Below are positions 1-64,000 of a stretch of DNA of 64,000 bases, piece by piece; position 1 is the stretch's first letter; each line of letters opens with the position of its first letter. Location: positions 62,001 through 126,000 of the forward strand of contig WHVA01000104.1 in the NCBI GenBank assembly GCA_015179125.1, in the 5' to 3' direction. Position numbers and translations under genes: made by a program. Source of the DNA: Gautieria morchelliformis (lineage: Eukaryota; Basidiomycota; Agaricomycetes; Gomphales; Gomphaceae). A model generated the notes under the pieces. That model was not told where the DNA came from. It did no database searches and was given only the letters and a program-made list of their open reading frames with translations.

Positions 1-267
1 CTCGCCATGCTTGCTGGTAAGTTTATCGAGAGCTGAGGTGCAGGTTCACACCACACATCACCTTCGCAAGTTCCCTAAGTTTGGATCCTGCAACACCAGC
101 GTACCTGATCTCGGCCGATTTGGATTTGGATTTCGGCCGGCACACTTGGCGGAGCCAACAAGCGAGAATGATGTCATTCCAACTTGCATGGTCCTCGAGG
201 TTGATTTCTTAGATGATACGCTGAAGAAGTGTATCACTCACTCTGTCAACGTGATCGTGGTATGTAA

Positions 268-302
268 TGTACTTAGGGTAAGTGCCCGGTCTTCCTACAG
301 TG
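268..302 (-). repeat. CACTA-type terminal inverted repeat (right end of a copy starting outside the window)
   Basis: The last 34 bases match the right end at 43113-43146 in about 30 positions. Both end in CTTCCTACAGTG, which on the other strand reads CACTGTAGGAAG, a CACTA-superfamily terminus. Only one end is visible, so the element either begins left of the window or is truncated. Confidence 0.6.
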
Positions 303-1050
303 CGCAGTGGTGGATTCTTGATGGCTAGCAGACACACCGCCTCCGACAGGATGCTAATTCGTAAAGCCGTCTGCGGGACTCGCTCAATTTTCGTTTGTGA
401 TATCACTGCTCTGCTACGTGGCTGTAGCACAGCAACAACGTCACGACCAGGCTCCTTGATTGGTGCAGCCCTCGTATCGCTTCTTCTCACCTGATCCAGC
501 TTTCGGAACAACCGATACGTCATGGTTGCTCTCCGAATATAACGCATGTTAACTAGCACGTCGTATGCCCAGCTTTCGGTTCATCACTGGTGCAGTCTAG
601 CCTGACTGGTTCAACTCATGCTACTCATTCTTCTGGGAACACTAAAGAATGTCACAGACATTTCAATCCACACCCTACCTAACTTGCGCTGGTGCACTAA
701 GAGTTTGCGGCGGTCTTATGAGCCGTAAGTGTCACGGATCGTGCGGCACACGTTTATCTGCCTTCAGACTTATATGGGGCGCAATGCACGTGCATCTATG
801 GTTAGTGTGGTGGGGAGTCATGATCACGGAGTATTGTTTGTCATGCAAAATAGGCGGTACCTTAGTTGAGGTCTATGTTTATATAAAGCAATACGTCTGC
901 GAAGGTACTCGAGCCTGACCGACGAGCGGCAGTCTACGTTTATGGCAATAATTGGCAATGAGTCTGGACAGGTACTTGCAAAAAGGACTATATGGAGTGC
1001 TATAGAGCTATGTACCGCTAATAATAATAATCTAACCCCTTTTTCGTTGA

Positions 1051-1060
1051 TATATATAAG
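1051..1060 (+). promoter_or_regulatory. TATA-like box of the methyltransferase gene
   Basis: TATATATAAG lies about 70 bases upstream of the ATG at 1130. The region between is pyrimidine-rich and carries ACTCACCCACAATC, a plausible transcription start zone. Confidence 0.4.
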
Positions 1061-1129
1061 AGTCTGCGACCAGACTCTCAGTATATACTATACTCGATCC
1101 ACTCACCCACAATCCTGCTAGATATCGCT

Positions 1130-2265
1130 ATGGACCAAAGTCAAGAGTTATCTGGAACTGACCGCCGTGTGCGTGTGTATTCTCCAGGACCCTTCATTCA
1201 GACTAGCGGGTTGGCTGACGCATACCATGGCACGCCTCAGGATCGTGAAATGTGGGTCAGCGTCATCAACATCGTCTGAGTCAGAGATTCTAAATCTGGT
1301 CTGTGCAGGCTAGATGCCACGCACGAAGCTATCAAGTTTTACCTCGGAGGGAGACTTTCCTTGGCCCCTCTCGAGAAATCAACTTCACCGATGAGCATTC
1401 TGGACATGGGGTCAGTTCCATTCTGAAGAAGAGGCTGAGACTAATACAACTCATAGATGTGGTAGTGGAGCGTGGGCTATACAAGCGGCAGAACAGTTTC
1501 CGGATGCAGACGTGCTTGCAGTTGACTTGTGCATGCTGCCATCGAGGTCAGCGCTCTTTCGAACTGAATCCGAATTACTGCTCATGCGAGAAGACCCTTG
1601 CCTCCAAATTTACGATTCCAGATACTTGACCTTACAAAGCCATTTCCATTTGAGTCCCAGTCGTTTGACATTGTGCATGCGAGCTTCGTCTTTCACCATG
1701 TGAGTCTTTGCGGCTGTCCATTATATGATATTCAGACTCCACAGCTTCCTACATATGAAGAAGTCCTCAACCGCGCAATGCAGCTTCTCAAACCTGGAGG
1801 CTGGCTGCTGTTAGATGACGGCGAAACTGGGTGCCGAGACGAACCTGGCCACGAGGTTGCCAGGAAAATCATTCAGGAATTTATGGAGCGTAAGAAGATC
1901 AATCCACGTGTCACAGCTTCGGCGGTCCAGGGAATTATTGAGTCTTCGGGGCTTTTCAGCGAAGTCAACGTGAGGAACGTAATTTTCCCTATCTCGAGGG
2001 ACCAAGATCCACATCTCGGTAAGCTAGATCAGCAGATGTTTTGTAAACCGGCATGTTCTACATGTTTCCTACAGAAACTGGTCTCTTACCCATGGTTGAA
2101 TTGTACCGGAAGATGGTCGGCCAAGCAATGCCAGCTTTGATGGAAAACGTACCTGGTATGAACCAGAACTCTGACGGTCTCGGCGCTGCCCAAGAGAAGC
2201 CGAATGACCTTAGTCGCTGCATACAGATGGAGATGTATATGACCTGGTCTAGGAGACAAGCGTAG
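1130..2265 (+). CDS. Class I SAM-dependent methyltransferase
   Basis: Probable small-molecule or protein methyltransferase of the type common near fungal secondary-metabolism genes; the substrate cannot be told. Six exons fit one 295-residue frame: 1130-1251, 1309-1410, 1457-1546, 1591-1699, 1745-2018 and 2075-2265, with GT-AG introns of 44-57 bp. After an N-terminal stretch containing ATHEAIKFYLGG and LSLAP, the SAM-binding motif I reads ILDMGCGSGAW, with the glycine loop at residues 75-79. An acidic end of strand 2 follows (VLAVDL), then a motif II/III region with LTKPFPF, SFDIVHASFVFHH, and the post-motif LLKPGGWLLLDD. These are in the standard order for the family, and length is typical. 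The start is the first ATG downstream of a TATA-like box. No frame break was found. The next gene downstream is convergent and more than 1.3 kb away. Confidence 0.88.
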
Positions 2266-3570
2266 CGGGGAAACTTTCCGAACAGCAAAGAAATTCTGTT
2301 GAAATACGACGATTAACGTAGTATTCAATGAATGTGAACAAATAGTTCGGGCCACATAATGCTTTGCGGTTTAACTCACCATGAATCCACCTGCATCACT
2401 ACATAATTCCTCGTTGGTTATAAACGGCGTGAACACATACGAAGGAGGACAAAGGAAAGCGCTCTTGGCCATGGAGAGATGCAGTTGCGATGTGAAGTGA
2501 CTGTAGTGAACTCGATCGGATCGTAATTATTAGCCATCAAGTTGATGAGTTTTGAAGAAAACAACTTAGCTGGAAAACAAATGGGAAGTGGGGTCGCTAC
2601 AAGCTACCTCAGGTGCATTTTGGCCGCGGGCAGTACGCGCCAGGCCCCGGCCAAAGTCGTCAGTTTGAAGACAGGTATCGTCAACGACAGTTGTTGGTAA
2701 CATAAGAATGCTTCCGAAGATGCTTCAAACCTATGACCACAAGCCTAACTTAAAGTGCCTTATGGTAGGACTTGTGAGAATCGTCCCCTCGCGACCAGCC
2801 TCAAATTTAACCAGATAACGTGCCAAGGCCCGTCCAATGCAGAGGAGAAACTAGGAAGGAACACTGTAGAAACACCGACATTAGGTTTCAGTACCTTTTA
2901 CACAAATGGCAATAATCAGTAACTTTGAGCACTGGCAAATCAGTGCTCAAGAATGCATTAGGAAGATTGGCACATCCAAAGATACCAGACTTTGTTTCAA
3001 AATCTGGTGGCATACGTTTTGCCAGATGGCACAGGTGTAGCAATGGTTGCACCCCAGTGGAAATCAGCTCAGATTAGGGCTGCGTGTAGATGTAAATATC
3101 TGTAAAATAAGCGCTACATGTGAGAACAGCCACAACCCGAGAAAGGGACAATATTAACCGATATTTTGGTTGGCTGAGAGATACAGAATCACCACAGATT
3201 GCGGCGCGACTTTCCTAAATAACCTGGCCAGACTGGTGGGACCGTCACTTCGACACCCGGGGTTACGATGCACGTGATTGCATTAGCCATGGCAAAGTTT
3301 CCGAGTGAGGCATGTAGTACCTGCGAGGTTGTCACTGTCGGAAGGGCGAGGGGTTGATGGTTCAGAGATGTATCACTGTGACCCACAGGTGTTGCTGGGA
3401 CGCAAGCCTTCTGGCTTGCGACGCCACATCATGATTCCATTTGGGAGTGTGCATGCTCAATCTCAGATGCTACAAACGAAGACACCACAAAGCCGTGCAC
3501 GATGCTAATACATCACAAATACATAAACCTTGCTGGGTCCGCACTATATAGTAGTGTTCCGAAGGTTGTG
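2266..3570. other. Intergenic region without a recognised gene
   Basis: About 1.3 kb between the ends of two convergent genes. The short open frames on both strands carry no recognisable motif and no splice pattern that would join them. Nothing repetitive was seen. Confidence 0.5.
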
Positions 3571-5033
3571 TTAGTCTAGCCGAGCGACGGCTGGGTGGAT
3601 GAACTGTTCGATATTAAAGCCGTTTGGGGGGCGCTCGACGACGCCCGCCTTTTCCAGAACACTGGAGAATATCAGCTAAGATAGACGACGGGCAAAAATT
3701 CGAGCCAGGGCCTACTCTAGCGTGTTCTGGATAACATTGGCGGACAATGATCCGCAGTGAGAGGGATATTCTACAGTGGAGAGCCACGCCTTTATTGGTA
3801 AAGATTAGCCACTGTTCAAACATCTTTCCCTCATAACCACAGAGAACAAACCGGACTGCGCACCTTGATGTCCTCTTCTTGGTAATTGAACCGGCCCTTG
3901 ATAAATTCGATATTCTCGGCGGATCGTTTTTCCTGACTATCGAAGGCGCGGACAAACTGAGAGAGCGAAGTGAGGAAAGCACGGACTTCTGCGGGAGGGG
4001 CACGCTCGTTTGATGGATGAGCCACAATTAGCCACGAAGGCCATGGTGTGAGTACGGATCCAATCTGAGATTCCCCACGAAGTGGAATCATATTCGTCAT
4101 ATATCGGTGAGGTGTTGTGATCTGGAACGCAACTTACAAATCTAGCTTCGTCACGGTCAACCCACGGTTTAGTGGTGAACCACTCCCACATGAACGCGCT
4201 CGTGGAACCGTCGTTCACGGAGCTAATGAGTCCATGTATGTCATTGTTGGCTGTGAGACAACTATTGTGATTAGACTAATTATTTGTGCGAGGGGTTGAC
4301 GAGCCTTTGAAGCTCAATTTGCTAGCGATGTTAGTAGTGTCCGTGGGGAACCAGTTATGTTGCAAAGCCATTACAGCTGCCATCGTCTGACTTCCACTAG
4401 AATGAAGGGGCGTGAACCACCAAAAATCGAAATTTAACTCAAATCCACCTTCCCGGACGAGAGATCCCGATGGTGGTATCCTTCAAGTCCGAAATCGAGT
4501 GGTATTTGGATTTGGTTCCAGTGATGACAGCCCTATTGGGAAATATGCGTATTACTTACTGAGGAGGGATTGTTGCAACTTGAAGCTCGAAGGCGGTACA
4601 TACATACCAATTGAGAGGTGTTGCGACGTAGCTTCCGACTAGCTTGTACGCATCTGATCCACGAGCTATGCCAGCAATCAAGGGGTCCGTGAGAGCACTG
4701 AGATGTCCAACGCATGCAAGTCTGTTCAACACATGGTACAAGACTTCGAAGGAAGACTCACATACATGACCACATCGACCTCGTTGTTCTGTAGAGCAGA
4801 TATGAGAGAGCCCGTTCCACCTGTGGAGCAGGAAATAAATCAGATATATACAGGGTGAACAACTTTACCTGGATGTTCAACCAGATTAAACGTCTGGCCC
4901 TTGTCATCGTCCGCAAATTGGAGGAGAGGGCTAGCAAAGTGCTCGCGGACTGCAGGGACGGACCAACGAGTTAGTCAGCTAAACTCCGAGTTGAGAAGCC
5001 AAAGCAAGCACCGTATCCTACACGCAGTGGCAT
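3571..5033 (-). CDS. Ca3427-like periplasmic-binding-protein-fold protein
   Basis: Member of a fungal family with the type II solute-binding fold of bacterial nitrate/sulfonate/thiamine-precursor receptors, named after Candida Ca3427; the ligand is unknown and the protein probably acts in the cell interior because no signal peptide is seen. I read ten exons on the minus strand giving about 300 residues: 5012-5033, 4869-4949, 4766-4820, 4608-4697, 4449-4532, 4305-4396, 4138-4250, 3864-4064, 3716-3789 and 3571-3661. Family landmarks occur in order: MPLRVGYVREHF at the start, EHPGGTGSLISALQNNEVDV, ALTDPLIAGIARG, then SVNDGSTSAFMWEWFTTKP and the C-terminal tail ending in ARLD. Exon 6 keeps the frame only if its intron uses a GC donor at 4304; a GT donor at 4300 with an AG acceptor further inside would add a few residues instead. 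The start lies 146 bp from the divergent Gln-rich gene, so the two may share a promoter region. Confidence 0.85.
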
Positions 5034-5179
5034 TGTGCAGATGAGGGGGTTTGTCGTAGGTTGGCGGAGAAGTCCAACTTGTCGGCTCGGCGATGGCCAC
5101 CAGGGTGAATTACAACGTGGACGCAGCTCAGGGCTGTACTCTCTTCCTTATACTTTAGTGTAATTTCTTCTGAACCACC
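5034..5179. promoter_or_regulatory. Short divergent intergenic region (shared promoter)
   Basis: Only 146 bp separate the start codons of two head-to-head genes. A pyrimidine-rich stretch and TTATACTTTAG precede the right-hand ATG, which sits in the favourable context CCACCATG. No separate core element for the left gene is evident. Confidence 0.4.
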
Positions 5180-6264
5180 ATGTATCACACCAATCCTTGG
5201 GGCACATCGTCTTCTGAATCCTCACCAGCTAACAACCCCTTCCTAGAATCCAGCGCATCAAATCGATTCCCAGCACTAGATGACACGCCGCAGCAGTCAT
5301 TCGGATCCCCATCTCTCTACCCATCCCAAGCATACTCTCCCCCCCTCTCCCAATTCCAGCAGCAGTCACCATATGCCACCCCGAGTCAGCCACAGTACAC
5401 GCAATGGGGTAACCAGACAAGGCCTCAGTCAGCCACATACAACCAAGGAAGTCTCCAGGGGTACGCTGCAACCCAGCAGCAGTATCAACCCTTAGGACAT
5501 ACGTCGTACGGTCAACAGTTTGGTCAACAGGCCTATGGTGGACAACTACAGCCGCAGCCACAGCTGCAGGCGCAATACACCGGATACATTCAGAATCAGC
5601 AACCCCCGGTATCACCTCAGCAGTATCAGCAGGACATTATTAGCCAGTTTGATCCATATAATGGATCCGGTGGCAACACAAACGATTGGGGAGGGCAGAC
5701 CCAGGTGCTGAGTGGCACGGCACCATCGTCCACGCAGTCACGGAGATTGGGCCCTTCTGGGCAGCCGCATCCCCGGCAGTTTATTCAGACCCATAAGGTG
5801 GAACTCGAGTCTTGGAATGCGGCGACATGGAATCAGGCTCTGAACCTGTTTGACGAGCTCAGACGGTCTTGGGAGCGACGACGAACAGAGTGCCAGAAGC
5901 ATCTATTGAGCGGCCCGTACCTTACTGCCGACGACGAAGCAAGTGTCAAAGGAGTATGTTTTTTTATCAATTATCAGTGTATTAGTTTATCGTTGTTTCT
6001 GTAGATGATCAAGAGCTCCGAGTCAAATATTGGTGCGTTTCGCCATTGCCCACGAACATAATGTCACTTACTGTTCCTAGACTCCGTGACCGCATCATTA
6101 CTCCAGATGCAAGAAGTTCACAGCGGCTACAAGCACTCGCTTGATGCATCCAGTAAACAACGAGTCAAAGAGGTCCGTTTATTGAATGGGTGCAATCAGG
6201 AACCTAGTTGACATAGCTCTAGGCATTAAATGCTGGATTGCAGGGGTTACCTGAATGGCCCTGA
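5180..6264 (+). CDS. Gln/Ser/Pro-rich protein with conserved helical C-terminus, function unknown
   Basis: Four exons (5180-5953, 6005-6032, 6081-6172, 6223-6264) encode 311 residues in one frame with 48-51 bp introns. Residues 1 to about 190 are low-complexity, rich in Gln, Ser, Pro and Tyr, with many QQ and YGQQ-type motifs, and look disordered. The last 110 residues are different: ELESWNAATWNQALNLFDEL, then RRSWERRRTECQKHLL, QMQEVHSGYKHSLDASSKQ and a final GLQGLPEWP. These are predicted to be helical and Trp-anchored. I do not recognise the family. Clean splicing, the good Kozak context and the contrast between a free-drifting head and an ordered tail argue for a real gene. A role as an adaptor or RNA/cytoskeleton-associated protein would be a guess. 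Confidence 0.72.
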
Positions 6265-6752
6265 TACTGACTGATGCTGTAATTTGACGCAAAGTTTGTT
6301 GTACGGTTTGGAATGGACATCATGCATGTGCTTTGAGAGCAATCGCCATTCAAGTTTGTGTAAGTGGCAATATCGAGGGTGTTAGTTACCTTTGCGTTGA
6401 ACTCACTACTGTAGAGTATTAATAGATGGATAGTATCATCTTTTGATTATTATACACGAGTACAAAACTTTGAAGCAGCCTTTCACTTTTCTTAGAAACA
6501 CGAGTCGGGACGATGGTTGGCCCAACCACGTGATCATGTCGTGGGCAAATTACGGGACAGTATGAAGTTCTGCAGCGCCTGAACAACGTGTATAATAGTA
6601 CAGTCATTACTCATCTCTGCGTTCTTTATCCCTTCTTCCCGAAATATAATTCGTCGTCTTTCCGTTGCACTGCCAGTGGACCCCACGTACTACAGGACAG
6701 CCACGGTGAGGGGCCACGATAGCCACGATACAAACAGGTTGATCAATTGGAA
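6265..6752. other. Intergenic region upstream of the GH5 gene
   Basis: No gene seen. An AT-rich stretch (AAATATAATTCG near 6643) lies about 110 bp upstream of the GH5 start and may hold its core promoter. Confidence 0.35.
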
Positions 6753-8579
6753 ATGGCACGATCACTGCTTCCCCTTCTTCTATTGTCGCTCCTATCATCA
6801 TCTCGGCTATGTGAAGCTGCTCAGAAGTGTCGATTGCGCCAGCGGGGCTTCACAGCACAGGCACCGTTTCAAACTTCTCCTGCTCGGGGACCAACAGCTA
6901 CAGCTCCAGGAGTCGGAAGTTTCAACTCGTCAGACTGGCAGCCATTCAATTATACGTCGACTAAAGTGAGAGGCGTCAACCTGTCGGTATTTTTTTCTGA
7001 TGGTCTGTAAGTGAAGTGCTGATCAGTCATGGTCCAGAGGAGGTTGGTTCGTGCTAGAACCATGTATGTTTTCACTGAGTTGCCGGCGCTCGCTGTTTTT
7101 CATGATATTATGTACAGGGATAACACCTTCTATCTTTCAAGCTACGAACAACGTGAACATTGTGGACGAATGGACGCTCGGTCAACTAACCGACTACAAT
7201 ACCACTCAGCAAATGCTGGAAACCCACTGGGCGACATGGTATACCGAAGACGATTTTGTAGCTATGAGAGACGCTGGGTTAAACTTTGCCAGGTGCCCTT
7301 AAATTTTTATCTCCTTTCTCACGCGGAGTCTCTGAAAAAAAAAATAGAATACCTTTGGGATACTGGAGCATCCCAACAAACGACTCTGTCGCCCCATATC
7401 ATCCAGGTGCATACCCTTTTTTTGTTCAAGCACTTGGCTGGGCTCGGAAACATGCGATCCATGTGATTGTCGATCTGCACGGAGCCCCGGGTTAGTACAA
7501 ATCAGTTATTGGTTTCTCAACCCTTCCCAACAAAGACTCACACAATATTATCCAGGCTCTCAGAATGGGTACGACAACTCTGGTCAGCGCACCTCAAACC
7601 CCGTATGGGGTCTGAACCCTCAGAACGTCACACGCACTCTGGATCTCATAGGATTCCTCGCCAAGGACGTCGGTGGGATGATGGATGCCATTGAATTGTT
7701 GAACGAGCCCTCTGGGTTTCTTGGTCCTCCATGGCCTGATACGATACGGAATTTCTGGCAAAGCGGGTATGATGTAGTGCGAGACGTGGCTGGGGCGAAT
7801 GTAACAGTCGTGATTGAAGATGCATTCCTAGGGGTACAAAGCTGGCAAGGGTTTCTGACTGAGCCATCTGCATCGAATACTCTGATGGATGTGGTGCGTC
7901 TCTCACGACCTTGCTGACATTCTTCTTACTCTTCCAAACAGCACGAATACCAAATATTCAACGATACCCAGCTGGCATTTACGTGGGCCCAGCATATAAG
8001 TGTAATTATGCCCATTTACTCTTTTTCACTCCCTTGTAGGCTCACCATTCACTGTTTAGTCGGCGTGTACTCTCGGACCACCACTGTCTACGTTCTCCGC
8101 CTCAAACATTTGGACGATCATCGGTGAATGGTCAATTGCCATTACGGACTGTGCTCTCTGGCTCAATGGGAGAGGCGTTGGTGCTCGATGGGACGGTACT
8201 ATCTCCGGCCAATCTCAGGTGTTTGGAAATTGTACTGGGCTCTCAGGAAATGCCACTACTTTCTCAGCCGCCTATAAGACGTTTCTTAGACAGTAAGTAC
8301 TGTTATGTTGACGCCCTCCCAGACTGCGGGATATCTGGGCTGATGTCCGGAAATTTGTAGGTACTGGGAAGTACAAGTTGACGCTGGGGAGACGGCACAA
8401 GGGTGGATATTCTGGTATGTGGCTTAGTAGCGTGCATTTACCCTGTTATCTTATACCTTCTGTTCATCAGGACCTGGAAGACAGAGTCGGCGGATGAATG
8501 GAGCTACGAAAAAGGACTGCAAGGCGGATGGATCCCACAAGATCCATCCGAGAGATTGTATCCCAAGCTATGCGGTTGA
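6753..8579 (+). CDS. Secreted GH5 glycoside hydrolase (exo-beta-1,3-glucanase type)
   Basis: Predicted to cleave beta-1,3-glucan from chain ends in the cell wall or medium. Nine exons keep one frame of 455 residues: 6753-6982, 7038-7063, 7118-7292, 7348-7490, 7556-7893, 7942-8001, 8060-8292, 8361-8414 and 8471-8579. Residues 1-22 ([20 protein letters not shown]) form a clear signal peptide, which fixes the start at the ATG at 6753. Family motifs follow: [47 protein letters not shown] with the probable acid/base Glu at about 242, VHEYQIF, and [10 protein letters not shown] with the probable nucleophile Glu at about 347. A Trp-rich tail ([16 protein letters not shown]) closes the barrel. Several NxT/S sequons support secretion. 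It is longer than yeast Exg1 mainly at the N-terminus, where a Ser/Pro/Ala-rich linker sits after the signal. No break was found. Confidence 0.92.
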
Positions 8580-9137
8580 GGTATTTGCATACTGTGATTT
8601 GTACGCATAAACCCCCGAAAGAGGCTAATTGCCTTTGGACGATCCAGGACCAATTATCATTGCAGTGGTAGTGGAGATCAACGATGCATTGTACGCTTAT
8701 AGAGTATGCCTAGACAGTACTTATGAACTAGTCGATGTAGAAGTTTGTGCTGCGCACAGAATATCTTCGCATAGCAACCAGTACTAGCAACACATCCTGC
8801 ATGATACAGGGAATTATCGGATTATTCCAAGTCCCGATTCGACAGGCCGTTTGGTATAACGGTGATGTAACATGATAGCCCGGACGAGAGAAACATCAGC
8901 AAGACACAAGACTATGGAGGAAGGTCCTCTCAGCATTTAGCGTCAAGTTGGTTCCCCATTTCTACCGGGTCACAAATGCTAAGAGCATGAGGCAGAATCG
9001 GACAAGTCGCAGCGGTTTCAAATTACCCTAATAAGGTTCTCCCCCCGTTTCCCCTACATAACTGCTATGGAGAAATGCACGATGAGGAAAACCTTTACTA
9101 TCTAACGAGCGGGAAAAGAACACCGACCAAGCCTCGA
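8580..9137. other. Intergenic region between two convergent genes
   Basis: No open frame of note and no repeat recognised. It must hold the 3' untranslated regions and polyadenylation sites of the GH5 and hydrolase genes. Confidence 0.4.
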
Positions 9138-10484
9138 TCAGGGAGAGTCAATCGAAGGACGAGCCCGTGAGTTCCTTTTCTCCGCGAAAATGTCGGTCAA
9201 CAAACGTTCAATCTCCTTCAGCGCTTCGGACCTCTCTGGTTCATGCCACGTATACTCGAGGAAATTGTGAGTCGCGTCGGGGTACTCCAAGTATGTGACA
9301 TTGCTCTCTCCAATATCCTTTATTAAACGATCACGGAAGGTCCTTATTGAATCAACGATTTGCTCCGCCCCACCAGCCATTATGCATGTATGAGGAAATC
9401 CACGGAAGAGACCGACAGGGTTGGAAATTTGAAGCGAAGCGGGGGATAGCCAGGCATTATGCAATATCTCGTCGGGGTCGAGAGAACCACAGAGACTCCG
9501 CGCGGTATAACCTTCCTGGAGGAGTACGCCACAACAATCGGTCTTGGAGTTCAACTGCATCGACGAGGATGGACTATTGTCGTCGTGAGTACAGCCCCAA
9601 TCCACAGCCGGCGAGACAAGGAGGAGGGCGCGCGGTCCTGAGAGTGGCGAGATTTTCGCCGTCTCTAGATAGCGCACAAGAACAACCGCGAGATTGCTTC
9701 CTGCTGAATCACCGCCAAGTATGACGTTTCGAGGGCTGAATCCAAGCGTTTTGACGAGATAGTAGTATCCCGACAGAGCATCCACCAACGCCGCAGGGAA
9801 AGGATTCGATGGTGGATACGGAGCTGAAGAGGCGAGTCTGTAATCGAGGCCGAAGGCTCGATCTACCTTCCCAGCACATTGGCCGAGGACGCCAAGAGGG
9901 ATGTTCGCGAGAAGAGATTTGGGGGAACAAGAACCCGTCTGACTGAACGTGAGCGAGGAATATGACACCTAAGCATGGTACATACAACGAAGACACCGCC
10001 TAGAGCACGGCTTATAAGCACATATTAAGCCAAAATGAAGTGACTTACCATGGAGATGGTAGTAGACTAGCTCCCCGGGAGAAGCACGCTGGCCGTGGCT
10101 GCCATCACTTGCACGCTTCCCGAACCAATAACCATAGATACGAGCGGGTAAAACGCTGTTTTTCTTCGCCATCGCAGCAACCTCTCCTTTGATGAATTCA
10201 TCTGGTATCCCATCTACCCATACGAAGCCAGTCGTGCTTGCCGCTTTGGAGTCCTTCACTGGGTCACCCTCTGGAGTGGGATATCCAATGGCGGAGAACA
10301 GTCCTACCATCGCTTTCAATAAGCGCACCGTGAAACTTCGTCTCATCGACCAGGTGCGCTTAGGTCGACATGCGGGGATGGCAGATACAATGGTCCAATA
10401 AGGCAGGCGAATAAACAAACCTGTCCCCACGAAATAGAGCAGGTAGAGAGCCTTGAGTGACTGATTCTTGAATGCAAACATCAT
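9138..10484 (-). CDS. Alpha/beta hydrolase, hormone-sensitive-lipase-like (Abhydrolase_3)
   Basis: Likely esterase or lipase. The first exon runs from the ATG at 10484 to about 10049 and begins with a membrane-like segment (LYLLYFVGTGLFIRLPYW), then the family signatures GYPTPEGDP and GFVWVDGIPDEF. It ends at HLHG, the start of the oxyanion-hole HGG motif. The second part (about 9999-9138) carries GLDYRLAS, the nucleophile elbow GGDSAGSN, SPAVDW, an Asp-rich acid region and the catalytic His in PDATHNF. Order and spacing match the family. The intron begins with a canonical GTAAGT at 10048, but I could not join the two parts in one frame with a normal-sized intron: the reading frame changes within the first 40 bases after HGG. 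This could be an unusual extra intron, a base error or a disabling change. The protein would be about 430 residues. Confidence 0.75.
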
Positions 10485-11427
10485 GAAGGTGTGGTCAACA
10501 GACCAAAGGGGGTTTGTAAACTTATCTTCAAGTTGCCTTGCTTATAAAGTATATAATAAAAATATGCACCGACTCTTCTTGTGCTTAATGTCTAATATTT
10601 GCAATTCAGTTTCCGGTAATAGATGTGGGCACGTGGGTGACTGTACTCAATATGCCCTCGGAACCGATTTTGCAGGAGAACCCGGCGATGATGTCGTTGG
10701 TATGATCGCCGGCACGCTTGTCCCCAGCTCCGGAGATTTAATTGGGACAAACTTTAACCGTTCACTCGATGGTCTTCAATAAGGAGAGCAAGCATAATAT
10801 AAAAAACAACACAATTAAACACTCACTAACAGAGTAACAAACGAGCATTGCATGATGAAGCCGAAAAACCAGGTGCTCTGCGCTCCACCATGCTCACTTG
10901 AGTCACACTACTACTAGTAAGCGCCACGTCTCATGATGTGTCTCATGATGTGAGTCCTCAATGGGCATCCCCGCAGGGCATCATCCCAGGGGCTGGAGAC
11001 CTGTGTCATGTTCTCCCAACACACATTGGGCAGCTAGTGAGACTTCTTGAATTTCTTGAATCTTGATTGGGACACGGCTGTGGCGCATGCAGCAGCGACC
11101 ATTCGCTGGTTCTTACTGCTACAAGTATCGTATCGTCCGTCTCCCTGTGGATCTCCTGTAAACCCATGCCTCCTTGAAGGTGCACCACTGTCGCTTACCA
11201 GCTAACCCATGCCGAAATGTCCTGATCGTATACTATCGATCTCAGTGAGAACGCGAGAATATATCGGACGTGACTCAGGGTTGGCCTCCCGTTTCCCTAT
11301 CAAACGATTCTGTGGGCTGCGATTCTCCCAGTGCCGGTGGAGCGTCCGAGGTGAGTCATGGTGGTGATTGTGTGTTCTGAGTCACGACACCCTTATTCGA
11401 GTTCGTGGCATGATCATGCGGTGATCC
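10485..11427. other. Intergenic region without a recognised gene
   Basis: Short open frames only. GTCTCATGATGTG occurs twice in direct repeat around 10929-10952. Nothing else distinctive. Confidence 0.4.
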
Positions 11428-12383
11428 ATTAAAGTGTTTATGCTTGCTAATAATTATCAAGTATGATAATAATTATTAGGAACGATGTAATATGCATTAG
11501 CCATTAGGAACACGTGACTGACGTGTTGTGGTAGTTGAGGGGATTAGGAGCGTCGCATTCAAACAGTTGCTCATGTTAATTAGTTAAGCAGGCCCTGGCG
11601 CAAGATGTCCAGGAGCGCATTGGACGTGTGCTCCTGCATTTCAATCACCCGGTCTTGACGAGCCAGGAGGTTCATCCGGAACTCCTTCAGTTCCTCTTCC
11701 TTCCTCGCCTCCCGTTCCTCATACCTCTCCATCAATTGCACCATCCTTGCCATCTCCCTGGACGTGTTGACACAGCTCACACTGGATGTGACTGACCCAG
11801 ATTCCAGAGCGCTAGTGCGGGACCCACTGTCGCTGTCTGAATCGGAAAGTGAGTGTGAGCATTTTTTTGTCTTTTGGTGATTATTGGTCATAGAGCTCCA
11901 CACAGCCTCCGATGCATTCTGGACCTGGGACATATGAGAACTTTAATTATATATAAATACCATGCCCCACCACTGTACTTACCTCTTTAGCCCGCTCCTT
12001 TTCCTCCTCATGGGTCTCCTTGGTAGAAAACTCCTCACAAAACTTCTGTGAGTTGGAGGCCATAGAGTCCAAGGTGGATTTTGAAGGGGAAGCGAGTGGC
12101 AGAGCAGATGCGGCCGTGCTGGGTGGACGCGACATGTTGGTTGCATCGCCAAGGAGTGCAGGGTCGACCACAGCCTCCAAACCTGGAGCTGACACAGGGA
12201 CACCAGAGAAAGTCGCCGGAGGGATGGGGTGCATGAGAAGTGTTCGAACTTTGAGGGAATGGCAGTGGTGTGGACACGACTGGACGCGATTTCAACTAGT
12301 AAATTCCCACAGTTACTTAATGATTATTAGCATTGCCGGAATATCCCGAGCTAATAGTTATTAGCAACATAAACACTCTAATA
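11428..12383 (-). mobile_element. Small DNA element with about 30-bp terminal inverted repeats
   Basis: The left end (11428-11457, starting ATTAAAGTGTTTATG) is an imperfect inverted copy of the right end (12352-12383, ending ACATAAACACTCTAAT): about 27 of 30 positions pair with one single-base gap. Both ends continue into TTGCTAATAA-type repeats that also form subterminal palindromes. The 956-bp interior holds one spliced coiled-coil gene and no transposase, so the element would need help in trans. No clear target-site duplication could be assigned. It lies directly against a Harbinger-like terminal segment. Confidence 0.5.
11580..12234 (-). CDS. Coiled-coil protein inside a TIR element, function unknown
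   Basis: Two exons (12234-11983 and 11924-11580) joined by a canonical 58-bp intron encode 198 residues. The first half is Pro/Ser/Ala-rich. Then come an acidic/basic helix (FSTKETHEEEKERAKEV), a Ser-Asp run (SLSDSDSDSGSR) and a long charged helix (VQLMERYEEREARKEEELK) ending in NALLDILRQGLLN. This layout resembles the C-terminal part of the DNA-binding partner protein carried by PIF/Harbinger transposons, but the SANT/Myb-like DNA-binding half is not present here. That assignment is inference; the coiled coil and the splicing are what can be seen. Confidence 0.5.
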
Positions 12384-12720
12384 GATTAGGGCTGATCACA
12401 GTAGAGGATTTCGCTAGGATTTGATGAGGATTTGACGGAGGATTTCGATTTTTTTAGAACACCCGACAATGCCCCGAAATTGCGATTTAACTGTGATTAG
12501 CCTGTTTTGAAACTGGATTTGAGAGGATTTGAGAACGCTGGTGCCGGACACGGCAGGGTGGCTCTCTTGCCGGTCTGTCAGCCGAAGGTGGATGCTGAAG
12601 TGCTAGGCGGAGCTTGCGATGCCGCGAGGGCACCCCAGCCACAGGGAGCCGTCGTCCATGGACACGTCATTGACGGTTATGTAACCCTAAGAGACCATAA
12701 GGGACCATAGGAGCCATTTC
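12384..12720 (+). repeat. PIF/Harbinger-like terminal segment
   Basis: The stretch with repeated GAGGATTTGA-type motifs, then GACAATGCCCC, GTGATTAGCCTGTTTTGAA and GGATTTGAGAGGATTTGAG is collinear with 36310-36435, the sequence just before the Harbinger transposase relic. It is therefore an end of the same transposon family. The remainder to 12720 is GC-richer and unassigned. Confidence 0.5.
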
Positions 12721-15490
12721 CTACCACCATGTTCCTGTGCCGCAGAAACTGCTCCAGACTCCATCTAATGCCCTTGCTGTTCAAGGAGGTCATGAACAAT
12801 GCCCTGCCTATGCCCACACTCGACGCAAAACGCCATATCAAAGCTAATGTAAGTGCCTTGTTGCTCCACCCTGCTGGCTTTGCTGAACACTCGCATCTCC
12901 CCTTTCCTGCTCGTGGACACATGCAGCTATATCAGCAGTGCATTAGAGCCTTCACTTCGTTTGGTAATCATTGTGGAGGACTGTATGAACATGGGAGGAG
13001 TGTGGCCTGTTGTGGCCTGAAAAGGAGTGGGGAGGAGAGTCCTAGGTTAGATTGTTGCATTTTTTTTTCTTACCTACAATGCTGTATGTATAATATCTAT
13101 ATATATACCTATACCCATATCTGTTCTCTTGTTGTAAGAATGTCTTGTGTGAATCATACTCGTATTTCAACTTTGTGGCAGCCACACATTGATATTTCGC
13201 ATTAGATCCATACTCCACTGTACGTAGCGAGCTAGAGACCAACAAGTTTGATAAAGCATGGCAGTGCTATGGTCTAGAGAAATACAGATAAGGACATTTG
13301 GGATACCGTGACCTCAATACAGGACAATTCGCCGTCAGGGCTGAAACTCACTCGAAATATCACTCGTGAAAATTGCTGCAGTAGAAGGTTTGTTTTCAAG
13401 TGAAAATAATCTACGCACTTCGTGATCGGATCGAGAGACTGGTGAACATGTATGATGGTGCTGTTCAGTATAGCCATTAGTGAGATATCCACGAAATATA
13501 TCTAGACACACCAGCGAAGCTTATCAGTAATAACGGTCATATCGCGCCATGATCCCCTCTGGACACTTCTGAAGTGTGGGCTTCAACATCATTCAGATGT
13601 TCGGTATATTTGGTCATGACATCCACATTATTCCTTGAAACTGCACATGCTTGATGTCAATTGGTCATTTGGTATACAGCTGTACAGCTCGCTCATGGAG
13701 CTATGTATAATTGACTGGCCTTTACATAGTTGCCTCCTGTCCTTACAAATGCCAGGGAGAAGTACAGTTGAGGGCAGCCACATCCACCTGCGATGTTCTG
13801 GAGAATTCCAGGTAGTTCATACACGCTCTTGAGTGTTTCATCCGACACCAGAGTTCTAGAAAAAATTGCCTACAAGTCCGTTGTGGTGGTTCATGCGATG
13901 GAGAGAGGCGTAGATACTGGTGGTGGGAGATCCGAAGGATCGACGCTCTTTCCAGCAATATGTCATATATTGTACAGGCTGCAAACGAGTCTGTCAAATT
14001 TACCTTCGTACTCATGTGGCTTATTTGCTCGCGATGGAGAAGGTCAACGAAAGCTTGAAACAGTGGAGCGATTCGTGCCACGGTAAGCTTAGGAGCGTGC
14101 TCATCGTGGCCAGCGATGAGTCCATATGTAACATTGTGGGCCTTGGGCCCACAGTCAACTATATTACCTAACAGATTCTAGGGTTTGTCCATGGACGCAT
14201 CTGCGGACCGGCGCTCCCCATGGCTGGGGTGTTCTGGATGCTGCGCACTACGGCCGGGCTGATTAACAGGTTGATTAGCTAAGCTGTCAAACGTCGAAGA
14301 GCTCGCTCCGCGACCACCATCTCCTCGTAGGACAGCGAGAAGATGCTTCTTTTGCTATCTCCGCGACTACCATCTCCTCATAGCACAGTGAACTTCCGAC
14401 CCACCAGACGCGTCAAAAGGCCACTGAACATTGTCACCACATCTAAAACGGCCGGCGATTCAGCGGCCGATAAAACCATAACAGTTTCTCGTCAAAATCT
14501 AAGTCAAAAGGACCTTTTGGTCAGTGACAGCGTCGGAAAGCTCAGGAACCACGAGGAGTTGGAACGGGGAAATTGATGTATCAGGACAGTGGTATGCCTA
14601 ACTCGAATCCACTCACTAGCACCGTGAACCCAGCTACGACTACTATTGCTTCTGACAACTTCTTCGCCGACATCTCATCATCAGAGGTGGCGGAAGACAC
14701 GTAACAAACGATTGTCCACGCTATCACCGCTCAACATTACCACTAGGAGTCAGTGTCATGCCCACGTCCCCTTACCTTTTCAAGTCGACGTCCTACTGTA
14801 TTTCTTCATCATCAGCAGATTAGAGCGTACCAGGCTTGAGCGCGACACTTATATGCACACAGTCCAACCAAACCTGTCACGGCTCATCTGAGTCGAGCTC
14901 TGCTACGGAGCTGGTCCAGCGTTCTAGGAGGCTGAAGGCACTACCGGACGAGATGCACGTGATCCAAAGACGGAAGTGAAGCTCACGACGTATTCATCGA
15001 TCAGACCGAATCCAGGACTGTGACATCGAGGTCATCACACTGCACACGGAAGAGGTATCATTTCTCGCCCTTCCTGGCGCTAAATTCTTTGCATAACTTC
15101 CTTGAGGAGCAACCGCGAGCATCGTTACCAACCAGACTACACGTATGCTTCCACGGGTTCCATCGACTCCAGAAACAACTCGGGTTCGAGTTTGGGGAGC
15201 GGCGACCACTCGTTTTGAAGACAAGGAGAACCAGCTGTCCGTCGGACATGGCTTACGTGACGGAAGCAAAGACACTCACATCTCCACCAATGACGCCTCG
15301 TCCACAACCCAGACGGCGCCATCATGTCGCTTACCATGGAGTGGCGCAGTACCCCACGTGCGAGTTGCACACCAGCACAACACCGCGCAAAGCTGAAGCT
15401 GTCGAGAAACACAGGGCAGAAGAGTTTGAAGCAAGGCACAGAGGGACGCAGAAGGTGTTTCCGCGGACGATATGTCCAATCCAGACGTCT
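12721..15490. other. Region without a confidently recognised gene
   Basis: An open frame at 12729-13205 (+) begins with MPLLFKEVMNNALPMPTLD after a short leader and may be a relic of an element-borne gene; I cannot name it. 13743-14081 (-) and 15020-15496 (+) are open but show no motif. 14280-14400 contains a short direct duplication around the motif CCATCTCCTC. An A/T microsatellite lies at 13090-13120. Nothing else is supported. Confidence 0.4.
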
Positions 15491-15495
15491 CCCTG

Positions 15496-16320
15496 ATCTG
15501 TTTGGGTTCGGCATGGATGGTCGACCATGGCAGACAGCTTGTATGCGGTAGGGATGGTCTAGGCCTTGACCGGTGTCGTATTCACCCCCGCTGTTTGGGG
15601 CAACATGTCATCTCTGGATAGACCTGCGACGTGCATGGACGTGCACATGTCCGGATGAACTTGTGACTTGTGTCGATATGCGATTCAGATGACCCCCCGA
15701 CCCGTTAGGGTCTGACATGGACGGTCAAGCGTTATGCTGGTATCTGTCCAAGAGAGGGAAGAGTTGTTTCCGTGAGCGTAGGCTCAGGTGTTTTCCGTGA
15801 GCGAAGGCTCAGGTGTTTCTGTGAGTGAAGGCTCAGGCATTTCCGTGAGCATAGGCTCAGGCTCAGGTGTTTCCGCGAGCGAAGGCTCAGGTGTTTTTCG
15901 TAAGCAAAGACTCAGGCTGTTTCCGTGAGAGAGGGCTCAGGTATTTCCGTGAGAGAGGGCTCAGGTGCTTCCGTGAGAGAGGGCTCAGGTGTTTTCCGTG
16001 AGCGAAGGCTCAGGCGTTTCCGTGAGCGAAGGCTCAGGTGATTCCATGAGCGAAGGCTCAGGTGTATCCGTGAGCGAAGGCTCAGGCCTGTCTGTGAGTG
16101 AAGGCTCAGGTGCTTCCGTGAGTGAAGGCTCAGGTGCTTCCATGAGCGAAGGCTCAGGTGCTTCCGTGAGCGAAGGCTCAGGTGCTTCCTTGAGCGTAGG
16201 CTCAGGTGTTTCTGTGAATGAATGCTCAGGTGTTTCCGCGAGCAAATGCTCAGGTATTTCTGTGAGTGAATGCTCAGTTCGGACGACTACCCGACCTGTT
16301 GGGGTTCGGCATGGATAGTC
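15496..16320. repeat. Dispersed 30-bp repeat bracketing a minisatellite
   Basis: Three related copies of a motif centred on GGGTTCGGCATGGATGGTCG occur near 15506, 15706 and 16300. A second, longer motif of about 75 bp (from CCCGCTGT..GGGGCAACATGTC to GCATGGACGTGCACATG) recurs near 15590, 16445 and 16797. These repeats frame the 24-bp minisatellite and suggest that this interval grew by local duplication. Confidence 0.55.
15770..16285. repeat. Minisatellite, 24-bp unit, about 21 copies
   Basis: The unit GGTGTTTCCGTGAGCGAAGG followed by CTCA repeats head to tail with a few length variants in the first third. Being 24 bases long it keeps frames open on both strands, reading SVSEGSGV on plus and EPSLTEAP on minus. 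No start, splice sites or flanking coding sequence support a protein. Confidence 0.85.
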
Positions 16321-17244
16321 GAGCAGTAAGTAAGCCCCACATCGTTTCCATTACTTCACGCATCAGCGTACCCCCCCTCCCCACGCTTGCGAACACAGCA
16401 TACGGCTTGTGCGTCGTAGCGACAGTCAGTTCCACGATTCACATTGTATTCATCCCACTGTATCGGGCAACACATCACGTCAGGACAGACTTGTGAACTG
16501 CATGGATGTGCGCAGGTTGGAATGGACACATGATATGCATGAACGTGCACCTGTTGGGAAGGACTTGCGACCTGGGTGAACATACACACCCACAGCTGAA
16601 TCAAACATGTATGTCATGATGCCACGAATATTTGAAATTTGCATATCACCTGCCCATCGCTGCTTTTGTCATACTCAGAAAGAGGGCGGCGTGCACGAAT
16701 ATCTGGAAAGCATTCCCGGATCCACCGGTTCCCATGTATGTCATGATGCCACGGCCAGATTGGCGGCTCAGCTTCTGACTAACGCTTTTGGCATTCATCC
16801 CCGCTGTCTTGGGGCAATATGTTATGTCTGAACGGACCTGTGACATACACAAATGCACATGAGCACTACATAACCCGCCACCGGTGAAGCGGCTGCTACA
16901 TAGACCTATGCATATCCCAGGCTCACCACAAGGGGAGGCCTTGAAAGACAGCGGCAAACACGCTCCAAAACAAACTCGACGCACGAGGTGAAAGGGAATT
17001 GACAACCTTAACCTCTCAAAACCCAGTAGCTCACAGATGGAGACAGAAGCTGGCACAGTGTACAATCATATGATCTCAACACAGTTTTGGTGGTCATGCG
17101 CCCGCTGGGCATCCCACGACACGATGTCACCGTTAGGGGAAGCATCCTCTCATTCAGATGCAGCCACATCACTTTTCTTAGGGAGCCTCATGGCACGCTC
17201 GGTCACAGTGAGCTTGGTCGCAGTATCAGGACAAGTGAAAAGGG
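16321..17244. other. Region without a recognised gene
   Basis: Contains further copies of the 75-bp dispersed motif and the repeated phrase CATGTATGTCATGATGCCACG (16605 and 16733, about 20 bases). No coding signal. Confidence 0.4.
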
Positions 17245-17545
17245 GTTGCACCATCTCTGGACATCGCAATGTGCTCCGTCGCTGCGCCAGGTCAGAGACA
17301 TGAGAAGTACCCCGGGTGTGCCGTAAGATACTTGAAGCACGCAGTATGCTCGGTCGCAGTACCATGATGGAAGCAGGAATTCCCTCAAGCTTGTTGTGCC
17401 ATCTCTAAACCTTGCAATGCACTCGATAGCTGTACCAGAACGGAAGTGCGAGAAGTGCCTCAGGCATGTTGTACCAGCCTGAACTTGCAATGCACTCGGC
17501 TGCAGCGCCAGGGCAGAAGCACGAGAGGTATCTCGAGCATGTCAT
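17245..17545. repeat. Tandem repeat of about 75-80 bp, four diverged units
   Basis: Successive units share TGCACCATCTCTGGACATCG-like, CAATGTGCTCCGTCGCTGC-like and GAGAAGTACCCCGGG-like blocks. The copia fossil begins immediately to the right, inside or at the edge of this array. Confidence 0.6.
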
Positions 17546-17548
17546 GCC

Positions 17549-18037
17549 TGTTAGCAACTCAGGGGCTATGGCAGGGAAGGTTCGGTTGAGTTCTTAGAAA
17601 GCTAGAATCAAATACACTCTCTCAGTGAATTTATTGTCACTGTTATATTAATACAATACCTAGAATCAAATACACTACATGATTTTCAGTCAACATGCTA
17701 GGTAAATATGAAAGATATTACTCGCCTCTCTCAGTGAATTTATTGTCACTGGGAGAGGAGTATTATTCTGTCTCAGAGAGCATATATGTGCACCCGGCCC
17801 TTTAGCGCCCAAGGGCTTGCGCGTCGAAGTCATTTCAAACTCTGCTGGGTGCAGCCGCCTGTGAAAATAGAAATAACAGAATGAAATGGAGAGGTAGAGA
17901 GTGACTAGAAAATTTCAAAAATAAACAGAGAAGTGAATGCATGGTACAAGAACAATATGAAAAGAGATTGAAACACCATGCAATAAATCGAACATATTAT
18001 GCTTGATTTTGGTGCAGGAGCATAAATGCACCCAACA
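17549..18037 (-). repeat. 3' LTR of the copia fossil
   Basis: 489 bp, TG...CA termini. Contains two internal direct copies of a CTCTCAGTGAATTTATTGTC motif. It pairs with the LTR at 22292-22779 along its whole length. Confidence 0.92.
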
Positions 18038-18050
18038 CGCCCCCTCAAGC

Positions 18051-19817
18051 TTAATATATTCCGATTCTCTCGTTGAGGATTCTCACTCTAGGACTAGGAA
18101 GTCTTTTAGTGAGAAGATTGGTTAGCATGTGTTCCGTTGGCAGGTACACAAGCTTAATATCTCCATCTTCGACTATATCTCGGATGAAATATAATCTAAT
18201 GTCGAAATGTTTGGTCCTCGTGTGTTGTTGAGTGCCATAGACAATGGCAGTGGCTGATTGATTGTCTGAATAAAGTTTGATGGGATAATTCAGCGGTTGG
18301 AACACTTCAGAAATAAAGTGGCGCATCCATAAGGCTTCTTTGCTCGCATGAGTCAGAGCGATGAATTCGGCTTCAGTTGATGATAGGGCTACTATGGATT
18401 GTTTTTGGCAACTCCATGATACTGTCCCTCCATCAATCTGAAAAATATAAGCTGAATATGAGTGCCTGTGCTCTTGTGAAGCCCAATCCGCATCTGAATA
18501 CCCAATGAGGCCGTCTTGGTTCTTCCCAAGTGTCAATTTGTAGTCCATCGTGCCTTTTAGATATTTGAAGACATGTTTGACTGCATTCCAATGAGTTGGA
18601 CCTGGGTTTTCGAGGAATTGAGAAAGTAGCGACACTGCGAATGCAATGTCAGGTCGAGTGGCTACTGCTGCCCACATCAATGATCCTATTGCTTGTCTGT
18701 ATGGAATTTTCGACATCTTCTGTTTGTCTTCATCTGTAGAAGGGCATTGGTCTCTGGATAATTTAACGGCTGGGTTGAGAGGTGTGGAAAACATTTTGGC
18801 ATCATCCAGATTGAATTTTTTGACGATTTTCTGGATGTATGCGGCTTGTGATATTGCAATCGATTTGTTCTTCCAATCTCTTTCGATTTTGAGGTTCAAA
18901 AGCCAATGGATCTCGCCTAGGTCTTTCATACTAAAGACCTGGGCAAGGTCGTGCTTCACCTCATCAAGGACTGGTTGACTCTCAGCTGTGATAGTGAGGT
19001 CGTCTACTGCCGTTGCAATGATCGCATGCCCTCTCGGTCCGCGTCTGCAAAATACAGCTCCATCCGAAGCTGATTTAGTGAATCCTAACTTGAGAAATTC
19101 ACCACTCAGACGTTTGTACCATTCCCTTCCAGATTGTTTGAGGCCGTAAAGTGCTTTCTTTAGCAGGAGGACATCATCTTTGTCTCCGGTCTCATATCCA
19201 TACGGCTGTCTCATGTAAATAGGTTCTGGCAGTGTAGCATTCAAATACGCACTGTCCACATCCATTTGGTGAATAGGCCAGTTGTTCCTGGCAGCAATGG
19301 CACATATAATCCGTAAGGAAGTCATCCGAGCAACAGGTGCATAGGTTTCATTGTAGTCAACTCCAAAACTTTGTGTAAAGCCTTGGGCGACCATCCTCAA
19401 TCTAGGTGTAATGGGTTCACCTTCTGGATTGCGCTTCCAGAGGAATACCCATCTATTTCCGACAATATTTGCCCCAGGAGGTGGTTTAACCACTTCCCAT
19501 ACACCTTTGTCGAGTAGCACCTTGTACTCTTTATCCATTGATGCTTTCCACATAGGATCATTTAAGGCTTCATCTGCATTGCTAGGCTCAGTCTGATTCA
19601 AATCCGGCAGCACTTTATCTTTATTTTGATCGGAGGTCGAAAGCGTACTGATGGCAAGGTTATAATCACTGATGCCGTCAGTTTCAGAGGGTAAATCTTG
19701 TTCGAATAATTTGTCTTGATGGTCCTCAATGTCCTCATAAGCTAGTGTAGTGATGTCTGCAGCAGCATGTCTCTTAGCTTGAGATCTTGTTACGGGACCA
19801 CTTGGGGCCGGCTGCAC
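18051..19817 (-). pseudogene. Copia pol: reverse transcriptase and RNase H region
   Basis: Long open stretch with copia RT landmarks WVFLWKRNPEGEP, VDVDSAYLNATLPEPIYM-like text, AVDDLTIT (the active-site Asp pair) and the RNase H signatures SWSCQKQSIVALSSTEAEFI-like text and HFDIRLYFIRDIV. It is the best-preserved part of the fossil. Confidence 0.9.
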
Positions 19818-20000
19818 CTGCTGCTGACGGATCCTCTCGCTTCTCCTTTTGGAGCAGCTTCTTTAGGTCTGACATCAACAGTCTGATTGGGTTGCAGCTC
19901 TTCAAGACGTTCCTCTGGTTCATCATCGTCGATTTCCTCGATCTTGCCTCCTCGCTGACTAAGCGACTAGGCATAGGTGCTGGCACCGAAATGGCCTGTA

Positions 20001-21500
20001 TCATTTTCTGGACGTAGGTAGCTGTGACTCTTCAATAGAAATGATTGGAGCTTTGCCCCCCTTCATCTCTGAGTCAAATATAACATTCCGCTCGACAGAA
20101 ACCTTCTGAGAGTCAGGCCAGTAGATGCAGTGACCATGGCTCTGTCCAGAGATTCCTATCCACCGAGCTCTTTTGGCACGGGCTGCTAGTTTGTTTCCCT
20201 CTTTGACTTTAACGTAGACTTCAATTCCCCACACGTGTATGTCCTTCAGGTTCGGTTTCTCATGATGGATCATTTCAAAAGGGGTTTGTCTGGCAGAGCT
20301 CTTGTATGCATCCTATTCCTAAGATAGTTGGCGTGCAAAATTGCATGCCCCCATAAGGTCTTAGGAAGACTTGATTCCAATAGCATAGCACGAGCTCTTT
20401 CAACTAGAGTTCGGTTTAAACATTCAGCAACACCATTTGACTCTGGGGTGTCGTGCACGGTTAACCGATGCTTCGTGCCTTGTTTGGCTAAATGCTGTTG
20501 AATTCTGAGCTTGTGTATTCGCCCCCTCTGTCGGAAACAAGTGCTTTATGTGCACATTCCTCTGTCGAAGCATCAAAGCCTCGTAGAGTTTGTATTTTGA
20601 AAATGCTTCCGATTTGTTTGCCATCAAATAGATAACCGATTCCCTTGAGTAGTCGTCGATGAAAGACACATAATAGGATTTCTGTCAATTGTGGAGTGTC
20701 TTGCTGGTCCCCAGACATCAGAATAAATTCTGTCACCGAATTTTGAAGATCGGCTTCTGGGTTCCTGAGGAAGTGATATACGTGCAATCTTGGCTTGAAT
20801 GCACGCATCGCAAACAACCTTGTCACCTTTTGAGCTAATTCAATGCCTAATATCATGCCACGGTTGAGCAAATGCTGTAGGGACTTTTGTGAAATATGCC
20901 CCATTTTCTGATGTATCTCCATGGCTGATGCGCATATATGCGCTTCGGCACTTGTGTGTTGTAAGTCAAATCGATATAAGCCATTCAGCTTCGGTGCTTG
21001 CATCAATATCCTGCCTTTACGATTGGATATTGTGCATTTCTGATCGGCTATCTGAGGTTATAGCCTGCATCATCGCACCGGCCGATCGAGATGAGGGTAA
21101 CAGCCATTTTGGGCGCATAGAACGTATCCTTCAATGTAATCTTCACAGTCTTATCTCCAACTTTATTAGATAGCACGAGTGAGCCTGAACCGAAGGCATC
21201 AAAAGTGCCTTTGTTGGCTGCACGAATTGTGCGGGCTGTGAGAATGGACTGTAATCCCTCAATAAATTCTTGTGAGGGGTCATATGTGCGGTCGTTCCAG
21301 TGTCGAGGATAACAACAGTGTCCAGAGATAACTACTCAAATTAGAGCAGTCGAAGTTGGCGAAAGCGGCTGGACTGCCACTCTCATCCTCCTCAGAGACA
21401 CTTCTTCGGCAACATTCGCCTTGGCTTTGCCTTCTTCTTTTTGGCTTTCGCTTTCTTTTCTGACGTGGCCCCTGGCCTTCTTTACCACCTCCTTTAGCCC
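20001..21500 (-). pseudogene. Copia pol: protease and integrase region, broken
   Basis: Pieces with GPQDTPQ-type and DDYSRESVIYLMANKSEAF integrase-core text, and DTPESNGVAECLNRTLVER near the end of the core, lie in several frames. The zinc-binding N-terminus is suggested by HQKMGHISQKSL and CDACI-like residues. Clearly fossil. Confidence 0.75.
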
Positions 21501-21508
21501 AGCAACTC

Positions 21509-22285
21509 TCATAGCATGTCCAGGCTTGTGGCAATTAGTGCATGTAGCACCTTCAGGTCTTTCCGGCCCTTCTGCCCTTTCGTAGATGAACCAATAAATG
21601 CCTGCTCTTCTTGTGAAATATTGAGGGTCTTTCTCCTGTCATATTGAGCCTTTAGTACTCTGATAATATCATCAGGCACTAAGGGCATTCCACATTCTTC
21701 GAGCGACGTGGTAAGGGCATTCATAACTGCCTCATAGGAGGGTGGAAGTGACGCAAGGATGATGTCTGTGAACTCTCCTTCAGAAATTCTGGCTCCCATC
21801 TCATTAAGACGAGCATAGAGGTCTTGGGCCTTGTCCAAGTGATCTCTCAAGTCTCCATCCTCAGGACACCTCATACTGCGAAGCTGTCTCTGTAGGTTGG
21901 TGAGGACCATCTTGGGCTTTTTGGTCATCTCATTGACCAATGCATCCCAGACTTCTTTTGCTGTATGTCTCTTCTGTAGCATCAGAGCTAGTGACTCTGA
22001 CACTGAGACGATTATTTGGGTTTTGGCCTGCCCTTCTCTGGCAAGATACTTCTCCAGCTTCTCCTCAGCCTTCTCTATCTGAGTTTCCTCAGCTTCTGTA
22101 AGAATATGGCCTGGGGGCATGACTGGAGGATCAGGAGGTCGAATGGCTCTCCCTTCTATATGCCTGAGTAGATTTTTGGACTCAAAATAACTTGTGAGAG
22201 TAGCTCGCCACAGAGGCCAATTACTTCCATCTGTTGCAAGCTTCTCCACACCCAAAAGCTTCTGCGAAGTGTCTGCGGGGCCCAT
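21509..22285 (-). pseudogene. Copia gag region
   Basis: Starts seven bases inside the 5' LTR boundary. Text such as ATDGSNWPLWRATLTSYFES, DALVNEMTKKPKMV and SLEECGMPLVPDDIIRVL is typical of copia Gag (UBN2-type). Confidence 0.8.
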
Positions 22286-22291
22286 AACCCT

Positions 22292-22779
22292 TGTTAGCAA
22301 CTAGGGGCTATGGCAGGGAAGGTTCGGTAGAGTTCTTAGAAAGCTAGAATCAAATACACTCTCTCAGTGAATTTATTGTCACTAATATATTAATACAGTA
22401 CCTAGAATCAAATACACTACATGATTTTCAGTCAACATGCTAGGTAAATATGAAAGATACTACTCGCCTCTCTCAGTGAATTTATTGTCACTGGGAGAGG
22501 AGTATTATTCTGTCTCAGAGAGCATATACGTGCACCCGGCCCTTTAGCGCCCAAGGGCTCGCGCGTCGAAGTCATTTCAAACTCCGCTGGGTGCAGCCGC
22601 CTGTGAAAATAGAAATAACAGAATGAAATGGAGAGGTAGAGAGTGACTAGAAAATTTCAAAAATAAGCAGAGAAGTGGATGCATGGTACAAGAACAATAT
22701 GAGAAGAGATTGAAACACCATACAATAAATCGAACATATTATGCTTGATTTTGGTGCAGGAGCATAAATGCATCCAACA
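22292..22779 (-). repeat. 5' LTR of the copia fossil
   Basis: 488 bp, TG...CA termini, about 97% identical to the LTR at 17549-18037. Confidence 0.92.
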
Positions 22780-23170
22780 GCGTGTCCTCACATGCAGCGT
22801 GTCCTCACATGCAGCGTGTCCTCACACGCAGCGTGTCCTCACATGCAGTGTGTCCTCACATGTAGCGTGTCCTCACACATAGCATGCCCTCACAGGTAGC
22901 GTGTCCTCACATGCAGTGTGTCCCCAAACATGTAGTGTGTCCCCAAGTATAGCATGTATAGGGTAGTCTGACCATCAAGTATAGCATGGGTGGCATGTCC
23001 CCCATGCAAGTGTCCCCCAAGTATAGTGTGCATAACATGTCCCTTGTTTGTAGCATGTCCCCCATGCATGGTGTGTCACCCTGTAGTGTGTAGCTTGTCC
23101 CTTGTTTATAGCATGTTGCCCTATAGTGTGCATAGCATGTCCCTATAGTGTGTGTAGCATCCCCATGTTT
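22780..23170. repeat. Short-unit satellite
   Basis: Head-to-tail units of about 17 bp (GCGTGTCCTCACATGCA) at 22780-22925 pass into more diverged units built on TAGCATGTCCC to about 23170. Confidence 0.8.
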
Positions 23171-23540
23171 AACATATCCCTAAGAGCCTCAAGGTGAATT
23201 TATTGTAGGGGCAATATAACAGAGAGTTTATAGTGAATATTAGAGGAATAGACTTATTTATATTTGCAAGCAGAGGCTGTTACTTATCATTAACTTTAGC
23301 AAACTCAGGGAAATCTATTAATGTTTGTTTTAACATAGACAGTATACAAAATAAAATAATAACAAAAGAAACTACATTGCAAGCAGAGCCTGTTGTCATT
23401 AATTTTAGCAAGTTCAGGATAATGTATTGATATCTATTTCTCGAAAAAATGTCAAAAAATGTACAGTACATATGGTAAAATACAATAACAAAAGAGATAA
23501 AAATAAGATTACAGAATTTACATTGGATCAAATAGCAATA
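23171..23540. other. AT-rich region with a direct duplication
   Basis: A block with GCAAGCAGAGGCTGTT, CATTAACTTTAGCAA and CTCAGG at 23267-23310 recurs at 23379-23420. No coding signal. Confidence 0.45.
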
Positions 23541-23631
23541 TTACCCCTAAGGAGACCCAGCAACAGCAAGAGACACCCAGAGAAAGTTTCTCTGGGTGTC
23601 TCTTGCTGTTGCTGGGTCTCCTTAGGGGTAA
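23541..23631. repeat. Perfect 91-bp palindrome (45-bp arms, 1-nt centre)
   Basis: Left arm 23541-23585 begins TTACCCCTAAGGAGACCC and its exact reverse complement fills 23587-23631, with only G23586 between. No mismatch was found. RNA from either strand would fold into a near-blunt hairpin. Confidence 0.95.
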
Positions 23632-23639
23632 AAGAGTAA

Positions 23640-23931
23640 GCCAACCACCAGTACAGCAGCCAGAGAGGAGTGACCGGTGATGGCTTTCCAGCATTGCTCT
23701 CTTTATACTGAGCGAAACCCGTGCACCGACCACCCTCGCGTATGTGGTCGCGAGGGACGCAAGTGGGTCACGTGACCAGCCACGCTGCCAGCGTCAACTC
23801 GTGGCTGCACCGCTCGCTCACGATTGGACTGGTAAGTGGCGCTGGCTCACGATTGGATGGCTGACTAAGGTTACCAATCATGACATAAGCGACACCCACA
23901 ACCACCCTGACCTGCACGTTTCACTTTTTGA
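23640..23931 (-). repeat. 5' segment of a second, truncated Helitron, head-to-tail with the full one
   Basis: Directly after the CTAG end of the large Helitron the minus strand starts TCAAAAAGTGAAACGTG, and further on has GGTGGTTGTGGGTGTCG and AGCGAGCGGTGCAGCC. The same three blocks in the same order occur at the proposed 5' end of the large Helitron near 32295. A TATAAAG (23707-23701) lies about 225 bp in. No matching 3' end was found, so the copy appears truncated. Confidence 0.55.
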
Positions 23932-23942
23932 CTAGGTGGGTA

Positions 23943-23959
23943 CCCGCGCTTCGCGCGGG
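23943..23959 (-). other. Helitron 3' terminal hairpin
   Basis: CCCGCGC TTC GCGCGGG pairs perfectly. It sits seven bases inside the terminal CTAG, where Helitrons carry the hairpin thought to signal the end of rolling-circle transfer. Confidence 0.9.
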
Positions 23960-24080
23960 GGTGTAGGTCAAACGCATCGGTAAGGTCAAGTGCATTGGGG
24001 AAAATAAAAGTAACCAATTTGCATCAAGTAAAATCAAGTAACACACATAAACCATATCAAGAGAAGTGGATATAATAAAA

Positions 24081-26714
24081 TCAAGGAGCTCTAAGTAATA
24101 CATCTTTATATACAATGTTGGTTGTGTCCAAACCCTCCTCAAGCAAGACCTTCACTCTGTTCCAATTGGTCCCTCTTGATACACCAACATACAACTGACC
24201 ATGTCCAAACACTGGATATCTCAGGTCCAGCCCAACCGTACCCAAAGACTGTCCCTGAGACTTGTTGATAGTCATTGCAAATGCCAAACGCACTGGAAAC
24301 TGCCTCCTTTGCAGCACAAATGGCAACTCTCCCTCTGATGGCTTAATGATGATCCTGGGGATGAAAGCAATATTGCCTGCACATGGACCTGAGATGATCC
24401 TGACCTCCAACACTCTAATGCTTATCCTCACCAACCGCAACCTTGTCCCATTGCATAGTCCTTGCTTCTGATCCAAATTGCGCAACAGCATCAGAGGCAC
24501 TCCAGGCTTGACTTCCAAGCGAGCAGGAGGAAGACTGCCCATCTCTATGGAATTCAGATACTCCACAGGATACCGATCTGCATCATCGGATTCTTCAATG
24601 GAATTTGCGCAGTGCAAGACCTGAGCATCACCTGGAAACTCCCTAAACACCATGGAATTGATCTCATTGACCTCAGTGTTTCTGGCACAGAGGATGGCAC
24701 GCTCCAAAAAGTAATTGTCCTGGGCAGGGACATGATTGCCAATGCCAGGGTATATTTCCTGGATCAGATCTTCAATTCCAGGGCCACAAACCATGTGAGG
24801 AGGGAGTGAGAACGTATGATCTAGTGGGAGATCCTTTCCCTGGCCCACATTCTGCAGCCATTCTGCAAACCTGGCTCTGTCAGGGTCGTTTCTCACCCGC
24901 ATGTTCTCTGTCAGATGGAGGACATTGATCTTTGGCCACAGATATGACTTCTGAAGGGTAGCTCCCACGATATCCTCCTTGGAGCCTTTAGGGACGATTG
25001 GGAGAGTCTGCTGAAAGTCACCTCCAAAGGCGACTGTGATGCCACCAAAGGGTCTATCAGGCTGGTCAAGGAAATCCCTCAGTGTCCTGTCAATGGCCTC
25101 TATGGCATGGCGATGCTGCATTGCAGCCTCATCCCAGATGAGGAGACTGGCCTGTCTCAGCATGTCAGCCTTGTCAGAGTTCTTTTTGATGGAGGAGAAA
25201 GAGCGCTCATGGACAGGAATGGGAATTCCAAGCATGCTATGAGAGGTTGTACCCTTAGTGAGGATAAGTGCAGCCATTGCAGATGAGGCTACTGCAATCA
25301 CAATGAGGCTCTCCGCTCTACAGGAGTGGATTAGAGTGTTCCATGTGAATGATTTCCCGGCGCCACCTGAGCCAGTGACAAAAAACATTTGTCCATCAGG
25401 TTTCCCATGAGCATCTCTGGTCAGTGCCGACCGTAATATCTGATCATGCGTGGACCTTTGCCCCTCATTCAGCCTGGGAACCTCCTCATCAGCTATGTTC
25501 CTCTCTTCAACACGGTCATAGTCCCTCTGCTCAGCTATGAACCTGTTTCCAATGAGGGCCTCCCACTCGCCTGCCACCCGAGGCATATCATCAAAGCTGC
25601 TCAAGGACATTCCACCCTGCTGGAGGATTTTTTCCAAGAGAAAGAGGCCAAAATCATAAACCTGATCATCCTGTGGATCCTGCATACCATGTCTGATTTG
25701 GAGCTGATGTCTGAGATCATCACATATGTGCTCCCTGAAGGCATCCCATAGTCTGCCGGGGCCCGATGGATTGCAATGGCCAAGGATGGTGGCAAAGAGA
25801 TGTCTGAGCTGAGCACCTGTTTTCATAGCACTGGCTTCCTGGAGACACAACCTCAACTCCTGATCATCATCCAGAAGTCCCCTTGCACGACAGGCCTCCT
25901 TGTAAGTAGCATATTGTATGCCATCCACCGACCTAAGCTCCTCAAAGGATCTAGCCCCCTTGACCACTGTGAGGAGAGTCCGCACAAAAAATCTCTCTCC
26001 TGATCTAGGGTTTGCAAAGTGAAGGTGACCAATGCTATAACCTCCTTGGCGTGGTGTCCATACCTTGTCCTGTGAGTGCCAGGTAAAATGCTCAGGAAAC
26101 TCCACATAGAGCAGATCACGTGCTTCAGGGTAGATATCATTGGCCTCAAAGTAAGCCATGAGCGGTGTCTTTTTTGCCTCAGCCCTTTCCAGGATGTTGT
26201 CCACATCCTGGTCAGGATCAAAGATGATTGTGTGGTGGTCCTTTTCATGGACTGGCAGTGCCATGACTGCAGGCACCTGGGTGTGGATTTCCCGCTCCAG
26301 CAACCTCCAACAGGCCTCATGAGCACTGACATAGCGAGCGTCCAGGTACTGCTTAATTTCATCCTGGGTGCGACCAAACTCCATGGTGGTCCGATCATGG
26401 CCCTTGTAGAGATACTTGTGGATATACTTGATACACCTCACATTGATGGTGAGTTCAGGGTTGATGTGACACCAGAATTTGAGCAAGAGCAGGGCAGAGT
26501 ATGGCACAACCCATCTGTTGTCCAGCATGTCACCTCTGACATTGTGCAGCCTTCCATCATTGCGACGACGATATTTTGGATATCCATCCTCATTCAGACT
26601 GGTTTCCTCACAGAATGGCTTTGGGAAGTTTTTCTTGCACTTGCCATTTTCCATGCAGGGTGCGTTTGGTTTCATTTGTCCACAGGGACCATGTGTCATC
26701 AGCTCACAGACCAA
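24081..26714 (-). CDS. Helitron helicase (Pif1 family) with C-terminal part of Rep
   Basis: Unwinds DNA during rolling-circle transposition. The open frame is 877 codons, uninterrupted. Near residue 100 the Rep tyrosine region KYIHKYLYKGHD carries the catalytic Tyr. The helicase follows: Walker A GSGGAGKS at about 450, Walker B LIWDEAAM at about 525, motif III FGGDFQQTLP at about 565, then NEINSMVFREFPGD and the motif V/VI text TINKSQGQSLGTVGLDL and YVGVSRGTN near 815-850. The true start is not here: the frame joins upstream Rep coding sequence in another frame at about 26700. All helicase motifs look functional, so the element may have been active until recently. Confidence 0.9.
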   Translation of the reverse strand: MVCELMTHGPCGQMKPNAPCMENGKCKKNFPKPFCEETSLNEDGYPKYRRRNDGRLHNVRGDMLDNRWVVPYSALLLLKFWCHINPELTINVRCIKYIHKYLYKGHDRTTMEFGRTQDEIKQYLDARYVSAHEACWRLLEREIHTQVPAVMALPVHEKDHHTIIFDPDQDVDNILERAEAKKTPLMAYFEANDIYPEARDLLYVEFPEHFTWHSQDKVWTPRQGGYSIGHLHFANPRSGERFFVRTLLTVVKGARSFEELRSVDGIQYATYKEACRARGLLDDDQELRLCLQEASAMKTGAQLRHLFATILGHCNPSGPGRLWDAFREHICDDLRHQLQIRHGMQDPQDDQVYDFGLFLLEKILQQGGMSLSSFDDMPRVAGEWEALIGNRFIAEQRDYDRVEERNIADEEVPRLNEGQRSTHDQILRSALTRDAHGKPDGQMFFVTGSGGAGKSFTWNTLIHSCRAESLIVIAVASSAMAALILTKGTTSHSMLGIPIPVHERSFSSIKKNSDKADMLRQASLLIWDEAAMQHRHAIEAIDRTLRDFLDQPDRPFGGITVAFGGDFQQTLPIVPKGSKEDIVGATLQKSYLWPKINVLHLTENMRVRNDPDRARFAEWLQNVGQGKDLPLDHTFSLPPHMVCGPGIEDLIQEIYPGIGNHVPAQDNYFLERAILCARNTEVNEINSMVFREFPGDAQVLHCANSIEESDDADRYPVEYLNSIEMGSLPPARLEVKPGVPLMLLRNLDQKQGLCNGTRLRLVRISIRVLEVRIISGPCAGNIAFIPRIIIKPSEGELPFVLQRRQFPVRLAFAMTINKSQGQSLGTVGLDLRYPVFGHGQLYVGVSRGTNWNRVKVLLEEGLDTTNIVYKDVLLRAP

Positions 26715-27049
26715 CCGGTAGAGGACAGGATGGTCTCTGGATCAGGGAACTCTGCCGAAATCATTGAATCCACCTCATGTGGATGTCTGATCTTGGAATC
26801 TCGTTCAAACCAGATAAGAATATGCATGTGTGGGAGTCCCCTTTTCTGGAATTCAATGGTGTGGACGCGAGCGACGGTTTCCCCAAAAATCTTTTCCTTG
26901 ACGATCAAGTCAATGAGGTATTTCTTTTTGAGCTGGAACACCCGCGACACCAGGTCAGGCCTGTCCTGAGGAGTTTGTCCAGGCAACAATGCATCCAATA
27001 CCTCCTGCCAGTTGGGATTGGCAGTCATGGTAATAAAGAGATCTGCCAC
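26699..27049 (-). CDS. Helitron Rep core with HUH motif
   Basis: This frame holds the middle of Rep: ADLFITMTANPNWQEVL and then GLPHMHILIW, whose His-Met-His is the metal-binding HUH motif of the nicking domain. It overlaps the upstream and downstream frames by a few codons each, so a single protein has been split by two frame changes. The upstream change coincides with a run of seven G at 27106-27112 (minus strand), a place prone to true slippage or assembly error. Confidence 0.85.
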   Translation of the reverse strand: MADLFITMTANPNWQEVLDALLPGQTPQDRPDLVSRVFQLKKKYLIDLIVKEKIFGETVARVHTIEFQKRGLPHMHILIWFERDSKIRHPHEVDSMISAEFPDPETILSSTGWSVS

Positions 27050-29478
27050 ACCATGCTTCCTTGAAATGGCCAGAGAGTTCTGCAGGTTTCCTGCATGTCC
27101 CGTGTCCCCCCCTGAAATGTGGCAGGCAGAATGGATCTTGCGCCCAAGTTGTTTGGATCTCTGTCATTGTCATTGCGATGAAAGGCATCCATCATCTGGT
27201 TATACATCTCAGCACGGAGAGTGTGTTGATTTGTCCTGATCCACCACAGCCTGCTTTGCTCTGCAGCGGCCCAAGAGTCTACAATGTACTGCTGGAATAA
27301 TTTGCCAGCGCGCAGGAGTGTTGTAGGTTCTTCTGTTCTCTGGAAGAGACAATAGGAATGGAACTGAATTTGAGTGACACGCCCACTTCGCTCACGCCCG
27401 TCTGGTAATTGGCGATAGCGAATACCAGGTTGCCACCCCAACTCTCCCCTGGGAAAGAGCAAGACATAGTGAAGAGAGGCATAGTTTGGATTCATATCGG
27501 ATACCCTTTTAAAACGTCCACCTTTGAGCTGGACAATAATATCCCTAGGTTCAGGGATGATGCCATCTCCAGGAAGAACCACCGCAATCTCATCCGCAGT
27601 AGGGATATTATACCTCCTAGGATCCCTGTGTTCCCTGTACGTGAGCCTAGCCTGGATCTCACCATTCTGTCCCTGAGCTCTGAGCCTCTCGGCCGCTTGT
27701 CTATATATGGGAACATGAGGATTGCATAAGAGGAGCATTTCCTGCAAGTCTCCCATGATAGTTGGAGACAGACCTGGGTTACGGGTGTTCCTCTGTGCCA
27801 AAGCCAATGCTGGATCATATATATAAAGTTGGGCATACTGTATCCGCCTCCCAGGGTTAGGGATGAGAGAGCCATGAATATGATACAGTTCGCCCTGCAG
27901 CTTGAGGACATATGGACCACGACCCTCCCGAAGCAAATCTAGATCAAACTCAGCTCCCAAGGAAGTGAATGCAAATGCAGCATTGTACTGCCTGATGTTC
28001 TGGCGAAACTGTTTGGCCTCAGGGTCCTGGCCCTCTAAGAGCCGTCTCAATGGCTGAGGGAGCACTGGCAGCTCTGGAAGCTGCACCTTTCCTTCCATAC
28101 AGCAATCACCAAATCTGGGCCGCCGATTTGAGGATCTCTGCAGGCGTTCTGCCATCCAGTGTAATGCTCCACAGTCAGGGCAGGGAATAACCATGGGACC
28201 CAGATCATGACGCTGCACATCTGCCTCAATTATTCTAGAGCGACCAAGTGGAACAGGAGGAGGAGGTCGCTGAGGACGCTGCCGAGGTACAGGGAGTGGC
28301 TGAGGAGGCCGAGGAGGTGCAGGGAGTGGCTGAAGAGGCTGTGGAGGTGCAGGGAGTGGCTGAGGAGGCTGAGGAGGAGCAGGGAGTGGCTGAGGAGGCT
28401 GAGGAGGAGCAGGGAGTGGCTGAGGAGGCTGAGGAGGTGCAGGCAGTCGCTGAAGAGGCCGCAGAAGTGCAGGGAGTAGCCGAGGCATTGGTCTTACTGC
28501 ATTAGCCTGAGCCCGCAATGCTGCGACCGCTGCAGAACCTACTACAGGAGGTCTAGGAGCTGGTTGTAAAGGTGCCTGCCTGGGTCTTCCCAAGGGCTGT
28601 GCTGGGATAGGCTGTATACCAGCAGTGTGAGCATGCAAATCTGCCACCGCTGTAGAGCCTACTGCCAAATGTCCAATTCCAGCCGCCTGAGCACGCAACT
28701 GAGCAATTGCTGCAGAACCTACTACAGGAGGTCTAGGAGCTGGTTGTAAAGGTGCCTGCCTGTGTCTTCCCAAGGGCTGTGCTGGGATAGGCTGTAACCC
28801 AGCAGCATGAGCACGCAAATCTGCCACCGCTGTAGAGCCTACTACAGGTTGTCCAATTCCAGCCGCCTGAGCACGCAACTGAGCAATTGCTGCAGAACCT
28901 GCTACAGGAGCTGGCTGTCCAGCGTCAGGCCTATTTCTTCTGAGGGGCTGTAATCGTGGGATAGCTGCTAACTGTGCACGAAGGGCTGCCACCTGCTCTC
29001 CAGGACTGGGATCAGGTGGATATGATGGCCCCGCAAGCGTAGGAGGGTGCAATGGAGCTGGCTGTACAGGGTCTGGCCTATGTCCTCTCAGGGGCTGCCA
29101 TGGTGTGATAACTGCTAACTGAGCACGAAGGGCTGCCACCTGCTCTGTAGGACTGGGATCAGGAGCAAGTGATGGCGCCGCAGGCATTGGTGGACGTGAT
29201 GGCCCTGCCACAGGTTGTTGAAAAGGATCGGCTGCACTGCTTCTAGAAGGAGGGTGAGGGATGGCAAAGGCGGTGGTGGAGGGGGTGGCTGGTTCTGAGC
29301 TCCAATATGCGCTCTCCGACGCGCTCTCCGATGACTGGGTGGTGTCATTACCTCCTGCCCCTCCCTCGCACTTTGACGCACCTGCCAACGGATGCTCTCT
29401 GGGGTAGATGGATCCTGAGAAATGCAGGCATAAGAGTAGAGAGAGAATAAAGATATCAATATCAGACTTACATCGCAA
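27025..29478 (-). CDS. Helitron Rep N-terminal region with long Pro/Ala-rich head
   Basis: Contains the Helitron-like N-terminal domain: a Cys cluster (CPDCGALHWMAER, then FGDCCMEGKV), YNAAFAFTSLGAEFD, GELYHIHGSL, QLYIYDPALA and PGDG/RDIIVQLKGG followed by LHYVLLFPRGELGW. The N-terminal third is repetitive: a run of QPLPAPPQPP units (28250-28480) and two near-identical modules of about 60 residues built on GSAAIAQLRAQAAGIG and QPIPAQPLGR. Near 29400-29478 the frame crosses what looks like an intron (GTAAGT at 29471, acceptor at about 29410), so the annotated start is not the protein's start. Confidence 0.8.
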   Translation of the reverse strand: MRCKSDIDIFILSLLLCLHFSGSIYPREHPLAGASKCEGGAGGNDTTQSSESASESAYWSSEPATPSTTAFAIPHPPSRSSAADPFQQPVAGPSRPPMPAAPSLAPDPSPTEQVAALRAQLAVITPWQPLRGHRPDPVQPAPLHPPTLAGPSYPPDPSPGEQVAALRAQLAAIPRLQPLRRNRPDAGQPAPVAGSAAIAQLRAQAAGIGQPVVGSTAVADLRAHAAGLQPIPAQPLGRHRQAPLQPAPRPPVVGSAAIAQLRAQAAGIGHLAVGSTAVADLHAHTAGIQPIPAQPLGRPRQAPLQPAPRPPVVGSAAVAALRAQANAVRPMPRLLPALLRPLQRLPAPPQPPQPLPAPPQPPQPLPAPPQPPQPLPAPPQPLQPLPAPPRPPQPLPVPRQRPQRPPPPVPLGRSRIIEADVQRHDLGPMVIPCPDCGALHWMAERLQRSSNRRPRFGDCCMEGKVQLPELPVLPQPLRRLLEGQDPEAKQFRQNIRQYNAAFAFTSLGAEFDLDLLREGRGPYVLKLQGELYHIHGSLIPNPGRRIQYAQLYIYDPALALAQRNTRNPGLSPTIMGDLQEMLLLCNPHVPIYRQAAERLRAQGQNGEIQARLTYREHRDPRRYNIPTADEIAVVLPGDGIIPEPRDIIVQLKGGRFKRVSDMNPNYASLHYVLLFPRGELGWQPGIRYRQLPDGRERSGRVTQIQFHSYCLFQRTEEPTTLLRAGKLFQQYIVDSWAAAEQSRLWWIRTNQHTLRAEMYNQMMDAFHRNDNDRDPNNLGARSILPATFQGGTRDMQETCRTLWPFQGSMVWQISLLP

Positions 29479-29581
29479 GCAGAATAGGCAAACTCAGGGA
29501 AAACAGGCTGTGCGGGTATCTCAGACGGATTGCAAAGCCACTGATCCTAATATAAATACTGCAAACAGCAGATACAGTTAC

Positions 29582-32010
29582 AAAAACTTACCAGAAAGGG
29601 GATAATACCCAGGTAGGGTATGCAGTAGTGACAGGACAAATGCACTGAAAAGTGCCTACAAATGCCAAAAAAGCAAAAAGTTATAGCAAATAACAACATT
29701 AATAAGCATCAAGAAAAGGCAGATACAATACCATAAACACTCACCAGAAACAGCCAGGTAGCAGTGCAGCAGTGAAGGACAAATGTCACTTGAAAGTGCC
29801 TAAAAAAAGCCAAAAAAGCGAAATTATGGCAAAAAGAAGATAATAAGCATCAAGAAAAGGCAGTACAATGCCATAACACTCACCAGAAACAGCCAGGTAG
29901 CAAGTGCAGCAGTGACAGAAAGAATGTCACTTGAAAAGTGCCTAAAAAAGCCAAAAAAGCGAAATTATGGCAAATAAGAAGATAATAAGCATCAAGAAAA
30001 GGCAGGTACAATGCATACACTCACCAGAAACAGCCAATAGCAGGTGCAGCAGTGACAGGACAAATATCACTTGAAAGTGCCTAAAAAAAGCCAAAAAAGC
30101 GAAATTATGCAAAAAGAAATAATAAGCATCAAGAAAAGGCAGGTACAATAAACACTCACCAGAAACAGCCAGGTAGCAGGTGCAGCAGTGACAGGACAAA
30201 ATTCACTTGAAAGTGCCTAAAAAAAGCCAAAAAAGCGAAATTATGCAAAAAAAGAAATAATAGCATCAAGAAAAGGCAGGTACAATACATACACTCACCA
30301 GAAACAGCCAGTAGCAGGTGCAGCAGTGACAGGACAAATATCACTTGAAAAGTGCTAAAAAAAGCCAAAAAAGCGAAATTATAGCAAAAAAAGAACATAA
30401 TAAGCATCAAGAAAAGGCAGGTACAATACCATACACTCACCAGAAACAGCCAGGTAGCAGTGCAGCATGACAGGACAAATGTCACTTGAAAAGTGCCTAA
30501 AAAAGCCAAAAAAAGCGAAATTATGCAAATAAGAAGATAATAAGCATCAAGAAAAGGCAGGACAATAGCAAGCACTCACCAGAAACAGCCAGATAGCAGG
30601 TGCAGCAGTGACAGGACAAATGAGCACTTGAGCAGTGCCTAAAAAAAGCCAAAAAAGCGAAATTATAGCAAAAAAAAACATAAATAAGCATCAAGAAAAG
30701 GCAGAACAATAGCATAACACTCACCAGAAACAGCCAGATAGCAGGTGCAGCAGTGGACAGGACAAATATCACTTGAGCAGTGCCTAAAAAAAGCCAAAAA
30801 AGCGAAATTATAGCAAAAAAGAACATAATAAGCATCAAGAAAAGGCAGGTACAATACCATAACACTCACCAGAAACAGCCAGGTAGCAGGTGCAGCAGTG
30901 ACAGGACAAATGTCACTTGAAAAGTGCATAAAAAAAGCCAAAAAAGCGAAATTATGGCAAATAAGAAGATAATAAGCATCAAGAAAAGGCAGGTACAATG
31001 CCATAATACTCACCAGAAACAGCCAGGTAGCAAGTGCAGCAGTGACAGGACAAATGTCACTTGAAAAGTGCATAAAAAAAGCCAAAAAAGCGAAATTATG
31101 GCAAATAAGAAGATAATAAGCATCAAGAAAAGGCAGGTACAATGCCATAATACTCACCAGAAACAGCCAGGTAGCAAGTGCAGCAGTGACAGGACAAATG
31201 TCACTTGAAAAGTGCATAAAAAAAGCCAAAAAAGCGAAATTATGGCAAATAAGAAGATAATAAGCATCAAGAAAAGGCAGGTACAATGCCATAATACTCA
31301 CCAGAAACAGCCAGGTAGCAAGTGCAGCAGTGACAGGACAAATGTCACTTGAAAAGTGCATAAAAAAAGCCAAAAAAGCGAAATTATGGCAAATAAGAAG
31401 ATAATAAGCATCAAGAAAAGGCAGGTACAATAGCATAGCACTCACCAGAAACAGCCAGATAGCAGGTGCAGCAGTGACAGGACAAATGTCACTTGAGCAG
31501 TGCCTAAAAAAAGCCAAAAAAGCGAAATTATAGCAAAAAGAACATAATAAGCATCAAGAAAAGGCAGGGTACAATAGCATAGCACTCCACCAGAAACAGC
31601 CAGATAGCAGGTGCAGCAGTGACAGGACAAATATCACTTGAGCAGTGCCTAAAAAAAGCCAAAAAAGCGAAATTATAGCAAAAAAGAACATAATAAGCAT
31701 CAAGAAAAGGCAGGTACAATACCATAACACTCACCAGAAACAGCCAGGTAGCAGGTGCAGCAATGACAGGACAAATGTCACTTGAACAGTGCCTAAAAAA
31801 AGCCAAAAAAAGCGAAATTATAGCAAAAAAGAACATAATAAGCATCAAGAAAAGGCAGGTACAATAGCATAGCACTCACCAGAAACAGTCAGATAGCAGG
31901 TGCAGCAGTGACAGGACAATATCACTTGAAAAGTCCCTAAAAAAGCCAAAAAAGCGAAATTATAAATAACAAACATAAAAAAAGGCAGTTTCAGTAGCAT
32001 CAAACTCACC
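29582..32010 (-). repeat. Tandem array of about 17 exon/intron-like modules in the Helitron 5' region
   Basis: Units of 135-146 bp repeat head to tail; the four units from 31011 to 31443 are spaced exactly 144 bp and are nearly identical. On the Helitron coding strand each unit reads polypyrimidine tract, AG, a 58-base block beginning GCACTTTTCAAGTGACA and ending GGCTGTTTCTG, then GTGAGT. Most units thus carry a complete acceptor, exon and donor. In the four central units the acceptor AG is changed to ATG. Within each block AGTGACA and TGTCACT can pair. The array sits between the inferred transposon 5' end and the Rep reading frame, and further donor/acceptor pairs connect it to the coding region. 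Confidence 0.9.
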
Positions 32011-32295
32011 AGAAAGAACTTAGATAGGAAGTTAATAGAAGAGATGCAGGTGGTGGGAGGGATGGGATGGGATGGGATGATGGTAGAAGGAGGGCAGAGG
32101 GGACCGGCTGCGCAGTGTCTGCCAGTCACCCAGCACTGTACCGGCAAGCACCAGAGACCGGTCTGGGCTGGGCCTGGGCCTAGGGCTCGCGGCTGCGCCG
32201 CTCGCTCCGCTGACCTAACTTTTACGTAATATTATTTGTAATATTAATTGTCAGCCTCGACGCCCACAACCCACCGAGCGCGTTTAACTCTTAGA

Positions 32296-32779
32296 ATTCA
32301 AGTTATATTATATATTCAGGTTAATGCCCTTAACTCAACACCCTTAATTAAGCCTGAATCCTTAACCTACCCCTTAACAGCTGCTGGTGCCCTTAATTAA
32401 GGCCTTAGGAGCCAACACTGCACACTGCCAAGGGCCGATATATGTTGAATGCCGTTGGAGATGGATGGTGTGCTGGCCGCACAATTCAAATGGAGTCCAA
32501 GAGTCGAGTAAGCATATATGTAGCTATAGGCCTTATTGATGTTTTCTGTATGTCAAGGTTATGTTCAAGCGGATGCGGCTTTGGACCTTCCTCCCCAACG
32601 CCCGGCCATGCGTCACAGTCCCCAAGTCATCAACTATATAGGTCAAATATTTCTGTATTTTTGTATCATTTAGCTGTTCAAGTGATAACAGCGCTGGTGC
32701 TCACTGATTGATCCTTTGATGCATATAGCTATATAAGTCAGACATAACTATATATGCAATGTAATGAGGTTTCATTTAT
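32296..32779. other. Region without a recognised gene
   Basis: AT-rich, with repeated CCCTTAATTAAG/CCCTTAAC phrases at 32330-32405. No coding signal. Confidence 0.4.
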
Positions 32780-33387
32780 TGTGCAGAATGAAGTATGGGG
32801 CTTCCCTTTCATCTGCTCCACTGGTACATTAGAAAGCTTCACGGCTCATCTGTCCCTCTCCAAAAGTGTGTCTTATCCATTGATGATCATTCTTCCTCCT
32901 CAATGCTCACCCTTCTGGCTCACATGATGACCTTCTCTTCATTTCCATGCCCCTCACTGGTTTCTTCGCCTTGGCGAGATGACAATCTCCAACTCTTCGG
33001 CCAACTGCTCTAAGATCACCTCCCGCCACACACACTCTCTCCAAGAGAACCAGTACTCCTTCCAGCTTCCATTTCACAACGCTGATTAGTTTTACCAGGG
33101 CAGGAAAGTTATCATGCTATCTAAACCCACCTCACCTCTCAATCCGCTTCCGCCAATGCGCCGCTACTTGTGCTCCCACGATGCTTCTTTTCCTTTCCCC
33201 CCTGGGCTCACCTCCGCTGGTGTCACTCCTGCCAGTTCCTGGTTCACTTCTCGCCTTCGCTCCACTCTTGGTCTGGACATTGGTGGCCATTCCATTCATT
33301 GCAGCACCGCCACAACACTAGCCTTAGATGGCATCCCTGATAGCATCATCAAAGGAATGGGGAGGTGGTCCTCTGATACCTTCAAGG
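32780..33387 (+). pseudogene. Tyrosine-recombinase fossil (DIRS-like or Crypton-like)
   Basis: Degenerate coding text for a tyrosine recombinase/integrase of the kind carried by fungal DIRS-like retroelements and Cryptons. The right part reads AGVTPASSWFTSRLRSTLG, then GHSIHCSTATTLALDGIP and GMGRWSSDTFK, which corresponds to the catalytic C-terminal half. The left part is badly decayed. It is cut by the LTR insertion at 33388, and a short remainder lies between the two LTRs at 34671-34703. Confidence 0.65.
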
Positions 33388-33559
33388 TGTCAAGATTGGT
33401 TTTTAGTCGTTAATATCGTGTATTAGTGAACACAGCAAATGCCCAAATAACTTGTGCGAATAAGTATGCCGGTCGGCAAATAGGTGAACCAATAAATGTT
33501 CACAAGATAAGAGGACTGCCCGAATGGAGCTTGCGCTATCTACAGTCGTAGCTGGTTTT

Positions 33560-33607
<48 letters not shown>

Positions 33608-34670
33608 GGAAATAGCCCGTGGCACTTGACAATGTAACATGCAAGGTGTCATGGAAGGGTTGTCTAAGTAGCGACAATCCCTTCGCCGACAGCACAGAAA
33701 ATAGTTTGAAGGCTAAGGTAACGAAGATGAAGTATGAGAACTCACCAGTGATGCCTAAGTCCTCTTCTGGTTGAAGATAGAAATCTACAGGAGAAGGCTC
33801 AAGACGATAGTCACAGCGAGGTCAAGTTTGCACAAGATAGATGTATGATAATTGAACTGGAGAATATACATGCGAATGTAAACTACTCATATCAAATGCT
33901 TGTAAGGTATCAGCGAATAGGAAAGAGGCCGTCATGAGTCAGGGTTGGATAGGGGTGTGCAGTCATGATACAAAATAGATGGAATAAACATACAATAGAG
34001 TGAGAGAAGAGGGCGAACATGAAACGATGGAGAGTAAAGGTGGCGAAGGCACCTATGTATGAAACCATGTCTTGGGACCTGCATATACGCTACCCTGCAC
34101 AGACTCTTCGTTTACTGGGTTGATCCCACACGTCCTACGGGTAGGACATCCCGTGAACGCATCCTGCTCATATGAACACCTACAGGGGTTGGCTCAAGAA
34201 GCTGATGGAGCCAGTGATGAGCCATCATGCTGGGTATGGGATGTCGATTGTGTTTTGATGGCATGCCTGCTGGCGAATGATGCGAGCAGCGAATGGTTGT
34301 TTGGCGAAATGCGGTGAAGGGTGAAATAGAATGATCATTGAAGAGCCATGGCCCAAGGGGAGGGCGAAGCCATGCGAACATAGAGGAGGACTGGGAAAAC
34401 GGATAATAGGGATAACTGGGTATAGGAAATAAATGAGTTGCACCATTTGATCAGAGGCGCATCCGACAGGGTGTGAGCCAGGGAGGTGAGGTGACCTGTG
34501 GTGGACAATTGAGTTGGGGAGAAGGCGTTGATCGAGCCCAGGTAGCGCTGCTACGTGTGAATGATGCGAAAGCGAATAAACGTTCGGCGCATTCGGCGAG
34601 GAGTGAAGAGGGAGAACATAAAAGTGGGGTGTCAAAATTACTGGGTATACAAAATAGATGGGTCATGACA
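33388..34670 (-). repeat. LTR family 1, copy A (1283 bp, target duplication CAAGG)
   Basis: Starts TGTCAAGATTGG and ends GGTCATGACA; on minus it is TGTCATGAC...TTGACA. CAAGG flanks both sides (33383-33387, 34671-34675). No coding interior, so it is a solo LTR or a very small non-autonomous element. A 41-base T run (33562-33602) is unique to this copy. Confidence 0.85.
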
Positions 34671-34703
34671 CAAGGTTTACATTAGGGCCTATCAGAGTAG
34701 CAG

Positions 34704-36304
34704 TGTCATGATTCGTTTATTCTGCGAATCATTTCTCAGCACACAGCGAATGACCTCCTGAACCAGCGAACGGCTTCCCGAACCAGCAAACATCTTGCCA
34801 AAATATTCGTCGCCATACTGCTTTCGCATTCGCTATTCGCATCATTCCTGCCAGGACGCCAGGCGTTGGGGCCCTCATCCATCATAGAACCCATCATCTG
34901 TTAAACTCCCACTCCATGACAGACCCACATGCTCAGGATGCATTCAGATAGTGTCAGTTGCAGCCTCCGTGCAGGTTGGACTCAATGGGACTCGTACCAC
35001 TGCAGGGCAGGACGAATTAGCTTCGCTGAAGTTTTCACTACACAGTTGTCATGACCTATTCATTTCTTGTATCCAGCTATCCCTGTTTCCCTTTCACCAC
35101 CACTCTTCCATGTTCGCTCGGCTTCACTCCATTCAATCCTTGCTCCATTCACTATTCGCCACATTCGCCAAATGACCATTCACTACTCGCATCATTCGCC
35201 AGTAGCCATGCCATCAAACACGATCGACATCCTTTACCTGGATTGATGGTTCATCACTGGTCCTATCATGAATTGCAAGGAGGTGCAGGCTGTCATGACT
35301 CGTTTATTTCTTGTACCCAGCTATCCCTGTGTTCCCTTTCACCACTCTTCCATGTTTGCTCGTCTTCGCTCCATTCACTCCTCGCTCCATTCGCTATTGG
35401 CCACATTCACCATATGACCATTCGCCACTCGTATCATTCGCCAGCAGGCATGCCATCAAACACGATCGACATCCTTTACCCGGATTGATGGTTCATCACT
35501 GGTCCTATCATCTTCTCAACTCAACCCCCTTTGGGGTGTTCCTATGGCCAGAATGCATTCGCGGGGCATCCTACCCGTAGGTCATGTGGGATCAACCCAG
35601 CAGATGAAGAGTCCGTGCAGGGTGGTGTATATGCAGGTCCCAGGCGTGTTTTCGTACATAGGGGCCTTCGCCCTCTTTCCTCTCTGTCGTTTCATGTTCG
35701 CACCCCTCTTCCATTCTATTGTATGTCTATTTCATCTATTATGTATCCTGACCGCACACCCCTATCCAACCCTGACTCCAGACGGCCTCTTTCCTATTCT
35801 TCCTATTCGCTAGCACCATATGAGCATTCGGTATAAGTAGTCTACATTCGCATGTATATTCTCCAGTTTAATTATCATACGTCCATCTTGTGCAAGCTTG
35901 ACCTCGCTGTGATCATCGTCTTGAGCCTTCTCCTGTAGATTTCTATCTTCGACCAGAAGAGGACTTAGGCATCACTGGTGAGTTCTCATACTTCATCTTT
36001 GTTACCTTAGCCTTCGAGTTATTTTCTGTGCTGTCAGCGAAGGGCTCCGAAGGAGTGCCTTCGCCAGCGAAAGGATTGTCGCCACTTAGACAACCTTTCC
36101 ATGACACCTTGCACGTTACATCGTCAAGTGCCACGGGCTATTTCGCTATGACTGTAGATCAGGGCAAATTCCTTTCGAGTAACCCTCTTACTTCTTAACC
36201 CTTACCTCTTCGGTACTGTTCGCTGGGCGATTCGCTAGATCGCACACGCTATTCAGGCATTCGCCACTAACATGCGATATTAACGCCCAAATCCAATCTT
36301 GACA
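34704..36304 (+). repeat. LTR family 1, copy B (1601 bp, target duplication AGCAG)
   Basis: TGTCATGA... to ...TTGACA, flanked by AGCAG at 34699-34703 and 36305-36309. The TGTCATGAC start motif recurs at 35047 and 35285, so the left part is three partial copies of a roughly 240-bp subrepeat, which explains the greater length. It faces copy A head to head, 33 bp apart. Confidence 0.85.
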
Positions 36305-37260
36305 AGCAGTTTTGATGGGGATTTGGAGAGGATTTGGACAACAATTTGGATCTTTTATAAAGCTCCGACAAAGCCCCCCAAAACCGGTTTTAACTCTGAT
36401 AAGCTAGTTTTGAACAGACGATTTGATATGATTTGGATGGGGCTTTTGTTGCTCCTGCCATCACTGGCCAGAGCGGCTCTACCTTCTTGTTCTCTGTTGC
36501 CAATACCATGATAAAGACTGATAGGAGGGAGCTCTACGATGCCCTCCTTCAGTGTCTTATGTTGGAGCTCCTTCTTGAGGAAGATGCTGGGCTAGATGTC
36601 TACCTTGAAGACACTACTGATTCTGAGGCTGGTGCAAGTTCAGATGAAGACATGGAATTGTGGTTAGAGTCAGATGTGGTACTTGAGATGATGGCCAACC
36701 TCCACTCCAGACAATATCTTCACTCCCAGGTTAAAGTCAACAAGCCAATGTCGTTCCTTATGACCACACTCTCTGACTACAGATATAGCAGGCCTGAGAT
36801 ATTTCAACAATACATATGTGTTTGGCCTCAGATGTTTGATGCCATCATTGAAAGGATACAAGGTGACAGCGTCTTCCATAACAACAACTTTCACAGCACT
36901 TAGCTCCCCATTGCATACCAGCTTGCCATTGCGCTTTATTGCTTTGGCCACCTCGGGAATGCAGTGAGTATGCAGGAGGTTGCTCTGTGGGCCGGTTGGG
37001 GTTTTGCAACTGTTGACTGAAGCACATGCCATGTAATCAAAGTGATATTCCATCCTGAATTCCACCATGTAGCTGTAAAGTGGCCACCGATGAAGAGAGA
37101 GAGAGAGCAAAGCAGTGGGTCCAGGAAGCTTCAGGCCCTGAGTGGTGTGATGGTTGGTTGATGTTTGATGGTACACTAGTGCCCTTATTGCAGTGACCAG
37201 GCTTCTACAAATATATGTGGTACGATAGGAAGGAGCAATTACTCAATGAACATGCAGGCA
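36305..37260 (+). pseudogene. PIF/Harbinger transposase relic (DDE_Tnp_4)
   Basis: After a GATTTGG-rich terminal segment, the open stretch 36433-36903 reads YDALLQCLMLELLLEEDAG, EMMANLHSRQYLHSQV and FDAIIERIQGDSVFHNN, the N-terminal region of basidiomycete Harbinger transposases. Decayed text continues with QLAIALYCFGHLGNAVSM and VALWAGWG in another frame, then a DDE-region remnant DGWLMFDGTLVPL near 37145-37180. At least one frame change and several stops separate the parts, and the C-terminal half is missing. The matching terminal segment at 12.4 kb shows the family is present more than once. Confidence 0.75.
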
Positions 37261-37289
37261 GGTTCTCTTATAAATAAATAGGTGTATAG

Positions 37290-39060
37290 CTAACTGCTAC
37301 TCTGCTGGGCTCTTCACTACCTCTGATGCAGACACATGGTGGTAAAGGATCTCTAAATTGAGCTGTAAGGTGGAATGTGCAACGGCATCCCAAATAACTA
37401 AGGGACTAGTGCCCATAAGCTGCTGCATTCGCCAAAACCAAGGGAACCAGATCTTGCGATGGCATTGGCAAGCCAATTTAAGTCGGTGATGATGGTGCAA
37501 TTGAGATGAAGGGTGGCTTTGGGGATTGACTTGTCTACAATCTTGGCATATGAAGATTGTAGGGCAGGTCACAGAAGTGGGAAGACGTTGAGGGACCAGT
37601 TGATCCACCCTAAGAGTCATTGCCAGTGGACGGTGGTTTGTGAGGAGACCAAAGTACCCATGAAGGAATGAATTGCAGGTACCAGGGTTTCTTTACTGTT
37701 GGTAGGGAAATAAATTGACATGTCGTGGGGGTTGACGTTGAAACTCATGATGCGCAAGAACTTGCCAAAGGTTTGTTTGGGTTTTTCATGCAGCAGGCCA
37801 ATTTCGTCCCACAAGCAGAGGAGGAGAACCTGCTTGGCCAGATAGCATTTGGTGTAAGGTTCATATAGGTAAAGGGACAAGTCCAGGTTGTGGGACCAGG
37901 TGTCATCCATGTAATGCAGAAGATCCTCGATGCCCTTCACATGATAGCAATCCATGTGATGAGTCCCATCAAAAGGCACCAGATGTGGGCAGTGCTGCAG
38001 GTGCCAAATTCCATGCATCAGTCGATGTGGTGCTGCCCATCTATTGTGACAATCTGCTTGATTTGCCACAATGGATGGATGGGCCAGCGGCAGTAGGCGC
38101 CAGACACATCATCCTTGAAAAGCCAGGTGGAGGGTCTCTTGCAACGATTGTGGACGTTGCGGATGCTGCGCAAGATCGAGCCAAAATCCTGTAGATTGTT
38201 AAAACAGACAGACAAGTTGTCACGAGCTATCCAGGAATTGGGATTCCTGGTAAGAGATCAGTTCTGAATGAGGGGGAGTAACGGTCTGCATGGATTTTGA
38301 TATCTCGTTGCTCTCGCAGGGAATCACGTCCGGCATCGCTGATCTCCCTCTGAGAAAAATCAAAGGTAACCGGGGTGGACTCATCAGGAAAGGTGAAAGG
38401 CCAGACCCCTTCCCTGAGGCTTCAACACACAGAATCAACCAGAGGACGATTTGGGTGCATGTGAAGGAGAGCTTCAAACCGGTCAACACGAATAGGAGTG
38501 ATAATTCAAAAAAGGTCAGGATTGTCAGAAATGGTTTGTTGGGCTATGGTATTGTTCAGGACTGATGGGGGGATGGAAGGCAAAGGGTCTGCTAGCTCGG
38601 TGGAAGCGGCTGAGGGGCATACTGCTACAGGTTGTGAGGACCATAGAAACCCGCAAGACGATTGAGGTTGCTCCCATTTTGAGCTTGCTGCTTCACTTCA
38701 AGGATTCCCATTTTTTGATGCTGGCACAATCTGTGGCAGGGTGTTTTCCCAAGCAGGTTGAGCAGATGTGGCGGTACTTGCAGGACTCACCTTGTGCATC
38801 ACTTTCCATGCCCTCTCCATGGCCACCCTTTCATCAGCAGCCCTCTTTTCTGCTGCCTTGCGTTTCTGCTCCATATTGCAGTCCTGCTCCTCCTTCTCCT
38901 TGCATTCGTTGTCCCGAGTCTCTTTCTCCTTATGCTCTTTCTCATTATGCTCTTTCTCCTTGCGCTCCTTCTCCTGGCATTCTTTCTCCTGGCATTCATG
39001 TTCACACTTTCGGCATCACACTTCTCAGCCAATTGTTGTTTCATGAGAACATCTGTAAAG
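37290..39060 (-). pseudogene. DIRS-like retroelement fossil: RT/RNase H region
   Basis: Minus-strand pieces carry the RT landmarks YCRWPIHPLWQIKQIVTIDG, LVPFDGTHHMDC-like text, YEPYTKCYLAKQVLLLCLWDE and GKFLRIMSFNVNPHDMSIYF, the pattern of the reverse transcriptase found with tyrosine recombinase in mushroom genomes. Upstream text (38300-38500) fits the segment before the RT. 38800-39050 encodes a Glu/Lys/Cys-rich repeat. The element is broken many times and has no recognisable ends. Confidence 0.7.
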
Positions 39061-40724
39061 TGTTTTTTTTTTCATTTCAATGCTGGACATTTTGGAGAAG
39101 TCAATGTTTTGCTCCATATTGGTTAAGGACAAAACATGTTTTCTATCTTTTGAACTCCACCACATTGTTCACCAGTCATGTGACACGACTTGTGGTCTCG
39201 CAGGGCTCAACCTTAAAGGGGAGATACTGTTACGACCATACTATTCCAACTCTTCTATCTGATGCACCGTCTGAGTCCTTAAGCTTAGTGGATGAAGAAG
39301 AATTTTCCCCAAATCTCAATGAGAATGAAGGACCCGAGGAAGAGGTAGAAGTTGAAGAGGTTGAGGATGAGGAACGAGATGAAATCACTGATGAAGACCT
39401 CATTCATGTCCTCCAAGAACGCTATGGAGAAGAGTGGAGAGCACAGTTCATGCCATATGTCTGCATTTTCGATTTATATAACAAATTATGTACCTAAAAA
39501 CCTTCATTGAACCACAGGTGGAGATCGGTTAACCGATGGTGACCTAGATAACATCTGCGCATTTGCCCTGCACATGTCAGGTTCAGGGCTCCCTCGGTCT
39601 ACATATAACAACATGTGCAGGTTCTTTCAATGCAAACTCAACCTTGACACTGAATATCTAATGTACCAGTGAATTGAGTTTCTTTCAGGCATCAAGCCTG
39701 AATTCTATGACACATGTGATAATTCCTGCCTTCTATATGTGGACTCATTCCATGCTGACACATATTGCTTGATCTGTGGTAACCCTCGCTACCATGCCAA
39801 TGACAAACCGATCGCACGGCTCCCCTATCTGCCAGTTATCCCTCACCTGCAAGGATGGTATGAAGGCCGCTCGATGATTGAACGGCTCAAGTATAGAAGT
39901 CAATACACTCACACACCAGGGGAATACAGTGATGTCTTTGATGGATCCCATTACCGCAGTCTCCTGGATCAACATGTCAAAGTACAAGGTGAAAAACTTG
40001 GCCATAAATACTTCTCCAATCCTTGTGATATTGCACTCAGGGGGTCGACCGATGGGTTTCAGGTATTTATCAATTACACAGGATAATTTATACTCACATA
40101 CTATTCACAGGTGTTTGCTATTAGACCAGCCCTAGGAAAAAAGAAGAGTAACTCAGCCTGGCCGGTATTATTAACAAATTACAACATCCCATCAGAGGTT
40201 TGCACCTGAGTCAACAATCTGCTTCCTGTCATGGTTAGCCCTGGTCCCAATGGCCCCAAGTGCCTGGACTCATTCTTAGTGCCTCTGATCAAGGAACTCC
40301 AACGACTTGCTCGTGGCATATGCACATATGATGCTGCAACCAATGAGAATTTCGATTTACACCTGTATCTCATTTTATTTTCAGGTGATCTCCCTGCTAT
40401 GTCCAAGCTACTATACTTGAGAGGGCATACTGCCTATTTCCCATGCCGCTTCTGTCTGATCTGAGGTGAACACGATGAGATCCAACGGCCAGGGAAGAAA
40501 CCAAGCTCCACCTACTATCCTGCATTACAGGTTCCATGATGACCAGGACAGCGCAGGGATGATGGGTGGGACCCAAACAACTTGCCTGTCCGCACACACA
40601 ATGTCCACGTCACACATCTCACTGAAATCTTGTCTGCTGAACCAACTCATTGTGACAGGCTTGGAATGCACTACAGAATCAACCGATTGTCTTGGATTTT
40701 GTGCGTACTTTGTGATATGACCAC

Positions 40725-41996
40725 TGTCATGACATGTTTATTTCTCATACTCAGATGCTCTGTTCTCCCATTTCTCACTCCATCTCCGTGTTCGTTCCGA
40801 TCGCCATTGTCATGTTCGGCAACCGATTCTCGCTGTTCGCGCCAATTACCATAGCCACGCCGTCAACGCACGATCGACATCTTTGGACTGACTTGGCAGT
40901 CATCGCTGGGCCTATCACCTCCTCTGCTCAACCCTCTTCCGATGGTGTTCTGATAATCGGATTGTCATGACCTGTGTATTTCCTGCACCTTGTTATCCCC
41001 ATTTCCCATTTCACTACTCCTCCCCCGTGTTCGCTCGGCTTCGCCCTCCACCTCAACCTCTCCTCCTCTATGTCATCTCTGTTCGCCCTTCCTCGCATTT
41101 CGCCAAACAGCCATTCACTGCTCGCATCATTTGCCAGCAGGCACACCATCAAATCACGATCGACATCCCTACCCGGCATGATGGCTCATCAGCAACTCCA
41201 TCAGCTTCTCGATCCAACCCCCTTTTGGTGTTCATATGAGCAGGGTGTGTTCGTGGGACATCCTACCCATAGGTCGTGTGGGATCAACCCAGTAGATGAA
41301 GAACCCGTGCAGGGCAGTGTATATGCGGGCCCCAAGGCATGATTTCATACATAGGTGTCTTCGCCACCTTCACTCTCCATCGTTTCATGTTCTCCCTCTT
41401 CTCTCATTCTATTGTATGTTTATTTCATCTATGTTATATCATGACTGCGCACCCCTATCCAACCCTGACTCATGATGGCCTCTTTCCTATTCGCTGATAC
41501 CTTACGAGCATTCGATATAAGTAGTTTACATTTGCATGTATATTCCCCAGTCAATTATCATACGTCGTCCATCTTGTGCAAACTTGACCTCGCTGTGATC
41601 ATCGTCTTGGGCCTTCTCTTGAAGATTTCTATCTTTGACCAGCAGAGGACTTAGGCATCACTGGTGAGTTCTCATACTTCATCTTCGTTACCTTAGCCTT
41701 CGAACTATTTTCTGTGCTGTTGGCGAAGGGCTCCGAAGGAGCACCTTCGCCAGTGAAGGGATTGTCGATACTTAGACAGCCCTTCCATGACACCTTGTAC
41801 GTTACATCGTCAAGTGCCACGAGCGATTTCGCTACGACTGTAGATAGGGCGAGCTCCGTTCGGGCAAACCCTCTTATCTTGTGAACATTCATTGGTTCAC
41901 CTATTCGCCAAATGGCATACTTATTCACACAAGTTATTCGGGCATTCACTGTGTTCACTAATACACGATATTAACGCCTAAAAACCAATCTTGACA
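40725..41996 (+). repeat. LTR family 1, copy C (1272 bp, target duplication ACCAC)
   Basis: TGTCATGAC start, TTGACA end, exact ACCAC at 40720-40724 and 41997-42001. A second TGTCATGAC at 40963 marks one extra subrepeat. Inserted into the TNP2 gene. Carries the conserved GTGAGT...TTAG mini-intron at about 41662-41699. Confidence 0.9.
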
Positions 41997-43112
41997 ACCA
42001 CCCCCTTTGCGTGCCACTAACACATTGTGGCCTCTTAGTTCCTAATACAGCCCTGCGTTCACCTCGTAACCTTGCTTTTCAGCCAGATCCAGACCTTTGC
42101 CAAAGAATCGCTTTATACTTTGTGCAGCTGTTCAACTGCCCGGCCCATGTCATCCTCACTGAACTACCTTCAATTATGACAAGATGGGGAAAAGTCTGTA
42201 TTACTAATGGTGGCAACAATATTCAAGCCAGCTGTGCCAAAGTGAAGCTCAGGCTTGTATCTGCCGTGATTCATCATTTGTCCATGTGAGTAATGCATGA
42301 TTTCTAAATCATGGAGAAAATTTGATGGCTCATCATATTTTTACAGTACACATTGATGGTGGCTAACAATTGTCATGGCCAAAATTTGCCAGCTCATGTT
42401 CAGCAAATATTTTATGGACAGCTACATTGCATCATCAATGTTGTCATGCCACAGTCACGTACACTTGACCTCGAGGAGCCCCGTCGATATCTTTTAGCAG
42501 TCATCCAGCCATGTTCAACAGGTGGAAAAGATGCGACTCACAAGCTGACCACGTATCCGGAGACCACCGTCCCTGTTGTCGTGGATTTGCATATGGTTGA
42601 ATGCGTAGTTGGACGAGTCAAGCGCGGGAATGAGTGGGGAATTGTTGACCGCAGTGGTGACTTTGCCAAGACTGTTTTCGTGGAACCGGAAGTCGAGTTT
42701 GAATAGGTGCGTTTTTTTTTCATTTTTCTCTTTGCTTTCTCATCATTTTATATTACTCCTGGCTACACATCAATTGTACTATTGTAAACACACTCCTTAC
42801 TCTCAGACTCCCAAGTCCCTGCACTCTTGAGCTACAGATGCACGAACAATTCACCATGCACGATGCAATGGTTCTTTTGTTGTACACACTAAGATTTGCT
42901 TATGCTAACCTAGTAAGTGAATTTGCTGTCTCAGGGCTCACAGCAGTTGGTTTGTTATGGTGATTTGATCCGTTCACCTGTCAATATGGGCTGGCTTTGG
43001 GTAGCTTATTTTAAGTGCTTAAATGTACTTAATTTTGGTGGTAGCTAATTAATTTTTTTGACACTGATTTTGGGGTGAAAAAAGCTACTGGAATTAAGTA
43101 CTAGTGCAAAAA

Positions 43113-43146
43113 GTACTTATTTTAAGTGCCCGCTCTTCCTACAGTG
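43113..43146 (-). repeat. CACTA right terminal repeat
   Basis: Reads CACTGTAGGAAGAGCGGGCA on minus. A short inverted echo (AAGTACTTATTTTAAGTGC against GCTTATTTTAAGTGCTTAAA) lies just inside. Confidence 0.7.
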
Positions 43147-44106
43147 AGGAGCGTTCATACCTGACGATCACATCGCTTAGTTTGGTATGACACGATGGAT
43201 TTCTCGACGACGTTATGGATTAGAACGACTAGTTACTTATGATGATTACATAGTATGGCAAGATGAATGAGGCGTAGTTACATATCTCTTGCATTCGAGG
43301 TGTCCGATTGAATGAACTGATGCATGCCAGGCGCCCCTAGAGAAATTCTAACTTCTCACTCTCACCCTTTGCATTAATTGTAGACAGGTGGGTGATATCT
43401 GCGACTCAGACCTTATAATGGGAAAATAAAGGTAATCAAATAGCCGACTATGTTCCAGCCTGAACCGCGATCATTTTCTTTGCGTGACGTCCATGTACCC
43501 CAGTCATCTCCCTCTCGATGAGTGAGTCGGTGATAAGCAAAAGTGACTCAACAATGTCCTGAGGTTGTTCAGCGCCTCCCCGGCCATCCTCACAGTCTTT
43601 CCTCCACCCACATCGAATCGACGCCGCATCGCGTCTCTTTCCCTCGCCCGCACACGGCTTGAATAAGCCCTGTCGGCTGCACCCCGTCATGGAGCGGCTT
43701 TTGTCTTAGCCTTGTGCGAGCTTCCACCATTTCAAACGCTACGTCGAAATTGTGAGTATGCGTCGCATTCAGTGGCTGCTCCGCGTCGACGAGGTGATGC
43801 AGCCTACGCATACTGCACGCGAACCCATGGACACGCACGGGAAACGCGCATTAGTAGGGCCTGCGCCCCCGCCTTTGCCACAATGTTCTGCGCCCAGTGT
43901 GTTAAGACGCATCCAACGCGTGAGATGCATCATGTCAAACTTTTCATTTGTCTGGAAATTGATTGTGGTATCTGGAACTACAGTGACGGGATGGTTAGGG
44001 CCGGTCTGTTGCGGGAACCAATTCCAGCGAAACCCTCTTCTGGATTGTGTGGTCTTTTCAGCATACCGCGGCGGTGTGACTGCCATACCTGAAGTGTGAG
44101 ACAATA
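43147..44106. other. Poorly coding host region
   Basis: Three overlapping minus-strand frames (44104-43769, 43838-43590, 43690-43448) could be exons of one gene, with text such as RGFRWNWFPQQTGPNHPVT and HTHNFDVAFEMVEARTRLR, but no family is recognised and I could not place convincing introns. Confidence 0.3.
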
Positions 44107-44214
44107 TCTGAAGCCACGGTGAGTAAGTACATGGTTAGTAACCATGTACTTACTCACCGTGACTTCATTTCTCCAAGGCACGTAACCGTTGGTTGCGTGC
44201 CTTGGAGAAATGAG
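44107..44214. repeat. Two adjacent hairpins
   Basis: First: CACGGTGAGTAAGTACATGG plus TTA pairs exactly with its reverse complement across a single G (44115-44161, 23-bp arms). Second: CATTTCTCCAAGGCACG pairs with CGTGCCTTGGAGAAATG across about 13 bases (about 44166-44212), extendable by four pairs with one mismatch. Together they occupy about 100 bp. Confidence 0.85.
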
Positions 44215-46292
44215 GCCGACTTACGATCGTAAGGGAAGCTCATTTCCAGAAGCACAATCACAGCTATCTCGGGCCATATATGTTCATTCCGCTTGGGCCA
44301 CCAAAGCTTCCGAAGGAGATCTTAAAAAATAAAATCAAGGATGGCCAGGGTCCGTAGCATTTCGCGTCGCGCAGTTGGTAATTCACGTAGACGATGGTCT
44401 GTTCTCCAAGCTCCATGTCTCTTGAGTATATCGTCCAAGAAAATTTCGAATTCCACGCCATTTCAACTGAGGCGACTTCACCGTCCTTTGCTCGTGTTCG
44501 AGGTGGGGAACCAACGGTCCGATGGCATATCCGGCACGTTGTCTCGCCACACCACACTCGCATCACATCACGGTTTTGCGATGCGTACGCTGCAATTGCG
44601 ACGCGAGCTCATTCCGCCACATTCAGCCGCGAAGTATTTGACATGTGTAACGTGGTGAGGTGAACACGGGCGTGCGCAAGGGATACGACAATTGTGCGTG
44701 AAAGACCTAGGCACATACATGCGGTGGCGAGCGCTTGGGGCTGGTGAAAGATGAAGATACAAAGCAGCATCAACCCAGACCCAGACCACGTGGCTGGTTT
44801 CTGTGGAGCATACCTCCTGCGAACTGCACGCATAGTCGTACGGTGGCGGCAATGCAGGCCTAGGGATAGTCACTGCGCTTGCGTGGGACGGGTGATACAG
44901 AAAATCGACCCAAAGCTGTTCAGCTGTGATATTACAGAAACGGGGCAGGTTACTTCGTCTATGAGATCCTCGACCGTTGTCCCTGCCGCTCCAGCCTGCT
45001 CGCGGGCCTTCGTCGCCACATCCCCGAACCCGCGATATGAAGCAGTGCAGAGGCGACGAGGCGACCGAAGCAAACACCGGAACGCTTCTCGAGTCCCAGC
45101 CACATAACAGACGTGTCATAATACGAGAAGAAGGAAGGCGGTCAAATGATGAATTTGCGTAGCCATATAAATCAAAAGCACGTCTATGTCGAGGCGACAG
45201 CGGATCGTTTCCGAATTGCGGCAAAGGTCTGTTTGGGGTTACGGCTCACGTGCTTGTAATAGCGGCGAAATTTCTCGAGGACCCTCGATACCGATGTAAA
45301 AAGCTCGAGACTTCTTCATGGATGGTGAAGAATGCATGCTCGAATGGACTCGTCAAGGCCGTATTAGTCAAATTACTGTATCTGATAGTCCCCTCGGCTC
45401 TGGAGTCCGCCTCAGGCTCGATACCCGAGAAGTAGAGCAGCAATGGTTAATAAAAGCTTTTCTACAGCGGGTACACCGTGGCATGGTACTGCTTACCACA
45501 CGCTGGCATGCATAGCAGAATTAAGTGTGCGGAGAAGGCCGTTTGCGTCGATTCCATGATACAATGAGAAATTGGGAGTCAGCGGGGCCGGGACGCGCTT
45601 TATAATTGTGAAATGCACGGTAACACTGTAATTAGACGCCGAGAGTTTGCGACTCGCTGGCTGCTCGCATCGTGGAAGGAAGTTAGGAATCGGAGCTCAT
45701 AAGCACAAAGAGATTCAGACCGAGTAAAGCGAGTTGTTAGGGTAGTCTCTCGAGATAACCAGTTGGAATCAACATTTGGATAAATGGGTGCTAAGAGTCT
45801 CGAAGATGCGAGCGGGTCTCATTTTATAGGTCGGCCCCGGCTCCTCCAAGTCATTCATCGCCGCCTCGGATTACATAACCCTCCAACTTCATCATTTTTC
45901 AGCTCCCCCGGTCGTGTTCTATTCTTCACTGGGGTGATAACGGTGTCACGAGTAGATATTGACGAGAAAGGCCTTTAATATTTTGGCACCCTGTAGTCCC
46001 TTGTAGGTCTCCCTTGATTACCTAGTGCCTTATGACCCTGGCATCACGAGTTGACTTGACGAGCAAATAAGGCCGAGTGGCTCCAGGTGAAGCCGAGTTC
46101 ATATCTTAATTCTGGTCGATCTGTTGCCCTCTGTTACTTGGTGCGAACGAGCGCACAGCAAAGCCTTGGACAAGGCCCGTGACAACGAGTCTACGACCGT
46201 CACCTCGGTTGTTTGTTTCGACAACGGCACCAAACCATCATCACAGCTAATTATCGTTCCACATCGCCACTACTGCAGTCTGCCACGCGAGC
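44215..46292. other. Region with an uncertain minus-strand gene
   Basis: Between about 45110 and 44740 the minus strand has GTREAFRCLLRSPRRLCTAS, then YRGFGDVATKAREQAGAAG and VEDLIDE, which looks like a mitochondrial import signal and the start of a small organellar protein. A 218-codon frame (45224-44568) overlaps it in another frame. Short candidate introns exist but no consistent model emerges. The rest holds nothing recognisable. Confidence 0.3.
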
Positions 46293-47633
46293 ATGAGGGA
46301 CAACAGTACGCTACCACAAGAGCTGATTGATGCCGTTACCCACATTCTCCACGACGACGAGGACCGCGATGCTTTACTCAAATGTTCACTGGTTTGCAGT
46401 TCATGGCGTCTCTCGAGCCAACGCCTTCTTTTCCGACGAGTAGCTCTTGCACTGGACGGAGATGACTGCAAGCGACTGGCTCAAACTTTACTCAGTTACC
46501 TTCATCTTGCCGATTACTTCCGAGAGCTGCAGGTGTACTGGTATGATGACCGGTCGTACGGGGACAGGGAGTCCAGGATTGAGGCGCACCTGGCTATAGA
46601 TCAATCACTCCTCGCGGTTACGCAAGCTCGGCAAGCTCCAGACCATAATACTATTAAGGCTGGATTGGAGTTTAATGACAGTAGATCTCCGTCAATCGCT
46701 TCGATGGGTGCTCATGCGACCCTCGATCACGTTCCTAACACTCGACATTACTCGCAATGGAGGCGACCCGGTCGACTTCGTGAGTCTTATATTTCATGCT
46801 GAAGGTCAAATGGACTTCTCGTTAACTGATGTCGTTTGGCCATCGTTGCAGTTTCAGCACCCCTTGACGCAAGAAGATCAAGGGGAAAATGATGATGAAC
46901 CAAGACCTGACTTAGAGCCCAGACACCTTTCTCACCTGAATTTAGGTCTGAGGTTAGCAGGCAATTGCCACGCATACGTTGACTGGTTTCTTGGGCCTCG
47001 GTCGCATTTTGAGGTGTCGCACATACAGACTTTGCGTGTAGATCATCTGCGCGAAGGCGACGGACAAGCTTTAAACCGCCTGCTTCGCGCGATTGGCAGC
47101 TCGAGCGTATGCGTGAGTAACCACCTATCTTGGACTCAAATAGGTTGCCTGACTTGATAGGTTAAGCATCACCCGAACAAGGGTTCGACATCAAACTGGA
47201 ACTTAATCCGAATATTAGAGTCCTACGTTTGACAAATATCATTGTTGCCGAGCCATTGGGCGAAGGGGGCCCGTCATCGTTCGGGTTGGACTGGCTTCTA
47301 CGTTTCCTTTCCAATATTGACATTTTTAACAAAGTAGAACAGATCGGGTTCGATGGATTCATTGGCAGTGAGTATATGGAGGCGCGCTTACGTTCTGGCT
47401 CGGGGAAAATTGACCGCCTCCTTGCGGGCAAGTTTCGAGAACTGCAGAAGCTGAACATCATGCTTCGGGACCCCTTGGGAGACTGGGAGGACAACTGCCT
47501 CATGTATACAAAGATTTCTCGGGGCACGCGTGACGCGCATCCATTGTTAGTAGAGCGAGGTGTTTCGGTGGATGCTCGGTGCAAATATTGTGGTTACTGG
47601 CAGGTAGTGGGAGGAAACATGGATCTATTTTGA
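46293..47633 (+). CDS. F-box domain protein
   Basis: Probable substrate adaptor of an SCF ubiquitin ligase; basidiomycetes have many fast-evolving members. The start MRDNSTLPQELIDAVTHIL leads into a typical F-box (LLKCSLVCSSWRLSSQRLLF, residues about 8-45). A change of frame follows that a GT-AG intron at 46533-46626 would explain. The body then reads RPSITFLTLDITRNGG, HLSHLNLGLRL and DHLREGDGQALNRLLRAIGS, in the style of degenerate leucine-rich repeats. The last part (about 47185-47633: NIRVLRLTNI and FRELQKLNIMLRDPLGDWED) is in a third frame; the GTGAGT at 47113 is an obvious donor, but no acceptor keeps the phase. The gene may be slightly misread or damaged there. Confidence 0.7.
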
Positions 47634-48487
47634 CATAACTCGCAATATATACAGCCGCACGCACTTGAAACGTTGTGATCTCGAGCATCATGAGTATTTC
47701 CTCGGTGTACAAAAGGTTGACCTCACTGATCACCCCGAGTGATCGAATGCCGGCTTAGAAGTCACTACTAGTAGTCAGCGAGTGCACCCTGCTAGTTCCG
47801 GGTCTGCACGCGGCGTTCCACCCACTTCCAACGCAAGACCAAGGCTTTCTGTGCAGCCTGCAATACAGTACTACTATATGGCTCTTCATCACATAACATC
47901 CAACGATCCCCTTTCTCAGCTCTCACACACAGCGACAAGCCCCCAACACGATACTGAAGTACTGAGCACTGACAATCGCACATACCGACTCCAAACTGAA
48001 TAACCGAATACTGTACATTTAGAACCTATGTAATAGATGTACGTCCGATCTCGTACTGTTCAGAGCACAATATTTCTTGTGCCAGTTTTGGCGGACGTGC
48101 TCCCGGGGCCAGGTAGCTCGTAGTGACTGATATTGATATTGCGGGTACGATTTAATTCGCCACGATGCACGATGTCGTCCGAGGACTGCCGTGTGGATTC
48201 TCACATGGGTAAAGTACTACTGTCGTCTCAAATATCAAATCCCAAAAAAAAAAACCACTCCAAATCCCCATCAAAACCTCTACTCTTCGCGAGAGCTCTC
48301 CTTGAGTCGCTTCTCGGGCCCCGCGGAATTCGAAGTATACTGTAAGTGTCCGAGGTTAACTTCAACGGCAATCCGAGCGTCGCCGCGGCGCTCACTGCAT
48401 ATCTTCAGTATACGATGTCTGAGCAAATATTTCAAGTTGTTTCGCCCTTGTAGACGCGCATGATAATTATTAAACCGTCGGGCTGTA
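47634..48487. other. Intergenic region including the first duplication copy
   Basis: No gene seen. 47719-48022 is the first copy of the duplicated segment. Confidence 0.4.
47719..48022. repeat. Segmental duplication, copy 1
   Basis: From GACCTCACTGATCACC to ATTTAG this segment matches 48488-48999 with scattered differences, sharing GGCGTTCCACCCAC, ATATGGCTCTTCATCAC and CAATCGCA..TACCGACTCC. It lacks the insertion found in copy 2. Confidence 0.85.
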
Positions 48488-48999
48488 GACCTCACTGATC
48501 ACCGGCACCACGAGTGATCTAATACCGGCTTAGAAGCTAGTCACCCTGCCCGCGGGCCTGCGGCGCGGCGTTCCACCCACCCCACTTCCGACACAAGCCC
48601 AAGGCGTTCTGTCCAACTTGCAATATATATATATATGGCTCTTCATCACTCAACATCCAAACGATCAATCCCCTTTATCAGCTCAGCTCACATACAATGC
48701 GAAGGATCCCAATACGCGATACTGAGTACTGAAGTACTGACAATCGCATATACCGACTCCGAACTTAAATTTTTTTTTTCTCATCATTTTATTCGACCGT
48801 AGGCCGTATGCCTATGATGGTCGTTACACGGTTTCTACCTACGGTGAGCACGGGCCTTTCCCCTCTCTCCCTGGGTCTCCCGGCTCTCTGCGACCTCGCG
48901 CTGATGGCCGCACCGACGACGGGCCTTCCCCCCCGTCAGTCCACCTCCCTCGGAGGTGTTTGCTCCGAACTTAATAACCGAATAATACTGTATATTTAG
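48488..48999. repeat. Segmental duplication, copy 2, with an insertion
   Basis: Same order of blocks as copy 1, interrupted at 48768-48962 by a retroposon and carrying an expanded TATATATATATA run before GGCTCTTCATCAC. Both copies look promoter-like (TATA followed by pyrimidine-rich text), but no gene start follows. Confidence 0.85.
48768..48962 (-). mobile_element. Non-LTR retroposon insertion (SINE or 5'-truncated LINE)
   Basis: A 195-bp GC-rich segment begins on plus with a T run, i.e. has a poly(A) tail on minus, and is flanked by an 11-bp target duplication CTCCGAACTTA (48757-48767 and 48963-48973). The duplicated copy at 47990-48010 shows the uninterrupted site. Just before the tail, minus reads CATACGGCCTACGGTCGAAT and AAAATGATGAG. 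No A/B box of a tRNA-derived SINE is evident, so a short LINE 3' end is as likely. Confidence 0.8.
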
Positions 49000-49116
49000 T
49001 AAAACCGCAGGTACAAAATACGCTTTTCCGAACGAGAACGAGAACGCAAGTCTGCCACTACCTAGACCGTTTCCGTTATATATCAATCTGCAGTACATTC
49101 TGTACACTCTATAGTC

Positions 49117-50365
49117 GTGTTTGACTTTGATTTTGGTCGGACCTTGACTGAGGAAGGCTCAGGCTGGCGGTTTTTTAAGTGGTGGTGGTGGCGGGGCTAT
49201 CGCTCGCCTCCCCTCCCTAACATGCCTCAACCCTCAACATACCTCCTCCCACCCCCATACACATACGCATACGCACACACATACTCCCCCCCTCTCTCCT
49301 CGGCGCGCCCCTCCTCGCCCTCGCCCTCACCCTCACCTGCCCCACATCCCTCCCCACCCGCATCCACACCACGCCCCACCCCCGCCAACCCTGCCTCGGA
49401 GTCCGACTCTGCCCTACTCGCCCCCCGGGAAAACACACGCCCCGTGCGCGGAGCGTGCCCCACGGAAACTCCCCCGCGCCTGCGCCGGACGAGGATGCGG
49501 CGAAGGGCCGCGTGAGGAGCGTGTGTGCGAGGACTTGTTGGGCGCAGAGGATGTGGCGGGGGTTGCGTTGCGGGGTGTGTGTGTGTTGCGATGTGCGGGA
49601 GGTATGCGTGTTGCGGGGGCCGCGGGTATAGGCGAGGCATGTTGCAGGGCGGGGCGGGTGCGGGTGCGGGCGGTATGGAGATGAAGGAGAGGGAGGGGGC
49701 GGGGGGAGTCTGAGTCTGAGTTGGAGGATGTGGAGGCGGATGAGGACGAGGAGATCGCGACAGAGGAAGAGGAAGAGGGAGTATCGGAAGGGGGGGGGGG
49801 TGAGGAAGACGAGTACGCGCACTTCGACGCCGGTGGCGCCGCACACCCAAGCGCAAACGCGCTCCTCGGAGCGTCAACTTGGGGGCGGCTCGGGGCGTGC
49901 CCGGGTGTACAAGGTGTACAGGGTGTGCAGGCTGCTGCAGAGCGGGGGTGTGAGCATGGAGCAGCTGGAGAGACATAGACACGGCACTGAGACAGGCCCT
50001 CTGGCGAAGCGAGAGGACGGAGCATCGATACCGCGTTCGAGCGGCCGGAAGTGGCGGGGTGCGGGTGCGTCCGCAGGCATGAGAGTGGGGGCACCATGGA
50101 TGTTGGGTCGGGGGGATGGGCGCCGGCAGGGGTGGGGGCCATGAGTGCACGGATGTGGGTGCCATGTGTGACGAGGGTTCAGGGTGCATAACAAATATGG
50201 GGCCAAGGGATAGGGCTGGGATGTGGATCCTGCGTCGAGTCTCGTCGCACGAACTACACTATCGGTTCTTAGCCATGAGCATCTTCGACCCATAAGTATT
50301 ATACAGATTGTCCAGATATATCGACATGGACATACGGCAGACACAGTCATATGCTCGCGGCACAC
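49117..50365. other. Strongly GC-skewed low-complexity region
   Basis: The plus strand is C-rich to about 49500 and then G-rich to about 50150. Open frames of 100-320 codons exist in five frames, all Pro/Ala/Ser/Arg- or Glu/Gly-rich, including an acidic run (EDVEADEDEEIATEEEEEG, plus) at 49721-49790. The composition alone keeps frames open, so no gene is called. 49117 (MFDFDFGRTLTEEGSGWRFF) could be a real start. Confidence 0.4.
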
Positions 50366-50540
50366 AAAATTATTTTATTTCGGCTGCCGACGGATAATGG
50401 ACGCGTTCTGGTGGCGGTGAGGTCACGTGACTGCATGGTTTATGGTTTGTGGGTCCATGGATGTGTTCATAGATGTGTCTGTGGATACTTGCTGTAAAGT
50501 CTTGGACAAGGTCCTGTTCATTGAGAGCGCTGGCAGAATC
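50366..50540. other. Short spacer before a solo LTR
   Basis: Nothing recognised. Confidence 0.4.
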
Positions 50541-50894
50541 TGTTATTGGATTCTAGAGGGACATTTCCTAGGGGCATACATCATCATCAATGGATTATCC
50601 TCCTAGGGGCTCACATCATCATCATTGACATCATTGGTGATGTATGCACTCCTAATCCAATGTTCCATAGGGTTTTACCCCTGTTCACCACTGTATAAGT
50701 AGCTAGGACTTTAGCTACTACAAATCATTGGTTCCAGCCCATTCACTCACATTGTTGAGTCCAGTTGAGTGAGTTAACAGTGTTCTCACTATCAGTCTCA
50801 AGTTCTTTTCCCTACATCTCCTGCGCTTGAGTTAATGTGCAGACTCCTCCGAGTCCTTCCCATTTTGGCAAGGCAATGAAATAACGAAATAACA
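50541..50894 (+). mobile_element. Solo LTR (354 bp, target duplication GAATC)
   Basis: Begins TGTTATTGG and ends GAAATAACA, so TGTTATT is inverted at the ends, and is flanked by exact GAATC at 50536-50540 and 50895-50899. A TATAAGTAGC-type box at about 50694 suggests the U3/R boundary, with transcription rightward. No internal region remains. It is a different family from the 1-kb LTRs. Confidence 0.88.
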
Positions 50895-51432
50895 GAATCG
50901 AGTACCTGTATCCCATTTGGCTGCACTCCTCACATGCCACTGATTACCGTCTCACTCACCTCTTGCCTTGTACAAAACATGCCTTCCACAATGCTCGCTG
51001 ACTTCGAATGGCCCACGCCCTCCCTCAGTAAGTTGTCCGATGATCGGCTGCACTGTCATCCACAAATTTATTTATTTTCCAATTTATCGTCTTTTGGGGC
51101 CGCACCCTATGTAAGATGGTGTGTACATGCTTTGTCACAAATTGTTTCCTTCTCACCTCTCGACCTCTATCTCAGCTTGTACCTCACGGGCATAACCCTG
51201 GGTATGTCCGTGCCTGTTTGGGTGGGGTAGGTGAATTCTCGTGTGCGTGATTCCTCTGTCTGTCCTGTCTCATGTCCTGTTCCCTTCTCATATTCCTTAG
51301 GAAGCGTCATGTTCTCGTGTGACTTCTCGAGCCGTCCCGTTTTGTGGTGACTCCTCTGTCTGTCCCTCATCCACAAATACCAGCTTCTGTCGTGAGTACT
51401 TTTTTATCCTTGCCACAAACTTGGCACACTTG
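50895..51432. other. Region without a recognised gene
   Basis: Pyrimidine-rich on plus. CCTCTGTCTGTCC occurs twice (51256, 51353). No coding signal. Confidence 0.4.
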
Positions 51433-52417
51433 TGTCAAGATTGGTTTTAGGCGTTAATATCGTGTATTAGTGAACACAGTGAATGCCCGAATGGGTTGTG
51501 CAATGAAGTGTGCTATTCGGTGAATAAGATGAACTAATAAATGTTCAGGAGGTAAGAAGGCTGCCCGAACAGAGCTCACCCTATCTACAGTCATAGCGAA
51601 GTAGCCCGTGATACTTGACGATGTAACGTACAAGGCCTCATGGAAAGGTTGTCTAGTAGTGACAATCCTTTTGCCGGCGAAGGTGCTCCTTCGGAGCCTT
51701 TCGCTGACAGCACCGATGATAGTATGAAAGCTAAGGTAGTGAAGGCGAAGTACAAAAACTCACCAGTGGTGCTTAAGTCCTCCTCTAGTCGAAGATGGTG
51801 GTCTATAGAAGAGGGCTCAAGACGATGGTCACAGTGAGGTCAGGTTTTTTCACAAGATAGATGTATGATAATTGAACTTCAGAATATACATGTGAATGTA
51901 AACTACTTATACCGAATGCTCATATGATGCTAGTGAATAGGAAAGAGGCCATCTTGAGTCAGGGTTGGATAGGGGTGCGCAGTCAGGATACAAATAGATG
52001 AAACACATATACAATAGAATAAAAGAGGAGTGCGAACATGAAATGATGGGGAGGAAAGAGGATAAAGGTACCTATGTAAGAAAACATGCCTTTAGACCTG
52101 CATACATGTTACCCTGCACGGACTCTTTGTCTGCTGGGTTGATCCCACACGATTTACGGGTAGGACATCCCACAAATGCATTCCGGCCATAGGGATACCC
52201 AAAGGGGGTCAGTTGGGAAGATGATGGGCCAGTGATGAACCATCATGCTGGGTAAAGGATGTTGATCATGTTTGATGGCGTGCCTACTGGCAAATGATGC
52301 GAGTAGCGAATGGTCATTCGGTGAATGCAGCGAAGAGCAAATGGAGCGAACATAGAGGAGGAGTGGTGGAAGGGGAAATAGGGATAGCTGGGTAACAGAA
52401 ATAAATGGGTCATGACA
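51433..52417 (-). repeat. LTR family 1, copy D (985 bp)
   Basis: TGTCAAGATTGG... to ...GTCATGACA, flanked by ACTTG and GCTTG, a target duplication with one change. It has only one subrepeat and is the shortest full copy. Confidence 0.8.
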
Positions 52418-52471
52418 GCTTGAATGCACTACGCTCCGCAGCCACCCTAGTGAGGTTCAAGCAGTCAGAAC

Positions 52472-55000
52472 TAGGGCTGAACACGAGTCAACCCACGGAT
52501 CACCCAGACTTGGATCCATGGGTTTTACTGCTCTGGAGACCCATACTCAGATCCGCATGGGTATTGGCCACAGGTAGATCTGAACGACCTGCGGGTCTCT
52601 TTGGTAAGCCACGGCGATGAATTTTGTCACTGCTTTGACTTGTTCTGTGCTCACTCGATGGCACCTTGCAAAAAAGCTCATAAGTCTGGAAGGGGCAGGT
52701 CCTCACGCATAGTCATAGATAGTGGCTCAGATTCTGAGGCATCCTGGGACACCGATGCTTCAATGGATCGCAAGGCCACTCCTGTTGACTAGGCCCCCAA
52801 ATCCCGGCTTTTTTCACCCGAAGAGGCCTTTGAAAAAAGGTTCAAAGCTTCTGAATGTACCAATGAGGAAGTGCATGGTACGCATGGATCAAACCCTTGG
52901 TCCCTATCAACCTACTCACGCACAGATGCGCAGATGCGCATCTGGCAGTCAGACTGCTACCGGCACTTTGTCTCCCCCCAGCAGTTATAGAAAAAGGCAG
53001 TAAAGTAATGTATAAGTCTATACGCAAAAGGTGAGTCTGAATACTGCATACCTGTGAGGAGATGGTGAAACTAACCCTGCGCACTGGGAACCCTTCGAAG
53101 AGCGTTACACGCAACAGGATGGATGAATCGACATCGAATCTCCAACACCATGTGAATGAGTGCTCACCGGTCAAATTGTCGGAGACTCATGCGCTCGCAG
53201 TGTATGCAAACGGAACTACTCACAGCAGCACTCACATGCTCTTCCTCTTGGCAAAGTGGTGTGCGCATAACCACCGACCCTTTTCCATCATCAATGACAA
53301 AGAATTGATTCAGATATTCAAGATGCTGTATGGCCGTGTGGATATACCAAGCCACGTGACCCTTTCACGGGATATTCATGAGGTATTTGACTTCTCAAAG
53401 GCCCATGTCAGCCGGTTCTTGAAGGTGAGTCCTTCACTTGCCATTGCTCCTTTGGCACATCACCGAGTGGCTTTGGGTAGGCACATGCAGGCAAAATTCA
53501 TTTGGCTGTGGATGGGTGGACCTCCCCCAATGTCTATTTGTTTCTAGGCATTACAGCACACTTCCTGAAGGATGGCAAGATGTAACACATCATCCTGGAC
53601 TTTATCAAGTATGTGTTCCTTTTTTTTGTTAGCTTTTTCCTCAGGTGACATGGAGCCAGGCTCGTGGCTTCTCACACGGGTGTGTACCTAGCAGAACAAC
53701 TCACGGCTTGCTTAAAGGACTACGGAATTGAGAAGAAGGTAAGCACATCTCTGATTTATGCATGGCTGTTACATCTCTACTAATATGGATGTAGATACTC
53801 ACTGTTGCATGTGACAATGCTGACAACAACAGGACGATGGCTGTGGCATTAGCCCAGTGCCTCCCTGATTTCAAGGGCAATGAGGTGCATGTGTGATGTT
53901 TCACCCACATCTTAAACCTGGTCATAAAGGTATGTTGATCTCACTGCGTAACTGTCTGCATACCATCTCGCTGATCCAGTACCATCTCAGGCAATTCTTT
54001 CCCCATTTGTGGCAAAGACCAAGAATGGCAAGGTCACTGACAAAGATGTTGCCCAAATGCTGCACGACATTGAGGAACCGGAAGATGAGGCCGAGGTAGA
54101 AGCTGCAGAAGGCGTGGATGCTGATCAAGAGGATGCTGATCAGCAGCTTCTTGAAGATCTGCTAGACTCTGATATTGACCCAGACATATCTACATCTGAT
54201 TTAGAGCAGGCACAGCTCACACTGGGAAAGGTATGGACCCTTGCATTTGCATCTGTGCCTCACAAGTGACAATGTCCTGATGTGGTCCTGCCCATAGATT
54301 AAGGCTTTATCTAAACACATATTCCATTCACCACTCCTGCGCACAGACATTGAGGCTATGTGTGCAACCGTATTACCGCCAATTGAGTACAAGCTCATGG
54401 TACATTCTGTTCCAACTCAATGGAACAGTGTTTCGGCCTCACTTGAGTGGGCCCTGTACCTCCGTGACGCATTTGATTCCCTGTGTAACCTCCCTCATCA
54501 CGACAAGACAAGGTCCACCAAGCTCCAAGCTCTTGCGCTATATGCTGGATGAAGAGGAGTCAAGTCGGGAAGGTGATGGGACCAGTGATGATCACACTGG
54601 GTAAGGATGTTGATCGTGTTTGATGGCCTGCCTACTGGTGAATGATGTGAGTAGCGAATGGTCATTCGGTGAATTTGGCGAAGGGCGAATGGAGTGAACA
54701 TAGAGATGGAGAGATGAAAGGGAAAATGAGGGTAACTTGATACAAGAATAAATGAGTCATGACAGTTGGGTGGAGTGGCAGGATGGACTGGATGAATGTT
54801 TTGACCAAATGCTCAATATTGTGGGAAGAAGCCAGGAAATGGCATGACAGGAAAGGAGCCTTGAACACCCAGTGGGGCATGACCGGGTATGTTCTGCATT
54901 GGCACATCTTTGGACTTTTTTTTTTGGAATCAAGTTTTCTTCTTTATGGCAATGGAAGTGTCTGAAATGTGAATTGTTTGGTGGAGTTTTCAGAGTGACA
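52472..55000 (+). pseudogene. hAT-type transposon relic
   Basis: A left end TAGGGCTGAACACGAG with GGATCCATGGG- and GATCCGCATGGG-type subterminal motifs precedes MAPCKKAHKSGRGRSSR, a Ser/Asp-rich start. Decayed transposase text follows across several frames: AGKIHLAVDGWTSPNVYLF, LTACLKDYGIEKK, ILTVACDNADNNRTMAVAL, THILNLVIKA, then MLHDIEEPEDEAEVEAAEG and MVHSVPTQWNSVSASLEWAL. These are hAT catalytic-core and insertion-domain signatures. Many stops and a fragment of LTR family 1 (to 54764) interrupt it. The dimerisation tail and right end were not identified. Confidence 0.75.
54590..54764 (-). repeat. LTR family 1, copy E (fragment)
   Basis: About 175 bp matching the end of copy D (TTGATCGTGTTTGATGG to GAGTCATGACA). 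The other end is missing. It lies inside the hAT relic. Confidence 0.75.
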
Positions 55001-55039
55001 CCGTGCATCTCAGAAACCTATTTGTGCATTATTAGCAGT

Positions 55040-55800
55040 GAGTAACATGGATAGAGTGCATGGACATACCAAAGCCACCACCCAGGATTGCAGTTGATTC
55101 CAGGACAAGTGTGCATGCTCTCCATTCTTGGTTAGCTTGCAAACTTTCGAAACACAAGTGCTCTTGCAGCAGTTAGAATATTCCGCCTTCAATGCCTCCA
55201 TGTAATCCTTTTTGCATTTTGTCAATTGGCTATGCTCTTCAATGTCAGACCCAAGTCAGCATCAGAATCAGCATTCAAATCTTGGATCTGAGCTTCTCTC
55301 TTCTTTCCGCCCCTGCCACCTGTATTTGCCACCGTTTTTCTTTTTTTTGCCAGAAAGTGCATGCCAAAGCGATGCCACATACTATAATACTACAATATCA
55401 GATACAGCTGCCATGGTAATACATATGTACACTTACATCTTCGTCCAGGATGATTTCTACTTCTACCCCACTCACATCACCCTTTTTCTTTTTTATCTGA
55501 GCACTTGTCACGTCATCCTTGAGAGTGGCCCAGTCGTATTCCTTGGCAAGCTTTGAGAGATGCTTGTTGTGCACTCCTTTGAGGCAGTAAGCTAGCTGGG
55601 GCATTTTGTTCACATTTTTGTAGCACCCAATGGCTTTGAAAATGCACTCCTCCACATCATTGAAATGTGCACTTGCTGGGATTTTGACACATTCAATGAA
55701 TCCTTCTGCTTCAGTACAATCCGGAACATGCAAAACAGTTTCTAGATGAAACATGAGTGTATAAATAATAAAATGCATACTAGGCTCATCCTTTACCTGT
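55040..55800 (-). CDS. Element-associated protein of unknown function, probably fragmentary
   Basis: The main exon (about 55740-55413) reads TVLHVPDCTEAEGFIECVKI, PASAHFNDVEECIFKAIGCY, LAYCLKGVHNKHLSKLAKEY and GVEVEIILDED. Splice-like ends are present on both sides (acceptor CATCTAG at 55741, donor GTAAGT at 55440). Further right-to-left, text with Cys residues (NCCKSTCVSKVCKL and HLSWNQLQSW) near 55200-55080 may be a later exon. I recall similar proteins recurring beside transposons in mushroom genomes, but know no function. The exon chain could not be closed. Confidence 0.4.
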
Positions 55801-57540
55801 TTGTGAACGACATCTACTGGCCCCTCAGATTCTGAGCCATCCGCTAGCTCGTTGGACTTGGCCTCAGATACGGTTTCCAGTCAAAACTCTTCTTGATCAG
55901 AGCCTGGTTCCATCATGTCAGCAAATTGGACTTTTTTTGCTGCCTGATGCTTTGGTTGAGAAGTGCCGGTTTCATCAGCTGGCAGATCATTTTGTCAGTT
56001 CTTGATGAAATTCCATTATTATAACATACTGACCAGGTAATATTCTTTCCAATGATTCATTGACCATATTATCTCTACCAGACTTAGAAGACTGCCTTTA
56101 CCATTCCCCATTGTTGCAGCGGCTACAGCAAGTCAAATCAGGTTGGATAATGCCGACTCATTTCTACATGTGAGTACTGTACTTCATGCTCACTTGTTCC
56201 TTTCTACTCTGACATTATATCTTAGTGCACCTGCAGACACAGTGGAGGCAAGTTTTCCTTCTTTTAATCTTCATTCATGGTTCTGACTGGATCTGCACTT
56301 TGTTGCGTTGTGCTCTCTGGAGTGCTCGTCACAGGCTCGTTTCTATCTTTTTTAAAGTAAAATGCAAGTCCTGTGCAAAATAATGGAAGGCCCCCTACTC
56401 CAGTCAGAGTGTTTGGGCCAGCTTAGGTCTATTGTCAATTCCTGGCCCACAGCTGAGGTGCGCATTCTTTATGATGTGACGCGCATTGCCAGCAATCATA
56501 TTATGATCTTAGATTTCATGTATACCTGTTTTCCCGCATTATCATCACCAAGATCATCATTCGCAAGGATACAATCATCCTGAAGGATTGTCTAATACAG
56601 CATACGGCCTTCCATGCCCCCCACCCAAGCATACACCAGGACCCCTTAATTCCCACGACACCTGCCTGGGTGGTCCTTCCTCTGCAACTGCACTGGGAGC
56701 TGCCACCTCTTCCTCCTCTCCTGCATGGGGATGCTCCTCTTCTTCATGCTGCAGACCATGTGCAGTGTGCAGTTCGTGATCACCAGCTTGACGGGGGTGG
56801 TGCACGTGAGCTCTGTGCTGGGGAGGACGGCATTGATGCAGCAGAGTGCACGGAGCGGGGTGTGCAGTGTGACACTGACACGGAGGAGGTGCATGTGGGG
56901 CTGACATCGAGGGTGCGGAGGCGTGGCAGGTGGTGAGGCAGGCCAGTGTGCCAGGGGCATGTTGACAAGAGTGAGGCATGAGCACGAGGACGTGGTGCAC
57001 AGTGGCAAGGCATGCGGGGGGCCATGCAAAGGTGTTGAAGGGCCCGGTGGAGGCGGTGTCGTCCGGGGCAAGGGTGGGACAGTCTGGGGCGCCGATGGTG
57101 AGGCAGCAGATGTGTGTCTGCGATCCTTGGTAGTAGGTCAAACAGTCTTCTCTTGGGGCTTTTGGATGTGGTGGTAGCGGGTGGACAACTAGCCATTATT
57201 CTATCTAGGTACCTATGAAGAATATGTAGTAATTTATTACAGTACAGTAATTCACACCTTTGGATGCTCACAAAAGGGTGTTTGACCACCCAGCCTAGTG
57301 GCCCAAAATGCAAAACTCAAAAGTTTGCTTTACTTGGATTTCATACATCTGTGCCCTAGCTATGGTCAACATATGTTCATGTACAAAATCTCAAGGCAAT
57401 CCAAGCAGAAGCTAGTGAGAAATACTTGTTTGAGTTTTGCATGCTAAAATGGAGTCAAATTTTATGCACGCCTTACGTACTGCAAACAGGTGTAAACCTA
57501 GCTAATTCAGTGTTCTGGGATGCTGCTTACCAGGACCTCT
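55801..57540. other. Region without a confidently recognised gene
   Basis: Open frames at 56575-57313 on both strands reflect skewed composition (Pro/His/Cys-rich). An inverted repeat of 13 bp, TGCAAAACTCAAA at 57309-57321 and TTTGAGTTTTGCA at 57429-57441, bounds a 107-bp interval. No gene is called. Confidence 0.4.
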
Positions 57541-57543
57541 TAC

Positions 57544-58478
57544 TTAGCTCCATGACTTGAACCTCCAGCTCTTCAGCATTCTTCTAGCACACTTCCACAG
57601 GCCCTGATTCTGATAGGTTGAGGCAAGGTTGCCCATGGTGATCAGGGTGTCAGGATGCTCCTCACCAAGGACCCTCATCCTTGCCTCCATGACTTGAACC
57701 CCCAGCTCTTCAGCATCATTCCACTGGCCCAAGTCATGATAGGTTGAGGCAGGGCTGCCCATGGCCATCAGGGTGTCAGGATGCTCCTCACCAAGGACCC
57801 TCTTCCTTGCCTCCATGACATGAACCTCCAGCTCTTCAGCATCCTTCCACTGGCCCTGATTCAAATATGTTGAGGCAACATTGGCCATGGCGATTAGGGT
57901 GTGAGGATGCTCCTCACCAAGGATCCTCTTCCTTGCCTCCATGACTTGAACCCCAGCGCTTCAGCATCCTTCCACTTGCCTGAATTCTGATAGGTTGAGG
58001 CAGGGCTGCCCATGGCCATCAGGGTGTCAGGATGCTCCTCACCAAGGACTCTCATCCTTGCCTCCATGACTTGAACCCCCAGCTCTTCAGCATCCTTCTG
58101 CCTGCCCAAACTCCAATAGGTTGAGGCAAGGTTGGCCATGGCGGTCAGGGTGTCAGGATGCCCCTCACAAAGGACCCTCTTCCTTGCCTCCATGACTTGA
58201 ACCCCCAGCTCTTCAGCATCCTTCCACCGGCCCAAACTCCAATAGGTCGAGGTGAGGTTGGCCATGGCATTCAGGGTGTGAGGATGCTCCTCACCAAAGA
58301 CCCTCTTCCTTGCCTCCATGACCTTAACCTCTAGCTCTTCAGCATCCTTCCATCTCCCTGCTTCATTGAACACTGTTGCAAATCTTTCTGCCATGTTTGA
58401 CTGTAGATTTTGTATGTAGCTCATTGATATGAGCCAGAAGAGATCTCCTAAATGCATAATCCTCTGTACTATCTTCAT
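57544..58478 (-). repeat. TPR-coding tandem repeat, 126-bp unit, about seven copies
   Basis: Units are highly similar at the DNA level, with blocks like CCATGACTTGAACCCCCAGC recurring every 126 bp on plus. Such similarity indicates recent unequal exchange, typical of NLR sensor repeats. Confidence 0.85.
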
Positions 58479-58714
58479 AGGGGATATGTGAGGGCAACAC
58501 TAATGACGAAGCCACAACCAAAGATACTCAAGGAGATAAGAGCCGATACTAGGACAATGACCAACTGTGTAGTGGGTATCCTCAGGTTATAACTCTACCA
58601 ACGATAGATACATGGGGACTTGCCTGTGTAGTGGGTATCCTCAGAGATCAAGCTGAGGAAATGCCACCACACGGGCTACAGTCTTATAGCGCTGGCAAGG
58701 CTTACATAATAGGA

Positions 58715-58885
58715 GAGACGGAAACTTGTAGAAGGTTACGGAAAGTGATGGAAGGTCACGGAATGTGACGGAATGTGACATGTGACGGAAAGTGACGGAA
58801 GGTTACGGAAACTGACGGAAGGTTACGGAAACTGACGGAAACTGACGGAAACTCATGGAAGGAAATAGAAACTTGTGGAAGGAAA
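58715..58885. repeat. Minisatellite built on TGACGGAAAC / GGTTACGGAA
   Basis: About fifteen degenerate 10-12 bp units between the NB-ARC and TPR coding parts. Just left, TGTGTAGTGGGTATCCTCAG occurs twice (about 58567 and 58626). Confidence 0.75.
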
Positions 58886-61200
58886 CGCGTGAACCCTGAC
58901 AGGATAGAAAGTGCTAGTATCTCCATTGTACACCCTTGCTTATTCTCCTGCTCTTCTGCCCCTAGGTTATCTCAAGCCCAGACATGTACTAGTGGATGAA
59001 GAAATAATGTGCTGTCTTCTTCATCAGTACTAATTAATGAGTATGAAGCTAATCATTAATGATCTCCTGAAATTGAAAGTCACTCCAGCCACCATCTGTT
59101 GTTTGAAAGTTATGCAGAAATTGTCTTGCATCATCAAAGGGTCCCTCTAGATCCACAAGAGAAGCCTTTTGAAAGATGCTTTTGGAGATCCCCCTATAAT
59201 GTAAAAATGCACACAGGTGTAGCAGAATTGCTGCATTGGGTGTTATCTTTTTAACGCTAATTTCCCATGTTGCATATACTGCCCATGGATAATCATCCAC
59301 CATTTGTACTGAGTGCTTGCTCATCAGTTGAGCTCGATCCATCTGGAAAATCTTCAGGTATTCATTTAGACTGCATCCCTTTGATATATAGGCCCCTGCT
59401 TGTACAATCACCAGGGGGAGATGGCCAAGCACTTTGACAATCATAGATGCCAAGCTGAGATTCTTTGCCGAATCTTTGACTGCAGAGCACACAAGGAGCA
59501 AATAAATAGCTTCCTTAGCATTCATCCTTGACACATGACAGTTGGAGCTGGGTGCATGCACACGACACTCCACATTGTGACTTGTCAGAATGATATTTCC
59601 ATGCTTGCACCATGGGAAGTACACTTGAAGGTTTATGTTGTGGTCATCAGCATTGTCCATGAAGAGCAACCACCCTTGTTGTTGTCCAGAAAGCCAGAGA
59701 AGAGCATCTTTGGCAGTCTCCCCAATACTCTCTTCCTGAGCAATATCTTCAAGGCCAGACTCTATAGTGGTCACACTACTTGCATCAACATAATAGACTC
59801 TCCAAAAACTAAACAGAACACAAGTTAGTCCAAACATAACAGACCCAGGTAAATTACACCACCGTTGATAAAACTTTTCAATGAATCTCAATACAATCTG
59901 TGTTTTTCCAGCCCCATCAAGCCCATACATGACAAAGATGTGCTGTTCCACCTCATCAGATGAAAGAAGTATCCCTCCAGTTGCATGAGGATATCAGCTC
60001 TTCCAGTCAATCTGCCTGTTGGTGGAGGGCAAGTCTTAAAACACACTCTTCTACCAGGTTCCCTGCAGACAGTGCTTACACCAATGGTGTCTATCATAAA
60101 ACATATATCATCAGTTGTGAGACAGTGCAGGTTGCATGCACTGAGATGTGTGGCAGGTATCACTTCCCACTGCTCTCTCAGACCTTTGACAACCACTGTG
60201 AGCATCTTGTATACTTTGCCCTGGTGCAGATACTGCAATGTGTGTGTCTTCACCTCTCTCACAGAAGAAACCATTCACAATAGATCTGAAGCGGAATTCA
60301 GCTTCCTCCACTGTGGCTTCACACTCGGTCATGATCTTCTTCAATACCTCGGCTACATCTAAACGAATGACCCTGTTGAACAGACTGGGTGCCGGTAGGC
60401 CCGTCGTGGTGACATGACCCGTGCCGATACTTACGACAATATGTTGGTGCGGAAAGATATATTCTGCCTCCCTGAGGATTTGCTTGACAGGGTTGTTGCA
60501 ACCCAGACCGGATCCACAAATTCTTCACCTAGAGGTGGTATGCCGATGAAAATACGTTTGAAGAAAGTAGGAGCGGCAGACGTAGCGAGCAGCCTCCCAG
60601 ATAGCGCAGTCGAACGATTCATTCCTGTCCACGGTGTATGTGCGAAAGAGGCGGGGTGTGTTTATATTATTTGCGGGCATCGCGTAGACGAAACTGGACC
60701 ACGGTCAGCTATGTACCAAGTCAAGAAAGAGCGGCAACGTGAACATACGTTTTGCACACTTCGCTGGCCTTGGATCGAAGAAGCGTGCCTTAGGGTCGCC
60801 AGTCGATTCCTGGATGATCTCTTTAATAGCAGTCTCCAAATTGCTAGCTTTGAACATTCCATCCTTCCAAAATGGTTTCTTCTCTGCGAACACTTTTGAG
60901 GCGAAATCGCCATAGGCTTCGATCGCTTTATCTACGGGGAGGCAGAGGCGGCCCAGCATAAGTGCTATGAGCCTACATGGACCGTATTAGAGAGCGGCAG
61001 TGAACATTAAGCAAGTAACTTACCCGCCTGTACTCGTACCGCAGATTAAGTCGAAATATTCGCAAGGAAGGGGCACCGTGGGGTCTCCCTTCTTGGCGCT
61101 GAATTCTTTGCATGATTACTTGTAGAATGATAAGTTCGGACAAGCCACGGATGCCGCCGCCATCTGCTGAGGGAGTCAGAAGGTGTCGTATAACAAGCAT

Positions 61201-62811
61201 GAAAACATTACCGAGTGAAGCAACCTGAGCCCGGCACCTCGATGCTCACCGGTTTGCGTCGTGGGGTTAGATTCGATGCCGGTTCCCCCTGTAGCAAGAC
61301 CAGAAGTAGACCTATTCATGAAGATTCGTCAGATAGTCAGTCCCGTTGATTCTTTAGCCTGCCGGAATAAACCTTGCTTACCTTCGAGGGTGCCAAAGAC
61401 AGTTCTACGATCGGCGGCGTTTCGTCATGCCCGGATGAAGAAAAAGCTTTGGCGACCTGCTTATTGTAGTCCATTGAGAAGTTAGAGGTCATGGTGGTAT
61501 GGGGGACGAAGGAGGCCGTGCAAGGGAACTGCGGTGAGAACGTGGGAATGAGAAGACTTGCCAAGAACTACGAGCGCCCCTACCCTAACTGGTGGCACGG
61601 TGGACGAAATGGTGGAGCGGCTCCTCGAGTTCTCCAGCGCCGCCAACCGACCGCTGATCTTCACAGGCCGTGGGGATTCGGATGGTTGAGGTGGTTAGGA
61701 TGCTTGGGTCGGCCATAGCGGTTGTTTTTGCAGGTTGCGCGGGTTGGGGGAGCTGTGACGGTTGTGCCACGACGATCCCGACGATTGTGCGTGCGGCACA
61801 GGTGCGGCGGAAGATGCCTCGCCTGCTAAAGTTCGAGTACCGAGCTCAGACTTGCTACGTAAAGGGGGAAGTGAGCAAGGACGTGGCCCACGAGTGGAAA
61901 TCGGCGGTGAACAATCGCATAAGCAGGCGATGATTTTCTAACAAGCAGCCGCTGGATGGTGACCCATCTCTCGATGCATTGCATGAAGTAGATCCCTGGT
62001 GCGATCATTATCTTCCGTACATGAAAAGGTAGAATATCATCAAGTTCGACTGGTCACGATGAGGAACCTGAATAAAAACGGCGATTAGATAGAATGCAAT
62101 TATGTAAATTACATAATCCAGCGGCCTCCCCGCATCAGCGTATTTTTGAATGCTCAGCCATTTGTCAGGGGCAGATCGTGACCGCCACACGTTCGGTTCG
62201 TGGGGCTGGGCCTTACCGAGTTGCCCACCGGCGAACCCAGGCATGCTTCGACAGCAAGAGCCTCGAATCCTCCCTAGCTGTGACTTCGGCGTCAATGATG
62301 CATGGTTTGATCTTGCTCAACAGCCATAAGGTAGAGAAACCACGCTGTTGTGTTGTTGTTGCACTGAGGTTAGGCACCAAGTGATTCATCATCCATGAGG
62401 TTCACGCACCGAAAACGATATCAAGAAAGGCGCAGCAGATTGGAAGCAGGCGTACCAGCTGAAACTTTATTTAAGGCAGCCCGCTTATCTCGTTCCGAAA
62501 GCTGCGCCTATGCAAGTGGTAAAGCATCATATTTTTCTGATAGACCTTAGCTCAATCTGTGGGTTTGATGTCTGTCTTTGAGTACAGAAGTTACTTATCG
62601 TAATGCCCCGCATGGCGATAAAGGAGATCGCGGGCCTGCTGGCAGTGCTCAAGGTGAGATTCGCGAGGTTCAGGCAAAAAAAGTTGCATTGATGCACAAG
62701 AACCAATGCGAGACTCTCGTGTGATTCAGCAGTAATCACCAGACGGTACACAATATAACTTCGACCCAAACGCCAACTCATCTTCTTCGCGTCTGTTGAT
62801 TTCCTGTCAGG
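61201..62811. other. Region without a confidently recognised gene
   Basis: Short frames on both strands, e.g. 61564-61337 (-) with SNFSMDYNKQVAKAFSSSG, could be upstream exons of the NLR gene. No motif allows a call. 61690-62010 and 62100-62780 hold nothing recognisable. Confidence 0.35.
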
Positions 62812-64000
62812 ATGACTGTTTTTACTTTGTCTACTTTGTCTACTACCCGTGGGGGCATGGCGTCTATAATTGATCCTTGGGTATGTTTGAAATTTCAGAG
62901 TAAAGCATCCTGTCAGGAAAAATTAACTTTCCTTAACTTATAGGTGGAGCTGACACGCGTTAAAAAGTTCGCCGGTACAATGGTCTTATTCTGGCCTTTT
63001 GGTATGTCAATGTATTACTCTAGTTGCACTGGAATAGTGACATAACGGCACTAAGCATGGTCTCTGACCATGGTTTCTCGAAGCATAAGCCTCCCGGGCA
63101 CGTCTTATGCCCGACTTCTCGCTGAGGGGTTTGTTGGCGCGTGTTTACTCCGTAGGTGTGTCCTGGGTTTTGTAATATCAATCGAAAAGGATTTCTAACA
63201 CGTGGTAGTGAGATCATAGATCACAGTTATAGATTCCTTCCTTCTTTGGGCCTGATGCGTGAACGATTTCAGGTGGCGGTTGTATCTGGAACGATATTTT
63301 AGATAAAGACTTTGACCGCAAAGTTGGTACGTGTGGAAAGGAAGAGCACCGACTCGTTGACCAATACCTTGGTCGAAGAGCGAACTAAACATCGTCCCGT
63401 GGCGGACGGACGGATAACCGTATCAGCGGCTCTTGTATTTCTTCTGGCACACCTCTGCCTCTTGGTTCGAATGATATGGTTCACTGCCCCGATGGTGTAA
63501 GATAGTTTTTTTTCACTATAGCCTGGCTGTTTACAATAGCGAATCACCCAGATGGTATCTCGGTCTCGTTTCTATTTTCCTGCTTCCAGGCGTTTATCCT
63601 CTCATGAAACGCATCACTTACTGGCCGCAAGCATGGTTGGGTGCGTGTCAAATGGGTTCACCGCTAAGCGGCTTATTATTGTATTGATATTGGATTGTAG
63701 GTCTCGCTATGAATGCTGGCGTGCCCATGGCTGCCGCTATCCTGACGACTAACATTTCGAGCTCTATAATAATCCTTAGCGTTGGTAGTTGGGCGTGAGT
63801 TCGTCCTCTCACTCGCGATCAGTTGCATGATTAAGTCTTCATAATGCAGATGGACTATATGGTACGGTAAGTATCAATGGAGTCTCGACGGCCAGATATC
63901 ACATGCTCTTCCCAACAGATACAATTTATGCCTGTCAGGACAAGACAGACGATGTCCAAGCTGGTGTCAAGTCAACTGCCCTCCTGTTCGGAGACTGGAC
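62812..64000 (+). CDS. UbiA-type polyprenyltransferase (COQ2-like), 3' end outside the window
   Basis: Membrane enzyme that transfers a prenyl chain from its diphosphate to an aromatic acceptor; COQ2 does this to 4-hydroxybenzoate in mitochondrial ubiquinone synthesis, and fungal relatives act in terpenoid pathways. Ten exons read in one frame: 62812-62880, 62944-63001, 63056-63151, 63220-63225, 63273-63326, 63379-63496, 63522-63640, 63701-63794, 63850-63866 and 63919-64000. RVKKFAGTMVLFWPFAWSLT is the first membrane helix region. The first Asp-rich motif NDILDKDFD (residues 83-91) is followed by ERTKHRPVADGRIT. The second, YACQDKTDDVQAG (Asp at about 218, 221 and 222), binds the second Mg-diphosphate site. 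Both motifs are intact. Exon 4 is only six bases long in this model. The N-terminus is short for a mitochondrial COQ2, so a secondary-metabolism relative is possible. Confidence 0.88.

Follow-up and report, generated by a model that had tools for sequence, protein, structure and literature searches.

Helitrons end on their 3' side in a hairpin followed by CTRR and insert between A and T without a target-site duplication. Near-identical introns scattered among genes are known as introners, and the silencing of transposons in Cryptococcus reportedly follows a stalled-spliceosome model. Internal tandem arrays have already been described in Helitrons and Helentrons (PMC12628747), and the locus analyzed in this study resembles these, as far as the accessible text describes them, in that a rolling-circle transposon contains tandem repeats whose number is variable. 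It also resembles mouse L1, where variable tandem units of several types (the 5'UTR monomers) precede the first ORF (PMC9022269, PMC6454616), and introners and other repeated introns, which occur as near-identical introns in many copies per genome (PMC8469720, PMC7789003). In the basidiomycete Cryptococcus, silencing of transposon RNA may be connected with splicing (PMC6643885). No description of a Helitron with leader exons and introns as repeats was found in the literature searched, a weak negative since that literature lay mostly outside subscription journals.

The window, a stretch of 64,000 nucleotides from Gautieria morchelliformis contig WHVA01000104.1, carries a Helitron of the family here called A, in which a tandem array sits between the 5'-TC end and Rep (Table 1). 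Judged from sequence comparison, this array is probably a non-coding exon-intron module that was amplified in tandem, and probably more than once, within a spliced 5' leader of Rep. The initial annotation had recognized the element as a Helitron and had placed the array in front of its Rep gene. Both assignments hold, and the modules between the 5' end and Rep resemble exon plus intron. The element contains a Rep (HUH) nuclease with PF14214 matches of 1.5e-18 and 2.2e-35, a PIF1-like helicase, the 5'-TC, and a 3' hairpin followed by CTAG. The exact word TCTAAGAG marks the 5' boundary of the window copy, and 16 of 20 sister loci have it there as well. The base preceding the 5' end is variable (a, g, or t), and many copies directly abut the CTAG of another element. 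Such head-to-tail Helitrons were seen in L010, L015, L016, L018, L019, L021, L025, and L026, and in the window the family A element is followed across 23932/23931 by a stretch (23931-23798) that is 87% identical to the family C 5' end.

The window copy looks dead because its Rep part is split over two overlapping frames. In the Rep N-terminal region, 30-bp and 180-bp tandem repeats occur at 28269-28910 with a copy number that varies among sisters. Further tandem arrays of the window are located at 15765-16277 (24 bp x 21) and at 57580-58352 (126 bp x 6.1), the latter overlapping an ORF with a repeated protein motif.

Table 1. Features of the family A Helitron in the window, given in window positions.
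Feature	Position	Strand	Basis or remark
Whole Helitron, family A copy	23932..32295	-	5'-TC at 32295 (TCTAAGAGTTAAACGCG); 3' end CTAG at 23932
5' end and presumed first leader exon, until first donor (GT at 32009)	32010..32295	-	
First intron-like block, GTGAGT ... AG	31937..32009	-	Profile
Exon-intron modules, 16 full ones (sister units mostly 58 + 86 nt)	29656..31936	-	TRF and profile
Four consecutive modules with acceptor AT, not AG; late local expansion	30928..31503	-	10/16 such units in L009
Last, variant array exon, donor GTAAGT at its end	29592..29655	-	Profile
Candidate short intron of 45 nt; a preceding CAG could serve as acceptor instead	29547..29591	-	Sequence
Last leader exon, with AT of the split start codon at its end	29472..29546	-	
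Last leader intron of 57 nt, which in sister copies separates AT from G of the Rep start codon	29415..29471	-	
Rep N-terminal part and first part of Helitron_like_N	27025..29414	-	
Remaining Rep nuclease domain (Helitron_like_N), different frame	26699..27163	-	
PIF1-like helicase part	24081..26741	-	PF05970, 6.4e-66
3' terminal hairpin CCCCCGCGCGAAGCGCGGG	23943..23961	-	

TRF placed the tandem array at 29621-31964 with a period of 144, 16.5 copies, and 92% matches, while the profile resolved 16 full units flanked by a first intron and a variant final exon, so that the array of about 17 exon-intron modules reported initially is real, with 17 exon-like copies and units of about 144 bp. Most sister units of family A consist of a 58-nt exon-like block and an 86-nt intron-like block, the latter opening with a GTGAGT donor and closing with a pyrimidine tract and YAG. 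The full sister units are exactly 144 bases long in 121 of 137 cases, and unit length is more variable in the window than elsewhere. The ends of the array coincide with exon boundaries, and more donors are found at 32009 (GT) ahead of the array, at 29591 where it ends, and at 29471 past it. Among the full units of the window, the donor GTRNGT is present in 15/16 and a YAG acceptor in 12/16. The earlier statement that splice signals repeat in almost every unit was therefore slightly generous. The four failed acceptors belong to the introns ending at 31360, 31216, 31072, and 30928, which read TTTTTTTAT as against TTTTTTTAG.

The genome was searched with the Rep leader and the 5' end, both array-free, and the best 40 of 446 and of 583 candidates were scored, respectively. 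A 5'-end match was paired with 34 of the 40 leader matches, window included, and the gap between the two lies near 27 + 144n bases in all 34 pairs. This gap deviates by at most 0.03 unit from a whole number in 31 of them and is far from a whole unit in C660 (5.79), C178 (8.91), and the window (16.82). The rounded n is 4, 5, 6, 7, 8, and 9 in six, eight, eight, five, three, and two copies, respectively, and 17 in two, the window and the near-identical C732. Six leader matches had no partner among the 5'-end candidates scored, and the five of them that were checked (all but C489) show array sequence: three have an array match, C413 has a unit match, and the second copy on C640 has units in L011. 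All 20 array loci fetched, from about 40 scored, adjoin the Rep leader of a Helitron. Sister copies retain the array, so the refuting condition set by the initial annotation, sisters without an array, turned out in favor of its reading. Since the best ~40 of 446, 583, 666, 441, 152, and 208 candidates were scored in the DNA searches and 150 of 865 places in the Pfam search, all such counts are lower bounds and biased to close relatives.

Both the donor and the YAG acceptor are kept in 134 of 134 parsed full units from 22 sister loci, a count that leaves out the window and L009 as well as partial first or last units and incomplete profile matches. Acceptor loss was also found in six modules on four other contigs. 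Over 10 kb, L009 (C732) and the window share 97.5% identity, and because this stretch includes flanking sequence outside the 5' end, L009 is an allele or a duplicate of the window locus. Its units have kept the donor in 16/16 and the acceptor in 6/16, the other ten having lost the acceptor AG. As the failures read TTTTTTTAT and the four of the window are consecutive, both long arrays seem to have grown by the copying of a broken-acceptor unit. The array of 17 units is atypically long and expanded late, and the copy that carries it has a frameshifted Rep. The window copy and L009 also differ by many single-base indels, for which real decay and an unpolished assembly are indistinguishable.

To place the last leader intron, the donor-acceptor pair that gives the longest frame was taken. 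For all 12 non-window loci tested, from families A-E, this pair is an intron of 57-58 nt that splits AT|G at a constant position downstream of the array, and a stop lies in frame 6 to 14 codons ahead of the split start. The Rep N-terminus that follows reads MDPSTPE, with the variants MEPSTPE (B), MNPSTPE (C), and MDSSTPE (one E copy), and the acceptor of this intron in B is AAG, not YAG. A start conserved between families as distant in Rep as A and B is the best evidence that the last leader intron is real, as it seems to be, and that Rep begins at the split AT|G. The split start opens 1726 aa in L014 and 22 aa in the window copy, the latter because single bases are missing there that are present in 20/20 aligned sister copies, relative to which the last leader exon of the window is one base short. 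Because Rep seems to start downstream of the array, the array would be 5' untranslated leader and the number of exons should not shift the Rep frame. The frame dial on Rep that had been suggested for the 58-base exons is therefore rejected, and the sister exons, ATG-free in 150 of 150 cases, likewise speak against it.

Among the 16 module exons of the window, one contains an ATG, and all 150 sister module introns do; intron ATGs are present in A and C units and absent from B and D units. One exon each from the four array-bearing families contains 0 ATG and 7 CAT together, where shuffles gave a mean of 2.8 ATG (P(0) = 0.028). The leader as a whole is not AUG-free, since an ATG falls within the presumed first exon of L014, and in L044 two lie between the array and the start.

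Families other than A were obtained by a Pfam search that yielded 865 candidate Rep places, of which the best 150 were scored and seven further loci fetched. These represent family B (L040), family C (L041), family D (L044), and family E (L042 and L045), as well as two relatives of family A (L043 and L046) with 4.5 units each. Arrays between the 5' end and Rep occur in B, C, and D with periods of 150, about 120, and 150, respectively, and no array was found by TRF in either locus of E. The one module parsed per family measures 51 + 99 nt in B, 51 + 68 nt in C, and 57 + 93 nt in D. Module donors are GTGTGT in B (4/4), GTGTGT or GTATGT in C (3/3), and GTGTGT, GTGGGT, or GTGCGT in D (6/6), so that GT..GT is constant across the three families and the middle positions vary. 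Acceptors are intact in 3/3 modules of C and in 4/5 of D, where the failure reads TTTTCAAC, and one B unit in L040 is without the acceptor stretch. In B and D, past the one fetched locus each, the evidence consists of gap lengths, which span 401-1562 bases in 36 paired B copies and 500-1326 bases in 35 paired D copies and cluster roughly 150 apart, less exactly than in A.

Exon similarity between A and B does not exceed that of shuffled sequences (z 0.2), while the introns of the two families are alike (z 4.6), as introns are in all family pairs (z 2.1-8.6). The exons of B and D are related (z 6.9), and the C exon is nearer to those of B and D (z 2.8 and 3.8) than to that of A (z 1.5). Downstream of its array, B retains a sequence that matches the final module plus last exon of A at 73% identity. 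These comparisons suggest that different exons were probably amplified in A and in B/D, in at least two events, or else a single old array may have persisted with diverging exons. The number of separate amplifications is uncertain because the C exon scores closer to B/D than to A.

The Rep region of B is about 51% identical to that of A, the array-bearing families B-D spanning 51-98%, and the Rep regions of D and E are 95-98% identical to A over about 300-330 aa. Three kinds of leader thus stand before Rep regions this close to A: 144-bp modules in L014, 150-bp modules in L044, and none in L042/L045, which is suggestive of leader exchange among Helitrons. Since D and E are near-identical to A in Rep and quite different in their leaders, the leaders appear to be exchanged or rebuilt faster than the protein. 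The 5' ends of mouse L1 are likewise replaced faster than the protein.

The splice signals of the module were compared with dinucleotide shuffles of the unit (the family consensus unit in A). A donor, pyrimidine tract, and YAG were obtained together in 155, 44, 117, and 138 of 5000 shuffles for A, B, C, and D, respectively, and in 0 of 5000 antisense shuffles in each family. Because the module criteria were set after the sequence was seen, and as the families are related and their numbers non-independent, this result is suggestive at most, and the comparison across families provides the stronger support. Putative branch sites are TTGAC in B, CTGAT in C, and, 12 nt upstream of the acceptor, CTGAC in D, while A has only YTNAY sites at least 35 nt from the acceptor and no clean CTRAY. 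The splice sites of family A are not clearly more conserved than the rest of the unit across 121 aligned units; with 52 of 144 positions invariant, this test for selection on splice sites was powerless and was set aside. A period-209 tandem repeat outside the Helitron in L017 (622-1186) carries splice-like words on either strand.

No spliced genomic copies were detected with two junction patterns searched in the genome. The first gave 10 matches, each with 2 mismatches and all of them intron-exon borders (six with a damaged acceptor and four with a valid CAG), and the second gave zero. As no spliced genomic copies are expected without reverse transcription, this outcome is uninformative either way.

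A somewhat unlikely alternative is that the array is a Helitron-borne satellite, produced by recombination or faulty rolling-circle replication, whose splice-like signals have no role in splicing. Satellite-like internal arrays are common in Helitrons and Helentrons (PMC12628747), the window and L009 have expanded units with broken acceptors, family E has no array by TRF, and the splice sites are no more invariant than many other positions. The acceptor losses in B and D, together with the ATG-free introns of these two families, make a spliced leader slightly less likely and a satellite slightly likelier. Against it, both splice sites persist in every parsed sister unit outside the two long arrays, the array ends fall on exon boundaries, and B and D show the same layout with exons unlike those of A. 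The arrays of PMC12628747 are moreover placed in central regions, and exon-intron modules are not mentioned in the accessible part of that account.

It is unlikely that the units act primarily as promoter monomers of the kind found in the mouse L1 5'UTR, with every unit aiding transcription start and the splice signals being secondary. This reading is compatible with splicing and would fit the position and variable number of the units (PMC9022269, PMC6454616) as well as the occurrence of different unit types before nearly identical proteins, as in L1, but it leaves unexplained why a donor and an acceptor occur in each of the four array families and why the exons are ATG-free. An unspliced coding array of 48-aa repeats (144 = 3 x 48) in one open frame is very improbable. 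One frame is indeed open over 296 aa (30663-31553), the sister units are mostly of exact length, and a repeated unit of A or of B leaves one sense frame open. Of the 30 variable sites at a 95% threshold, however, 11, 10, and 9 fall on the three codon positions, an even spread, and repeating the C or the D unit closes every sense frame, which disfavors this candidate.

Under the favored reading of a spliced leader, a transcript would begin near the Helitron 5' end, and removal of the introns would join 58-nt AUG-less exons into the leader. Removal of the last intron would then join AT and G into the Rep start codon. Unequal exchange or replication slippage would change the module number in whole units. 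Most sampled copies hold 4-9 modules, and decaying copies would drift and could expand with broken acceptors. What varies with exon number would then be the length of the leader and the count of its introns, while the Rep frame stays the same. More introns could increase expression, a longer leader could reduce it, or there may be no effect at all.

Transposons need their replication protein while evading silencing. A more far-reaching and doubtful proposal is a splicing rheostat, in which splicing assembles the start codon and strips AUG-containing introns (in A and C), and intron number adjusts how much Rep is made or how well the element escapes silencing. Such a leader would have arisen more than once by the amplification of different exons before nearly the same Rep. 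If this were true, Rep output would be tied to the host splicing machinery through a splice-made start codon and a self-amplifying exon-intron stack. With 4 to 17 introns, the copies would form a natural series in which to study how intron number affects a gene, and exon-intron modules would be seen multiplying in tandem, recently. Should the RNA really be spliced, this would be an unusual link between splicing and transposon activity.

The locus differs from the described Helitrons and Helentrons in that the array lies in the Rep leader of coding copies, ends on exon boundaries, and has a donor and an acceptor per unit (PMC12628747, in its accessible part). Compared with mouse L1, which is a retrotransposon, its units resemble exon-intron modules, whereas L1 monomers are promoters (PMC9022269, PMC6454616). 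In contrast to introners, the introns here multiply in tandem with an exon within one leader and are not scattered among genes (PMC8469720, PMC7789003). The spliceosome-linked silencing of Cryptococcus, as far as the accessible text goes, involves no module array (PMC6643885).
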